Of a stretch of 64,000 nucleotides of DNA, positions 1 to 64,000 are shown piece by piece; the stretch's first letter is position 1; each line of letters opens with the position of its first letter. The notes under the pieces are model-generated. The model ran no database searches and was not told the DNA's origin. It saw only the letters and a program-made list of their open reading frames with translations. The position numbers and the translations under genes were made by a program. Source of the DNA: Sphaerolaimus hirsutus (taxonomy: Eukaryota; Nematoda; Chromadorea; Monhysterida; Sphaerolaimidae); contig OZ038450.1 of assembly GCA_964036195.1 (NCBI GenBank), positions 13,394,701-13,458,700 on the forward strand. Reading direction: 5' to 3'.

Positions 1-529
1 GGTATTTCGAGGGGGCGGGGCTTATTATTTCACCAGTTCATTTTGAGGGGAGTTAATTCAAGGGGGGTTTATTGAAGGTAATAAGGTATACTTAAATGTT
101 GAAACTTAAATTGTCAAATCCACCATGTGATGTGCATGCCATCTTTAATTTCTTTTTTGTACCATTATAAAATATGAATACATTATGTGCATATTTACAT
201 ACTATAGATGCTTATCTTATCTTGTTTAGTTTAACTGAATTAATGTGCATTCAACCACTACGCTGAAAAAAACACAAAAACTCAAAAAACTTTTCTGTGT
301 TTCCGTGTTTCTGTGTTTCTGTGTTCTCCAAAAAAAACTCATTTGAGTTTTGAGTTTTTCAAAATTTATGAGTTTCCGTGTTTCTGTGTAAAACAAAAAC
401 ACAGAAACTCAATGAGTTTCTGCGTTCAATTTCTGTGTTTTTTCCATCGTTGACACACATACAGTAAACATTCGAATACGCATTAATATCGCTGCACATA
501 CTAGGTCACGAATGAAATTTTTTTAAATT

Positions 530-705
530 TAGTAAACTCAGAAATCAGCCTTGAACGCATTTGAGCCTACTCGAATGAGTGATCTTTACTCTCCGACAAC
601 CGGAGTTGACGAACACCTACAGAATTCCAGGAAACTCAAGTGCCATTCAAAGGCGATTTATGAGTTCACCAAACTTCTAGTTTACTGGCAGTAAACTAAT
701 GTGTG
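530..705. repeat. Inverted-repeat element, TTTACTGG family
   Basis: The copy is bounded by AGTAAACTCA and a terminal GGCAGTAAACTAATGTGTG. Related stretches with the same order of motifs (GAACGCATTTGAG, then a TTTACTGGAATGAG-like motif, then GTGTGTGCAGCGCC) occur at about 16430-16605 and 37005-37205, and a diverged one at 24690-24900. It has no coding capacity and is read as a non-autonomous DNA transposon family. Confidence 0.5.
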
Positions 706-1350
706 TGCAGCGCCAATTGAACAATCGCTTCCTTGGAAACGAACTGCAAATAAAATATAAATATACCGCATTTCCTTGAAATACCCTCCGGGAGTTTATT
801 TTTGAGGGGGGGGGGTTATACGAGGGGGTATTTCGAGGAAATACGGTGACGGTCGGAAGTTGGAAGGAATGCACGTGTAAAATTCAGCACAATAGCAAGT
901 GACGACAAGAAAAGTTGTAAAATACTGTATGTATAAGTAGAGGTGTTTTAAGTGTAACGTAAGTTGTAATCTAAACCAGGTGCAGGTGACCAGTAAACTT
1001 CAAGTATTTTCCCACCACTACCCGAATGACTCACAAAGACAGTGCATGCAAAGTCCGACAATTCAAGTACCTGCGGTATGCGCAGCGGCAACAACAAATC
1101 ACCTATGAATCGCAATTCAGCCAATGCGCCAAGATAATGGCTCATTTACGAACGAGCGCAGGTGTTGCAAAAATGAATTTCAATGAGCCCGCGGCCACCA
1201 GATCAAAAGTGAACGCCGCCCCAAAAGGGTATAAAATGAAAAGTCACCGCGGTGATAAGTGATCAAAAGTTAAAATTTCTTTTTCGGGTGGCAAAGCGTA
1301 ACAGCGGCAATTGAGCAGGTGAGCTTGGATTTTTTCATTTATCTGTTCTG

Positions 1351-1542
1351 GTGCCAATCCCAAGCCCTGTAAAGTGTAAAGTAAAGTGTCAAATGTAAAG
1401 TCAAATGCAAAGTAAACTGTCAATTGTCATGCAAAGTTCAGTAATAAAATCTTTTCTTTTTTGTTTTGATTGACACTTTACTTTGCATTTGACTTTACAT
1501 TTGATACTTTACTTTACACTTTACAGGGCTTGGGACTGCCCC
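1351..1542. mobile_element. Introner-like element, intact intergenic copy
   Basis: A 192-bp element starts GTGCCAATCCCAAGCCCTG and ends GGGCTTGGGACTGCCCC, with long internal inverted repeats (TGTCAAATG / CATTTGACA type). It is flanked on both sides by CTG (1348-1350 and 1543-1545), which fits a 3-bp target duplication. By eye it differs from the 192-bp element that forms intron 3 of the mRpL16 gene at only two positions. I see no exons around it, so here it looks like an ordinary transposon insertion. Confidence 0.85.
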
Positions 1543-1809
1543 CTGGTTGTTTACCTAAAAGAAAACTGAGTTTAAGTGGTCATGGTAGTTTGACTTGCAG
1601 TGGTGAATTCGCCGGTGGTGCACCGTGAAAAACATTTTTGACAAGTGACATCGTGCTGACATTTCCAGCGCCATTCTAAATTTCGCACATCGGCAAAAAC
1701 GACAAGTGCACCACACGGCCATGGCATTGCGACGTTATTCAACGTAGGTGATGGTGCCATGGAATTGGCCCCTGATCAAAAGCAAAAGTTGTAACTTATT
1801 TGTAAGATG

Positions 1810-1985
1810 CATTTTGGAGCCAATCCACTATCCTGTAGAATGTCATGTAAAAGTCGTAAGTGTCGAAAATCTTGTAAAATACCCTTTAAAATGTGTAATA
1901 TTCGTTTTTTACTGAATGTTTGACATTTTACATGACTTTTGACACTTTGCATGACACTTGTCATTGATGACACTTGTCATTGATG
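1810..1985. mobile_element. Degenerate introner-like element
   Basis: The left side reads GAGCCAATCCACTATCCTGT followed by AATGTCATGTAAAAGTC. The right side carries CATGACTTTTGACACTTTGC. The order of motifs matches the introner family, but the right terminus is missing or strongly diverged. Confidence 0.45.
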
Positions 1986-2444
1986 ACGAGTGTAACCAGG
2001 TACAAGTAAAGCGACAAGTACCGGATCACCTCCAATTGTAGGTATACCTGCAATTAATTTCGTCACTGTTTCTGTACCTTCAATTGCCTAGAGGGTACTT
2101 TATTTTCGCCAGATTTTGCAAACATTGAACCAACAGTGAGCAACAACGCAATTCACTTTATCAAAGTGGAATGTAAGAAAATGCTGAGCCAGGCCTAACA
2201 TAATGTGAGGCAGATTGTCTGGGTGCTTTTCAGCACCATTTTCATCATTGTCCGCTATGTTGGGTCACTGTTGTTACGATTTTACTCACTTTGGCATGCA
2301 GTGCATCTGTGCCTTCTATTGGAGGTATACCTTTTATTTATAATCATCACGTTCAAAAAGGCCAAAAAGTACCATCAATTAGAGGGTACCTTTCATCGGA
2401 GGTATTCCTATATTTGGAAGTAATATGGTATCTGACAACAACAG

Positions 2445-4274
2445 AAGCACTGCGCAGCAAAATGCACGTGATCTGGACGAAAGACTTCTACCTGCGCGGC
2501 ATCCTGTTCACCATCAGCTTCATGTCCGAGCAGCCGCTTCCAGTGCCCGTGGAACAGGTGCCACTCCCGGACCCTGTAAAATTTCTTGTTTTATGTCAAA
2601 TGTCATGTTATCATAAAGTGTCAAAAATCATGTAAAATGCCCTGGAAAATGGCGAACTCTTTTGCCTTTTTCCAAGGCATCTTACATGATTTTTGTCACT
2701 TTACATGACATTTTATATCTTACAGGGCATTTTACAGGGTCCGGGAGTACCCCCAGGGCGAGGCCACAGGCCCCAACTTCCAAGAGTTCGGACTCATCGG
2801 TCCCGATGGACTGGCCGCCGCCAATTTGGACAGAACCCCAGTCAGATTAGACCAGGGCGATTCCAGGTAGAATACGCTTGTCCTTGTAAATAACTGCAAA
2901 GATAGATTCAAAGCGTCAAAAAATGTCAAATGCCCAGCAATATTGTTTGAAATTGGGATAAAATTTTCACTTTTAGGTACATGCTATTTTACTTTTCAAT
3001 ACGTTACATTTTACATGTGGCGGCACTGGCGTCAGGGATAGCATTTGCATATGGAATTCCATGGTTTAGCACCGGTATAATATTTTACTAGAGTATTTAT
3101 TTGGATTACTGATAGCAGATTTCGCACATTTGACAAATTGAATATTCGAAAATATGTACCTAATTGCAAGATTAAAATTATAATCAACAAAATTTATCGT
3201 CATGAAAGTGTCTATAGATAAGAGTATGACTGCTCATGTGAAAACAGTTGAAGTGGAATCGCTATTCAGCCGGAGTGGCGGGGATGTTTGAGTAACGAAG
3301 ACAAAAGTCATCCTTATTCTATCAAAAGTAGTGATGGAAAAGCGCCAAGAACAATGGCGCCAAGTGTCTAAGGACAAGGGCGCCACTTCACATCTTAGAC
3401 CATTTTAGTATTCAGTATCTAAGTGAAACAAAATTGCATAGGAAAACGCCCGCCGAGTTTAAACTATTTTACCAATACGCAGCACCTCCTCAAAAACGTG
3501 CTGTAAACGTCTTTCATAAATACATTCTACAAAAATCCCCAGCCATCAACACCATCCCAAAAAGTGAAAAATCCCAATTTTCAGAGAGCTAGCAGTGGGC
3601 ACAATCGACGGAGAAGAAGTGTCAATCGAGATTTTCCGGCCCCACGATGAAAATACCGTGTGCGCAGATCCAGTGACCGTTTTCGTTGAGGCTTACACCA
3701 TGGACGAGCACATGGATTCGGAGGGTACGTTCAGGTGCCAGTCCCGAGCACTGTAAAGTTTCAAGTCATAGAAATTTGTCAAATTTTCATGGGAAGTTTT
3801 TAAACCAGTATTGGAGATTTTTCATGACACTTAACATGACTTTTGAGACATTGAAATTTGTAAATCACTGTCAAAAAATGTGCGTAAAATAGCACCAGTA
3901 GTGTTGATACAGTGCAGTGTAAATTCACGTAAATATAAAGTATTCAGGGGTGTATCTACTGTGCACAGTTGTTAAATGTGTTTGCTTTGCAGATTTGATT
4001 TGTCAAATGTCAAGTTCAGTAAATATTTTTCTATCATTATTTAATTGACATTTCACATCACATTTGACACTTCACATGGTGCAGTCACTCATCAGCATCT
4101 TCTCAACTCAACCACAATAATGTCAACCCCCCCCCCCCAGGCGAGCAAACAATCGTGGTCAGCGTGAACTTCCCATACAGCGGGCCCAGTTCCAGTTCGA
4201 GCAGACGCATGCGCTTGCGCAAACTCAGAAAGCTGAGAAGAATGAGGAAATTCAGAATGGTGTATAGGAATTGA
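2445..4274 (+). CDS. Unrecognised protein, C-terminal four exons
   Basis: Four exons join in one frame: 2445-2557, 2757-2866, 3585-3724 and 4141-4274 (stop TGA 4272-4274). All junctions are GT-AG with matching phases (0, 2, 1). I do not recognise the protein. Exon 1 carries a hydrophobic run (FYLRGILFTISF) that could be a membrane or buried segment. The middle is acidic (DGEEVSIEIFRPHDE). The tail has a Ser run followed by a strongly basic stretch (RRMRLRKLRKLRRMRK) just before the stop, which could be a nuclear signal or RNA/lipid contact. The first exon opens at an acceptor, so the 5' end is missing; the ATG at 2462 is an alternative start. The first complete intron is one whole introner, and the last contains a degenerate one after its donor. 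The gene converges on the glycerate kinase gene 534 bp away. That it is coding is fairly sure; function is unknown. Confidence 0.7.
2558..2756 (+). mobile_element. Introner occupying a whole intron of the 2.4 kb gene
   Basis: The exon ends GAACAG, the intron opens GTGCCACTCCCGGACCCTG and closes CAGGGTCCGGGAGTACCCC followed by CAG. The outermost GT and AG are the splice sites, and using them keeps the reading frame. The inner arms carry AAATGTCATG / CATGACATTT inverted repeats. Confidence 0.85.
3734..4086 (+). mobile_element. Diverged introner inside the last intron of the 2.4 kb gene
   Basis: A left terminus GTGCCAGTCCCGAGCACTG lies nine bases inside the intron, just after GTACGTTCAG. A weak right partner (CACTTCACATGGTGCAGTCA) lies about 350 bp on. 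The reading frame needs the outer donor at 3725, so this is an insertion close to an existing donor rather than the intron itself. Confidence 0.5.
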
Positions 4275-4808
4275 ACATGGGTTTTTATGGTGATCTAGCG
4301 ATGGTGCCTTTTTGTCAATTTTTTCCGGGTTATGTATTTAGGAGTGAATGGGGGTGGTTGTATTTGTGGAAGTTGGGTTCAAATGTCATTCCGTACCGAA
4401 ACATGTGTTTTTTATGAATATGCGGGAAGTTGTGCATTCGTAGCATGTGCGGGCCCATACACCACTAGCAAAAAAACAAAAGTTTAAAATAGATTTAAAA
4501 TTGACGTATTTTAAAATGACACGACATTTTTTCAAAAGTGCCTAATCTGGCCTAGAACTGTTTCCGAACAAAATGACGTCATATTATTCGAAAACATTTT
4601 CCCAAACAAAAACAATTCAATTACCAGACATAATTAGTTCACAGAGAGAGCTTCCACAGACACTGAAAACACACTTCATTCGAGCCCTGTAAATAAAACG
4701 ACCAAAGTGAATATGCAGCCATGATAGCTACCAATATTTATGTATATAATTCAATCAACTTGTTCCGTATAGGTAAATATAACTTGTTCCACGAAAATCT
4801 CTAAAGAT

Positions 4809-7800
4809 TCATTCGAAAATCTCCACAAGTATCGCGTGAATATCACAGACATTGGTGCCAGTCAAGCCAGGCTTCAAGTGACAAGACCCGCCATCAAAAG
4901 TAGCCCAAAACCCATAAGAATCATGAGTATCCAGACAATTTTTGGCATGGCGCCAAACCCCATTATTATCGCTATCACTCTCAGAATACAACAAATCCAC
5001 ATGTCTTTCAGTCAGTACAGCACCAGCTGCATCACAGGGCCCATCTTGGCCATCTGTGCCAGCTGCCAAAAAAGCAAAACTGCCATTCAACGAATGGCGC
5101 AATTTTGGCCAAATGCTGCTCAGATGAAGTAGAAAAGATAGCGTCAATTCTTGACTTCGCCCACCAGAACCAGAATTGTTATTAGCCGATGCTTGGTCGA
5201 GAGTGACTGTGGGCTCTCCACCGAAAAGAAGACAATATTTTCCTGTGGCCACTCCCAGACCCTGTAAAATGTCCAATGTCATGAAATGTGTCAAAAGTCA
5301 TGCAAAATGTCGAATTTTCTCTTACTTTATTTACCAGATGTTTGACGTTTTCCAAAATTATTTTATGACTTATGATAGTTTGCGTGACATTTTACATTTT
5401 ACAGGGTCTGGAATGCGTGGCACCTGGTGTTCCTCTGATACGTAGCATCAGATTTTCAAGCGTACTATCACACGGAAAAACAGCGTGCTTCATTTGTTCC
5501 GACACTGTATGCCGGCCGCTTTTGCCCATTATAGCAGCGACCAATTCGGCATAACACCGACCCACGACTGATGCTTCACCAACGACATTATGTCTTATCA
5601 TTGAGACGTCAAATGCATCTAACGATTTCGCTCCGGATTCTAAGGCAATCCTGCATAAAAATAAGTCCTGAGAAAAAATAAGCCGTTTTAGAAATAGTAA
5701 ATTAACAACTTTCCAACCTGATATCGCCTATAAGAACGTTGTGCACCCGGTCAAAGTTCTGAATATCGTGTAGGCATCGATTTGAAATTTGCAACTTCAA
5801 GTGGTCCAAAATGGATGGGGCTACCTTATTCATAATTTTGAATTTTTCCAAAACACACCTGAAACAAAAGAAACTCTTGCGTCAGATAATGTATAATATT
5901 TACCATGGGTCAAATCCGAAAGTGCAGAAGCAAAAACAATTGTGAAATGAGATATAAAAAGCTAAGAGCAAAGTGTAAACTTATAAGAAAAGTAAATTTA
6001 TAAGTGAATTTTTTTTATTAAATTTACTTCTCTTTAGACTTTTTACTTCTCAGTTTAAAATTGTGTGTTTTACTTTCACACATAAATTTTTTTACATTAA
6101 TTGTTTTTAACTTTTTACTCCCACTTTTCTCCACGTTACAAAATACAGTTGAAATTTAAAAAAGGTTCGCTATTTAAAAAAAGTGAGCATGCATCCAAAT
6201 TAGCTTGAAGTTCCAACTAACCAAGCGTCGTGGGCGGTTGATTTCTGCGGCACAGTCGGCCCACTGGCCACAAATTCCAGTTCGTTCTCGAGCAAATCGG
6301 AAAATATAAGCGACAGAACCTGGGCGGATAGTTGGGTTTGCTCGCGTGTCATGTAAACCCGCTGGCATGTAGACCCGTTGCGGGGGTCCCATGGGGGGCT
6401 GCTCAGCTAGCTATCTATCCCTGAGCCCCGCCCCAAAACTCTCAACTACCTATTTATCTACTATCTAAGTGGAGCAAAGTTTGAGCGATTTTTTCCCAAC
6501 CATCACCGAAAATCACGTCTACATGCCGTCTACATGCCGAAAGGATTACATGCCAAGCGGCACAGGCCTGGTTACAACAGTTAAATTACCAAAATATCAA
6601 TATTTAATTAATAAGTTAATAACACAGAATTATTCTTTTTTGCACGAAATGCAAAAAGTAACCAAGATCAGAGTTGGTTTTAGTAACATTCTTTTTAGTA
6701 AAATTGTATAAAAATTGTGTTTTATTTTAATTTTATTCATGTTCCATCTTATTTTGAATTTTATCTTCAATTTTTCATTTTATTGTTATTTATTATTTTA
6801 GTTCGTGACCAGAGGTTTCATAAAAAAATTTATTTACTAAAATTGTATAAAAATTGTATTTTTTTAAAATTCTTTTCATGTTTCATTTTATTTTAATCTT
6901 CAATTTTCCATTTTATTTTTATTTCCGAGATTTTGCCAACCCTGACCAAGAGCTCTAAACATAAATTAAAAAACATATTTTTTGAAAAATATTTAGTTTG
7001 AATTCAATTTAGCACAGAACACTGTGCGCATGACAAGCGACAGCCATCACGTGCAGTTTAGGTAATCCGGATCGTGCACCAACCTGTGCGGGTGCGGCGA
7101 GCTGCGCCAGTCGACCGCCCTTCAATCTACTCAAATTCTGCCGCACCACGTTCAATTCGGATATATTCGCTCCAGCCAGAGACAACATTTTGATGCAGTG
7201 ACACTTTTCCGCCAAAGTTACGGGTGGTACAGGGGCGGGAAGTAGGGCGGACCCGCCGCCTACGTTGGATTTCATCATGGATATCTAGGTACCGTATATC
7301 CTCGCTCGAAAAAGTCCACCAGTTATTTTTTCGTTTGAGGGTAGAGTTATTCGAGGGGGGAATTATTTACTCATCAGAATTCTCAGTAAAATGTATGAAA
7401 TTTTTAAATTCAATCTACCTGACACCAAAACAAGCAGCAAATCATCCTCTCCCTTCAATTCTGCTGCAACGGCTTCAATTTTCTCTGCAGCCGCAGCGGC
7501 AGCCAAGTCTGGCAAATTGTTCCTGGCCCCAGGATGAAGTTGCACGTTTTCGATGCCGTCCCCGTCGATCCTGTCTAGGGATGGCACCCGATTTTTGGAG
7601 CGATTGATAAAGTATGGCACATCAAATATGTATTGTTTTGATATTCAGTGTTGTATTCAAAGGTGGCATTTTTTCACTGATTACTAGGCAAATTGATTAA
7701 ATTTTCCGCAGTTGCACACTCAGAAAAGGTTAGTACAAATACATGATTTTTCACGGGTTTCATGAAGGTTTTTATGTAAAAAGGCTGCGTAAAATTTAGA

Positions 7801-9193
7801 CTCAATTTAGATCTTTTTAAACCCACATCGTATTTGAGTGATTTTGAAAGTTGGTAAATAAATGTCAAGTCATGTTTGAATTGATTTGCCTGAAAAATCT
7901 AATATCTCAAAAACTCGATTTTTTTGCCATTCATATCCACGTCATAGCTGAAAAACGGCATTAAAAAGAAGACTGTAACAAAGGCAAGTGCCACCGCAAA
8001 CAATGGGCAGTTACCGAGGGTCTGACAGGGCGAAATACAGGGAATACGCAATGTAGGGAATACGAGACAGTACGCAATGTGGTCCCGCACCCTCTAAAGT
8101 GTAAAATGTGGCGTGAACATTCCAAAAGTACCGCAAATTTTTTTTGACACGTGCATGGCATTTGACATGGCACTTCACGGGGTGCGGCACTGCCACCTGT
8201 TGGTAACAGCGTGGGTACGAAAGTTTCAGGGGCAGCATGTCATAAATCCAACACAAGTAACACTGTAACTGGGCACAGTGCCAAGTTCTTCCACCACTAC
8301 AAAAAGCAACCTGTCAGCACACTGACCAGCCAGTCCCATGTGGGCAGCTGACAACTGCCCTGTGCCACTCGACCCCTCCCCTTTGCAAGGCTCCACACGC
8401 GGCCGCGGTCATGCCAACGGCAGCTTTTCCAAATGACACGACGCAAATTTTGCCGCCGGTCGGCACTTCAATTTGTTGATGTGTTGTCGATGTGCGTGTT
8501 TTATGTGGTTGATGGATCGAGATGTGCGTCGACCCGCCGGGGTCGCGTTTGATCGATAGACACTGCGGCGATCAGAATTGAATAAATATTTTCAAGTCAA
8601 TTTTGCATGCGCTTGAAAACGAGTGAACGATGGCAAACAGAAATTCGAAAAAGCTTTCGGATTTTTTTTCAGCAAAAATACACGTATCATCGTTGTTGTT
8701 TTTTGGTGAATACTAACAAGAAAAACAAACAAAGCAAAATCCGCAGCAACAGCTAGGTAAAATCCTAAAAACAGAAACGCTGCTTTACTGAACTTTTGAT
8801 ATTTTGCAAGACATTTTACATGACATTTGACACTTCACTTTACAGGGTGTGGGATTGCCACCACACTGTTTGCCACCGTTAAATCCCGCGAGCACTAGGT
8901 GCCACTCCCAGATACCCTGTAAAGGCCATGTAAAATGTAAAATGTCATGCAAAGTGTCAAAAGTCATGGAAAATGCCCTGCAAAAGGGCAAATCGTTTGC
9001 CATTTTGCAGGCTATTTTCATGACTTTTGACACTTTGCATGACATTTGACATTTGACAGGGGTTTTTACAGGGTCTGGGATTGCCCCCACGTGTCACTTA
9101 AAGACAGAACACTAGAACCTGCCGCACGAGTGTCTCCGGCTTGACGGCGGCGCACGCGGCCGCATAAAGTTGTCTCGCCCGCAACGACAACAT
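4809..9193 (-). CDS. GLYCTK: Glycerate kinase (GLYCTK, MOFRL family), complete
   Basis: Phosphorylates glycerate with ATP, in serine and fructose breakdown. Nine exons on the minus strand: 9193-9119, 8894-8862, 8562-8327, 7570-7419, 7259-7084, 6319-6222, 5858-5718, 5650-5424 and 5242-4809. Every phase agrees, and the sum is 1572 nt (523 residues plus stop), close to my recollection of the human protein length. Landmarks in order: VSFGKAAVGM (glycine-rich N-terminal fold), NNLPD, LLLVLVSGGGSALLPAPVPP (nucleotide/substrate loop), LSRLKGG, FVASGPTVP, VHNVLIG, then the MOFRL domain with FGGEPTV, GGRSQEL, GTDGQDGP and a GLTGTNVCDIH end. The start at 9193 gives an ARQLYAAACAAVKPE helix as in relatives. 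Exon 2 is only 33 nt. Intron 8 is exactly one introner, and introns 1 to 3 contain whole or half copies. No frameshift or internal stop was seen. The least certain parts are exon 2 and the start of exon 3. Confidence 0.94.
5243..5423 (-). mobile_element. Introner forming glycerate kinase intron 8
   Basis: On the minus strand the exon ends ACACCAG, the intron opens GTGCCACGCATTCCAGACCC and closes GGGTCTGGGAGTGGCCACAG. It is 181 nt including the terminal CAG. Splicing at the outer ends joins phase 1 to phase 1 and gives the family motif FGGEPTV directly downstream. Confidence 0.88.
5930..6135. repeat. Inverted-repeat element, AGAAGTGAAA family
   Basis: The left part has AGTGTAAACTTATAAG and the right part TTTACTTCTC and CTTTTTACTTCTCAG in opposite sense. 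Related copies are at about 16975-17180, 20540-20812 (whose ends read TTCCGCAAGTGGTGAAGT and ACTTCTCCACTTGCGAAAT) and a half copy at 23265-23330. It is non-coding and this copy lies in glycerate kinase intron 6. Confidence 0.5.
8079..8198. mobile_element. Introner-like copy inside glycerate kinase intron 3
   Basis: Ends are GTGGTCCCGCACCCTCTAAA and CACGGGGTGCGGCACTGCCAC, with GTAAAATG / CATTTGACATG inside. It lies within a 756-bp intron and does not reach either splice site, so it is a secondary insertion. Confidence 0.7.
8896..9090. mobile_element. Introner in glycerate kinase intron 1
   Basis: Plus-strand left end GTGCCACTCCCAGATACCCT, right end GGGTCTGGGATTGCCCC, with AAATGTCATGCAAAGTGTC and its inverted partner inside. 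On the gene strand the acceptor (GGCACCTAG) is at the element's end, while the donor lies 28 bases outside it. A second half element opens at the other side of the 33-nt exon. Confidence 0.75.
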
Positions 9194-9306
9194 CACTGGG
9201 TCATGAGATGACACATTCGCTCTACAATTTGGTTACTTTCGCTGAACATGGGCATGCAAAAATGATGGCAGAAGGTACGGAAATGGGCGTGAAGCTTTGT
9301 GACTAT

Positions 9307-9542
9307 GGCCCCACACACACTAGTTTTCACCGTAACTGTTCTGAAAACTGAAATGGCGACATGGCGACATCCAGCCTACTCTTTTTCCATGCTATATGTG
9401 TTTTAGTTTTCAAATTTTAACTTTCATTAATTTTAATTCAAATTTAAATTTTATAAAAACATTCAACCGTGTTGAATAATTAGCGTCTGAAAAAATACAG
9501 TATTCACAGAAGTCACGGTGAAAACTAGTGCGTGTAGGCACA
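9307..9542. repeat. Inverted-repeat element, CACACACTAGTTTTCACCGT family
   Basis: Left end GGCCCCACACACACTAGTTT with TCACCGTAAC; right end GTCACGGTGAAAACTAGTG then CGTGTAGGCAC. A closely related copy is at 38071-38315, sharing the internal stretch ATGCTATATGTGTTTTAG. It has no coding capacity. Confidence 0.7.
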
Positions 9543-9756
9543 AAGTAATAACGTTGTTACAATATCCGTCTGTAGATTTATGGCACTCCAATTTAGTGGT
9601 GGATAGCCGAGGAAATCTTTTATTTTTTAGTCCAGTTTCTAGAATGAATATTCTCCAAGACTAGAAATTTCTATGACAGGCACGACACTTGCACGTGATA
9701 AATAGTATTTAGAATAAATATGAGAAATTCTGTAAATCTTCACAGACAAGTATACC

Positions 9757-9945
9757 ATGGGGAAGTCCCTCCCGCACCCTGTAAACTGTATAGTCAAGTG
9801 TCAAATGTCATGTAAAATGTCATACAAAAAAAGAATTTTTTTATAAAGAACTGTTTACATTTTGCATGGCAATTGGCAGATTTGTCTGGGCATTTTACAT
9901 GACATTTGAGACTTCACACATTACTGGATGCGGGACTTGCACCTA
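9757..9945. mobile_element. Introner-like element, intergenic
   Basis: Left AGTCCCTCCCGCACCCTGTA, right ACTGGATGCGGGACTTGCAC, with TGTCAAATGTCATG and TACATGACATTTGAG inside. No exons flank it. Confidence 0.65.
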
Positions 9946-9961
9946 AAAAGCCGGTTCAGAT

Positions 9962-11631
9962 CAGAGTTGTAAAAATACCGGTATTTTTGGAAAGTGTAAG
10001 TGTAAGTGTAAATACACTTTCCAAATTTTGAGTATGGATACCAAAAGTGTAAGGTATTTTCAAAATACCTAGGAAAGTGTAAAAAAGTGTAAGTGTAAAA
10101 TTGTTTTTAGAAAGAGCTCTCACTGTTGAGCATTAGAAAGCACCACTGTTCTCACTTTTAGATCAATTTATTTATCATTTTCATGCATTATTTCACATTT
10201 TACAGCCTTTTATGAAACATTTCAGACTGTAACAAATACTGTAGTGGTATGAAGTTCCCTAAAAATGGCAGTTTTTCAGTGTTGATATTTTACTGATTAA
10301 GCAATGCGATACACACTGTTTAAATGCAAGAATGGGCATGCAGCAAATGTCAATGCAAAAGTTGTCTGTGTGTCCAGTTGGTGAACTTCCATTGATCTTG
10401 TCCTTTCTACAAAAGTATGATGAAACTGTAGAATACCATGAGTACTGATCAAAGGTTGTATTTAGATCAAAGGCTAGTTTGTACATGGTCGGGCTGAAAA
10501 GTCCCCGGGCAGTGCTCGCCATTCGCGCTACGGGTAAGCTACGGTCATAAAATTTCAACACGTTAATATATCAGGTGTTTTGAGTTATCACCCAAAATTT
10601 CACCCCTCTAGCTCCACCCACTGAGGAACTGTGGAGGTTACAATTTCGGTCATTTTGTACTGATGTACAAATGGTGTTCTAGCTCAACGCTGCTTTAATT
10701 CGTGATCATGAAACTTTGGCTAGTGTGAGCCACCAGTGTTGGCAATGTGCCAACACTAACCAACATTAGCTATGATATCATAAGCCTAGTCCATATTGTC
10801 ATTACTGTCACTACTCTCTCTCACTACCAAATCCATCATTCTGCCTCTCCTTCTCAAAAACGACCCCCTTGGAGTCTAGTCACTGCTGTTGAACACACGT
10901 AATGTCCACTACACATTAGTAATGAAACATAGGGAAATTTTTTCCACATAATTCATTTACTGCACATTACAAAACAACATTAAAATCACTGCAATACAAC
11001 ATGATCTCAGATGATCACCAAAAACACCCATCACAGTTCCCACGTTTCTTGCACATCACCCTGATCTGCATATTGTTTTTACCTTAATAGCAATGATGTT
11101 GATGAAACTGTTGAATACTATCAGCACATTGCCAACACTGGTGGCTCACACTAGCCAAAGTTTCATAATCACAACTTAAAGCAGCGTTGAGCTAGAGCAC
11201 CATTTGTACATCAGTACAAAATGACCAAAATTTTAACCCCCACAGTTCCGCAGTGGGTGGAGCTAGAGGGTTGAAATTTTGGGTGAAAACTCAAAACACC
11301 TGATATATTCACGTGTTGAAATTTTATGACCGTAGCTTATCCCTAGCGCGAATGGCGAGCACTGCCCGGGGACTTTTCAGCCGGACCATGTACATTTGCC
11401 ATATTTTCTACATTCAATGCATTTTTTGTACATGACCCTATTTTACGCTTTCTCAAAAGCATAAAACAGGGCCATCTGAAAGAAAAAATACACTTTCTGT
11501 ACCCGGATATTTTGCCCAGGAAAGTGTAAAAAGTGTATGGGTATTTTATGAACGTGTAAGTGTAAGTGTAAGTATAAATACCCATTTACCCGGGTATTTC
11601 GAGTAAGTGTAAATACACTTTCGCAACTCTG
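9962..11631. mobile_element. hAT-like non-autonomous element with 8-bp duplication
   Basis: It starts CAGAGTTGTAAAAATACC and ends CGCAACTCTG, flanked by the identical 8-mer GTTCAGAT at 9954-9961 and 11632-11639. Both ends carry tandem GTGTAAGTGTAAGTGTAA blocks with TACACTTTCC. A CAG-NGTTG end with an 8-bp duplication is typical of hAT transposons. Its middle is occupied by a separate foldback element. Confidence 0.85.
10481..11392. mobile_element. Foldback element nested in the hAT-like element
   Basis: Inverted arms of about 270 bp run from GTACATGGTCGGGCTGAAAA inward on the left and end CTTTTCAGCCGGACCATGTA on the right. They share AGTGCTCGCCATTCGCGCTA in inverse sense and GCCACCAGTGTTGGCAATGT near the inner ends. 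The central 370 bp has no reading frame worth noting. Confidence 0.85.
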
Positions 11632-11892
11632 GTTCAGATTCAATTTAAAAACAAAGGGCGTACTAGCTATAACTTTCTGTACAGAACTACACGTGACTGG
11701 ATTCATAATTCAAATTGCAGACCGGAATCGATAACTTGATTAATTCATCGAATCCCAATTGCTATGCAGAGAAAAACTGGGCAGAAAATAAATACCATAG
11801 CACATATCTATTATTGCTTCTTTGGAAACGAGTAGAACTTTGGTATTTATGTTCCGAGATGAGTGGGCGTTCCAAAGTGTAACATGTTCCTA

Positions 11893-12085
11893 TGGGGCAG
11901 TTCCGCAACCTGTTAACTATAAAGTCAAGTATCAAATGGCATGTAAAATTTTAATTAAAATATAAAATTAAATATTTTATTACTGAACTTCAAACAGTTT
12001 TTGCATGACATTTCACAACTTTGTTTTACATTTTACATGACATTTGTCACTATACTTTATAGTTTACAGGGTGTGGGACTGTCAT
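11893..12085. mobile_element. Introner-like element, intergenic
   Basis: Left GGCAGTTCCGCAACCTGTTA, right TTTACAGGGTGTGGGACTGT, with AAGTATCAAATGGCATGTA and ACATGACATTTGTCACTATA between. It is diverged and has no flanking exons. Confidence 0.6.
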
Positions 12086-12394
12086 GAAAATACGTAAGTT
12101 CTCGTCCATAAAAGCGCTGTGCCGGTAGCTTCGGAACAGAGCAAAGCGCATACACAATTAAAGGAAAAAGTTGTGTAAAGCATAACACACCCTATTTGCC
12201 CTAAATAGCCATATTTAGGACGTGATAAATCCGTACCAGTATTTGTGCGCTAAAGGATAAAAAATTGAATACACCAGATATTTAGTGCCACGTGCCATTT
12301 TCGATATGGCAGACCGTAATGATAAATAAGTCAAAAGATAAGACATCTTTCTGCCGGCTTTCAAAATTAATGTTAAGTTCCCCCTTCATTCTTG

Positions 12395-12515
12395 TGTAGT
12401 GATGTAAAAAAACGCCATGGATTTTGTAGCTTGGCGCCATTTTGGCCTGCCGCAATTGGCACTTGGGTGCAGAAACGTGCCATGGCGCTTTTGGAGTCAA
12501 ACCCCCTGCGCGTTT
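12395..12515. repeat. Short GATGTAAAAA-ended inverted-repeat element
   Basis: Left end GTGATGTAAAAAAACGCCAT, right end CCATGGCGCTTTTGGAG, then GTTTACATCAC. Copies of the same kind are at about 31838-31945 (GTGATGTAAAAAGCGCC and GGCGCTTTTACATCA) and 42220-42390. All are non-coding. Confidence 0.55.
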
Positions 12516-12575
12516 ACATCACACTTCCTGGGTCATTGCCAGTTGCCACTATGACTACAAAATCTACAAATAGGA

Positions 12576-15500
12576 TCACACAGCCGCTCGCCACCCAATA
12601 ACCATCTTATCAAATCCACAAGTGACCAAATTGACAGCGTGTTGTTGCTGAGGGGTGGCAGTTGGCGCGGTGCCAGAATCCAGCCAAGCACAGCAACAAA
12701 CCATTCGACGATGGCACCTGAAAGGGTGTGAGAACAGTGAATCTTTTTGTTGTATGCATGGAATGACGCCATGGTGTTTGGCGTCATGGCTCCATGGCGC
12801 CGTTGGCGCCTGGTGTGCTTCTGTGCGCCATTTTCTGATAAGCTATGGCGCCCTTCTTCGAGGCAATTTTTCATCCTACTTGGATTGGTTGGAAACTATT
12901 TTTGAGAGATCTGTTTTTAAGAAACGATTGGAGAACGGTTACAGAACATGACATTTGACACTCGACTTTACACCATACAGGGCTCGGGACTGGCACCCAA
13001 CCCCCAGCAAACCACCGACCTCTGATTGCCCCTCGGCAGGCGGGCCAGCCGCTGCCCGTTCAAGTCGTACAGGCGCACGTGTCGATTGTCGTGCGGAATG
13101 GCGATCACGCCCGACTTGCTGACGGCCAGTCGATTGGCGGGCGCGTCCAGCCTGGGAAAATTGTGTATATTTACATTGAGAACGATAGAACAGACAATTG
13201 AAAATCGGTTTTTCAACTCGAAATAGATATACGCGTGAAATGCTAAAACCACACAACAAAGTTCGATTTAAACAGATTTGTTAGTAGTGGAATAAGCGGC
13301 ATGTGCATAAAGCCATTAATTCAGCTTGGCTGCCATGTCCAAACATTATGCTTAATTTAAATTCAATAACTTAATTCAAAAAGTATCCACAAAAAAAATT
13401 TATCAAAAAAATCGAACTTCGAAAAGTCATCTGAGAAAAAATTTCAAACACTTTTGCCAAATAACTAAATTGCCATCATTCACCTGAGCGTGGCCAGGGC
13501 CGAGCGCATATTTCTCAGGTCCCACACTTTGACGGCCCTGTCGTCGCCGGCGGAAACGACCCGCTCCCCGGCCGCGGCGAGCACAGCCGAGTTGACTGAT
13601 CTGTGATTGGTAATTGAAATTCGATGCGTTTATATTGATGAAAAAGTTATTAGATTTCGGGTAAATTCCGAAAGTCACGTAGTAATAAAAGAGTAAAATG
13701 CAGGGCTGGGGGGGGCAAATCGGCCCATTAACAATCTATCCACCCCAGACCCCCAGATCTATATATATATACAAAATTTTTGGGCTATTATCCCCAAATC
13801 GCACAGCTATCTACCGATCCGGAGAAAATTCGGAGCTCAAAACAAAACAGACAGAAACAACAACCTCCACACCCTCAAACACCCTACCCCCCAAAAAGAA
13901 ACCACCCACTCAGAGTGTCCCTGAAACACGGCCACAGAGTGTATAGGCTCACGAAAGTCCCACAGTCTGAAGGTGGTGTCTTTGCTGGCAGTGACCACCA
14001 AGCGCTGCGTGGGGTGCGCGCTGCAGTGATTCAGCTCCTGGTCGTGGCCTGGGTGGTCGATGGGAAGTTTGGGTGGTGGGAGGGGGTGGTCGAGGGACGT
14101 CGGTTGATTATTCACTGGTTTTATTATCTTTCTTCAATTATTGGGGGGATTATTCAAGTGGGGGATTTTTACTCACTCGTCTAACAGAGGGAATTATTCA
14201 AGTGGGGGGGGAATTATTCGCGTAAATACAGTAATAAGATATCACACAAATGTCCACTGTGACTAGTCTTCCTGTGCATGCAGCAACATTGAGTGGAGAG
14301 ATGCGAAAATATAGAACATTAAAAAAATCTAAACAGTAAAAATAAGATGCTTTCTTGAATATTTATTGGCGAATGTAAAAAAACTGGAAGTGGCACAGCC
14401 ACGCGAAAACGCACCACTCAAAATATTCAATATCTCGCCAGTCTCCGCATCATATATATTGGCCGTTCTGTCCCAACTTGCGGTGATCACCTGATTGCCG
14501 GTGCAAAGCCAGTCGGCGCAAATAACCACTCCCGTGTGTCCAGTCAAACGCATCAGGGGCTGCCGCACGACGTCGGTCAACTCGGAGTTGACGTCGATGT
14601 TGGCCGAGGGCAACGCGTTGGCGTCGATGTCGCCCGCGGATGCGTTGGCCATGTTGGCCGGCTGAGGCTGGCCATCTAATTCTTCTTCGCTGGTCGTCGT
14701 GCCGCCCTGTTGAGTTGCGCTGGAGCTCTGCGTGTCAGTAGCTTGTTGAGTTTACTGACCAGTGGCCGCACACACTATTGGCGGCACACACACTAGTTGA
14801 CACAACTGTGTGTCAAGTGGTCTTTGTCAATAAGTTGACACATGTGTGAACTGAACGTCTGTGTCTACACGGATTTCGGCTTATCGTGTCCCAGAGCGAT
14901 CTTCCAATGCACTTGCCATAATATTTATTTTTCATCATTGCCGCATATGTACTTGGAGATCCGGAATCTTAGTTGACGCAGACCGGTTGAGACACATGTG
15001 TTAACTAGTGTGCGGGACGCCATTATAATGAAAAAAACCCACGCCCCACCCACATATTTTCCCTGTGCCTCGCGCGCACTGGTGCCTCCCTCAGCAGAAG
15101 CTCCCCCAGCCGCCTGCCCGCCACAATTACAGGGCATATTTACTCGCCAAATGTGTGCCGATTGATCCCCGCTGGCAGTCAGCAGGGTGTGCTGTTGTTG
15201 TTGGGACACACTCGTTCCCGACTGGTCGTCGTTCCGGAAAGCGACCGAATTAACTGAGGTGGCTTGACCGTGTCCCACGTACTGCAGTTGGGGGGTAAAT
15301 GAATGTGTGCATGTTTGTGGATTTGGTGTAGGATGCAGTTTGATTTAAAGTTGAACGGGCGCATCTCACAGACTCCCAGACAAATGTTAAATGTCGTGCA
15401 AAGTGCATTTTTACAAAGTTTCCAGACCATTTTACATGGCTCTTAACACTTTTCATGACATTTGCCATTTTAGAGATTGGCTGGTAGTGACCCCAGAACA

Positions 15501-16785
15501 AGAAATGGAAACTTAATTTTTTCTCACCAAATTTGATAAAATTTAACCTCAATAATCAAATTACAAACAAATCAACCACCGCAACCCAAACCCACGCAAG
15601 CAACACATGCACCAGTATCGGCGTGCCACAACCTGGCCGTGCCGTCGGCGCTGGCGGTGGCGAAGAGCCTGGCGCCGGGCGCGCCGCACGACGACACGTG
15701 CCACACGCCATCGACGTGGCCGGCGTAGGAGCAAACGAAGCGGGTGCGCCACGCGTCGCCGCCCGAAGCGCCCACTACTTTGAGACTGCGGTGCGGCCAT
15801 TATAAAACCGTAAATTTTAGAAATACACCCAGGGGTTGGTGGGGGGCTAATTCGAGCGGGGCGTTTAGAGGGACATTTTTTTCCGTCGTCATTTCAATGA
15901 ATGTTCACGACTAATTAAATATACGTAAACATACTAAAATACCGTTTATACTGCACCCTCAACTCAAGTCCATCCAAAAAGCACCAACCTAGACACCAAT
16001 CTGCCAGGGGGCACCCTCAGTGCAGTTTTCAGTCTCTGACCCACGACCCCCGCAGCGAAGGGACCCTTTTTGCTGCCAGATTTTGACCCGGCGTCGAGAA
16101 GTTCCGCCGCAGTAGCCAAGGGAATTTGACCCCCTTCCGCTAGACGCTCCGTGAGCGCCTCACATTTTGCGTGCACTGAGTGTTCAAGTATGGGGGTGAG
16201 ATACAGGGGTGGTAAATGGGGATGGTTTGCCCTCCCTAAATACAATGCTCCAGCTATCTATATATCTATTCTGAGGTGAAAATTATCGGGTATCAGGAGC
16301 AACGTGACAGTGCGCGCAAATTTTTTGACAAACACCTCAAAAATTGACACCCGTCTCACACAGGAAGGGAGGGGGCATCCCCCTGGACATGATTTGGCTG
16401 CATCACCATATAGTTTACTAATGAAATTTTTAAAATGTAGTTACCGCAAATCAGCTGTGAACGCATTTGAGTTTACTGGAATGAGTTATTTTTACTATCT
16501 GTCAACTGTTGTTGAGGAAAACCAAATTCCAGTAAACTCAAACGCCAGCAAAACTTCATTTGCGAGTTAACCATGCTTTCAGTTTACTGGTGTGTGCGCA
16601 GCGCCCACGCAAACACACAAAAAAAACATTCAAAAACACCCCACCCACTCACGGGTCAAATTCTCGTTGCACAATTGCTCAAATTCCTTCTCAATGGCGC
16701 CGAACAGTTCGTAAAGTCGCTGCCTGCATGGGTCATACAAATCATAGTGTTCAATTGCCGCGCCGCCGACCAATGGGGAGGACAT
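12576..16785 (-). CDS. WDR37: WD repeat protein WDR37, complete
   Basis: A WD40 propeller protein; vertebrate WDR37 is known to bind PACS proteins in ER calcium handling, which I infer only by homology. Nine exons: 16785-16653, 16175-15989, 15785-15596, 15281-15144, 14727-14415, 14048-13910, 13600-13484, 13151-13020 and 12717-12576. Phases agree throughout (1491 nt, 496 residues). In order: a short helical region ([25 protein letters not shown]), LVSSLKVV, then WD repeats with [114 protein letters not shown] and a last strand [13 protein letters not shown]. The acidic/Ser linker between repeats 2 and 3 (exon 5 start) is least certain; several acceptors are possible there. Intron 3 and intron 8 hold degenerate introners. 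The N-terminus is shorter than in vertebrates. Confidence 0.95.
15365..15492. mobile_element. Degenerate introner in WDR37 intron 3
   Basis: It carries GACTCCCAGACAAATGTTAA on the left, TTTTCATGACATTTGCCATT and GATTGGCTGGTAGTGACCCC on the right. The termini are weak and the element sits inside a 314-bp intron. Confidence 0.45.
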
Positions 16786-17295
16786 TTTTGTATTTTTATG
16801 GTAAAAAAACGTTTGAAAATAGCCGCTAGTGTGTTGGTTATGTAGAAAAAGTAGATTGAGGTTATTGGATGATATGTTATGTGGTTGAAGCTGCGAAATG
16901 TATATTTTTATGTGAAATCGTTGCAAGACAAATATGGATGCGTAAATACGTAGGTTTACGGACATACAATGCCGCAAGTTGAGAAGTGAAAAACTCATTT
17001 ACAAGTGAGAAGCAAAAACACTTAAAATAAGAGTAAATTTAGAAGTGACAAGTAAAATAAGACGTAAACAGTTTTTTAAACAGAGCAAACGCAAAAATAA
17101 ATATTTAATTATCACATAGTGAATAAACTTTTACCCTCTCACTTCTAAATTGTTTTTTTTTCATTTCTCAACTTATAAATAGAATTGACCCCTGGACAAC
17201 GGTATCCACAAATAACCATCCCAACTGAAAAAAGTAGCCAAGCCTTAAGCGAACACCAAAGTGCCATCCACCTACTACCTAAGTGTACAAAACAC

Positions 17296-17510
17296 CTGTC
17301 CAAACAGATCTGGCGCGGCGATAGCTCAAGATACAATGAGACCGAGACTCGAGCCGAGCGGCCGCTCACACGCAACACGCACCGCACCGCAGCGCGTGTG
17401 CACTGCACCGGCGTCAGAAGGCAAGTGATAACGCTGGACCCGCGTGTCACGCTAGAGTAACCGGGCACCGGCGGCGCGCGCATGTGCACCGGGTGCCAGT
17501 CCCGGATCTT
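17296..17510 (-). CDS. Possible exon of an unknown protein
   Basis: On the minus strand a frame with strong G/C at third positions runs from the edge of an introner to a donor CAG-GTGTTTTG (exon end 17296). Its residues include VPGYSSVTRGSSV, LLTPVQCTRAAVRCVL and SLYLELSPRQICLDR. I do not recognise it. The acceptor is unclear because the upstream edge runs into the element terminus. The plus strand is also open across this block, so the strand is not certain. It may be an exon of a gene whose first exon is at 23.7-24.0 kb, but nothing proves the link. Confidence 0.35.
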
Positions 17511-17655
17511 GTCAAAATGCCCTAAAATGTCAAATAACACGCGAATTTGCAAAAGTCATGTAAAATGCCCTGCAAAATGGCAAACGCATTTGCCATTTTC
17601 CAGGGCATTTTACATGACTTTTGACATTTTACAGGGCTTGTTACTGGTCCCAATG
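17491..17655. mobile_element. Introner-like element
   Basis: Left end GTGCCAGTCCCGGATCTTG, right part ACAGGGCTTGTTACTGGTCC, with AAAAGTCATGTAAAATGCCC and GGGCATTTTACATGACTTTT as inner arms. It abuts the possible exon at 17.3-17.5 kb. Confidence 0.7.
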
Positions 17656-17959
17656 TGGCCAGGGGCTAGATTCAATTAAAGCGTAAGGCGCCTCAAAAGG
17701 CGCCCAACGCGCAAGTATGTGACTCGCTCGCCAGGCGCCTTGCGAATTTTTGACAACCGGTCCGATTCCAAATCATGTCAAGTGAAGTGACCAGTTGCAA
17801 GAGAGGACACAGGAAAGCTGATGGCAGAAATTCATTTCGCATTTTTCTTTCGCATTTTAAGCTATTTTAAATTTCTGTCGCTTGGAATTGGATCCTGCGA
17901 TAACACTGGGTGGCTGATCGGTGTGAGCAAAAGTTGTCTGGTTGGGATTCATATCCACC

Positions 17960-18480
17960 AGACAGGGGTCTCGAATGGGAGGGGGGGGGGGGTTGGGGGG
18001 AGGGGTTACCTACCCCCCAAACCGCCCAGCTATCTATATATCCCGGAGGCCGCTCAGCTATCTATCTATCCCGGAGGCAAAATTTTGGGTTAGTACCCCC
18101 TAAACCCCCCCCCCCCAAATCGCCCAGCTATCTACCTATCTGGAGCGATTTTTGCGAAACTATACCCCTATTTTTCATACCTTTTTATAGATTTTCTCTC
18201 CCAAAATCATGGTTCTGGTTCCTATTTGCCTATTTTCAGCTATATTTAGTACTATATGCTCTTGTATACCCATTTTGAGCCATTTTACACCTACTTTTAG
18301 CGAATTTTCTCCCTTTTCTTCCTTCTATACCCCGAAAAAGCCTATATATCGAACCACCAAACCCCCCCCCCCCCCCCCGCAGAAAATTTTTCAGCTACCT
18401 ATTCCTCCAGAGGAGCCATTTGCTATCTATCCAACCACTCGGAGGGTCAAAATTCAAGATACCCCTGCCACCAGATGATG
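17960..18480. repeat. GATAGATAGCTGG / CCAGCTATCTATC repeat family
   Basis: The block has CCCAGCTATCTATATATCCC, homopolymeric C/G runs, and text of the type GGAGCGATTTTTGCGAAA. The same family recurs on either strand at about 13700-13830, 21240-21500, 22820-23230, 24380-24440, 26160-26420, 44320-44400, 46560-46720, 48570-48840, 55730-56050, 56560-56870 and 57530-58060. The long open frames across it are low-complexity. Confidence 0.6.
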
Positions 18481-19303
18481 TCACATTCAAATGCTTATGA
18501 AAGTTGTGTTGTCAACTCGATTGAACTCTAAATAGCTACGCAAAACGTGTACGTCAATGAGTACACGTCAATATGGATCATAAACACACAAATTAATGTA
18601 GCTGTTGACAAGTAAAGTCCAAGCCACAATCACAATTAGCTAAAACCCTCCATATCCCATCATAAATATGTAGCACTGTCAACATGAATCAATCATAATA
18701 AGAATATGCACAATCAAAATAAATACATGTGTGTATTTATTTATCATGGAATACTGCAAAATGGGACCATTTTAATAACCCCACCATAAATACCAACTAC
18801 ATAACATTGCAAGTCAAAACACAAAATGGTGCGTGCTGGAAACTCATAAAAATAAACGATATATTTAGGCGCAGTGCGTACAGCTAACCATCTTAACAAG
18901 TAATTGAGGGCCGTGCAAAACATACAAACTACTCTTTATGTTCCAGATACCATATTTCCTCGAAATACCTCCAGGGGGTTTATTATTTCACCAGAAAATT
19001 TTGAGGGGGTTTATTCGAGGGGGGCTTTTTCAAGGAGGCCGGTGTTACGATTTCGTCCGAAATTTTTGGTGAACGGTAAGGAATAGGCCCTTACATACAC
19101 AAAACTGGTAGTAAATGTGGCCAAACAGGTTATATTTGGACATGAATACTTATATAAATATCTACACAAACAAATCTATTTACAGCTGTGATGACAATTT
19201 GCAGAAATTAATACAACAAGTACATTGCATACATGATGTACATTATTCAAGACGGGAGCTATATCGAGGGGCCATTTTTTCCTCAGCTCGCTCAGACCTG
19301 GGG

Positions 19304-19746
19304 CAGGGCCGTATCCAGGGGGGGGGCGGGGGGGGGGGCTGCAGCCCCCCCCCCTCCCGGGGCGAGACCTGAAAAGGACAGGAAAATTCGATTTTTTCAA
19401 CGTCAGCGTAAAAATTTTTGCGCGCAAGCGCGCATTCTTCACCAGACATAAGGTATTATCATCCGATTTGCTCCATGTGGCCGCAAATCGTTGTATTTTT
19501 GTTGTATTTTTGCTGTTTTGTATGTATATTTACATACATATACAGCGTTCCATGGCGCTGACGCCAACGCCAATGGCGCCATGGCGTGGCGCGTACGGCG
19601 TGGCGCGTACTAATGGCGCCAGCGCCATGGCGCCATTCCGCCACTATGTAGCTAAAATTTTAGGGGGGGGGGGCTGAGCCCCCCCCCCTCGCCGGCCTCC
19701 GTAAACAAGCAGCCCCCCCCGCTCAAAAATCCTGGATACGTCCCTG
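19304..19746. mobile_element. hAT-like element, CAGGGACGTATCC family
   Basis: It starts CAGGGCCGTATCCAGG and ends CCTGGATACGTCCCTG, flanked by ACCTGGGG at 19296-19303 and 19747-19754 (8 of 8). Inside are G/C homopolymers, GCGCGCAAGCGCGC and a GGCGCCATGGCG block. Three more copies are in this window. Confidence 0.9.
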
Positions 19747-20539
19747 ACCTGGGGTATTTCGAGGGGGGGGGGGGGTCAATTCAAAGTGAGGGGATAATTC
19801 GAGGAAATACGGTAAGTCTAATGTGGGAGAGTGTGTCCACGTAATTTAGGATCATGATCACATCATGCATGTTAGGCCTGTCAGAAGCGCTGCAGAGCAA
19901 TTTCATGCAGCCCATCTCAGGTTTAACACTGGCAAACGGAATGCTCTTTACGCAATATTTTGAGCTCTAAAGTTTCCAATCTCCGAAGGGCTCAATTATC
20001 TTACTGTATAGAATATAGCTCGATGAAGTTTTTTAATAGCGGTTTTCAAAATTTAAAAACGGTATCCGAAATGTTCAGTAGTGATTCACTAGGTATTTTG
20101 GACTTTTTGCGCACACTGCGTAATTTCCAGTAAAAAATGAACATTGGGGCTTTTTTCAGTAGTTTTGTGACAATTTTGACATCGAAGGCACCATTTCGGC
20201 TGAACGATCTTCCAATGCACTAGCCGTAATATTTATTACCATATGGAGATCCTATAACAATTGTCGTCGAACACTTACACCAAAAAATTCAGTCAAAACG
20301 CTTGGAAATCCCAAAACACAGATGGAACAGCTCAAAGAAATCCATTTCTGGATAGATAGATGTGCATATGTAAATAATATTAAGGAATGCTGCTTCCATG
20401 CAGCAATATCAATTTAATAGCACCAAGAAAACAGTAAACACGATAGAAAAAATAGTGCCATTGGCGAGAATTTTGCCTGCGCAACCAAACTTAATTCAAG
20501 TTTTCCCACACCGAATTTTGCAAATGCTTTGAAAAATAA

Positions 20540-20815
20540 TACAGGGCCAATTCCGCAAGTGGTGAAGTAACAAACATTTTATAAATGATATACAAAGTGA
20601 ATAGAAAAGTCAATTTATAAGTGAAAAATAAAAAGTTAAAATAAAGTTTATTTACAAGTGAGAAATTGCGAGTAAAAGCTTTTAACGTCTTTAACAGTTA
20701 AAAGCGTCTTTTAAGTTTTAACTTGGCATTTCACTTCTCACATAAATTCACAACTTTTCACTTCTCACTAACAAGTTGTTTTTTCACTTCTCCACTTGCG
20801 AAATCAGCACCCGAT
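20540..20815. repeat. Inverted-repeat element, best copy of the AGAAGTGAAA family
   Basis: Left end GGCCAATTCCGCAAGTGG followed by TGAAGTAACAAAC. Right end has CACTTCTCCACTTGCGAAAT and CAGCACCC. Inner arms carry AAGTGAGAAATTG and TCACTTCTCACATAAATT. No reading frame. Confidence 0.6.
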
Positions 20816-23718
20816 CTAATTAGTATCATTAGCACGCAGGAAGATTGATTGACAGAGTTGGGGCGGAAAATTACACCCCACCACACAAACATCACCAAAA
20901 TTCGAACTGCGAAAAAGGAACTTCACTCAAGCAACCTGTCAAACTGTCACACAAAAACACACAGTGGAATAATGCAAACATTCATGCACGTTTGCATGAA
21001 TGGAGCCCCAGCTGCACAATCGATAGGGAACACAGTTGCAGCCAACGGTGGAAAGAAAACACATTTAACACACCATGTGTTGTATTTCTGTGTTTTTGTT
21101 TTGCATGGATTCCACAGATTCCACTACTCACAGACTTTTTAACTGTATTTTGTTTGGCCCTATGCCTGTTAGCATGTAAACCCGTTTGGCATGTACACAA
21201 CGAATCAGGGGTTACCAAGGTTTAAACAGGGCCTTCATAGATAGTGAAGTCCTCCTAGCGAGGGATATATATTTTAGCTGAAAATTATTAATGGGAACTA
21301 GCAGGGGCTAAAATATATATGACATATATATGGCAAAATTGACAAAATGGAGGAAAATTTTAGCGATTTTGAGAAAAATTGGACAAAATTGCTCAAAGTT
21401 GGCTCCACATAGATACCTCGATAGTTGAGCAATTTGTGGGGGGATCAGGTTATAGTGGGTTTATAGTAGCCTTGGGATGGATAGATAGCAATGAATCATG
21501 GATCCCCCATGAGAGAGACTCCAGCAATGAGTCTAGATGCCAAGTGGGTTTACATGCCAAGTGAGACTACATCAACCAACAATTTCAATATGATGCAAAT
21601 TTAATTATGCTATATTTATCTTTTTTAAAGCCTTTGCAAGGCAAACTTTCATGCCAAACAATGAGCAAAGCAAATTATTTTACTAAAATTAGAGTTCTTT
21701 TTATGATGCGCAAAATGTTTTTAGCTAAAAAAATATGTCATAAACCTTCGAAAAATACAGCTTTTTCAACAAAACACAGAAACTCAGTAAAGAACAAACA
21801 TTACAAAAACACAGAAACCATTGCAAAAGCATCCCAATCCCAAGCTGCAGCTATAACTGCGTTAGCGGCGCGCCGCTGCAGAGAGCCGCAGCGCTGCACC
21901 GCTAGATGGATAACAAGGGGTGGCTTCTCTGGAATTTTTTTTTGTGAAAATGACTTGATTTCTATTTTATCATTTTCAGTTTGAGAGTGCAGTTTTAGGA
22001 GGGTGGTTTTTGTGTATCATAAATACGACGACATAACATGCACTTTCACGGCGATCTAACTTTCCCAGGGACCCCACACACACTAATTTTATATAAGGTT
22101 GGATGGTGTTTTTCTTCAAAGTTTTTTTTCAATCTTGACGTCATCGTGAATGAAATCAAAATTATTCCAAAGAAACGTTTAGGGGGAAAATTCATCGTTT
22201 GTGCACGACTCCGCCTTTTTAATATTTTTTCTTTTTTTTGGTGAAAGTGCGTGTATAAGTTTTCATGTCGCCTGTTATTGTCTAAGACATGAGTAATTTT
22301 GGACGCATGCTTTACGGTCCGCCGAATACAGTGCATTGTTATTTTTTTAAATCAGTTACCACCCTGTGATCAAAAAAATCAGATAAAAAGATCAGTTTAA
22401 AAAAGTGCCATCCCTGTATGAGCTTTCCAAAAATTGTTGAAATTTGGTAGAAAACCAGTGTGTGTAGGCACAAATAAAATACAGCCGCGAGTGATGCGTG
22501 AATATTTTTCAATACTACCGTCTGACACTGGCTATAAAACAATTTGAATGTGCTCCATTGACTTAGAATGTCTGGAGGTAGCAAAAACATATTCGCTGCA
22601 AGAGCTTCTACATGCCGAGTCCCCCCACCGAATACCGTGTTTTGCTAGTTTCCCTAAATCGCTCGCAAAGCGACAAGACAGTGAACTAATCACATCTAAA
22701 TTCAGATCAGCCAACCGCGAGAAAATAACACATAAACCCCACTTGAAACAGCAGTTCACCGAATTTAGCTGGTGATTTTGCCATCTAGATAGAAGCTACG
22801 CGAGTGAACATAACAGGGGTCTCCAGGATTTCAAGATAGCAAATCGCCCCTACAGAGGGATAGATAGCTCGAATTTTCTCTCGGGGGGGGGGGGGGTCGT
22901 ATCTTAAGAGCGTTCTCGCGGGGCGGTGTGCCTCAGTGTTGGCTTTGCATGTGTAAATATTTAGAATAGAGTGATACGTCCAAACATGAATAGAATACTA
23001 AGTCAGAAACAGCGATTTTGAATGTGAAAATTGGCAAAAGCAAGTAAAATTGAGTGATTTTGAGTGAAAATTCGCTCAAAATTTGCTTCACAGACCGATG
23101 GCTAATCGATTGGGAGAGGAAGGGGGGTTCTTAGAGGACAGTAGCCAAAAAATTTTCATCGGAATAGATAGGTAGCCCCATTGGAGATAGGTAGCCCCAT
23201 TTAGATAATTTGGACCCCCATTGGAGACCCCGGAACATAACCAACACACCGCTCTCGGGGCAGATTCCGCAAGTGGGCAGGTGAAAATACAAATGGTAAA
23301 TTAATTCACAAGTGGCGAGGCAAGTCACGACTGACAAATAAGCATAAGTTGTGTGCCGAACTAAGTTTGAAGCGATTTTTCGAGAGTTGCATGAGTTCAA
23401 TGGGCTTTTTCATTGTGTAGAAGGCAAAACTGAGAGAAAATTACAAATACATGGGGGAAAATAGCTAAACATAGGTACAAGAGTACAAAATAGCCAAAAG
23501 ATAGTTGACATCAGGTAATACCGCACCTTTAACAGTGATATTTGAAGTTGACAATAGGAAAAAGGGGGAATCAATTTTGAGCGAAAATGTGGGCAAAGTT
23601 CTCCATGTGGTTGATTTTGGGGGTCAATACACACTCACACTAGACCACTCATTCGCACGTGACAGCTCGCGGAACCGGCCCAAAAAAACACAAAAATATC
23701 GCCACCAAAAAGACCAAC

Positions 23719-23963
23719 CTAATCGCAGGGGGCAACTCCCCCTCAGCGGCTCCATCCCTCTGCTGCCCCAATCCCCCAGCATCCAACCCCTGCAAATCCC
23801 CATCCGTATTACTGCGAACCCTATACAGCCGGTCGACCAAGTGACTCGACTGTTTGCCGGCCCTGTTCGACCCGCTCAAAGTGGGGGTGGTGCTCGAGTT
23901 GACGCCGGACGCGTTCGAGGTGCTCGTATTGAACGGCGCGCTAGGCGGCAGCGCGGACGACAT
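23719..23963 (-). CDS. Possible first exon of an unknown protein
   Basis: An ATG at 23963 opens a frame of 81 codons plus two bases ending at a donor (ATTAG-GTTGGTC, exon end 23719). The residues are Ser/Thr/Asn-rich at first (NTSTSNASGVNSSTTPT) then more mixed (HLVDRLYRVRSNTDGDLQ). It is coding-like in base composition and stands out from its AT-rich surroundings. I recognise no family, and the next exon could not be placed. The plus strand is also open here, which lowers confidence. Confidence 0.4.
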
Positions 23964-24934
23964 TTTTGGGTGCCGCGGCTTTTTTGGATTTGAGGGATAT
24001 TTAAGGGGTGCAAAACGTGCATGTTTTCTACGGCCATGCGGCTGTCTAGTTGTATAGGTAGTTTATACGGTGTTTTGATACACAACCAAGATGTGGGTGC
24101 GACTCTACACGGAGCACAGAGAAAGCATTGTCTAAGCATATCGGGTGCGGCAAATCGATTCCACTTGCAAAGTTATCTAGGTTTATTTTAAGAAAGACGA
24201 ATTCACAAAAAAACGCTGTCCTGGTTAAAAGCTTCATGTGTCAAAAATTGACTAACTTGAAGCGCAAAAACAACCTCGTAAATGTGTTTCAACATGATCT
24301 ATGGAAAAACGCTGACATGTCGTAATATTTATGTTTGTCACTTTGTTTTAGCTATACCTTAAAATGATGAGAATAGCCAAAATACCGAGTAGCTATGTAT
24401 CCAACCCCCGGGAGGGTCAAAGTCCTGGAGACCCCTTAACCCAGTTGAATCGTATCATATTTATTTTGACTTCAAGCACTAACTAAATAAATATTCATTA
24501 AGATCACTTTTATGAGGGATAGAAATAAGTTCTCTATAGGTTCCAAAGCACCATAATGAATATACCAAAGCGTCAAGAAAGTTACACTTGTACAAATTAC
24601 GTAATATCACAAAACTATTCAAAAATTTCTTGGGTTGCTAAATATGGTTTCAAAACAAAATACAAAACAGATAATTGGCTCCACGCACACTAGCTGAAGG
24701 CTGAAATTTCGGAAACCGATAAATTAGCATTGAAAACATTTGAGTTTACCAACATGAGTTCCCGTCAACTAGACAGTTGACGAAAATCAAATATAAATCA
24801 CCCCGGTAACCTCAAATGTCGTCAAAACACATTTACCACTTCAAAAATTTTCTCCCGTCAACTAAATATCACGCGTTTCGCCACAATAAGTTTCACCACA
24901 CGCAAACCCTATCATCCAACACAATCGAACCCAC

Positions 24935-26728
24935 TCAGCGGGTGCCCTGCGCCTTGGCAGCCTCCAGCATCTCATCCTGAAGGGTCTCCAATTCGGGAAT
25001 TCGCATGTGCGAACGGCCGTACGGATCCGCCCACAGGGTGTTCCGTTTGTAGTAGACCTCTCGTTCGCGTTCCCAGTCCCATGGGGGCAGGGTCTGAGTT
25101 TGAAAATCGATGGATTTTTGGGGTTTTGGAGAAATTTACATATTTTTGTCGTGTATAGGCCCTACACACACTAGTTGACATCGACACCATGTAAACTGGT
25201 CCCCAACCCAATTCAAAGTTTGCATTTGAACATCGTTCGTTGGCTCGTCAGCAATCTTTGAATTGGGATCGGAACCAGTTGACATTTGGTGTCGATGTCA
25301 ACTAGCGTGTGTGGGGCCATAGAGGGGTAGACAAAGCTGGTGTTGGCCTCCCAAATTGGCCAGTTATCTACTCCGCACTGTAATTTTTAGCTTTATTCCC
25401 CTAAACCGTTCCTACACCCAAACCACCCAGTGTAGTCACTGCCCGCTTTCAACAAATTTTTATATCTGTATTTATACACATTTTCAGCCTTTTTCACCCA
25501 GCGATGTTCACACTTTTTATACTTTTATAAATAAAAAGCATATATATTGTGCCGAAGCAACCGTCCACACAAAAAAACGTTTTCAGCTAACGCTCCGGAG
25601 AGGCTAATTACTATCAATCTTTCAATATAAAATATAAATCAGAACCAGTGTGAGGTCAAAATCCCTACCGATCAATTATGTAAATAACATCGCCACCATC
25701 TGGTATCAAATATTGCAAGGATAGCCCCAAATAGACACTAAATCTAATCCTAAATGAACAAATCTAATAGAAAACTAATTATTTACCTTGGATCGATCCA
25801 GCCAAATGTCGGGTTTGCTGAAGCTCCAATAAACAGTGTAGCCGAACAGGGCGCCCCAAAATACAAAGCACGCAAAAAGTGGGTACAACTCCTTGTGGTG
25901 AAAGGCGTTTTTCATGAAATTCGCAGTGGTGTTCGAATGCATGCCTGCGAAGTAACTATGATGATCGTATTTTTATTGATTGAGGAAAAATTTAAATTGA
26001 TTGATTTTGATTGAAAATTGATAAAAAATATGCACATAGTATTTCGCGCCAAAAATACCTGAAAATAAGCAATAAATGACATAAACCAGTGAGTTTGAAG
26101 GTGAAAATCCTGAAAAGGAATGAACATGTGGGTATAATTTCTCAAAAGTCGCTCCAGATAGGTAGATAGCAGGGCGATTGAGGATAGATAGATTCAGGGT
26201 TCATAGGAGAGTAGTAAAAATTTGACAGATAGTTGGGGTGGGGGGGGGGGCTACCGCCCAGCGCTCGCTCACTATCTATACCGGAGCCCGCTCAGCTTTC
26301 AATCGAGGAGGCAACAATTTGGCTACTATCCTCTGAATACACCCCCCCCAATCGTCTAGCTATCTATCTATCTGGAGCAATTTTCAAGAAATTTTACCTC
26401 CTCCCTCCAAAAAATAGGTTGGTGCGTGCCGTCTAGGTACCCAGCCAACCTGGCAAGGCGCCCTCCTGCACCAAACCGCCTTTGCTCGCATCAGCCAAAT
26501 ACGGCTCCGCGTGACCTTTGGGCGAGCCGGCGAATTTAGGCGTCGCCTGAAAAACGTTCAGAAATCGAGCTTCATTCTGAAGATCAGAAAGTGTCATTTT
26601 AGACAGAAACACACTCTAAACTCGGCTGGATACCGCTTTACATCGGGAAATGGGTCGTGTCTTGGCGTGGATAAAGTGTGCGCTAGACGCCGACTGAACG
26701 TCACTGTCGCCAGGCGCGACGACAACAT
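24935..26728 (-). CDS. Single-span mitochondrial protein, NDUFA4/B12D-like
   Basis: Four exons: 26728-26615, 26546-26441, 25944-25787 and 25093-24935. They join in frame (537 nt, 178 residues) with GT-AG introns. The N-terminus (MLSSRLAT, FSRRLAHTLSTP) is Arg/Ser-rich without acids, as in a mitochondrial targeting peptide. Residues about 87-108 contain one membrane span (LYPLFACFVFWGALFGYTVY), followed by FSKPDIWLDRSK and a charged tail with PPWDWEREREVYYK. A pattern of KELYPLF, one span, then S-K-P-D-I-x-x-D-R resembles NDUFA4 and the plant/animal B12D family, which sit in respiratory complexes of the inner membrane. It is longer than NDUFA4 (about 80 residues) at both ends, so the family call is tentative; the gene itself is solid. 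It lies head to head with mRpL16. Confidence 0.8.
25158..25319. repeat. Inverted-repeat element, CTAGTTGACATCGACACC family
   Basis: Left end GGCCCTACACACACTAGTTG then ACATCGACACC; right end GGTGTCGATGTCAACTAGCG then TGTGTGGGGCC. Inner arms contain AACTGGTCCCC and GGAACCAGTTGACATTTG. Further copies are at about 52934-53071, 53100-53200 (partial), 55119-55279 and 60029-60188, and a half copy at 31665-31795. The inserted copy here lies just outside exon 4 of the NDUFA4-like gene. Confidence 0.75.
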
Positions 26729-27190
26729 TTTCGTGCGATTTCTTCGGGTGTAATTTGGCAAATTTGGCGAGATAAATGTGAAGAAATTGATTGTAGGAAG
26801 TATTCACTATTGACCCGTGAAATTAAAAGCTATTTACTAGCGATTTTACTGTTTTCTACATAAAGTTAATATTGAAGGCGGGATCAACCACTATTTATAC
26901 CGAAATGCAAAAAAGAAAACACCGGGTCACGTACAGAAACTTGGCGTACGCCCAAATTCGGATTGCATGTTATACTTTGAGCGATTGTTCAACAACTTCT
27001 GCTCAGAATCGCTAAAATGTCCTCCATTTTGCGAATTTCCACCCTTATAATTGTTTTTTTTTCGTCTATGCATGGTTATTTACCTATTTTTGGTCCTACA
27101 TTTTATGTATACAGGATTTCGAAATTTTGGCTGGCTGCCAAGTTCCCATACGGGGGTTTCTTCCAAAAGAAACCCTGGTCGGTGTCGGAA
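26729..27190. promoter_or_regulatory. Shared upstream region of two divergent mitochondrial genes
   Basis: The 462 bases between the start codons of the NDUFA4-like gene (minus) and mRpL16 (plus) hold no gene and no repeat I recognise. Both products appear to be nuclear-encoded mitochondrial proteins, so this is a candidate bidirectional promoter. No TATA box stands out on either side; this is inferred from layout only. Confidence 0.5.
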
Positions 27191-30012
27191 ATGTCGGTAA
27201 ACTTGCTGTTTTCCACGCTGGGGTCATCGGTTGCGTCTACATCTCGACTTTTGGTTTCAGCGCCATCAATTCTGCAGCACTGTAGCTCGCGAACTCTCAA
27301 AGGAATACCGAAATTTGAGCGTTATGAAGGTGAGACAGCGTGTTGGCACAGTGCCGAAGTTTCCAAAATAGCGTATTTTCGTAGTTTGTGATCTACTCCG
27401 GGATGGCACTAAACTAGGATGCTATGCATTTTCAGCCGTCTTACTGAAGTCTCAGGATCTTAGGGCAAAATTTTTTTGTTCGGGGGCGCCTCTATAATAT
27501 TTCTTACTGAACATAGCAAATCACTTTTCAGGTGCTCAAACATGAACAGATCATCAGCTATTTAGGTCAATAGCTGGAAAATGGTATTGGGATACATAAT
27601 TTGTGCCCTCAGCCCCAGGGTGCAGTCTGAAGCCCTGTAAAGTGAAAAGTCAAGCGTCAAATGTCATGTAAAATGTCAATTAAAACAAAAAAGAAAAGAT
27701 TTACTTTGCATGACAATTGACAAATTTGTTATGACACTCTACTTCACACTTTACAGGGCTTCGGACTGTTACCAGTCTGACTGGTCTGTATTTCATAGTG
27801 TTACTTTACAACTTGAAAGTGCTGCCACACACTTTCTTATCCTACAGGCATTGTGTACCCCCCTGACGGACAGCGACAACTCCCAACATTGCCCATGGAA
27901 CCTCCCTTATATCCAGACGATACCACAAGGGGCCATTATAGGGATACAAGGAGATATTTGGAGTTTAGGATGCCTGAACAAGTGCACACTGAAGTGTTGC
28001 ATAAACAGTACGCGATTGTGGTTCGTTTTGAGATTTTCATTGGGTTGATAGTTATGTTGTTGTTTTTTGTAAATATTGACTTTCTAGACTGACTGTAGTT
28101 TTCTGTATGGTCTTTAATGGCGTGTGTACTGCAAGTTTTTTTACTTGTTGGAGTGTCGTGTTTGAGCGGTCACAGGGACGTAGCCAGGATTTTTGAGCGG
28201 GGGGGGCGGATTGTATACGGAGCCCGGCGAACGGGGGGGGGGGCGGCGCCCCCCCCCCCTAAAATGTTGCCCCTGTAGTAGGGGAATGGCGCCATGGCGC
28301 TGGCGCCATTCGTAGGCGCCACTCCATGGCGCCATTGGCGTTGGCATTGGCGCCAATACAGCAGTATACTTCTGTAATTTACAGACATACAGAGCGACAT
28401 GGACACGAATTGAGTCCATTTTCACTGGGTTTGAGGCCGCGGAGACCGGTCAATCGAAAATATATGTTGTGAAGCGAAAATGCGCGCTCGCGCGCAAAAT
28501 TTTTCAAACTGTCGACAAAATCGTCTTCTGAAAGTGCCATTTCCGGCACATTTTTTGGTCCGGCCCGGGAAGGGGGGGGGCGGCCGCCCCCCCCGCCCCC
28601 CCCCCTGGCTACGTCCTTGAGCTGTCATGAGTTTTGGGGTAGCTGATGGGGGGGGGGGGGGTGAGCGTCAAATATCTAATAATTCGGATACCGCCATATA
28701 CCGTATTTCCTCGAACCCCCCCCCCCCACGAAAAACCCCCTTAAAATTCTCACTTTGAAAAAATAAACCCCCGGGGGTATTTCGTGGAAATACTGTAGTT
28801 TTTCAGTATCCCAAGGCGAAAAATATGCTTACTATCCCTGAACACTCCGCCCAAACGGCCGAAACCTATTTATCTATTTAGATGTAATATTGATTTAATG
28901 TGATTCAAATAATATTTACATTTTCCATCCGAAAATCTACAATCATCCATAGAAAACAACCAATACCGAACACAACAGGCAGAGCGCGGTGGCTGGCTGA
29001 CCCCAAAGCACTTCGACATTCTTCGAAAACGCATCAATATCTACCTAAAAGGGGACCAATTTGCAGTTTGGCGAGTAGAAAGTCCCTGGCTGCCGCGCAC
29101 TATGAAACCGATGGGCATGAAACGAGGGGGTGGCAAGGGGAAAATTCGGTACTTTTGCACCCCGATCAGGTGGCAATCCCAAGCCCTGTAAAGTGTAAAG
29201 TAAAGTGTCAAATGTAAAGTCAAATGCAAAGTAAACTGTCAATTGTCATGCAAAGTTCAGTAATAAAATCTTTTCTTTTTTGTTTTGATTGACACTTTAC
29301 TTTGCATTTGACTTTACATTTGACACTTTACTTTACACTTTACAGGGCTTGGGACTGCCCCCAGGGCTGGAAGGGTTATTGTGGAACTGGGCGGGAAGAT
29401 TACTTATGATGCTGTGGGTTTGCGGGCGGTTTTCTGGTTTTTAATGCTTTTTCTAAAAGGTAGGGTGTTAGAGTTTGATACGCATATAAACCGGCCTGTG
29501 CCGCGCACGTAAAGTTGTCTGATAAAGTTGGTTAAGTGCCATGTAGACGGCACAGTAGAAACTAAAAACTATTTTACCGATAATCTCACATTTTACGCAA
29601 TTTTTGGCAACTCTGTATGACATTTACAGGCCCCTGGACTGCTGCCCAATCGTCTTTCGTTTATTATTTACCTCCCAAAAATTTCAAAGTTCTATACGCC
29701 AAAATTCTAGACAGAATTTCACGCTAGAACTCCAAGAATATCACGAAAAGACCCACTCAACCTCAATTAAACCCTCACTTAAATAGCCACTTTCAGGCGC
29801 GCGCAATTTTGGCCCCAGTGTCCTTCGCTATGCCAATGGAGTCCCGATTTATCAGTTATGAGGAAATGTTGGAAGAAAAAGAGCTAAAACATTGGGTAAA
29901 TGAACACAATACGAACCCGTATGACATGGAGTTGATGTGCAGGTTCAATATGCAAAATATGAGTAGATTTATGTCACCGTATGATCAAGAGTTTAGAGGA
30001 AAATTTTGGTAG
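27191..30012 (+). CDS. mRpL16: Mitochondrial ribosomal protein L16, complete
   Basis: Component of the large subunit of the mitochondrial ribosome (uL16 family, near the peptidyl-transferase centre). Five exons: 27191-27329, 27848-28020, 28979-29169, 29365-29459 and 29819-30012 (stop TAG). Phases agree (792 nt, 263 residues). Exon 1 encodes a targeting-like start (MSVNLLFSTLG, SRLLVSAPSILQHCSSRT). The uL16 core follows: YAIVAERGGWLTPKHFDILR, FAVWRVESPWLPRT, KPMGMKRGGGKGKIRYF, then AGRVIVELGGKI. The C-terminal mitochondrial extension ends MSRFMSPYDQEFRGKFW, close to the ending of animal mRpL16. For exon 5 the acceptor before TGTCC (29818) keeps the frame; an upstream acceptor at 29796 leads to an early stop. 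Intron 3 is exactly one very young introner, intron 1 contains a second, and intron 4 a remnant. Confidence 0.95.
27619..27772 (+). mobile_element. Introner inside mRpL16 intron 1
   Basis: Ends GGTGCAGTCTGAAGCCCTG and AGGGCTTCGGACTGTTAC, flanked by CAG at 27616-27618 and 27773-27775. It lies well inside the 518-bp intron, so it does not define the splice sites. Confidence 0.8.
28173..28619. mobile_element. hAT-like element, CAGGGACGTAGCC family
   Basis: Starts CAGGGACGTAGCCAGG, ends CCTGGCTACGTCCTTG, flanked by AGCGGTCA (28165-28172) and AGCTGTCA (28620-28627), 7 of 8 identical. It carries the same GCGCGCTCGCGCGC and GGCGCCATGGCGC blocks as its relatives and lies in mRpL16 intron 2. Confidence 0.88.
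29170..29364 (+). mobile_element. Introner forming mRpL16 intron 3
   Basis: The exon ends ATCAG; the intron opens GTGGCAATCCCAAGCCCTG and ends GGGACTGCCCC plus CAG. The element proper is 192 bp (29170-29361) between CAG at 29167-29169 and CAG at 29362-29364. Removing element plus the second CAG restores an uninterrupted uL16 reading (TPIR then AGRVIVELGG). It differs from the copy at 1351-1542 at two positions by eye. Confidence 0.93.
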
Positions 30013-30245
30013 TTATTTGATATTTTTATGTGTATTTGATACGTTTGAGAAGTGCTGGGCCACCGAGTTTTTATTGCAATAAAAGCCCAAAAAATTTTTA
30101 TTTGAACAAGATTACCCGTTGACGGTGGGCATTCTACTAGTTGACAGTCGAAATTTCCAGAACTGATAAATGATTCGTCGTCGAACTGATAAACAAGTTC
30201 TGTCGTGATGAATTATTTTTGATTTCAACCAGCAGCAGTTCAGAC

Positions 30246-31038
30246 CAGCGTTGCAGCAGAGTTCACACGTTTTTTACGTCCACACATTCACACAAGTCAA
30301 TAAAAATCACACGCAAAAAATTCACACACTCCCATTTGTTGCTGTTTTACGATGAAACAGCTTTTCACACACTATGTAACTGTGTGCCTCAATGTGTTAA
30401 ATTGTATAGATTCACACACAGCAGAAGGTCAATATTTAGGTGACCTCTGCACACTGAAAACTATAGTGCCCATCACATTACAGTGTGGGTCAAATAGCAA
30501 TGTGAGAGCATGTGTTACATTGTGAGAGCAATTTAATGTAATGAGAGTTTAAAAAATTGGTTTTATTAGGACAGGATATGGTAGATTTCATAGTAAAGTG
30601 AGCAGTCAGTTGAGCAAGAATAAAAATTCTGAGTGCAAATTAAATTTTATTGAATATGTAAAGAGCTGTAAATATAACTATATCTATGCATAGAATTAAA
30701 AATGAAACTTAACACAATTAAAAATCCCATTCTAAGGTCAATAATGCCATATAAATATATGAATGTATGAAGTGCATTTAAATGAAAATGCAATTTGGGT
30801 TTGCATTTTCAATGTGGGCCACCCTTTCTTTTGACCCCTTTGTCTTGACTGCTATGTAACATGAGATAACAGCTGCATTTGCACAAGCAACTCAAATTAT
30901 AGCAATATTATTCACACAGTGTTGTAAATTCACACATGTTTTATGTGTATTTTTTCGGCTGTGATTCAGCCCAAAAATTTCACACGCTCCCAAATTCATA
31001 CATTTTTTCACACACCGAAAATGGGAGCTGCAAGCCTG
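30246..31038. mobile_element. hAT-like element, CAGCGTTGCAG ends
   Basis: Starts CAGCGTTGCAG and ends CTGCAAGCCTG, flanked by identical GTTCAGAC at 30238-30245 and 31039-31046. Both ends carry TTCACACA runs in inverse orientation (AGTTCACACG; TTTTTCACACACCG). No transposase frame is present. Confidence 0.85.
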
Positions 31039-32159
31039 GTTCAGACTCCTCAGTCTGGCAAACTTCAATATGTCTATTGATCACATTTATGAGCTAAAAA
31101 TATTTTGCTGCAAACAAGTGTGTGCAGGGCCATTTTCCTGAATAATCTTCATCAGATACTAAAAACTCGTTGCATTTTCGTTCTAGCGTCGTGCCGCCGG
31201 CTAAAAACAGTGTTTCACTGATTTCTTTACAAACTCGAGGGCAACTACACGTAAAAAGAGCAACAAAAAAAGATACATCCAATGCTGAACATTTCATTGC
31301 TTCGTTAGAAAATGAATGGAAAATGAAAATGTGAGAAAATGGATGGACACAATTTCAAAGTGACGAGATGGGTAACACAGCGTATGGCACCGAAAGATAA
31401 AATCTGCTAAAACACTGCTAACATTACACATTAAAACGAAAACTCTCGGAAAAAAGAAAATTTGAAGTCCTGAAATATAGGTTTATTATGGCAAAAACCT
31501 ACCTAAATTCATTTATCGCATAAAATGTTGGCCTTGCTAACTGTTACTGTGCCGAAAAATGCAAAAGCAATGCCCGAAACGACACGAGTAAATAAATACG
31601 TAAAGGGTATTAGAAAACAGATAAAATTGCGCACCACACTGAACAATTTTTCGCGTTTCCCACTTGGGCCCACACACGCTAGTTGACATCGACACCAAAT
31701 GTCAACTGGTTCCCAGCCCATTTAAAAGATTATATTTGAACGTCGTTCGTCGCCTCGTCAGCAAGCTTTGTATGTGGATGGGAACCAGTTGACGTGACCG
31801 TAGAATTTCTTCCAGTGCGGTGCGTCTGTCATGAATGGTGATGTAAAAAGCGCCAGGACCTTGGGACCATGCGTGGTGATACTTTTCCGAACTCCAGCGC
31901 TAATGACGCCAAGAAAGTGCCATGGCGCTTTTACATCATATTAGATCACAGCTACGATATCATCACAAAAAAGCGCATCTAAATATGTCAACTATCTTTG
32001 TAGGTAACCAAATACCGATACCGCAGTGCGTTACCAAATTCCCAGCACAGGTACCGGATTTTTGAACCTTCGGTATTCGATCACTATACCACACCTAAAA
32101 ACAATTTGTGGGGAGGAGGGAAAGATTAGTGGAAGCATAATTTGTATAAAGTAGGTACC

Positions 32160-35100
32160 GCAAATCCTCGAGTAAGACCCCCCCCCCCCGTTGGCAAGGC
32201 GAGGAAAAAATACGCCCCTTTCGAATAACTCCCCCCTTTGGATGAAAACGATTTATTGCCTACAGCAGCGAAAGCAGATACATGATGTGTATGCAACGTA
32301 CACTTTTTTGTTGTTGTTGGACATGAATTACATGAGTTTATAGACTACATCCACGCAATAAATCAAGTCCAAGTTTTCCGAGGAAACAATAACTCCCCCT
32401 TGAATAACTTCCTCCTCCAAAATGTTTGAGAAAAAAATAACTCACCTGGGGTCTTGCTCGAGGATTTAGGGTATAATAAGGACAGATGGCCCACGTACAG
32501 CAAACCCGCTACTAAATTTGGACACATTAAACCTAAAAAGCAATGTATTTCTACGGGGGAAAAGTACAATGAATGTTTGATAGTAATTAATGATCGTGCA
32601 TTTGATCTAGGATTCTATTCAGCCCCAGAGCGCAGTATTTGTGCAAAAAATGACCCAAAAGTATTTTTTCATCACATCAAACTACACTCTCCGCGGGTGA
32701 ATTTTGCACAATTTCTCGACTATATTTATCAATATACGGTAACACCATTCGTATAGGATCAGTATAGCGATCATGAATTGAGGGCAAAAAACCTTGTTGC
32801 AACAATGGCATGGTAGTTCAGAAAGTAAGTCCCGGTGTTATTTTATATGAAACTAAGGCGCTGTTCACACGAGTATTTATATATATTAGTATATGTATTA
32901 TACTTACCGTATTACCTCGAATTATCCCCCCCCCCTTGAATACCCCCCCAATATGGGCTGGGGAAATAATAACCCCCTCGAAATACCCCCCTCCGGAATG
33001 ATCTATATCATGTACATATCCAATGTACATGACGTATTTATTACTGCTAATTTGTATCGCAGCTACACAGACTAGTTTGTGTAGCTATCTACGTTTTTAT
33101 GTCCAAATAAACACCTTCCCGGTCACGTCCGGCACCCTATTTTTGATGACATTTGTGACATCCTATCTCCAGTTCTATGGTGCCCCAGAAGCTGAAACTT
33201 GGGGGAAATATTGACGGTTCCCCCCTCTACTTCGCATGAATTTGGGGGGTCGCGGCGACCCCTTTAGAGGGTGGGTTGCCATAAGTACATTTTGCCATTT
33301 TATTGGCTTTTCTGGTTTCTCTCTCAGGTCCGGCACCCACTGATTTTTAAGCTGTGGGGGGGCTATAAATCTAAAATTTTGGGGATGTATTACCAACACC
33401 CCTCCCCTACTATACACTATTCAAAAATGTGAGATTAATGTGAAAAATTTCTAAAATATTCTTTTATTCTCTAAAAAACATGACCACCCAATAGATGGAT
33501 GACAAAAAATTCACTTTTTGGAACTTTTTTATTCGACACTTGAAAAGCTGGTTTACGATACTTTAAAGTGAAGGGGTTGATGATTAAAGTTATGTAAAGA
33601 ACCACACCTCTAAAACGCCTGCATTGCAAAATTTACTTGGGGGGAATTTCAAAGTGTAAATTTTGTAAATTTTTGTTCCTGAAATGATGTCATTATGGTG
33701 TCATAAAATTCCCCCTAAGTAAATTTTGCAATGCAGGCATTTTAGAGGTATGGTTCTTTACATAACTTTAATCATCAAACCCTTCCCTTTAAAGTATCGT
33801 AAACCAGCTCTTCAAGTGTCTAATAAAAAAGTTCCAAAAAGTAAATTATTTGTCATCCATCTATTGGGTGGGACAGTCTATTTTTTCAATGAAACGAAAT
33901 CGCTTGAAAAGAGACCCTGCGAAGCGAGCGATTTTTCAACTTTTAAAATAAAATAAGTTTTGGATATGCATGGTACATTTTGCAATTTGGATACGTGTAT
34001 CAAATTGCATCTTTAATCGCTTTATTTCACATTAATCGCACATTTTCTTCACTACTGTGTTCATTTTTGAACAAGAAACCAGTGACGGACCCGATGGAAC
34101 AGTTTATTTTTCAATGAAATGAAATTGAACCGCGGCAACCGGGAATTTAGTGAGTCGCCGGAGGCCGCCCTGAGGGGGTATAGTAGGGGAGGGTGTTGTC
34201 TATACTCCCCCCAAATTGCAGCTCTTTATCTCCCCCACTACTGGAGGTACGGCATCCGAAGTGTTGCAAAATAACGTGGGTGCCGGACCTGTGCGGGACA
34301 CTCAAAAAGCCAAAAAAAAACTTTGCGTATACGGCGACCCACCCTGTAGCGGGTCGCCGTGGCCTCCCCCATTGATGCAGCGTAGAGGGGGGTTGCAAGT
34401 ATATACCCCCCCATTTTCAGCTTTCTACTCCGCCCGCAGCGGGAGTTAGGGCACCCGGAGTGAAATCAAAAATTGGGTGCCGAACCTGACCGGGAAGGTG
34501 TTTATATCCTGTTTGGAAACATTTATTACTTGTTTTGGGTACGCAAATGCCTACTATTTACTGCGACCTTTCCGAAAATTTCTGACGAAATAATAAGCCC
34601 CCCCCCTCGAATTAACCCACTCAAATATTGCTGGCGAAATAAAAAAAACCCATGGGGGTATTTCGTGGAAATACGGTAATTAGTTAATTATATTTAAGCA
34701 TACGTCCACATTGAACAAAAATACCAGTATTTGACCACTGCAGAGAACAAGAAAAATGTGTGGTCTAATATACATGGTTACGAATATGAAATTTGATGTT
34801 TTTCCTAGGCAACGATGCCGATCAAGATCGAGGCGTCACACAAGTCAAACCTTCAATTGTCATGAGAAAAGGATAGTTAAAAACTTTAAAAAATTTGTCG
34901 TCACGGAAAAACCGTGTGAACAGCGCACTCTTTCTTGATGTGAAAATTAATATTTTTGATGTAAAGATAACACGGCACATTACTTGCAATGTGATACAGT
35001 AATGAAAAGTGCAGTAGCCGGAAATAGTGACAATTCAGGACAGTGATGGAGAAATTTAAATAGAAATATTAGTAAGCAGTGTACATAAACGCCGTCTATC

Positions 35101-35490
35101 ATATCACATCATTTCGCTTGTTAAGTACAAACAACTTCCGTAAATCCTCGACTAAGTCCCCCGATGAGTTTTTTTCCTCATAATTATTTGAGAGGGACTT
35201 ATTCGAGTGGGGTTATTTTCCGTCAGAATTTAGCAAATGTAAATCGGTTTGAATTGGTGTAATAAATCATAAGTTGGCTTACGTTGGCATAAGTTCTAAA
35301 ATTGAAGCAATAAAATCAACGCTTGTGAGCACCAAGTGCAGAATATTGACTTAGATTGTAAATACAGAATACACACATGAAGATATTTCATACATTCGAG
35401 GGGGAGTTATTCGAGGGGGGAGTTATTTTTTCCTCACTCGGCCAACATAGGGGAGTTATTCGAGGGGGAGACTGAATCGAGGATTTACGG
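32160..35490. repeat. Cluster of short ACCGTAAATCCTCGA / TACCGTATTTCCTCGA elements
   Basis: Copies at about 32155-32240, 32385-32440, 32905-33000, 34590-34680, 35135-35240 and 35390-35490 share CCTCGAATAACTCCCCC-like text and terminal ACCGTAAATCC or ACCGTATTTCC. Others in the window: 775-850, 14115-14230, 18945-19040, 28690-28800, 38870-39000, 39595-39775, 60590-60830 and 63640-64000. Each is about 80-150 bp and palindromic in layout. Confidence 0.65.
33484..33872. mobile_element. Long inverted-repeat element
   Basis: The left arm starts CCACCCAATAGATGGATGAC and the right arm ends TCATCCATCTATTGGGTGG. The arms also share GTTTACGATACTTTAAAG, TTATGTAAAGAACC and TGCATTGCAAAATTTACTT in inverse order. 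Arms are roughly 180 bp with a short centre, and the arm match is high, so the copy is fairly recent. Confidence 0.85.
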
Positions 35491-37199
35491 TAATGGTTTG
35501 TATACATTTTCCTGCAGAAAGCGACAAATCTTTTTAAAATCTTGACATTTTCATTCAAACGCGCCGATTCGATCTTACACTATTACACAGGAAAATTTTT
35601 CAGTTCTTTGACTCATGTCGAAATGAAAACGATACAAATTAGAAGTCAAAAACGACTTCCGTTCTATTAATTCCACGGGAATAGGTAAAATTTTCCAGTG
35701 TGCATATTGGCCATCGAAAGCTGTACATAAACTGGTGGAAAATATAAATGAGAAAATCACTTTATTGTATTTTACAGATCCCACATGCAAGCTGTCAGGC
35801 TGTCATCTTGTGTGAGGGTGAACCCAAGTGTTCACTATATATACCCTAGGGGGCACCCCCCTCAGGCCTCCCTTGGTGCAGAAAATAATTTTTTAATCAT
35901 TTTAATCTAGAAAATATAAATGAGAATTCCATACAAATTTTTGTTCCTGATGAAATTTAAATTTTTAATAAATTTTTTTCTAGACACTTTAGACAAAAAA
36001 GTTTTTTTGACATTGGTAGAGTGTAAGTACGTGCAACTTTTCTACCCCCTCAGAAACCCCAGAAGCCCCACACGATGATGGCATTGTTGATCAAATAAAA
36101 ATTTTTTTTTGGAGAAAAACATAGGTTAGAAAAAGTGGATAATCCACTATCCCAAGCTATTTATGGAGCACATGGGGGCCAGAATTGGCTCGCTCAGTGT
36201 CAGGGGCAACATATGGATGCTCCTGGGTTCCGTTTTTGCACTTATGTATTTTTTATAGCAAATGATAAAAACAGCCCTGTGTAAAGAGGGCACTCGCATG
36301 ACAGCGCGTCCAGCGCCTGCAGTGTCATGATGCAAATTACAAAATACCAAAATGCATTCAATGTGGGCACTAATTATCTGATAAAAACCTATAGGGGCTG
36401 ATGGGCAATGTGCCCTGTATCTAGTGTGACTGGCCCAGACAAATAATGAAGTCATGTCCAGAAAATAAAAAATCACAGTTTCTTAATTACAAACACAATT
36501 TAGGTAATCACAAAGTTTAAAATCATTGTTGACATGGCTTCGTGGCACATGTCTGTATATTGGGGGTAATTTTTGTGTGGGGGAGTGGGCTGGGGGTCAA
36601 AATATACCCCCTACTTACCAGTGGGTCAAAAGATGGCTTTGGGCAAGCCACAAGGAATTTTGATTTTTTGAAAAAGCACCAACACAAGTGTATTCATCAC
36701 TTGTGTTGTCAGCACACCAAAAAAAGGCTGCACACATTACCGCAGCCATATTTTGTGTGGTTTTTTGAAAATTCTCATTTATATTATCCGGGAAAAAATT
36801 GGCAAAATTTTTTCATTTATCTGTAGAAGCAGAACAGGGGGGTGCCATGGGGTGCCACTTGGCATTTATGTAGGCAAATGTTGTGGGCACCCCCACAACA
36901 AATGGCAGCCATATTGGGCTGCACGTTTCCCTGTGAGATTGTTATGAAAAATGAGGTACCTGATTTCTCATTTAAATGTGCCACCAGTTTACAATGTCGC
37001 TACACACACCAGTTTTCTAATTAAAGTGGAAAAATTTAGTCAACTAAAAAGTCAGCCCGCATTCGGGTTTTTACTGGAATGTGTCGTTTTTACACTCCGC
37101 CAACCGCAGTCGACAAACACCGAACTCAAATGCCATAAAAAGTTGATTGATGAATTTACAATACTTTCAATCTACTGCCAGTAAATCAGTGTGTGCAGC

Positions 37200-37557
37200 G
37201 GCCACAAATTCCAATACAAATCACCAATTACCCGCCAGCCAGGCGCCAATAGAACTGTGTCTTCTATTGGCCGCCCTCCCCCTGCCCTGCGCCCCCCTCT
37301 TAACCGCCACGCTAGAAGCCCTCCCCCTACCCAGCGAGCTATTAGCTTCACTGGCGCTCCCATCATTCTCCCCGCTGAGTCTCTTCACGGAGATCTCCTC
37401 AATGCCCGCTATGCTGTCGTCAATGCAGCCGGCGGCCGGGGCTAAGGGAGTCGTCGGCGGGCTCGCTGCCGACCAGGCCGGACTCGCGCTGCTCGGTGGA
37501 CAGGTTGGCCGAACTGCCGACCCGTTCGAGCACGATGCGGAAACTGAGAGGTGAGCG
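37200..37557 (-). CDS. Possible exon block with a frame break
   Basis: On the minus strand, after an acceptor-like CTCACCTCTCAG, a frame with near-total G/C third positions reads FRIVLERVGSSANLSTEQRE and then VGSEPADDSL. A second minus-strand frame continues in good register (DDSIAGIEEISVKRLSGEND, then Ser/Arg/Gly-rich) to a stop before 37220. The two are out of phase by one. The plus strand is also open for 135 codons and ends at a donor-like GAGAG-GTGAGC, but its product is a Leu/Pro/Ala run typical of an antisense shadow. I recognise no family. It could be an exon with a missed tiny intron, a sequence error or a decaying gene. Confidence 0.4.
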
Positions 37558-38070
37558 GTGGGGGTTGGAAGGGGGTTTTGGGAGGGGTTGGGGATGTTTG
37601 ATTTATATAGTGTTGTGGGTACCTTGGTTATGTTTTGGCACCGCTTTTTCGCAGTTGGCTTGGTTAATGTAGTCACATGTAATTACTATTGGATTGGAAA
37701 GAAAGTTCTTTTCAACTCCAACTGAAAGAGAAATTCTAGCATCGGAAAGAACTTTCTTTCAAACCATGTAGTCTACAGCGGAATTTTCAGAAGCTGGCAA
37801 AGCGTCTTCTTTCAATTCATTTGAGTTGACCAGAATGAATCAATTCGATTTCGGTAAACAGTACTTGACGGACTACTCATTCCGGTAAAACTCAATTCAA
37901 CTGAAAGCCAAGTTGATAAAAATTCCAGCCGTGAACTTAAATGTTTATGCCCACCGTGACATTTTCTGGGGTATATTGCGAAGCGTAAGTTTGCGCGGAC
38001 TAACAAGCGAGGCTGCTCTCATTGATGGGACAGGACGACAACAATTAAAAGATGACACAAATGGGTTAAT

Positions 38071-38315
38071 GGCCCTACACACACTAGTATTCACCGTGAA
38101 ATGTGTGAAAACTGAAATGGCCACATGGCGACATTTAGGCTACTCTTATTGTATGCTATATGTGTTTTAGTTTTCAAATGTTCAAATTTTAACTTATATT
38201 TTTTTAAATTCAAATTTAATTTAGATTAAATCATTCAACTGTGTTCATTAATTTGCATTTAAATTTTTTGCAGTTTTCACAGGAAGTCACGGTGAAAACT
38301 AGTGTGTGTAGGCAC
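38071..38315. repeat. Inverted-repeat element, CACACACTAGTTTTCACCGT family
   Basis: Left end GGCCCTACACACACTAGTAT then TCACCGTGAA; right end GTCACGGTGAAAACTAGTG then TGTGTAGGCAC. The interior shares ATGCTATATGTGTTTTAG with the copy at 9307-9542. Confidence 0.72.
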
Positions 38316-38442
38316 AATGTATAACGCACGGCACTGATATTTTTGTTACTCGTTATGAAACATTGCTCAAATAGAGGCCCCTCTTGTTGTCAGATTTTTT
38401 TATAATTTTTTTCTTGGTGTTTGAATTCTTTTAACTAAAGAT

Positions 38443-38759
38443 AAACAGGGTGCACGCCAGGTCCGCCACCCAAATTCTGAGTCGGTGCCGGACGCCATAT
38501 CTCCAGTTGTAGTGGGGGATTTATTCGAAATTTTGAGGGCATATACTCGAAACCCACCCACTACTATATACGGGCTGGGGAAGGTCGGCGACCCACACTC
38601 AGGTGGGTCGCCGACCTTCCCCAGCCCGTATATAGTAGTGGGTGGGTTTCGAGTATATGCCCTCAAAATTTCGAATAAATCGCCCCACTACAACTGGAGA
38701 TATGGCGTCCGGCACCGACTCAGAATTTGGGTGGCGGACGTGGCGTGCACCCTGTTTAC
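38443..38759. repeat. Near-perfect 317-bp palindrome
   Basis: Two arms of about 154 bp mirror each other around a short centre near 38600 (GGTCGGCGACCCA ... TGGGTCGCCGACC). The outer ends are AAACAGGGTGCACGCC and GGCGTGCACCCTGTTT. Only a few arm mismatches are visible. All open frames here (for example 38400-38666 minus and 38485-38763 plus) are mirror images and not genes. Confidence 0.9.
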
Positions 38760-39864
38760 ATAGGTGGCGGGGCAAGCGAGGGGCCAATTCCACACCATGT
38801 CAGTCGACTTGTAATTCTAAGAAATTTAATTTCAAGTGACAATTTCCGGTAAAATGTTTTCAAGCTTCTCACGTATTTACTCGAAATACCCCCCAGTGGG
38901 TTTATTTTTTCAGAGTGCAAATCTTGAGGGGGTAATCGAGGGCGGGGTATATCGTGGCGAGTATTTCGTGGGGTTATTTCGAAGAAATAAGGTATACCAC
39001 AGGGTCCATAGTGAAAATTTGGTAAATAACACGAAAGCCTACAAGTGTGGAATTGGCGCCATTACAGACGGGCTTCTAATCGAGTACCTATTAGAATTTT
39101 CCTACACACAGAACAATCATCTACCCATCTATCGAAATATCTACATACACACAAGAACTCATTCGTCTACAGTAAAGTGTGCCAAAGTTTCGAACAATTG
39201 CTGCAGCGGTCTGGATGCGGCGCGCACGGACCAACTGCGTCTGAGCGGCCGGCGCGGCGCTGCAGTGCGAGCGGAAAATCGACCAAATTGTTCGAAAAAT
39301 GCTTTTAATTGGCCTAATTAGCATGCAAAATTTGAGCTGAGGGAAATGGGTATGTATTTTGCCACGGCAAATCAATCTTTAAACGAAGCATATTGATGTA
39401 AGACTCGAATAGAAGCCCAGATTTAGTTTCCAAGAGTAGGCTAAAATTAAGTGATTGAAAAGTGCCGTATTGCTGTGAACGAAAGTGCTATGGTATTGTT
39501 TGGGATGAAAATTTTGATTTCATCTCGAGAAAAAATCTATGAGTCTGAATGTTTTATGTATATCTATTCTCTAAATACATAATACCGCTACTAAACTTAC
39601 CGTAAATTCCAAATAGTTCCACTTCTTTGAATAATCCGCCTTTCGCGAATAATTCCCGCAGTTACCCGACTGAACGAAAAACATAGTTCCACTCATTGAA
39701 TTCGACCCAGTCAATAAAATTCGACAAAAAAACTCACCAGGGGAACTATTCGAGTATTTACGGTAATCACACATATTCGCACCGGGGGCATCTATTCGAG
39801 CATACCACAGCTAAATTAATATAAAAAATACAACACTACACCACGGGACCACAAATCGCATGCA

Positions 39865-42800
39865 CTAACAGTCGGTGGTGAGCTCGTAAGCCAGCTCGAA
39901 GCTGCAGTCCTCCAGATTTGTCATCTGCACCGAAGTAGACGCCAATCTGTCGCGCTGCGACGCGTTCGTCGAGCTCTCCGAGCTGATGCCGGCGATCGAA
40001 CTCAATCCGGTGATTTTGGAGAGTCTGTGGAGAAAATTGTGGAGACATTTCTATCGCGGATAGGGAAATAGATAGAAACTGCACGATGCGAAATGAACTT
40101 GGGGCACACCGTAAAATGCAGGGCAAAACACAGGGCACAGGGCTTGGGTTTTATATTGGTTTGTTCGCAAACTGTAGAGATAGTGTGCTGATTTTGTATT
40201 TTTTTTGTTGCTTAGTATGCGCAGAATCTTACCATAATTTAATGAATAAAATTTTGAGATAAATTTCGCAATCAATTATTCCATAGTAAACATGAAATAT
40301 TATGATGACAAAACTGTATAATTTTTGGTTCAGTATCCAGGTGGGTGAACGATTCTTGTGAAGATGAAGATTTCTGTGAACACCTTTTATTAGTGAATCA
40401 GTGCATTTGAAAGACAGACCACCAAAATGTTGCAAAAATTGAAATGATAAAAATCAATCCAATATAATCGGTTGAAGAATTTCTACGCATATTAATTAGC
40501 TTTGAAAATACAATCAATTTTTTCATGTAAATACATACCTAAATACAATTAAGGCATAAAACTATCTATTCAAGGAATTAGTTTGCGAACAGAGCAAAAC
40601 AAAACAGGGTCATAAAAAGGTGATGAGGACACAAACGTTCATAGGAACGTCCCCGCATCTCGTGATAATCAATTTCAATCAAAAATAATGGCTGCCCACT
40701 GTGCACATTTACCACAACATATACATTGTAAAAACACATGACAATATCAAATGGTGTACATAAATACATAGATATTACAGTTCCACACAACGGTACAATT
40801 GGCGCGCGCAATAATGCAAATAATGTAAATAAATGCAATATACTTGAACCGCAGTCTTTATGACACGAAGCAAAAACTGTGGTACATCACACCTCTCAAC
40901 TCTGTATAACAATGTGTCAATACTTTTGCCGCACACTCTACATTCAATAAATGTCAAATGACTCACAGTTTGCGGACACCAGATTCCCTTCGCTGGTACT
41001 TCCAAGGGTGCAATTTTTCGTCTGGTTCGCGCGGCATCGGCCCGTAAACTACTAATTCATCATCACTGCAGTTTGGGGGGGGGGGGTATTTCAGTTGACT
41101 TTTCGATGTGAACTGTTGAATAATGCCGATGTAGGTGTTTTTAAAACTTTCTCAATCAACTTCTCTTCATTTAGCTGAACTTTGAAAATGAAATCATCTG
41201 AAATCACGAAAAGGCAAAAATGAGTTACTTTAAATTTTTGCCTAGTAGCACTACTGCGAAGTGCAGTGTGTTTTGAGTGTGAAATGGGCAAATTTGTGGC
41301 CATTATTTGAAAAACCGAGGCCATTGAAAAGAGCACTTTTACATCCTTAGTTGCGTCACAACAAAAAAACGAACCCTGGTCTGGGACTGGGTGCAGGCGA
41401 TGGTCTCATATTTTCTAACCTTTCTTCTAATTCTAATACCTTGGCTTTCAGCTCGTTCTTTTCGTGCAACACTGAGCGCAATTCGTTCAGTGAAAATCGA
41501 GGCATATTTTCTCGGTCCTGTAGAGCCTGAGCCTCGTCCTGGTGAGGGGTAGGTTTTATATTAAAAAATAAGTTTTTATATTTATATGCGTATTCCCTCA
41601 AATAAGCCCCACGGAAGGTTATTTTTTGGAAAAGTGCGTAATGGCACTCACTGTTTCAGATCAATTGAATTATCGTGCGTGAGCGCACCGCAGTAATTTT
41701 TTTTTTAAATTTACAACTGCAGTGTCGCCTCACGGACTGACGCTCCACATGGGTAAGGCATCAGCAGTGAAACCACGGAATAACTAAATTTACAATAAAA
41801 AATTCGGCCCGTTAAAAAAAACGAATGTCTGAACTTAAAAAAACGTCGTTTTCCCACTGGGCGGACGTTAGAAAATACCCAGCATGGAGCTGGGAATTTT
41901 TTTATAGATAAATGTGAAAATTTGCATGTTGCGTTCATTTCCGCCGCTTTTTGACAATTCTGAGCGAAAATGAGTGCAACTCCTGGTAGAACAGAATTAC
42001 GAAACTGCACAACACGGGAAAAAAGCACAACACAACACAATGATACACATAAGTTTACCTTTTTGGATTCTGGTTTTTGTATTTCTGCTTCCTTTGCCTG
42101 ACGAACATATTGTAAAATTAAACTTCGGCATTTAAGTACCTTTTTGGTGTAAGCACAAAATTTCGTCGAGAAAATGCACAACACAAATTTCTACCCAAAT
42201 TATTATATTCCCATCGCATTTGACTAGTGGTGTATAAAGGTGATGTGGCGCAAGGAAAACGCCGAGGGCGGGCGCAAGCACTAAAGTAAAAAAGTTCACG
42301 GTGATTTTGGCGCTATGCGCCATCTCGCTCTGGCGCCATTGGCGCTGAGAGTCGGAAAAGTGCCCTGGATCTTTTTACATCACTACATTTAACAGCATCC
42401 TACCATACAAACCTGGCTCTGTTCCAAATCCTTCCTAGCCATCTCCAACTGATTGCACTGGTGCTTCAAACTTATGCACTGCTCCTCAGTGGATTGCAAC
42501 AGGGCCACCAGGGGACACTCCAGACCCTGTGAAATGCCCTGAAAACGTAGAATGTTACGCAGTGTCAAAAGTTATGTACAATGCCCTCGAAAATGGCAAA
42601 CGTAGGTTGCCATTTTACAGGGCATTTGACACGACCTTTGACACTTAGCATGACATTTTACATTCTACGGGACATTTTAGAGGGTGTGAAAGTGGCACCA
42701 GCTCGGATTTCTCCTCGACCAATGAGCGACCGTGTTGTTGCATGGCGCGATTTTTCCGACCCAATTCTTTGTTCGCACGCGCCAAACGGTCCACTTGCGT

Positions 42801-45800
42801 TTGAAGCTGTAATGTTTTTTGGGGTTCATAGTGTTTTTTGTTAAGGGTGGATTTATATTTGGCTCAGTGCCAATACGTTATGAAAATGGAAACTGACTGA
42901 AACGTGATTTTACATATTAAATCATCAAAAAAAAATTCGGCGTGACATATTACACGACATTTTTTTTCAGAAATACATAAATACCATACTAAATCCCCTC
43001 AGTACAAAGTTCTATGGCCCAGAAAGTTCATCTAAGAAGTTTGTATACTCTCAATTTTGTGCGACCACATCTTGCATAATCCCAATTTCCCTCACTCTAT
43101 AAGCAACTTTAAGAAAATCGAACCCCCACTTTTCATTTTCACATTTATATCATAATGCATCCATGTATATATTTTCCTCGCACCAGTGAAACAGTTTCCC
43201 TTTACATACGCTTGACTGGCATCAAATGTAAATGTGAAGCTTCCTACAATTGCTTATGATATAGTCTCTGGAGGCGATTCTATAGTTTTATGACCGTTTG
43301 TTCTTGATGCATTACGAAAATACTGAGACAGTGTTCTTTGCAGCCTATGTGGAAGCATACAAATGTATTAGAACCTGTAGGTGACAAGTGAACTAAATCA
43401 CATGTTTTTTATATTGAACAAAATCTCTGGGGGATTTTACTGTAAAACATATCAGAAAATATAATTTTTTTACAAATATTTATATATATGACAGGATTTT
43501 ACAACAAGATTTAATTATTTATATTTTCTTTTTGAGACTTTGAGATTTTTAAAAATATCGCATCCTTATATATTCATATTTTTTCATGTTTTCCCTCGGG
43601 AGAATTTAATATTCTTTCTCCTTCAGAGTTTTCTGCAATTTCAATTTAATTACATTTTCGTAAAATCGCCCAATCTTAAAACGCTAATCACAGGTAAAGT
43701 GACACTTTTGCAAATCACTTTAACGTAACTTGTCAGTAAGTTGTCACTTTATCTTCACTTGCAACACACCCTTTATTTGGTTGGTAGAATGATTTGCCCC
43801 GGTATTTGCAGAATGTAACGAGGTATGATAAATATCATGGAAACAAAGCACCTGCACACTAAGTCCGTGTTCCCTCATTTGAAACATGCATGAACTCCGG
43901 CTAAAATTTCTCAGCCGTTTTCTACTAAACGGTTACACAGAATAAATAGCCAAATCTAACAGCTAAGCATGCTCATGAATTTTTAATGACTTCTATCTGC
44001 AGAGATGGGCTACTGATAGCTGCAACAACCAAATGCAATCATACAAGGGTCTAGTAAGGGGGTTGTTGAGTGGTTAACCCCCAATCCCCACTGTTCTACT
44101 TAAGTATTAACTCAAAATCGCCAATCTCAATGCACCTTTTCGCCCCATTTCAACTGCAAAAAACCTGTTTCCGGTCACATACTTGTGTAATCAGTCAGTT
44201 TACTAGCTTATAACCTATCACTGGCTATTCAAACCTGAATTATAGCGACTTCTCGCGCGTCTAGACCTTGAAAATCCTGTACATTGAAAAGCGAAACCCT
44301 GCAGAAAATAGTAAAGCTATTTATCCCTACGGGGGGGGGAGCGATTTACTATCTATTTGAACCCCAGAGGGGCCCAAATCTACAAGACCTCAAAACCACA
44401 CACAAGTATAAATAAGCCTATTCCCTCACCACAAACAGCTTAAAGAAGAATGTAAGTTTGTCACACCATAACTCATGCAAATACATAACTCAAGTCGAGC
44501 GAGGCATATAGTGGCTAGCAAACCAGCTAACATATGTCTGTGTTATTGACACACTGCCCTCTGTACAGACACTCTGGGTGCAGGGTGGTTCAGAGTTTTT
44601 TTTATTTTGTTGAAAAAATGTTGAACTCTGGACGGAGGGGATGAAATTTTTATGTATTTAATTAGTTTTGCAATAGATATAAAACAGTGGACTATTTGAT
44701 AAGACGATTGCGTCATGTGGAACTTTTTATGAATACCTGACATCGGTATGTAATTACCTAAATGATCTCACGCAGGGACGTATCCAGGATTTTTGAGCGG
44801 GGGGGGCTGTTTGTTTACGGAGCCCGGCGAACGGGGGGGGGCTCAGCCCCCCCCCCCTAAAATTTTACCTGTACAGTGGCGGAATGGCGCCATGGCGTTG
44901 GCGCCATTCGTAGACGCCACGCCATGGCGCCATTGGCGTTAGCGCTGGCACCATGAACCGCTGATATGTACGTAAATATACATACATATGGAGAGATGGA
45001 CACGAAATTCAACGTATTTTACAGATATTTGAGGGTACAGGTGCCGATTTTCCAATAATCCCGTGGACGGTGGAAAAATGCGCGCTCGCGCGCAAAATTT
45101 TTACATAGCACCTTGGAAATTAGTTCCGAAAACGGCATTTTCCTCGATTTTTTCCGGTCTCACCCGGGAACGGGGGGGGCTGCAGCCCCCCCCGCCCCCC
45201 CCCCTGGATACGTCCTTGATCTCACGCATATCCCAAATAATCCCATATCCGCATATCCCATATCCCAAATGCACCAAAAAATCGAAACAAGTCTCAAAGC
45301 CCACGTAAATTTATCGTGTCTTGAAGCTAATTCATCACTCGCCACGGCAAATGTTTCAAGCATTCAGGCGCGACGGTTGACATTTTTCAGATCCATTCTA
45401 TATACTCGAATGTACTCAACCCACGCAAAAAATGCCATTGATGCTGTTATAAATACCATGTGTATGTGTAATGTACACATACACATCATGTGGATGAAAT
45501 AATTCAATCAATACATGAAGTGGAAAATGGCCGTTTTATTTAGTTGTCGATCAGTCAGCCCGACGCGTTTGCGTTTCTGTTCATATCGTATTACCCAGAA
45601 CCCACGACAAGCCCCATCCATTTCGACCAGAAACTCTGGCCAGAGTGCATTAAGCGGCATCAGGGTGTTCCAGAAAGATTGGGACAGAATTTTTGCTGGT
45701 GACAAGTCCTTTCTCACTCCAATTTTGCGAAGCTTTGCATCACCGTCAATTGTTTTCCGTTTCCGGAAGAATTTCGCCTTCCGTTTTCCGGCATTCCATT

Positions 45801-48800
45801 ATCCCATTTTCCGAATCCCGAAAGTGCAAAATTTTCGCACTTAGTTTTCCGGGCGCCGATTTTTTTAACACTCTAGTCCCTCATTGTCCCAATCTTTCCG
45901 AAACGCAAACGGGAATACAAAACAGACGGAACAGCAAGAAGCGGCCCTACCCGCCCGCCAGCCGTCAAGCACAATGCGCGATTTATATGCATGTACTCCG
46001 TGCAGAGTTGTTAAAAGTGGTGTATTAGGAAAATTATGTACCTACGAAAACTGTATCAAAAAGTGTAGCACCCCTCTTTGAGAAGTCTTGATTACTGTAA
46101 CTAAAACACAGAGTTTTTGAGTACCGCAGCCATCTATTAGAGATTTTCGCCAGCTATAGCTATGCGCCAAAACCATATTTTTCTACACAAAAAAAATTTT
46201 CAAAAAAAATCCGTGTAAAATTCAGTGTCCACACACGGACGCATCCAAAAACATTCACATTTAAAACCTGTACAAAAGGTTCTCCAACTCCAACTGTATC
46301 TGTAAAACTGTAACTACCCAATAAAAACACTGTAACACCACTGCGCGTGTTTGTGTGTGGGCGTGAGCAGCGATACGGATGCATGCACGAGGTCGATGGA
46401 GCGGGCAGTGCACTATTCCGCATCTAAACCCATCCCGCATGTTGACCCAGAACACATTTAACTATACCTGGCATGTTGAAAATAAGTAATAAAACACATG
46501 ACCTAGTTATTTTGAAGGTGAAAATCTATAAGAAGTAGGGAAATTAGGGAATTTTGGTGAAAATTAGGGTAAAATTGCTCAAAGGCGCTCCAGATAGCTA
46601 GATAGCTAGGCTATTTGCGGGTGTGGGGGTGTTCAAGGGAATGTAGCCAAAAAAAATTTGCGCCAGGGATAGATAGATAGCTGGGCGGTTTGGGGTGATG
46701 TTACGCACCCCCCTTTCTTACCCCTGCAGGCATAATGTGTCTATAATGGGTCTACATGCGGAATGGGCTTTGATGCGGAATGGGCTCTAGCCGATGCAGC
46801 GCACTCCACGCACATTCATTCTGCATTACTTTCGCCATTCATCTTACAGCCGCATGTGCATACTATGATATAACTTGGTAAGTGGAACCAAATGGCCCCA
46901 CGTATAAATATATATATTTACGTACTTACTTTTATTACGTTTGAAGGGTGTGCTTCGAAACGTACATAAACGTTGGTATCTTCGAGGGACTGCGCTTCAG
47001 TTCCATAGAATATTACAAAGGCAGGGACAGAGATTGAATTTTTCAGATGAATACCACACTGCATTAAAACGATAAAAAAATTTACATGCATGCAAAAAAG
47101 TATAAAATTGTGTTTCCAGACTTGTCTAAACTATACCACAATGGATAATTTCCAAAGTGTGTTCCCATAAGCGCAAATCTCTAGAACAATACAAAACCTG
47201 TGGACTTTAAAACCGTCGAGGTAACAGTGTAGTTAGGGTTGGAAAAAAAACGTTTTTTTTTAACTCGATGTTTTTTTATTAAAAAAAACGTTTTTTTTAA
47301 AAAAAAAACGTTTTTTTTTAATAAAAAACGTTTTTTTTTAAAAGCTCCCAGATATGACCTTGTGTCAACATATATAGGTATATCAGACAGTGGCAATACC
47401 CTGTGATGTTATATATGACCATATAATTTCTGTGGAGCCATGGGATAGCATTATAAGTGGTGATTTGTGTCAAAAATATCCATTTTTCGTCGACATATCG
47501 TTTGTATATCGCCTTATAGTCGAATGTTTGTGACTTCAGGTAAAGTTTGGCAGGGAATAGTGATCAAACAAGGTTATAAAACGAGGTTGTTACTTTGGGA
47601 GTGAAGTTACACACTGTGGAGGTACATGGAAGCACATTACCTCAATATTATGTACTACAGCAACATATGACGGCTTATTAACCCATGGTAGCACATAGAA
47701 ATGGATACTTTGATACTAAAAATGCCACAAAACCAATGAAAACAACCACCAATGTCAATTTGTGTGTGAAAATGCGCGCTTGCGCGCAAAAATTTTGCAA
47801 AATACCTAGTGCTTAGTACTAAAAATTTCGGTCGATGTTTTTTTTAAAAAAAAAACATTTCGGACGTCATGTTTTTTTTAAAAAAAAAAACGTTTTTTTT
47901 TAATAAAAAACGTTTAAAAAAAAACATCGGCCAACCCTAAGTGTAGTTCAACTAAATTCTTTCAAAACATGAAACATTTCAATTTGTTCCAGACCCAGAT
48001 GTAGTACATTCTGGTGGTCCGCATTACCAACACTTCAAAAAACTTACTAGTAGCTATAACCCGAGAATACCCAACTGCCATACCCTAAACACACATACCC
48101 TGATTACGAATACTTGTGCACCACGCTTACATTCTTCTAAACCATAATGTTAAATTTTCTCAAAAGCTATAATGCAATCTTGGTCGTTTGTGCTTATTAA
48201 GCTACAAAATTACACTGTTACAACATTACTAAGCACAATTACTACATCTAGAGTTGGCAAGCGGTTGTTTTACGATTTTTTCAAAAACTCAAATACGATT
48301 ACAAAACAGCGGCGGCAAATCGCATCAAATCAAGAATATAGCAAATGTTCAATTAAAAGGTGGTGCACAAACTGAAGTTGACACATGGTTCTCAAAGTGA
48401 AAAATAGACTTTCAGGTAATTCAGCAAGTCGCGGGGGCATAAAAAATAATTTTTTTCAACATATAGAAAGCAGGAAGGGTAAAAATTAGCAAAAAAATCA
48501 AGAATAGTTGTGTACACCCGAAAATTGGCAAATGGAGAAAACTTTGAGTAAAAATTGGGGAAAATTCTAAAAATTTGCTCGACACAGACAGATACCGTAA
48601 ATTTTCTAATTCGGCGACAGGTCTCCAATAATACGACATCTCCAATAGTGCGACAGGTTTGGGCACGTTGTGTGAAAATAATCCGACACTCTCCAATAAT
48701 GCGACACTCTTCAATAGTGCGACATCTCCAATAGTACGACACCTAAAAATGTGCTGAAAAAAATAGTACGACTGTCGTATTATTATAGAATTTACGGTAG

Positions 48801-50876
48801 CTGAGCGATTGAAACCCCCATCCCCACATTGGAGACCCCTGATAACGTGTGACTAGATCAGCCAACACTAGAGATAAGTTAAATTTGCATCTACACCTCC
48901 AAGATAATTTTGAAGCGCAATGGGACCAATTAGATTCCAATTAATCTCTAGGCAATTGCATCGATGATAAAATAACAAAATAAAATTCACCTGTTCAAGT
49001 TGACCCGTTTTGTCTGCACAGTCAGTTTGTATAGCTTTTATTTGGTCTCTCTGAGCCTCCACTGAAGCTTTCAAACTTCGGATCAACTCAATTTCATCTT
49101 CATTGACAACTGGAAAATTGGGACGAATTTTTTTAAAATAAATTTTAAATAAATCCAAAATGTTTCCATCGGTGATAATGTTACTAAAAGTGAAAAGAAA
49201 CCGTCAACATGCAATAAAGTGACAGGGCAGCACGTTCTTAAACAGTTCAACATTTGAGTACATCCAACGGCAAAAAAAGTTTTATAACATCGCTGAGGTG
49301 ATGTAGATTGATTTTGACTCTACATTCACACGAAATCAACAAAACATTGGTTGGCAAGAAATTTATCGAAGTTTTAGGATTTTCCTCTAGAAGTCAAAAT
49401 TTTATCGCAAAAATGGAGTGCATACTTCGCGCAGAATCTTACTATAATTTTTTATGAAAAAAAATTGTGATAAATTGCGTAATGGATAATACCATAGTAA
49501 AACGAAACATTATGATAAAAAACTGTATAATATTGGTTCATTATTCAGATGGGTTATGTAGGTTTCCATACTAAGTGTGATCCGCCGAGTGTATAATGAT
49601 CAACAAGCATTGGACCAACATTCTAAAGATTCTAGAAAACTTCTCACCGTGAACAGGGCTAGATTTATCTGCATGTGAATCTACGGCTGCACTGAGTCGT
49701 CTGTTATCAGCTTGCAAACTCTCAACCATTGCCCAAAGTTCCTGTGTTTCTTTTTTGTTATTTTCTTCGATTTGTTCGAGTTCCTGCGTGGAGAAAGGAA
49801 ATTTAAATAAAAATTGTAGGGTTTTTGATGAAATGTTGACTCGTTTCAAAATTTCGGATTATGAATATCAAATCGAAAATGTTTAAAAATCAAATATAAT
49901 TTGACAGTAACTGTTGAAATACAACATTTTACTGAAATATTCAGGTGGACTATGAGAACTTACTTTTGGTAAACTATGAAAATCAATGAGACTAAATCTA
50001 TGAAAAAAAATATTTTAAAAATTGAATGTGGGTATTTTTAGAATTGGAAAAAACTGGCGAATGCAGGAATATCTACACTGACAATTCAAAATACACAATG
50101 ATTCGACCAAAAAAAACATTCAAAAGAATAACTCAAAGCCAACCCTCTCAAACTTTTCCCTCGCCTCTTTACTGGTCTGTTTGTCGTGTTCCAACCTATC
50201 AATAATCTGACTCAAAGTGGCGATTTCTTGGTTTTCCCTTTCGTTGCCGGCCGCCAGCGCCTCCAGAGTTTCCAGCGCGGTAATGACCTAGGAGAAAATA
50301 AAATCTTATCGAGATATAACAGTTTTGGTAAGAATTGATAAAAGTTGAAAACTAAATGTGCAAAAAAATCAAGCAAACATTGTACCAGGTAATTCCGTAC
50401 CCTGTAAAGTGTCAAATGTCAAGTAAATTGTCATACAAATGTCATACAAAAGGTCAAAACTTCACTAACAACAATAATAAAGGTATATTCTTTTTTATTT
50501 TAGTTGACAGTTTGCATGGCATTAGACACTTTACTTTACACGTTACAGGGCGCGGGACTGTCCCCTGGCGATCCCTGAATGCTAGCAGTTTGCATGTGCA
50601 AATGCAGCTTGCAGGATTACCCTCAAATTAAACCGCACCAACGACAGCGCCACTTACCTTCGGCATGACCTGCTTAGCCGCATCGGTGCCGTGGTCCCTG
50701 ATCAAGTGCTCGAAGTCCTTGCCGATGGCGGCGGCCAAGTCGTACACGTCCACCACGGTGATGTACTTGCTGGGCGACACGCTGGGCGACGGCGTCGCGT
50801 TGGCGCTGCCCGCCCCGCTGCCGCCCGACGCCATTTTGGGGCCGACCGAGTTTGCGGTCGCGCCGCATAATGACAT
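39865..50876 (-). CDS. RILPL: RILP-like protein (RH1 and RH2 domains), complete
   Basis: A dimeric coiled-coil adaptor; RILP-like proteins bind phosphorylated Rab8/Rab10-type GTPases by RH2 and motor or myosin partners by RH1 (family knowledge). Ten exons: 50876-50658, 50287-50144, 49783-49648, 49109-48991, 42806-42699, 42526-42413, 42097-42059, 41538-41375, 41065-40967 and 40024-39865. Phases agree (about 433 residues). Exon 1 holds RH1: YITVVDVYDLAAAIGKDFEH, then QVMPK. Exons 2-6 are heptad-rich coiled coil (VITALETLEALAAGNEREN; ELIRSLKASVEAQRDQIKA; VDRLARANKELGRKN). Exon 8 holds RH2: PRFSLNELRSVLHEKNELK. The end has YGPMPREPDEKL and a Ser/Thr-rich tail. The acceptor of exon 6 is uncertain (42526 or 42517; both in frame) because the intron is an introner lacking a terminal AG. 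Intron 4 is 6.2 kb of repeats. JIP3/4 share RH1/RH2 but are far longer. A donor-like GACT-GTTAGT overlaps the stop. Confidence 0.92.
42512..42698 (-). mobile_element. Introner in RILP-like intron 5, inserted at CTG
   Basis: On the gene strand the exon ends GAGCTG, the element opens GTGCCACTTTCACACCC and ends AGGGTCTGGAGTGTCCC followed by CTG. There is no AG at the outer end. An in-frame acceptor must therefore lie inside the element (CACAG at 42527, or GGAG at 42518), adding 9-15 bases of element sequence to the protein. Confidence 0.8.
44773..45218. mobile_element. hAT-like element, CAGGGACGTATCC family
   Basis: Starts CAGGGACGTATCCAGG, ends CCTGGATACGTCCTTG, flanked by identical ATCTCACG at 44765-44772 and 45219-45226. 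Contains the GCGCGCTCGCGCGC block. Confidence 0.92.
45667..45905. repeat. Inverted-repeat element with TTGGGACA / TGTCCCAA ends
   Basis: Left part GTTCCAGAAAGATTGGGACA, right part TTGTCCCAATCTTTCCGAAA. The middle contains several CATTCC/TTTCCG near-repeats. It has no plausible gene. Confidence 0.5.
47234..47939. mobile_element. hAT-like element, TAGGGTTGG family, longest copy
   Basis: Starts TAGGGTTGG and ends CCAACCCTA, flanked by AGTGTAGT at 47226-47233 and 47940-47947 (8 of 8). Both ends have AAAAAACGTTTTTTTT runs. The interior carries GCGCGCTTGCGCGC and ACCTAGTGCTTAGTACTAAA. Relatives are at 53639-53937, 59036-59430 (truncated, inverted) and 61020-61506. Confidence 0.9.
50389..50567. mobile_element. 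Introner-like element in RILP-like intron 1
   Basis: Plus-strand ends GTAATTCCGTACCCTGTAAA and TTACAGGGCGCGGGACTGTC, with AGTGTCAAATGTCAAG inside. It lies inside the 370-bp intron away from both splice sites. Confidence 0.7.
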
Positions 50877-52178
50877 GCTGCTCGGCCAGAGTCGCGTTTG
50901 GACAATCCCGAAAGTTTTTAGAGGTTGTTTTGTTGGTTGGTGAAGTGTGATGCGAAATGGTATTGTGGGTTTGGTAGATTTGGGAAGATTGCTAGTGCTC
51001 TTTATGAAAACAAGCACTTTTGAACACCTTACTGATTGATGTGAAGTGAGAACAGTCAATCCACAGTTTGCCAGTGGGGGTGTGACAGATGAGAAAGTTC
51101 ATCTGGTGGTAAATTTTATATTAAATGATACATGGTAAGTAAACTGGTAAATGATTAGTAGTGAGATCTAAAGCACTTCATCAGTGTCACTTACAATAAT
51201 AAGAATCACATTTCTTATCTCTTGGCAAGATTAGCTCAGAACTTCAGAAAATCGCTAAATTTTCATGCGTCCTTAAACTAACAAACAACCAAACAAAGAG
51301 TGACACGGGATTGTCGAAACGCGTCCCGCTCAAAACACTCGTTGGCTTTCTGCTTGGAGACCAGCACTCGCGAAACACTGCTGCGGTGGTTCACAGGTAA
51401 ATTCATTGCGAAATATTGAAGTAATTTTTTAAGTGCTGAAATAAAATTCTGCTACCAGACTACAATGGATACAAATAGATTTCTACTGCTTTACAAATAC
51501 ACGGACAAAAGCTAAACCACAAAAATGCTAATAAATGGCGCGCGTGACTTATGTTTCAAGCGGAACAAAAAAAATACTGCAAAACACTTTCTGTAGCCAA
51601 TATCACATGCATTTCGCATGCGCCGGATTGCTCATCTTCATGACAGCCTGAAACTTTAACCGTATACTTGTACTTTGACGCCGGAAAAAGTTGATTTTTT
51701 TTCTTACTGTAGCTAGGGTAATCTAACTCTTTTATTGTACATTACTCTGAAGTCACGTTGAAATAACTACACCAAAACAATTGCACAATATTTTTGACAT
51801 CCTATCAAAATGTTGTAGGTTAAAACTCGATAATGATGCCCCACTTCTTTCGGCAACACACTCGCGGGAACGAATGACTGCTGAAAAATATTCTGAAATC
51901 CGGTACTGGAACGATCGGGGTTAGGAAAATTTTGGCGGATTGGCGTAGTGCCATGATTACGCACTTTACGTCAACCAGTAATTTACGTTAAGTAATGTTT
52001 TATACATTGGGACCAATAATTCACGTTAAAACCACGCCTTTTACGAGAACCAGAGCCATAAGCTCCGCCTAATTCGCGACTGAAAAAATAAAAAAAAGGA
52101 AAAATAGCCTCGGGCACTTCCTTGGACGTTCCTTATCGCTTATGTGCCGCCATGGCTTATGGGCGCTCATGGGCTTAG
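50877..52178. other. Region upstream of the RILP-like gene
   Basis: AT-rich sequence with no exon, clear repeat or RNA gene that I can see. It should include the promoter of the RILP-like gene; no TATA box or initiator is obvious. Confidence 0.5.
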
Positions 52179-52658
52179 TTCAACGCAACGCCTGGGCGAC
52201 CCGGAGACGCAGGTGATCCTGCCCCTGCTCAAGTCCCCCCTCATGGACATCATGCTCTCGTGCGCTCAACGTACAAACGTTAGTGTAATTGTTTGTTTTG
52301 CGGGTTGACAAGTACCCCCTTTTTACAAATTTTTCAGTTTTGTAATCATAATACATGGTTTTTATTATGGAAGCGTTAATTACGAAACAGTTTTTATTCA
52401 TTAAATTATGGTAGGATTCTGCGCATACTTTGCGGTCCGCCTGGTATATTTGATTCTGCATTCGCGTGTGCAAAACGCGCACAATCTCCGAACTCATTTG
52501 CTTTTCGAGCGCCTTACGTTCTAATTGAATCGGTTCCCTTAACGCGCTCCTACGCAGGCACGAGCGAGGGGGAGTCTGCGCTGAGCAGCGTGCCCGTGCA
52601 GTGGCGCGGGGACACGTTCGCCTGCGACATCGTCGTCGCCAGCCACTTACATATGGAC
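52179..52658 (+). CDS. Two exons of an unrecognised protein
   Basis: Exon 52179-52270 (after CTTAG, donor GTACAA) and exon 52558-52658 (after CTACGCAG, donor GTAAAG) join phase 1 to phase 1. They have strong G/C third positions: RLGDPETQVILPLLKSPLMD, then SALSSVPVQWRGDTFACDIV. I recognise no family. The second exon ends in phase 0, the same phase in which the UAP56 exon at 53316 begins, but no known UAP56 relative has this sequence upstream. A piece of a different gene is therefore more likely than a UAP56 variant. Confidence 0.5.
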
Positions 52659-52933
52659 GTAAAGATGTCCGCGCAAAGAACACATCAACCGTGTTTTTTG
52701 CAATACTCGGTACTGCAGTACTTCTGTGCGAATTTCATGTGGGGTTGGAGCGACTTTTCGGATTTCATGTTTAATGCCTTTAATGTTTTTTCTCGAATAG
52801 CGAGCAACGTTTGTCTGTCAAATGACGACTACCCATTGGTTGTAAATACGCACACAAGTTGACAACGACACCGAATGTCAACTGGTTTCCATCCCAATTC
52901 GAAGCTTATTGACGAGTACACGACGCCGACATT

Positions 52934-53071
52934 GGGCCCACACACGCTGGTTGACATCGACATCAACTGGTGCCGATCCCGATTCAAAGCTTGCTGACGA
53001 ACGACGTTCAAACGCAAGCTTTGAATTGGGAACGGAACCAGTTGACATTTGGTGTCGATGTCAACTAGCGA
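52934..53071. repeat. Inverted-repeat element, CTAGTTGACATCGACACC family
   Basis: Left GGGCCCACACACGCTGGTTG then ACATCGACAT; right GGTGTCGATGTCAACTAGCG. A partial second copy follows at about 53100-53200. Both lie just upstream of the UAP56 fragment. Confidence 0.65.
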
Positions 53072-53315
53072 TGAAACAATATTTTTATAAACTGCAGCAG
53101 CTTCATTTGCAACACTTTTGCATTTGAACGTCATTCTTCGGCTCGTCAGCAAGCTTTGAATCGGAACCAGTTGACATTTGGTGTAGTTGTCAACTAGTGT
53201 ATTATATGTATGTCGAAAAATACCAAATGTAAATTCATTTTCGATATCCAGAACTCGTTCCAACCCCAAAATCCCCCAAATCTTCGCCGACTAAGTAAAC
53301 CGTGTCAACTCGCAG

Positions 53316-54150
53316 CCGCTGGAGATCTACGTGGATGACGAGGCCAAGTTGACGCTGCACGGGCTGCAGCAGTACTACGTGAGGCTGGCCGAGAACGAGA
53401 AGAACAAGCAGCTGTTCGAGCTGCTCGACGCCCTCGAGTTCAACCAGGTGACACTCTCGGATCATGGAAAATGTCAAACTAAATGCGCTGTAAAACCGAG
53501 AATGTCATGAGAGTGTAAAAAGTTGTGGGAAATGACAAATGTCGTGCGGGGTGTCAAAAGTCTTGTAAAATGTCGTGTAAAATGTAAAATAACATGCAAA
53601 TTGTCGAAATGTCAAATGTCATTTAAAAGTGTCAAAAGTAGGGTTGGCCGATGTTTTTTTAACGTTTTATTTAAAAAAACGTTTTTTTAAACACGAGGTC
53701 TGAAACGTTTTTAAAAAAACATCGGCCAAAATTTTTAGTAATAAGCACTAGGTATTTTGCAATTTCACACACAATTTGACATTGGTGGCTGTTTTCATTG
53801 GTTTTGTGACATTTTTAGTATCAAAGCAACCATTTCTATGTTGACACACAGCCATATCTGGGAGCTTTAAAAAAACGTTTTTTTAAATAAAAAAAACATG
53901 GAGTTGAAAAAACGTGACCATAGTCAAAAAAAACCTAGTCAAAAGTAGTGTAAAATGTGAAATAACATGCAAATTGTCGAAATTAATGTTAAATGTCATT
54001 TAAAAGTGTCAAAAGTCATGTAAAATGTCAAATATCATTCAATTTATCGAAAGTAATGTGAAATGTCATTCAAAGTGTCAAAAGTCATGTAAATGGCAAC
54101 CTGTCCGCAGGTGGTGATCTTTGTGCGCACGGTGCAGCGCTCCATCGCCC
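53316..54150 (+). pseudogene. DDX39B: Fragment of the UAP56/DDX39B DEAD-box helicase
   Basis: UAP56 is an mRNA export and splicing helicase. Exon 53316-53447 encodes 44 residues of the start of its second RecA domain ([20 protein letters not shown], then LLDALEFNQ), extremely close to the family. The next exon starts at 54111 and continues correctly (VVIFVRTVQRSIA). It then breaks after 13 residues in a C homopolymer, with no donor and none of the expected following sequence. No other UAP56 exon is in the window; the ATPase domain and the C-terminal half are missing. The intron between starts at an introner-type end (CAG-GTGACACTCTCGGATC) and later received a hAT-like insertion. This is a truncated copy or an assembly join, not a working gene. 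Confidence 0.8.
53639..53937. mobile_element. hAT-like element inserted in the UAP56-fragment intron
   Basis: Starts TAGGGTTGGCCGATG, ends ACCTA, flanked by identical GTCAAAAG at 53631-53638 and 53938-53945. It interrupts an introner-derived tract of AAAGTGTCAAAAGTCATG-like repeats, so it is younger than that tract. Confidence 0.85.
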
Positions 54151-54292
54151 CCCCCCCCTTCTCACAGTGGACGACTTCGCTGTGCGTCTGCTCGTGTCCA
54201 CGCAGCACGTGGGCGCCATAAACGGCCAGGGCGGCGCCAGCGTGCGCGACATCAGCCGCGAGTGCAAGGCGCGCTGCGTCGTCGATGTGCAG

Positions 54293-54478
54293 GTGCCACT
54301 CCCAGACAATGTAAAGTGCCCTGTCAAGTGTCATGTAAAGTGTGAAAAGTCATGTAAAATGCGCTGGGAAATGACAAACGTTTTTGCCATTTTGTTGGGC
54401 ATTGTACATGACTTTTAACACTTTGCATGAAATTTAGCATTCTACAAGACATTTTACAGGGTCTGTTAGTGCCCCCAG
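54293..54478 (+). mobile_element. Introner forming an intron between the KH1 exons
   Basis: Exon ends GTGCAG; intron opens GTGCCACTCCCAGACAATG and ends CAGGGTCTGTTAGTGCCCC plus CAG. It is 186 nt, and outer GT-AG splicing joins phase 0 to phase 0 within KH1. Confidence 0.86.
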
Positions 54479-54584
54479 AAGACTGTCCGCGACGCGAACA
54501 CTGGCGCCGTGGAGAAAGTCGTCAACGTGTGGGGTCAGCCGGAAAGTTGCACCAAAGCTGTTGCCAGGATGTTGCAGGTCGTAG

Positions 54585-54983
54585 CAGGGACGTATCCAGG
54601 ATTTTTGAGCGGGGGGGGCTGCTTGTTTACGGAGGCCGGCGAGGAGGGGGGGGCTCAGCCCCCCCCCCCGCTAAAATTTTAGCTACTTAGTGGCGGAATG
54701 GCGCCATTAGTAGGCGCCACGCCATGGCGCCATTGGCGTTGGCATCAGCGCCATGGAATACTGTATATGTATGTAAATATACATACAAAACAGCAAAAAC
54801 ACAACATTGAGTGTACTTACAACGATTTGCGGCCACATGGAGCAAATCCTATGATAATACCATATTTCTGGTGAAGAATGCGTGCTTGCCTGCAAAAAAT
54901 TTTACGCTGACGTTGATAAAGTCACATTTTCCGGTCACTTTCTGGTCTCGCCCCCCCCCGCCCCCCCCGTGGATACGGCCCTG
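54585..54983. mobile_element. hAT-like element next to a splice donor
   Basis: Starts CAGGGACGTATCCAGG, ends GTGGATACGGCCCTG, flanked by identical GGTCGTAG at 54577-54584 and 54984-54991. The first base of the duplication is the last exon base (CAG-GTCGTAG), so the insertion lies seven bases inside the KH1 intron. Confidence 0.92.
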
Positions 54984-55118
54984 GGTCGTAGAGAGGGAAT
55001 TGAAGAAGGAGGGTGCCGGTGAAGGATGAGTTTTGGCATTGCGCCAACATTTTTGAGTTGCTGTGGGGTTTTCTTTGTGTTTGACGTTCTATCTCGAATT
55101 TTGTTTGTCTGAATAAAT

Positions 55119-55279
55119 GGCCCCACACGCGCTAGTTGACATCGACACCAAATGTCAACTGGTTCCGTTCCCAATTCAAAGCTTGCATTTAACGTCGTTC
55201 GTCGGCTTGTCAGCAAGCTCTGAATCGAGATCGGCGCCATTTGACATTTGGTGTCGATGTCAACTAGCGTGTGTGGGCG
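55119..55279. repeat. Inverted-repeat element, CTAGTTGACATCGACACC family
   Basis: Left GGCCCCACACGCGCTAGTTG then ACATCGACACC; right GGTGTCGATGTCAACTAGCG then TGTGTGGGCGC. Complete and well preserved; it lies between KH1 and KH2 exons. Confidence 0.78.
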
Positions 55280-55686
55280 CAATAATAGAAATCACTGTCC
55301 CCCCATGTTTAAACCCTAAGACCTAGTTGAGTGTACTCATTTATTGCACATTGAAACATCAAAACGGCCATAAAATTAGTTTCTCAACGATGGGCCAACA
55401 CACTAGTTGACATGACAAATTTGTGGCAACTGAATGTCTACTAAATAACACAAAAATTCACATGAAAATTTCCTACCCCACAAACTACCTCACAACCCCC
55501 CCCCCCCACAGCAAAGACATCGAGCTAAAGCTGCGCGCGCACAACTCCTTGGTGGGCCGTTTGATCAGCAAGCACTAGGCGACCATCCGTCGCATCGTGG
55601 CCGACACGGGCTGCACGGTGGTGGTGGCCAAGCAGCACGCTCAGGGCAACGCGTGGAACCATCAGTTGCATGATGTGATGGCGCAG

Positions 55687-58138
55687 GTGAGGGGGGAGTG
55701 GGGGGTTGAGCAGGGGTTTTGTAGATTTGGAGCCCCGCGGGGGTTCATATAGATAGCAAATCGCTCCTTTGGAGGGATAGATAGCTGAAAAATTTTCTGG
55801 GGGTGTTCGCGGGGGGTTCAATATATAGGGTTTTCCGAGGTATAGAAGGAAGAAAAATCACTAAAAGTAGGTGAAAAATGGCTAAAAATAAGTATATAAG
55901 CACAGCCAAAATAGACGATAATGAACATGAACTAGCGATTTTGGAGGTGAAAATTATAAAAAGGTACAAAAATTAGCGATTCTGAGCGAAAATTTTTCAA
56001 AAACCGCCCTAGATAGATAGATAGCTGATTGGGCTTCCCACTCGTCACTTTCTTTTTATCATTTGAATTCCAACCGTGGGGGTGGAAAAGATGGCAAATC
56101 GCTCCTCCGGAGGGATAAATAGTTTTTAAAAATGGGGGTTGGGGTGCAGTGATTTAGACCTACACTCTAGATTTCGAATGACTTGTCACTGGTTGGTCGG
56201 ATCAATGTCAAATTTTAGGTCAACATCAAGGACTAAATAGGAAACGATCCCTGAAAATATGGCTGCGATAGCTCCACTCGTGTTCACAAGTTTTTGATGC
56301 GAATTGGCGGCGGCATGCGCGCATTTACGCAGGCGCTGCGAAAACAACATAAAAAAATAACTGAAAAAATCAATCTGATGGAAAAGTGACAATTACGCGT
56401 TTGTATGAATAACTTGAGAACGAGTGGAGCTATCGCAGCCATATTTTCAGGGATCCTTTCGAATTTAGTTGTAAATGGTGACCTAAAATTTTACGTTATT
56501 CCGACCATCCAGTGACAAGTAATAAGAAATCTAGTGTGGGCATGCACCGGTAAAGCTTTCTTGGGGTGGAGAAGGAAGAAAAAGGGGAAAATCGCTAAAA
56601 ATAGGTGCAAAATAGCTAAAAATCGTCATATAAGCACAAAGTATCAAAAAAGCTGGAAATAGGCAATGAGGAAAATGATCTGACAATTTTGAGCGAAAAT
56701 AGGGGTAATTTATCTCAAAATCACTCTAGATAGGCAGATAGCTGGGCGATTGGGGGGGGGGGGGGGGTTCAGGCGATGGTAGCAAAAAATATTACCAGGG
56801 ATAGATAGCTGAGCGGCCTGGGATAGATAGATAGCTGGGTGGTTTTGGGGGGGTCCCCTTTGAGTAAAAAAGCGCTTTTGTCAAGGGCACTATTTTACAA
56901 AAATGCTCTTTTATAAAAAAACAAGTGCACTTTAAAAAACAAACCCGCTATATTCACTTTTTTGAAAAATACCTGTGCTCTTTTTAAAAAAAGCGCAAGG
57001 AACCTTGCGCTTTTTAATAAAAAACGGCGATTTTTTAAAAGTGCTTGAAAAAAGTGATGGCCATCCATAGTTCTACCCCCAGGTTTCAGGTGACATCTGG
57101 GCATTGGCCAAGATTATACGCTACCCACGTCAGCCCGCCCAGTACTGCTCTGCTACCCAAGGATAATTCAGTGTTGGATTGCGAGCAAAGTTTTTCAGGG
57201 GGGGGGGGGGTTTAGGGTGAAAATCATGCAACTGGGAATGAATTTTTTAATTAAAAAGTATGTGTAATTGTGAGGCGTCATTTTCTTCTAAGTGGTGCAG
57301 TTGATGTCCCTGTTTAGATTTTCATTCCAGTCCATAGTGGGTCTAGTTGTGCCGTCAGAAACTACGTGTAATTCATCAGCTGGTCATTTCTGACGACCTT
57401 TTCTGGTTTAGCGTGACTTGGTTGGTGACTGCGGAGTAGGCACACTCAAGGTTCACTATGTTTTTCTTTGTCTGTCACAAAAAAATGACATCAACTACAC
57501 CCACAATCAGGGGTATTCTAGATTTTGACCCTCCAGGGGGTTGAATGGATAGCAAATCGCTTCTCGAGGGATAGATAGCTGAAAATTTTTCTGGGGGGGG
57601 GGTTCACCGGTTCAATATATAGGCATAGAAGAAAAGAGAGGGAGAAAAATCGCTAAAAGTAGTTGAAAAATGGCTTAATTGGGTGGGGTATCGTTTCTGA
57701 AAAATCGCATCAGATAGATAGGTAGCTGGCCAATTTGGGGAAGGGGTATAGGGTTGGGACGATATATCGTATCGAATATCGGATATCGACTATTTTTCAT
57801 GTCGAATATCGATATCGAAAATTTTGAAAAAATATCGAATATCGAGCATTTTTTAATATCGAATATCGATATCGAGGGTCCATATCGTATCGATATCGAA
57901 TATCGAGTTTCAGAAAAAAATATTGAATATCGAATATCGATATCGAAAAGTCATATTGTCCCAACCCTAGGGGGGTATAGGGGATAGTAGCCCAAAATTT
58001 TGCCTCACGATAGATACATAGCTGAGCGGTTTCGGGATAGATAGATAGCTGGGGGGTTTGGGGCTGGGCAATGAGTGGTCATCAAAAAACAACTACTAAT
58101 CTCCCCATCTCTTCACAAAGTCTGTTCACCATGCACAG
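55687..58138. other. 2.4 kb without exons, repeats
   Basis: Several GATAGATAGCTG blocks, a tract of TTTTAAAAAAGCGC text at 56870-57060, and a CGATATCGAA element at 57749-57969. Missing upstream ERGIC2 exons and downstream IGF2BP exons were looked for here and not found. Confidence 0.6.
57749..57969. mobile_element. hAT-like element made of TATCGAATATCGA repeats
   Basis: Starts TAGGGTTGGGACGATAT, ends TTGTCCCAACCCTA, flanked by AAGGGGTA and GGGGGGTA (6 of 8 equal). The interior is a degenerate array of ATCGAATATCGATATCGA units. Confidence 0.75.
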
Positions 58139-58833
58139 ACGGCGAGATGTTCGGCGCGGCGGCGGAAAGCGACGGGCGCGCCTGCCGCATAACGGGGCGG
58201 CCGCTGGTGCGCAGGGCCAAGGGCTCGCTGCACGTGGCCCTGGGCAAGGCAGTCGACATGGGCGGCGCGCACGCACATCTCAATGTGCTGGGTGCTAATG
58301 GTGAGAGAGATTGCGTAATGCGAATATTTTGAGCACTCTTTAACATTGACTTTTGAACGTTATTGACGTCAAATGATTGCAGATGGGGCGAACTTCTCGC
58401 ATCGGATCAAGCGTTTCGGTTTCGGTCCGAAGATTCCCGGTCTGGTTTACCCCCTGGACACCACTGAGCAGATATCTCACAACAGTACGTGTGTCCAGCT
58501 GCTGGTCCCGCACCCAGTGCTATGTCATGTAAAATGCATAATCTCACACAGATTTTCTGAATCGTAAAATGTAAATAACCTGGTGTAATATTTCTTTAAT
58601 TATTTCCGTGTACCTAATTCAAATGAAAGTTGACAAAATTTTCTCAGACATTTCACACTTTTCAAGGTGCGGGACTAGCGCAAGTTTGTCATGTATTATA
58701 GCATAAAGCTCAGTGAGAATGTCCACCCGCAGGCATGCACCTGTACCAGTACTACATCAAAGTGGTGCCGACTCAAATCGATAGTCTTTTTGGCACCACC
58801 ATGAACACTTATCAGTATGCGGTCACCATGCGG
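58139..58833 (+). CDS. ERGIC2: Three internal exons of ERGIC2 (Erv41), partial
   Basis: ERGIC2/Erv41 is a membrane cargo receptor cycling between ER and Golgi. Exons 58139-58300, 58383-58484 and 58733-58833 join in consistent phase. They encode the lumenal beta-sandwich: CRITGRPLVRRAKGSLHVAL, HAHLNVLG, NFSHRIKRFGFGPKIPG, YPLDTTEQI, HLYQYYIKVVPTQI and TYQYAVTMR. ERGIC2 fits better than ERGIC1 or ERGIC3 by the NFSHRI and PLDTTE motifs. These exons have no stop or frame break. The N-terminal cytosolic part with the first membrane span and the C-terminal span are not found within several kb on either side. It is either a fragment or a gene whose other exons lie beyond what I can see. The last intron contains a diverged introner. 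Confidence 0.78.
58500..58680. mobile_element. Diverged introner in an ERGIC2 intron
   Basis: Left CTGGTCCCGCACCCAGTGC then ATGTCATGTAAAATGC; right CACACTTTTCAAGGTGCGGG then ACTAGCGC. It lies inside the intron, 15 bases from the donor at 58485. Confidence 0.6.
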
Positions 58834-59035
58834 GTTTGTATTTTTATACTACTCTCGTTTGATTGCTTGGTGTATCATGAGAGTTCGTTGAAAATGCACC
58901 ATTGAATGCCGTCGCTGTAAAAATTGTCTTACAAGGTGGGGGCTTATTCAAATAGAATAGAACATAGAATGCACATAGAATAAAAACGTAGGCCAAATAA
59001 ATAGCTTGGATGTAGGGTTCAAACGGGATCCCGAA

Positions 59036-59430
59036 TAGGGTTGGCTGATGTTTTTTAAACGTTTTTTATTAAAAAAACGTTGTTTTAAAAAAACATGGCG
59101 TCCGAAATGTTTTTTTTTAAACATCAGCCGAAATTTTTAGTACTGAGCACTAGGTATTTTGCAAAAATTTCGCGCGCAAGCGCGCAGTTTCACACACAAA
59201 TTGACATTGGTGGTTGTTTTCATTGGTTTTTTGGCATTTTTAGTATCAAAGTATCCATTTCTATCTGCTACCATGAGTTAATAAGCCGTAATATGTTGCT
59301 GTAGTATATAATATTGAGGTAATGTGCCTCCATGTACCTCCACAGTGTGTAACTTCACTCCCAAAGTAACAACCTCCTTTTATAACCTTGTTTGATCACT
59401 ATTCCATGCCAAACTTTACATGAAGAACTT
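59036..59430. mobile_element. Truncated TAGGGTTGG-family element
   Basis: Starts TAGGGTTGGCTGATG with AAACGTTTTTTATT. The interior, in inverse sense to the copy at 47234-47939, carries GCGCGCAAGCGCGC and ACCTCCACAGTGTGTAACTT. No right terminus was found, so it is broken near 59430. Confidence 0.65.
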
Positions 59431-59486
59431 TACATTGTACACCAAATTCACGCGGAGTAGCTACAGAAACCTTCACCTGTTTTCAG

Positions 59487-59693
59487 TGGGAAAGTCGATA
59501 TGACAAGCTGGTAACGAAGTTGGCTGAGGTAGTCGGCAATATTCGGTGAGTCCACTCTACTAGATTTTTTAATTATTTGCCGCTCTATGCTATTTCCACG
59601 TTTGAGTGCAAATAATGTCATACGGCGCGCAGCAACCGCACGGTGACCGCCGACCCGAGCTGCTTGGAGGTGCTGGAGGAACTGGCCAACCCG
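59487..59693 (+). CDS. Two exons of an unrecognised protein
   Basis: Exon 59487-59545 (TTTTCAG before, donor GTGAGT) and exon 59633-59693 (CGCGCAG before, donor GTTAGT) join phase 2 to phase 2: WESRYDKLVTKLAEVVGNIR then TVTADPSCLEVLEELANP. This is an acidic helical stretch with strong codon bias. I recognise no family. A possible further exon begins at 60272 after CACCGCAG (DICYVLLPLRLCALYPLETP) but has no clear donor. Confidence 0.5.
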
Positions 59694-60028
59694 GTTAGTG
59701 CACGCGCGCGGTGGTATACCGGGTGGAGTGCATACTACGCAGAATCCTACCATAATTTAATGAATAAAATTTTGCGATAAATTTTCCAATTGATTACTTT
59801 TTTCATTGTAAAAACGAAATGTTATGATGGAAAAAACTGTAAAATTTTGGTTCATTATTCAGACGGGTTATGGTAGGTTTCCGTACTAAGTGTAGTGTCC
59901 GCCGAGTAGCTGTCGCGTTGCTTTCGCTCAGCGCGACGCCTCAAAAATTGATCAGTGCTAAGTACATTTCAGTTTCCATGAATTATTAATTTTAATCTTG
60001 GTTAACTATAGTTGATGGATACCACATT

Positions 60029-60188
60029 GGCCCCACACACACATTAGTTGATGTCGACACCAATTGTCAACTGGTTCTCATCCCAATTCCAAGCTTGCAT
60101 CTGAACGTCGTTCATTGGCTTGTCAGCCAACTTTGAATTGTGATCAGGGCCAGTTGACATGTGGGTTCGATATCAGCTAGTGTGCGGC
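60029..60188. repeat. Inverted-repeat element, CTAGTTGACATCGACACC family, diverged
   Basis: Left GGCCCCACACACACATTAGT then TGATGTCGACACC; right TCGATATCAGCTAGTGTGCG then GCC. More diverged than the other copies. Confidence 0.6.
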
Positions 60189-61019
60189 CATTCCAGTAAA
60201 CTCAAACGCAATCCTATTTGTCTCCGAAATTGCGCTCGTCAACCATCGTGTCAATCCACCCAAACACCGCAGGACATCTGCTACGTGCTGCTACCTCTGC
60301 GCCTCTGCGCTCTGTACCCTTTGGAGACCCCTATGCATCTACATTAAAATTTGATAAATACACGCTGTCTTTTTTTAAATGGTTGATACATACTTGCACA
60401 TTGTTGTTTTTGTTGTTGTTTGAAAAAATTTGAAAACATTGCCATTTATTTACCAACTTTAGCTACTTTTGTCACAGAACCACATGAAGCTCAGAATCCT
60501 GGTGATCCTGTTTTTGGTCATATTTTCTTTGAATGGTATTTGCTTGAAAAATTCCACCTTAAACAATTCCCCCTCACAAATACTCCCATGTTAGATGAGT
60601 GAGGAAAAAATTATTACCCCTCAAATAATCCCCCCTTTAGGAATATGATAAATTTGTTGTGAAAAATTTGAACAAAAATGGCATCTTATGTTGTTAATAC
60701 ACCAAATTTAATTAAATGGGTTGATAGAAACATGCTTGAAAATAATGATAAAAAATATCCCCTTGATAAAATCCCCCCTTAAAAGGCTGATTCATTGGGG
60801 GAATTATTCAAGCACATACATTCTTGTTATTTTTTCTGTTCTTAAGGTTTTGTTATAAAATATAACCTGTTGATTGTCCACTTTGCTGTGTAGAGTTGGT
60901 AAATAATTGATTTTTTTCTTTTATAATTTTCCAAAAATGCCTACTGAATTAGTTTACTACAGTTATGATTGTGGAAATTTTATGATTGTGGAAATTTTGC
61001 ATATTGCAGTAGTTGCACG

Positions 61020-61506
61020 TAGGGATGGCCAAAATTTTTTTTACACACCCCTGTTTAAAAAACAACGTTTTTAAATAAAAATAATTAATGATTTAATTAA
61101 AAGCTCTCAGATATGGTTATGGGTCAACATATATATGTATATAAGTACTTTGTGATGTGAGATATAGCCATAGAATAGCTGTGGAGCCATGGGATAGCAT
61201 TATAAGTGGCAATTTATGTCAAAAATACCCATTTTTTGTTGACTTGTTAGTATATCGCCTTTTGTTGAATGTTTGTGACTTCAAGTCAATTTTTGCATGG
61301 AATAGTGCTTAAATAAGGTTAAAAGAAAAGGCTAATACATTGGTAATGTGTATGTGAAATTGCACCCTCGCTCGCAAAAAAATGCAAAATACCTAGTGCT
61401 TAGTACTAAACATTTTAGCTGCTGTTTTTAAAAAACCGGTTTAGATGCCTCTGTTTAAAAAACAAACATTTTTTTTAAAGACTGAGGAAAACATCTGCCA
61501 TCCCTA
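61020..61506. mobile_element. hAT-like element, TAGGGATGG ends
   Basis: Starts TAGGGATGGCC, ends GCCATCCCTA, flanked by GTTGCACG and GTTGCATT (6 of 8 equal). Its interior shares ACCTAGTGCTTAGTACTAAA and ATATCGCCTTTTGTTGAATG with the 47.2 kb element. Confidence 0.75.
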
Positions 61507-62142
61507 GTTGCATTGAGTTATGCTATTTCCTGCTGCTCCATCCGTCTATTTCTTGTTATGATATTCCTTTTATTATTATTTATTTATTGTTGATACTTGG
61601 AAAAGTTTTACACTTACCTTATGCATAGCAGAACAATTTTTGCCAGCAGTTTAAAAAATCAGAGTAGGTGCTGGAAATTTCAAAATTGCCAACCCTAGGC
61701 ACATATTCTGTTTTTTTGCATTCCTTGCAGTTATTTCAGGAGGCAGACTAGTGGCTGTGCAGTTTACAAGATACAAAATTTGCACTCCTCACACAAGCTA
61801 TTAGAATTATTTCATTCATTAGCAAGTTTTGTTAAAATCTTCTGTTATGACTAATGGGGTAAATCCTTTGAACATATGACCATTTTAATGGGCTCATATG
61901 AACAATCCTTTGGGTGTTTATCTGATCATGGTCTTGACCACGGTACTGTTGACCTTCATACTAGCCTGTTAAATGCTTGCTGGTCCTCCCAATTGGCTGT
62001 TAACAACTGCGTTTGTGGCGCTTGGGTGCAACTGGCAAGAGCTGGGTCAATTTGGGTCACCTAACAGGTGGTGGACAGGACCATGATTCAATGTTAAGGA
62101 CATTTTGTTGAGCAGTGTCCAGGCAAAATCCCTACAGAAGCT

Positions 62143-62270
62143 TCTTCCTGCACACTGTAAAATGTCACTAGTGTCACCAAAATATCAAATTATCAGTGAT
62201 ATTTGTTTTTTACTGTTCATTTGAGATTTTGGTGACGCTACATAACATTTTACAGGGTGTGAAGCTGGCC
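62143..62270. mobile_element. Short introner-like element
   Basis: Left TTCCTGCACACTGTAAAATG with TCACTAGTGTCACCAAAAT; right ATTTTGGTGACGCTACATA then ACATTTTACAGGGTGTGAAG. The same TGTAAAATG / CATTTTACA arms as introners, but the terminal bases differ and no exons flank it. Confidence 0.5.
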
Positions 62271-62349
62271 TCTGCATGGCTTGTTAGTTGTAGAAATTTG
62301 TTTGAGAAATAATTCTAAAGATGCTTGTTCAAGTGTAGCTGTATAAATG

Positions 62350-63028
62350 AAGGGTGTGCTTCTAAAAGTACCGATCTACAAATTTTTCAAATTTGAGTTA
62401 GGACCATTTTTGGGGTCCCCATAAAAATGCGCTTCAAAAATATATATAATCTGTGGGGGTGCGAAATTCAATTTTGAGTTATGGGGGGTCGAAAAAAGCA
62501 AAAAAATCGCAAAATACAGTTTTTGAAATTTTAAAAGTACCGATCTACAAGCTTTTTCAGCTTTTGTGTCTTTAAAAGTACCGATCTACACACTTTTTTC
62601 AAAATTGTTCTTTCATATGTACCGATCTGCACATTATTTTCTGTGCTTCTAAAAGTACCGATGTCAGATCGGTGTCCGGTTGCGCAAAAACTCATTTTGT
62701 GGTTTTTTATTATGGGTAAAAGTACCGATCTACAGCTTTCTGATTGTGTGCTTGATAAAATACCGATCTACACGCTATTACCAATTTGTTCCTTTAAAAT
62801 GTACTGTACTACAAAAATACAATTCCCTAAATTTTATATAGCTAGTGTTATGGTTATAATCAATGATTATACCCATGCATGTGGATACCCAACAATATGG
62901 CCAAAATACCCTTACCCAAAATTCCCATACCCAATACCCATGTATGGGTATTACATGCTCCAAACTTTCAATCGCGATTATCTCAAAATCGATTTTTTGT
63001 AGATCGGTACTTTTAGAAGCACACCCTT
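62350..63028. mobile_element. Inverted-repeat element with an array of GTACCGATCTACA
   Basis: Ends are AAGGGTGTGCTTCTAAAAGT and ACTTTTAGAAGCACACCCTT, the left running on into ACCGATCTACAAA and mirrored on the right. Between them the 13-mer GTACCGATCTACA or a close variant recurs on the plus strand near 62368, 62538, 62578, 62619, 62655, 62722 and 62760, and once inverted at the right end near 63010. Confidence 0.75.
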
Positions 63029-63639
63029 CAAATGCCTTTGGTGCCCTCTCATTCGTGGATGAGATTTGGATGATTGACAGGTTAGTAGATTTCATTGATG
63101 TTGTTGGTGCTGCTTGGAGGTTTTCTACATTTGTGGCCTTAGCCTGCTACAGTGTATTTCCCTGACTTGTCGATGGTAGACTGCTGGCCAAGAAACAGCG
63201 CACCAGGAATCCAAGTTCCAGCGGTAGTGATCAGTGATTGGCTTGGTAGTTAAAAGTGAGCGTTGTGCGTGTTACGCAGTTTTCTGCACTCGGAAACACT
63301 TGTCTCAAACGGTTTATGTCGAAACTGGCCACAAAAATATGTCAGTGCCAGCGCTAGGTGCTTCCTCTGATACACATGAAGATTCACCTTGAAATTCGTG
63401 GAAGGGTCCTTTGGATATTTCAAACTGTCCTTTCAATGACTTTTCTGCCCATTCGATGTTAAATTTATGGCCAAGTAAATTCTTTCTGTATTTTGCATTC
63501 ATACACCTTTAAAATGGGAGCCTCACTTTCTATAAAAATATTTTTGAGCGAACTTAAGAGAGAGTTCCGGCCGAGTCAAGCACCGCTAATTTCATGTTGA
63601 TAATATCTATGCTGCATAGCACCATCACTTTCACTGTAT

Positions 63640-64000
63640 GTCTACCGTAAATCCTCAAACAAGTCCCCCCTTGAATAACTCCCCCTATGATCAACGCAAA
63701 CCAGTTGTGTCGCATTGAAAAACATTTCGATGAAGCCGGACAGACCAAAAAGCCATGGTCTCTGATTCATCGAATGCAAATGCAGTGTAGCGTGTGCTGT
63801 GTATGCAACCTAAACACAAAAGAATGCTTTACTACAGTGGCCTCAGACCTGCTTATGGACTGAATATTCTGACGAAAAAACAACTCCACCCTCGAATAAC
63901 CCCCCTCGATTAACTCTCCCATCGATTAACTCCCCCCTCAAAATATTCTGATGAAAACATAACTCCCCTGGGGACTTATTCGAGGATTTACGGTATCTAT
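63640..64000. repeat. ACCGTAAATCCTC-family repeats, two or more units
   Basis: Starts ACCGTAAATCCTCAAACAAG with TCCCCCCTTGAATAACTCCC and ends in ATTCGAGGATTTACGGTA. It is an inverted pair with CGAATAACCCCC text between and runs to the window end. Confidence 0.6.

Follow-up and report, generated by a model that had tools for sequence, protein, structure and literature searches.

Through a conserved part of the uL16m (mRpL16) reading frame runs an interruption of 195 nt that consists almost entirely of a transposon-like element. The locus raises the question of whether insertion of this element into an exon has created a new intron and, if so, how the message of the gene would have been kept intact. 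The locus lies in a window of 64,000 nucleotides (the whole stretch of DNA that was analysed), to which the following positions refer.

28979..29169, plus strand: uL16m (mRpL16) exon 5' of the element; ends in ...ATCAG; open frame with matches to Pfam PF00252 and to uL16m chains in PDB; upstream border placed by eye
29167..29169, plus strand: left copy of the target duplication CAG; the same letters stand at 29362-29364 (CAGG if the next G is included)
29170..29364, plus strand: putative intron in uL16m; 195 nt, running from GTGGCAA to TGCCCCCAG
29170..29361, plus strand: MITE of 192 bp; provides the GT of the predicted 5' splice site
29169..29243, plus strand: left arm of the terminal inverted repeat, from a repeat search; 75 nt, 96% complementary to the right arm
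29288..29362, plus strand: right arm of the terminal inverted repeat, from a repeat search; 75 nt
29362..29364, plus strand: right copy of the target duplication CAG; provides the AG of the predicted 3' splice site
29365..29459, plus strand: uL16m exon 3' of the element; starts GGCTGGAAGG; matches to Pfam PF00252 and to uL16m chains in PDB; right border placed by eye
29797..30012, plus strand: likely last uL16m exon; ends in ...EFRGKFW and a stop; solved uL16m chains align with it at their C-terminus; its junction with the preceding exon and its splice borders placed by eye
1351..1542, plus strand: a further copy of this subfamily within the window; CTG on either side (1348-1350 and 1543-1545)

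The insertion site and the predicted intron

A sequence-only reading of the window had proposed that the whole intron is a 192-bp inverted-repeat element plus one CAG. The repeat search bears out this composition, the two 75-nt arms being 96% complementary and the CAG being the second copy of the target duplication; at uL16m a fourth shared base, extending the duplicated word to CAGG, may belong to it as well. The element has the characters of a MITE: it is short (192 bp) and non-coding (stops in all three sense frames), it carries 75-nt terminal inverted repeats, and its target duplication has a fixed length of 3 bp. Its ends are GKGGCARTCCCAAGCCC. Stops also stand in all three frames of the intron if it is retained. 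The borders read CAG:GT...CAG:G (colons mark the predicted splice junctions), with CAGG directly at each border of the element and no remnant sequence between exon and element, which argues against an older intron at this site that the element would have filled or replaced; we regard such a history as extremely improbable.

Without the element, the uninterrupted insertion-site sequence is CCGATCAGGGCTGG, and the joined exons translate as ...KGKIRYFCTPIR:AGRVIVELGGK... (junction ...CTPIR:AGRVIVE...). The proposal that the flanking exons are continuous through a conserved stretch of uL16 was confirmed in two ways. A PF00252 match spans the joined junction (residues 2-76 against positions 34-109, E = 9.3e-13 in Pfam), and solved mitochondrial uL16 chains match the joined exons (best E = 1.4e-23), the junction being gap-free in the two alignments shown. 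Searched against the assembly, the joined exons hit a single place in two pieces of 100% identity that overlap in the query by CAGG (positions 175-178); this search, with one candidate and one scored, found no uninterrupted second copy of uL16m. A search for uL16m homologues returned a single distant metagenomic match. We also considered, and rejected, an element that carries its own CAG and makes no target duplication: flanking 3-mers match in 69 of 118 copies of the element, and with a foreign CAG the old gene would read CCG ATG GCT (P-M-A) and so lack a residue of uL16m at a conserved basic position, which is R here and K in the aligned solved chains.

We consider it highly probable, from the DNA sequence, that insertion of the MITE in the uL16m exon created a new intron, which is predicted to be spliced exactly as 195 nt. 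The element, presumably moved by a transposase encoded elsewhere, would have entered the exon sequence ATCAGGGCTGG and duplicated CAG. Its first bases, GT, would have produced the left junction CAG:GT, while the AG of the right junction would have come from the duplicated host CAG; splicing is predicted to take out precisely these 195 nt and to restore the old message. The insertion would have been an intron at once, and the gene would have survived it. Insertion and predicted splicing together should leave the coding sequence unchanged, domain matches being unbroken over the joined junctions. The same insertion geometry is found in three other Pfam-confirmed genes.

The 5' splice site of uL16m, GTGGCA, is weak outside CAG:GT. 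In the predicted RNA fold the intron forms one near-full-length hairpin (-126.6 kcal/mol; z = -18.5 against dinucleotide shuffles, 0 of 200 being as good), which may bring the outer splice sites together near its base and mask two splice-like sites inside the element, GTAAAG and TTTACAG. The former, at 29188, is a better-looking donor lying 18 nt inside the element, and its use would keep these 18 nt (6 codons), which are open in all three phases, in the mRNA. It would, however, add six residues that neither of the two aligned uL16m chains has at this point, and it is predicted to be within the hairpin stem, so that splicing from this inner donor appears very improbable and removal of exactly 195 nt is preferred. 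In the hairpin-type non-canonical introns of euglenids and Fritillaria an inverted repeat likewise brings the intron ends together; their borders are non-canonical, whereas those predicted here are GT...AG.

Copy number, age and target of the element family

The 47-mer at the centre of the subfamily, searched genome-wide with up to 3 mismatches, gave 943 + 972 matches (~1,915 places) against 0 for the reversed-pattern control. A left-end 39-mer (up to 2 mismatches) gave 2499 + 2510 matches, again with a control of 0; one element may count twice in this search. The element end pattern had 0 exact matches in collections of viral contigs and genome contigs. Relatives of the element, diverged to 70-72% identity, were observed in the window at 11894-12084, 27614-27768 and 50472-50568. 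Another repeat, likewise abundant and marked by the motif CCGTATTTCCTCGAAATACCCCC..GGGGG, lies at window positions 770, 18954 and 38875 and at many other loci, and hosts several MITE copies.

Of 872 candidate places, the best 40 were scored; their identity is 98-100%, and three, the uL16m copy among them, reach 100% over 195 nt. A consensus was built from 66 sampled 188-nt cores, which diverge from it by a median of 1.6% and a maximum of 9.6%, and the uL16m core matches it at every position; this core sample favours close copies, and its divergence figures give no date for the whole family. The copy at 1351-1542 had been said to differ from the intron element at two positions, and local alignment finds 2 mismatches in 194 columns (BLAST, running slightly into the flanks, finds 4 in 200). 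It had also been taken for the source of the insertion. This part of the proposal did not hold: the copy is one of about 1,900, two other loci are 100% identical to the uL16m copy over 195 nt, and the uL16m copy equals the consensus. What does stand of the proposed recent intron gain by transposition is a transposon copy, very young, with the anatomy of an insertion-made intron (CAGG borders, a restored frame and one uL16m place). We infer splicing, a recent gain in this lineage, a role for the hairpin and a mobilising transposase.

Flank statistics were taken on 118 oriented copies out of 120 sampled; the sample consists of the best-scoring matches and the first-listed places, loci without both end anchors being dropped, and is non-random. 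Identical 3-mers flank 69 of the 118, where 40.9 would be expected if the sides were independent. The left/right 3-mers are CAG/CAG in 37 copies, CTG/CTG in 25, CTG/CAG in 22 and CAG/CTG in 4. CWG stands on both sides in 88 of the 118; the W bases of the two sides are associated (P = 1.3e-5) and differ in 26 of these pairs. A non-CWG 3-mer is present on at least one side in 30 copies, of which just 7 are identical (ATG/ATG in 4 and CAT/CAT in 3). Identity in the ATG and CAT pairs favours a true duplication; the W differences and the identity of just 7 in 30 non-CWG copies imply that its signal is imperfect. CTG/CAG is far above CAG/CTG (22 against 4, P = 5e-4) in copies that are mostly 97-100% identical; this bias might come from sticky-end joining that keeps a donor base.

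Copies in other exons

The flanks of the 120 copies were joined at the duplicated 3-mer, with 120 nt per side, and ORFs crossing the junction on either strand (with a minimum of 12 codons per side and 38 in total) were collected, 135 in sense and 105 in antisense. The Pfam scan at E ≤ 0.05 typed 133 of the 135 sense and 103 of the 105 antisense ORFs. Five sense copies have a domain across the junction: GT11 (L028), astacin (L094), decarboxylase (L122), uL16m and EGF (L081). No such copy was found among the 103 typed antisense ORFs at the same threshold, and the GT strand of the element is in the sense of the gene in 5/5 domain-crossing copies. Four of the five have GT and CAG edges, namely uL16m, the amino-acid decarboxylase, the GT11 glycosyltransferase and the EGF domain. 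The decarboxylase copy matches PF00282 (residues 1-55 to positions 18-72) and the GT11 copy PF01531 (residues 17-61 to 158-202), with equal length on both sides of each alignment; the EGF copy matches PF00008 (residues 34-61 to 6-32). The uL16m and EGF matches fall slightly under the Pfam cut-off when short trimmed pieces are used and lie above it with longer pieces.

GT...AG edges occur in 61 of the 118 copies, so that random insertion into exons would combine sense orientation with GT...AG in 26% of cases. The combination was seen in 4/5 (P = 0.018), or in 3/4 (P = 0.056) if the uL16m copy is left out because it was chosen for sitting in an intron. If strand only is considered, the split is 5 to 0 (P = 0.031), becoming 4 to 0 without uL16m (P = 0.06), and a Fisher test at the level of ORFs gives P = 0.07 (on 134 + 105 ORFs, against 133 + 103 scanned). 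The statistical support for an excess of sense copies with GT...AG edges is modest. Four further copies (L086, L123, L037 and L075) are in sense with CAG at the right end and look coding by eye, and in L024 the element is antisense in what appears by eye to be a GC-rich last exon. With these copies added, sense and GT...AG coincide in 8/10 exon copies (P = 5e-4), or 7/9 without uL16m (P = 0.002); L005, L026 and the second copy in L022 were too doubtful and were left out of the counts. L024 has no Pfam support, its PDB search at E 1 returning one meaningless match, and L075 has no PDB support at E 0.001.

The astacin copy has CTG on both sides and no AG at its right edge, and its exon looks intact by eye, so it would represent either non-canonical splicing or a broken allele. 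Together with the antisense element in L024, it suggests that some exon insertions may simply be damage and not introns. That the uL16m insertion is of this sort, a recent and inefficiently spliced insertion whose assembled haplotype represents a damaged, possibly segregating allele, fits with its element being a fresh copy equal to the consensus and with these two probable exon insertions that lack usable borders (the CTG end of L094 and the antisense L024), but it is unlikely, since uL16m is probably essential, only one place for it was found in the assembly, and sense with GT...AG edges was seen in 4/5 Pfam-confirmed copies against 26% expected (P = 0.018; 3/4, P = 0.056, without uL16m). 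An intron created by the insertion is the reading that we retain.

Mobiliser, host genome and relation to known introners

PIF/Harbinger MITEs of the Tourist type (compare PMC2836001 and PMC2213677) have a 3-bp target duplication and inverted repeats, and our element is alike in both. A genome-wide search for the PF13359 transposase gave at least 163 matches at E ≤ 0.001 (150 of 306 candidates scored); matches were also present in 1 of 14 control genomes. The target of Harbinger is TWA, whereas that of this element is mostly CWG (on both sides in 88/118) and does not agree with TWA. About a hundred of the listed PF13359 matches are alike in length and score and look like a young PIF/Harbinger-type family; most of these hundred have four TGA inside, probably belonging to an intron. 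The terminal repeat GGCARTCCC, with up to 1 mismatch, was not found in the 3 kb around one PF13359 locus (L149), whose ends lie outside that 3 kb.

As for the host, the nematode-type telomere repeat (TTAGGC)n was found at one of the four contig starts read (C3). It was not seen at the other three: the letters at C1 are N, and neither C9 nor C16 has it in the first 300 bases. The 22-nt SL1 leader, with up to 2 mismatches, has 0 matches in the genome. Two other genes each have an exon on the minus strand of the window, one with WD40 repeats (14329-14751) and one of the RH1 (RILP homology) type (50628-51098). Tentatively, the host might be a nematode or a near relative amid an introner burst, in which a CWG-targeting MITE made dozens of new introns at a degenerate target through an unusual integration step, the last being suggested by the frequent difference between the duplicated W bases. 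Scaling the 4 Pfam-confirmed cases among 118 oriented copies to ~1,915 places would give ~65 introns, a rough figure from a non-random sample. If this scenario is true, the frequent W mismatch, in which CTG usually stands to the left and CAG to the right, would give an AG 3' splice site even when the element lands on CTG, and the mismatch pattern would be informative about the way in which elements of this kind are joined to the target.

Introners rank among the leading explanations of abrupt episodes of intron gain. According to the main text of PMC9860276 (Gozashti et al. 2022), they were found in 175 of 3,325 genomes; within animals and land plants they are limited to two groups, both animals. 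Copepods are named there among the introner-bearing animals, and the string 'nematod' is absent from that main text. In a nematode intron survey (PMC9169325), introners are mentioned in the discussion and references alone. No report of introners in nematodes was found in the titles and abstract openings of the papers listed, a search that ran mostly outside subscription journals. What would be new here is a putative introner in an unexpected animal host, the kind itself being already known; a live animal case with many near-identical copies, possibly segregating, would permit direct measurement of intron birth, splicing efficiency and selection.

On the sequence evidence the element appears, convincingly, to behave as introners do, transposons already known to make introns. 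It has many highly similar copies in one genome (943 + 972, control 0), and the similarity extends up to both splice borders in unrelated genes (the uL16m, PF00282, PF01531 and EGF copies), where the introns are predicted from DNA. The introners described in the main text of PMC9860276 are similarly near-identical transposable element copies, numerous, with inverted repeats and a short target duplication; they too make introns in exons, leave mRNA length mostly unchanged (which is predicted here) and co-opt a splice site from the duplicated target. The present case differs from them in its host genome with a TTAGGC telomere and in a target that is mostly CWG. The closest comparisons in that text are the introners of Chrysochromulina sp. 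and Symbiodinium microadriaticum, which have 4-bp duplications (Fig. 2C and 2B, respectively) and in which, as in this element, one splice site is element-borne and the other comes from the duplicated target. Those of Chrysochromulina, like our element, carry the 5' site and co-opt the 3' site but are without its long inverted repeats, whereas those of Symbiodinium share the long inverted repeats but carry the 3' site (PMC9860276).
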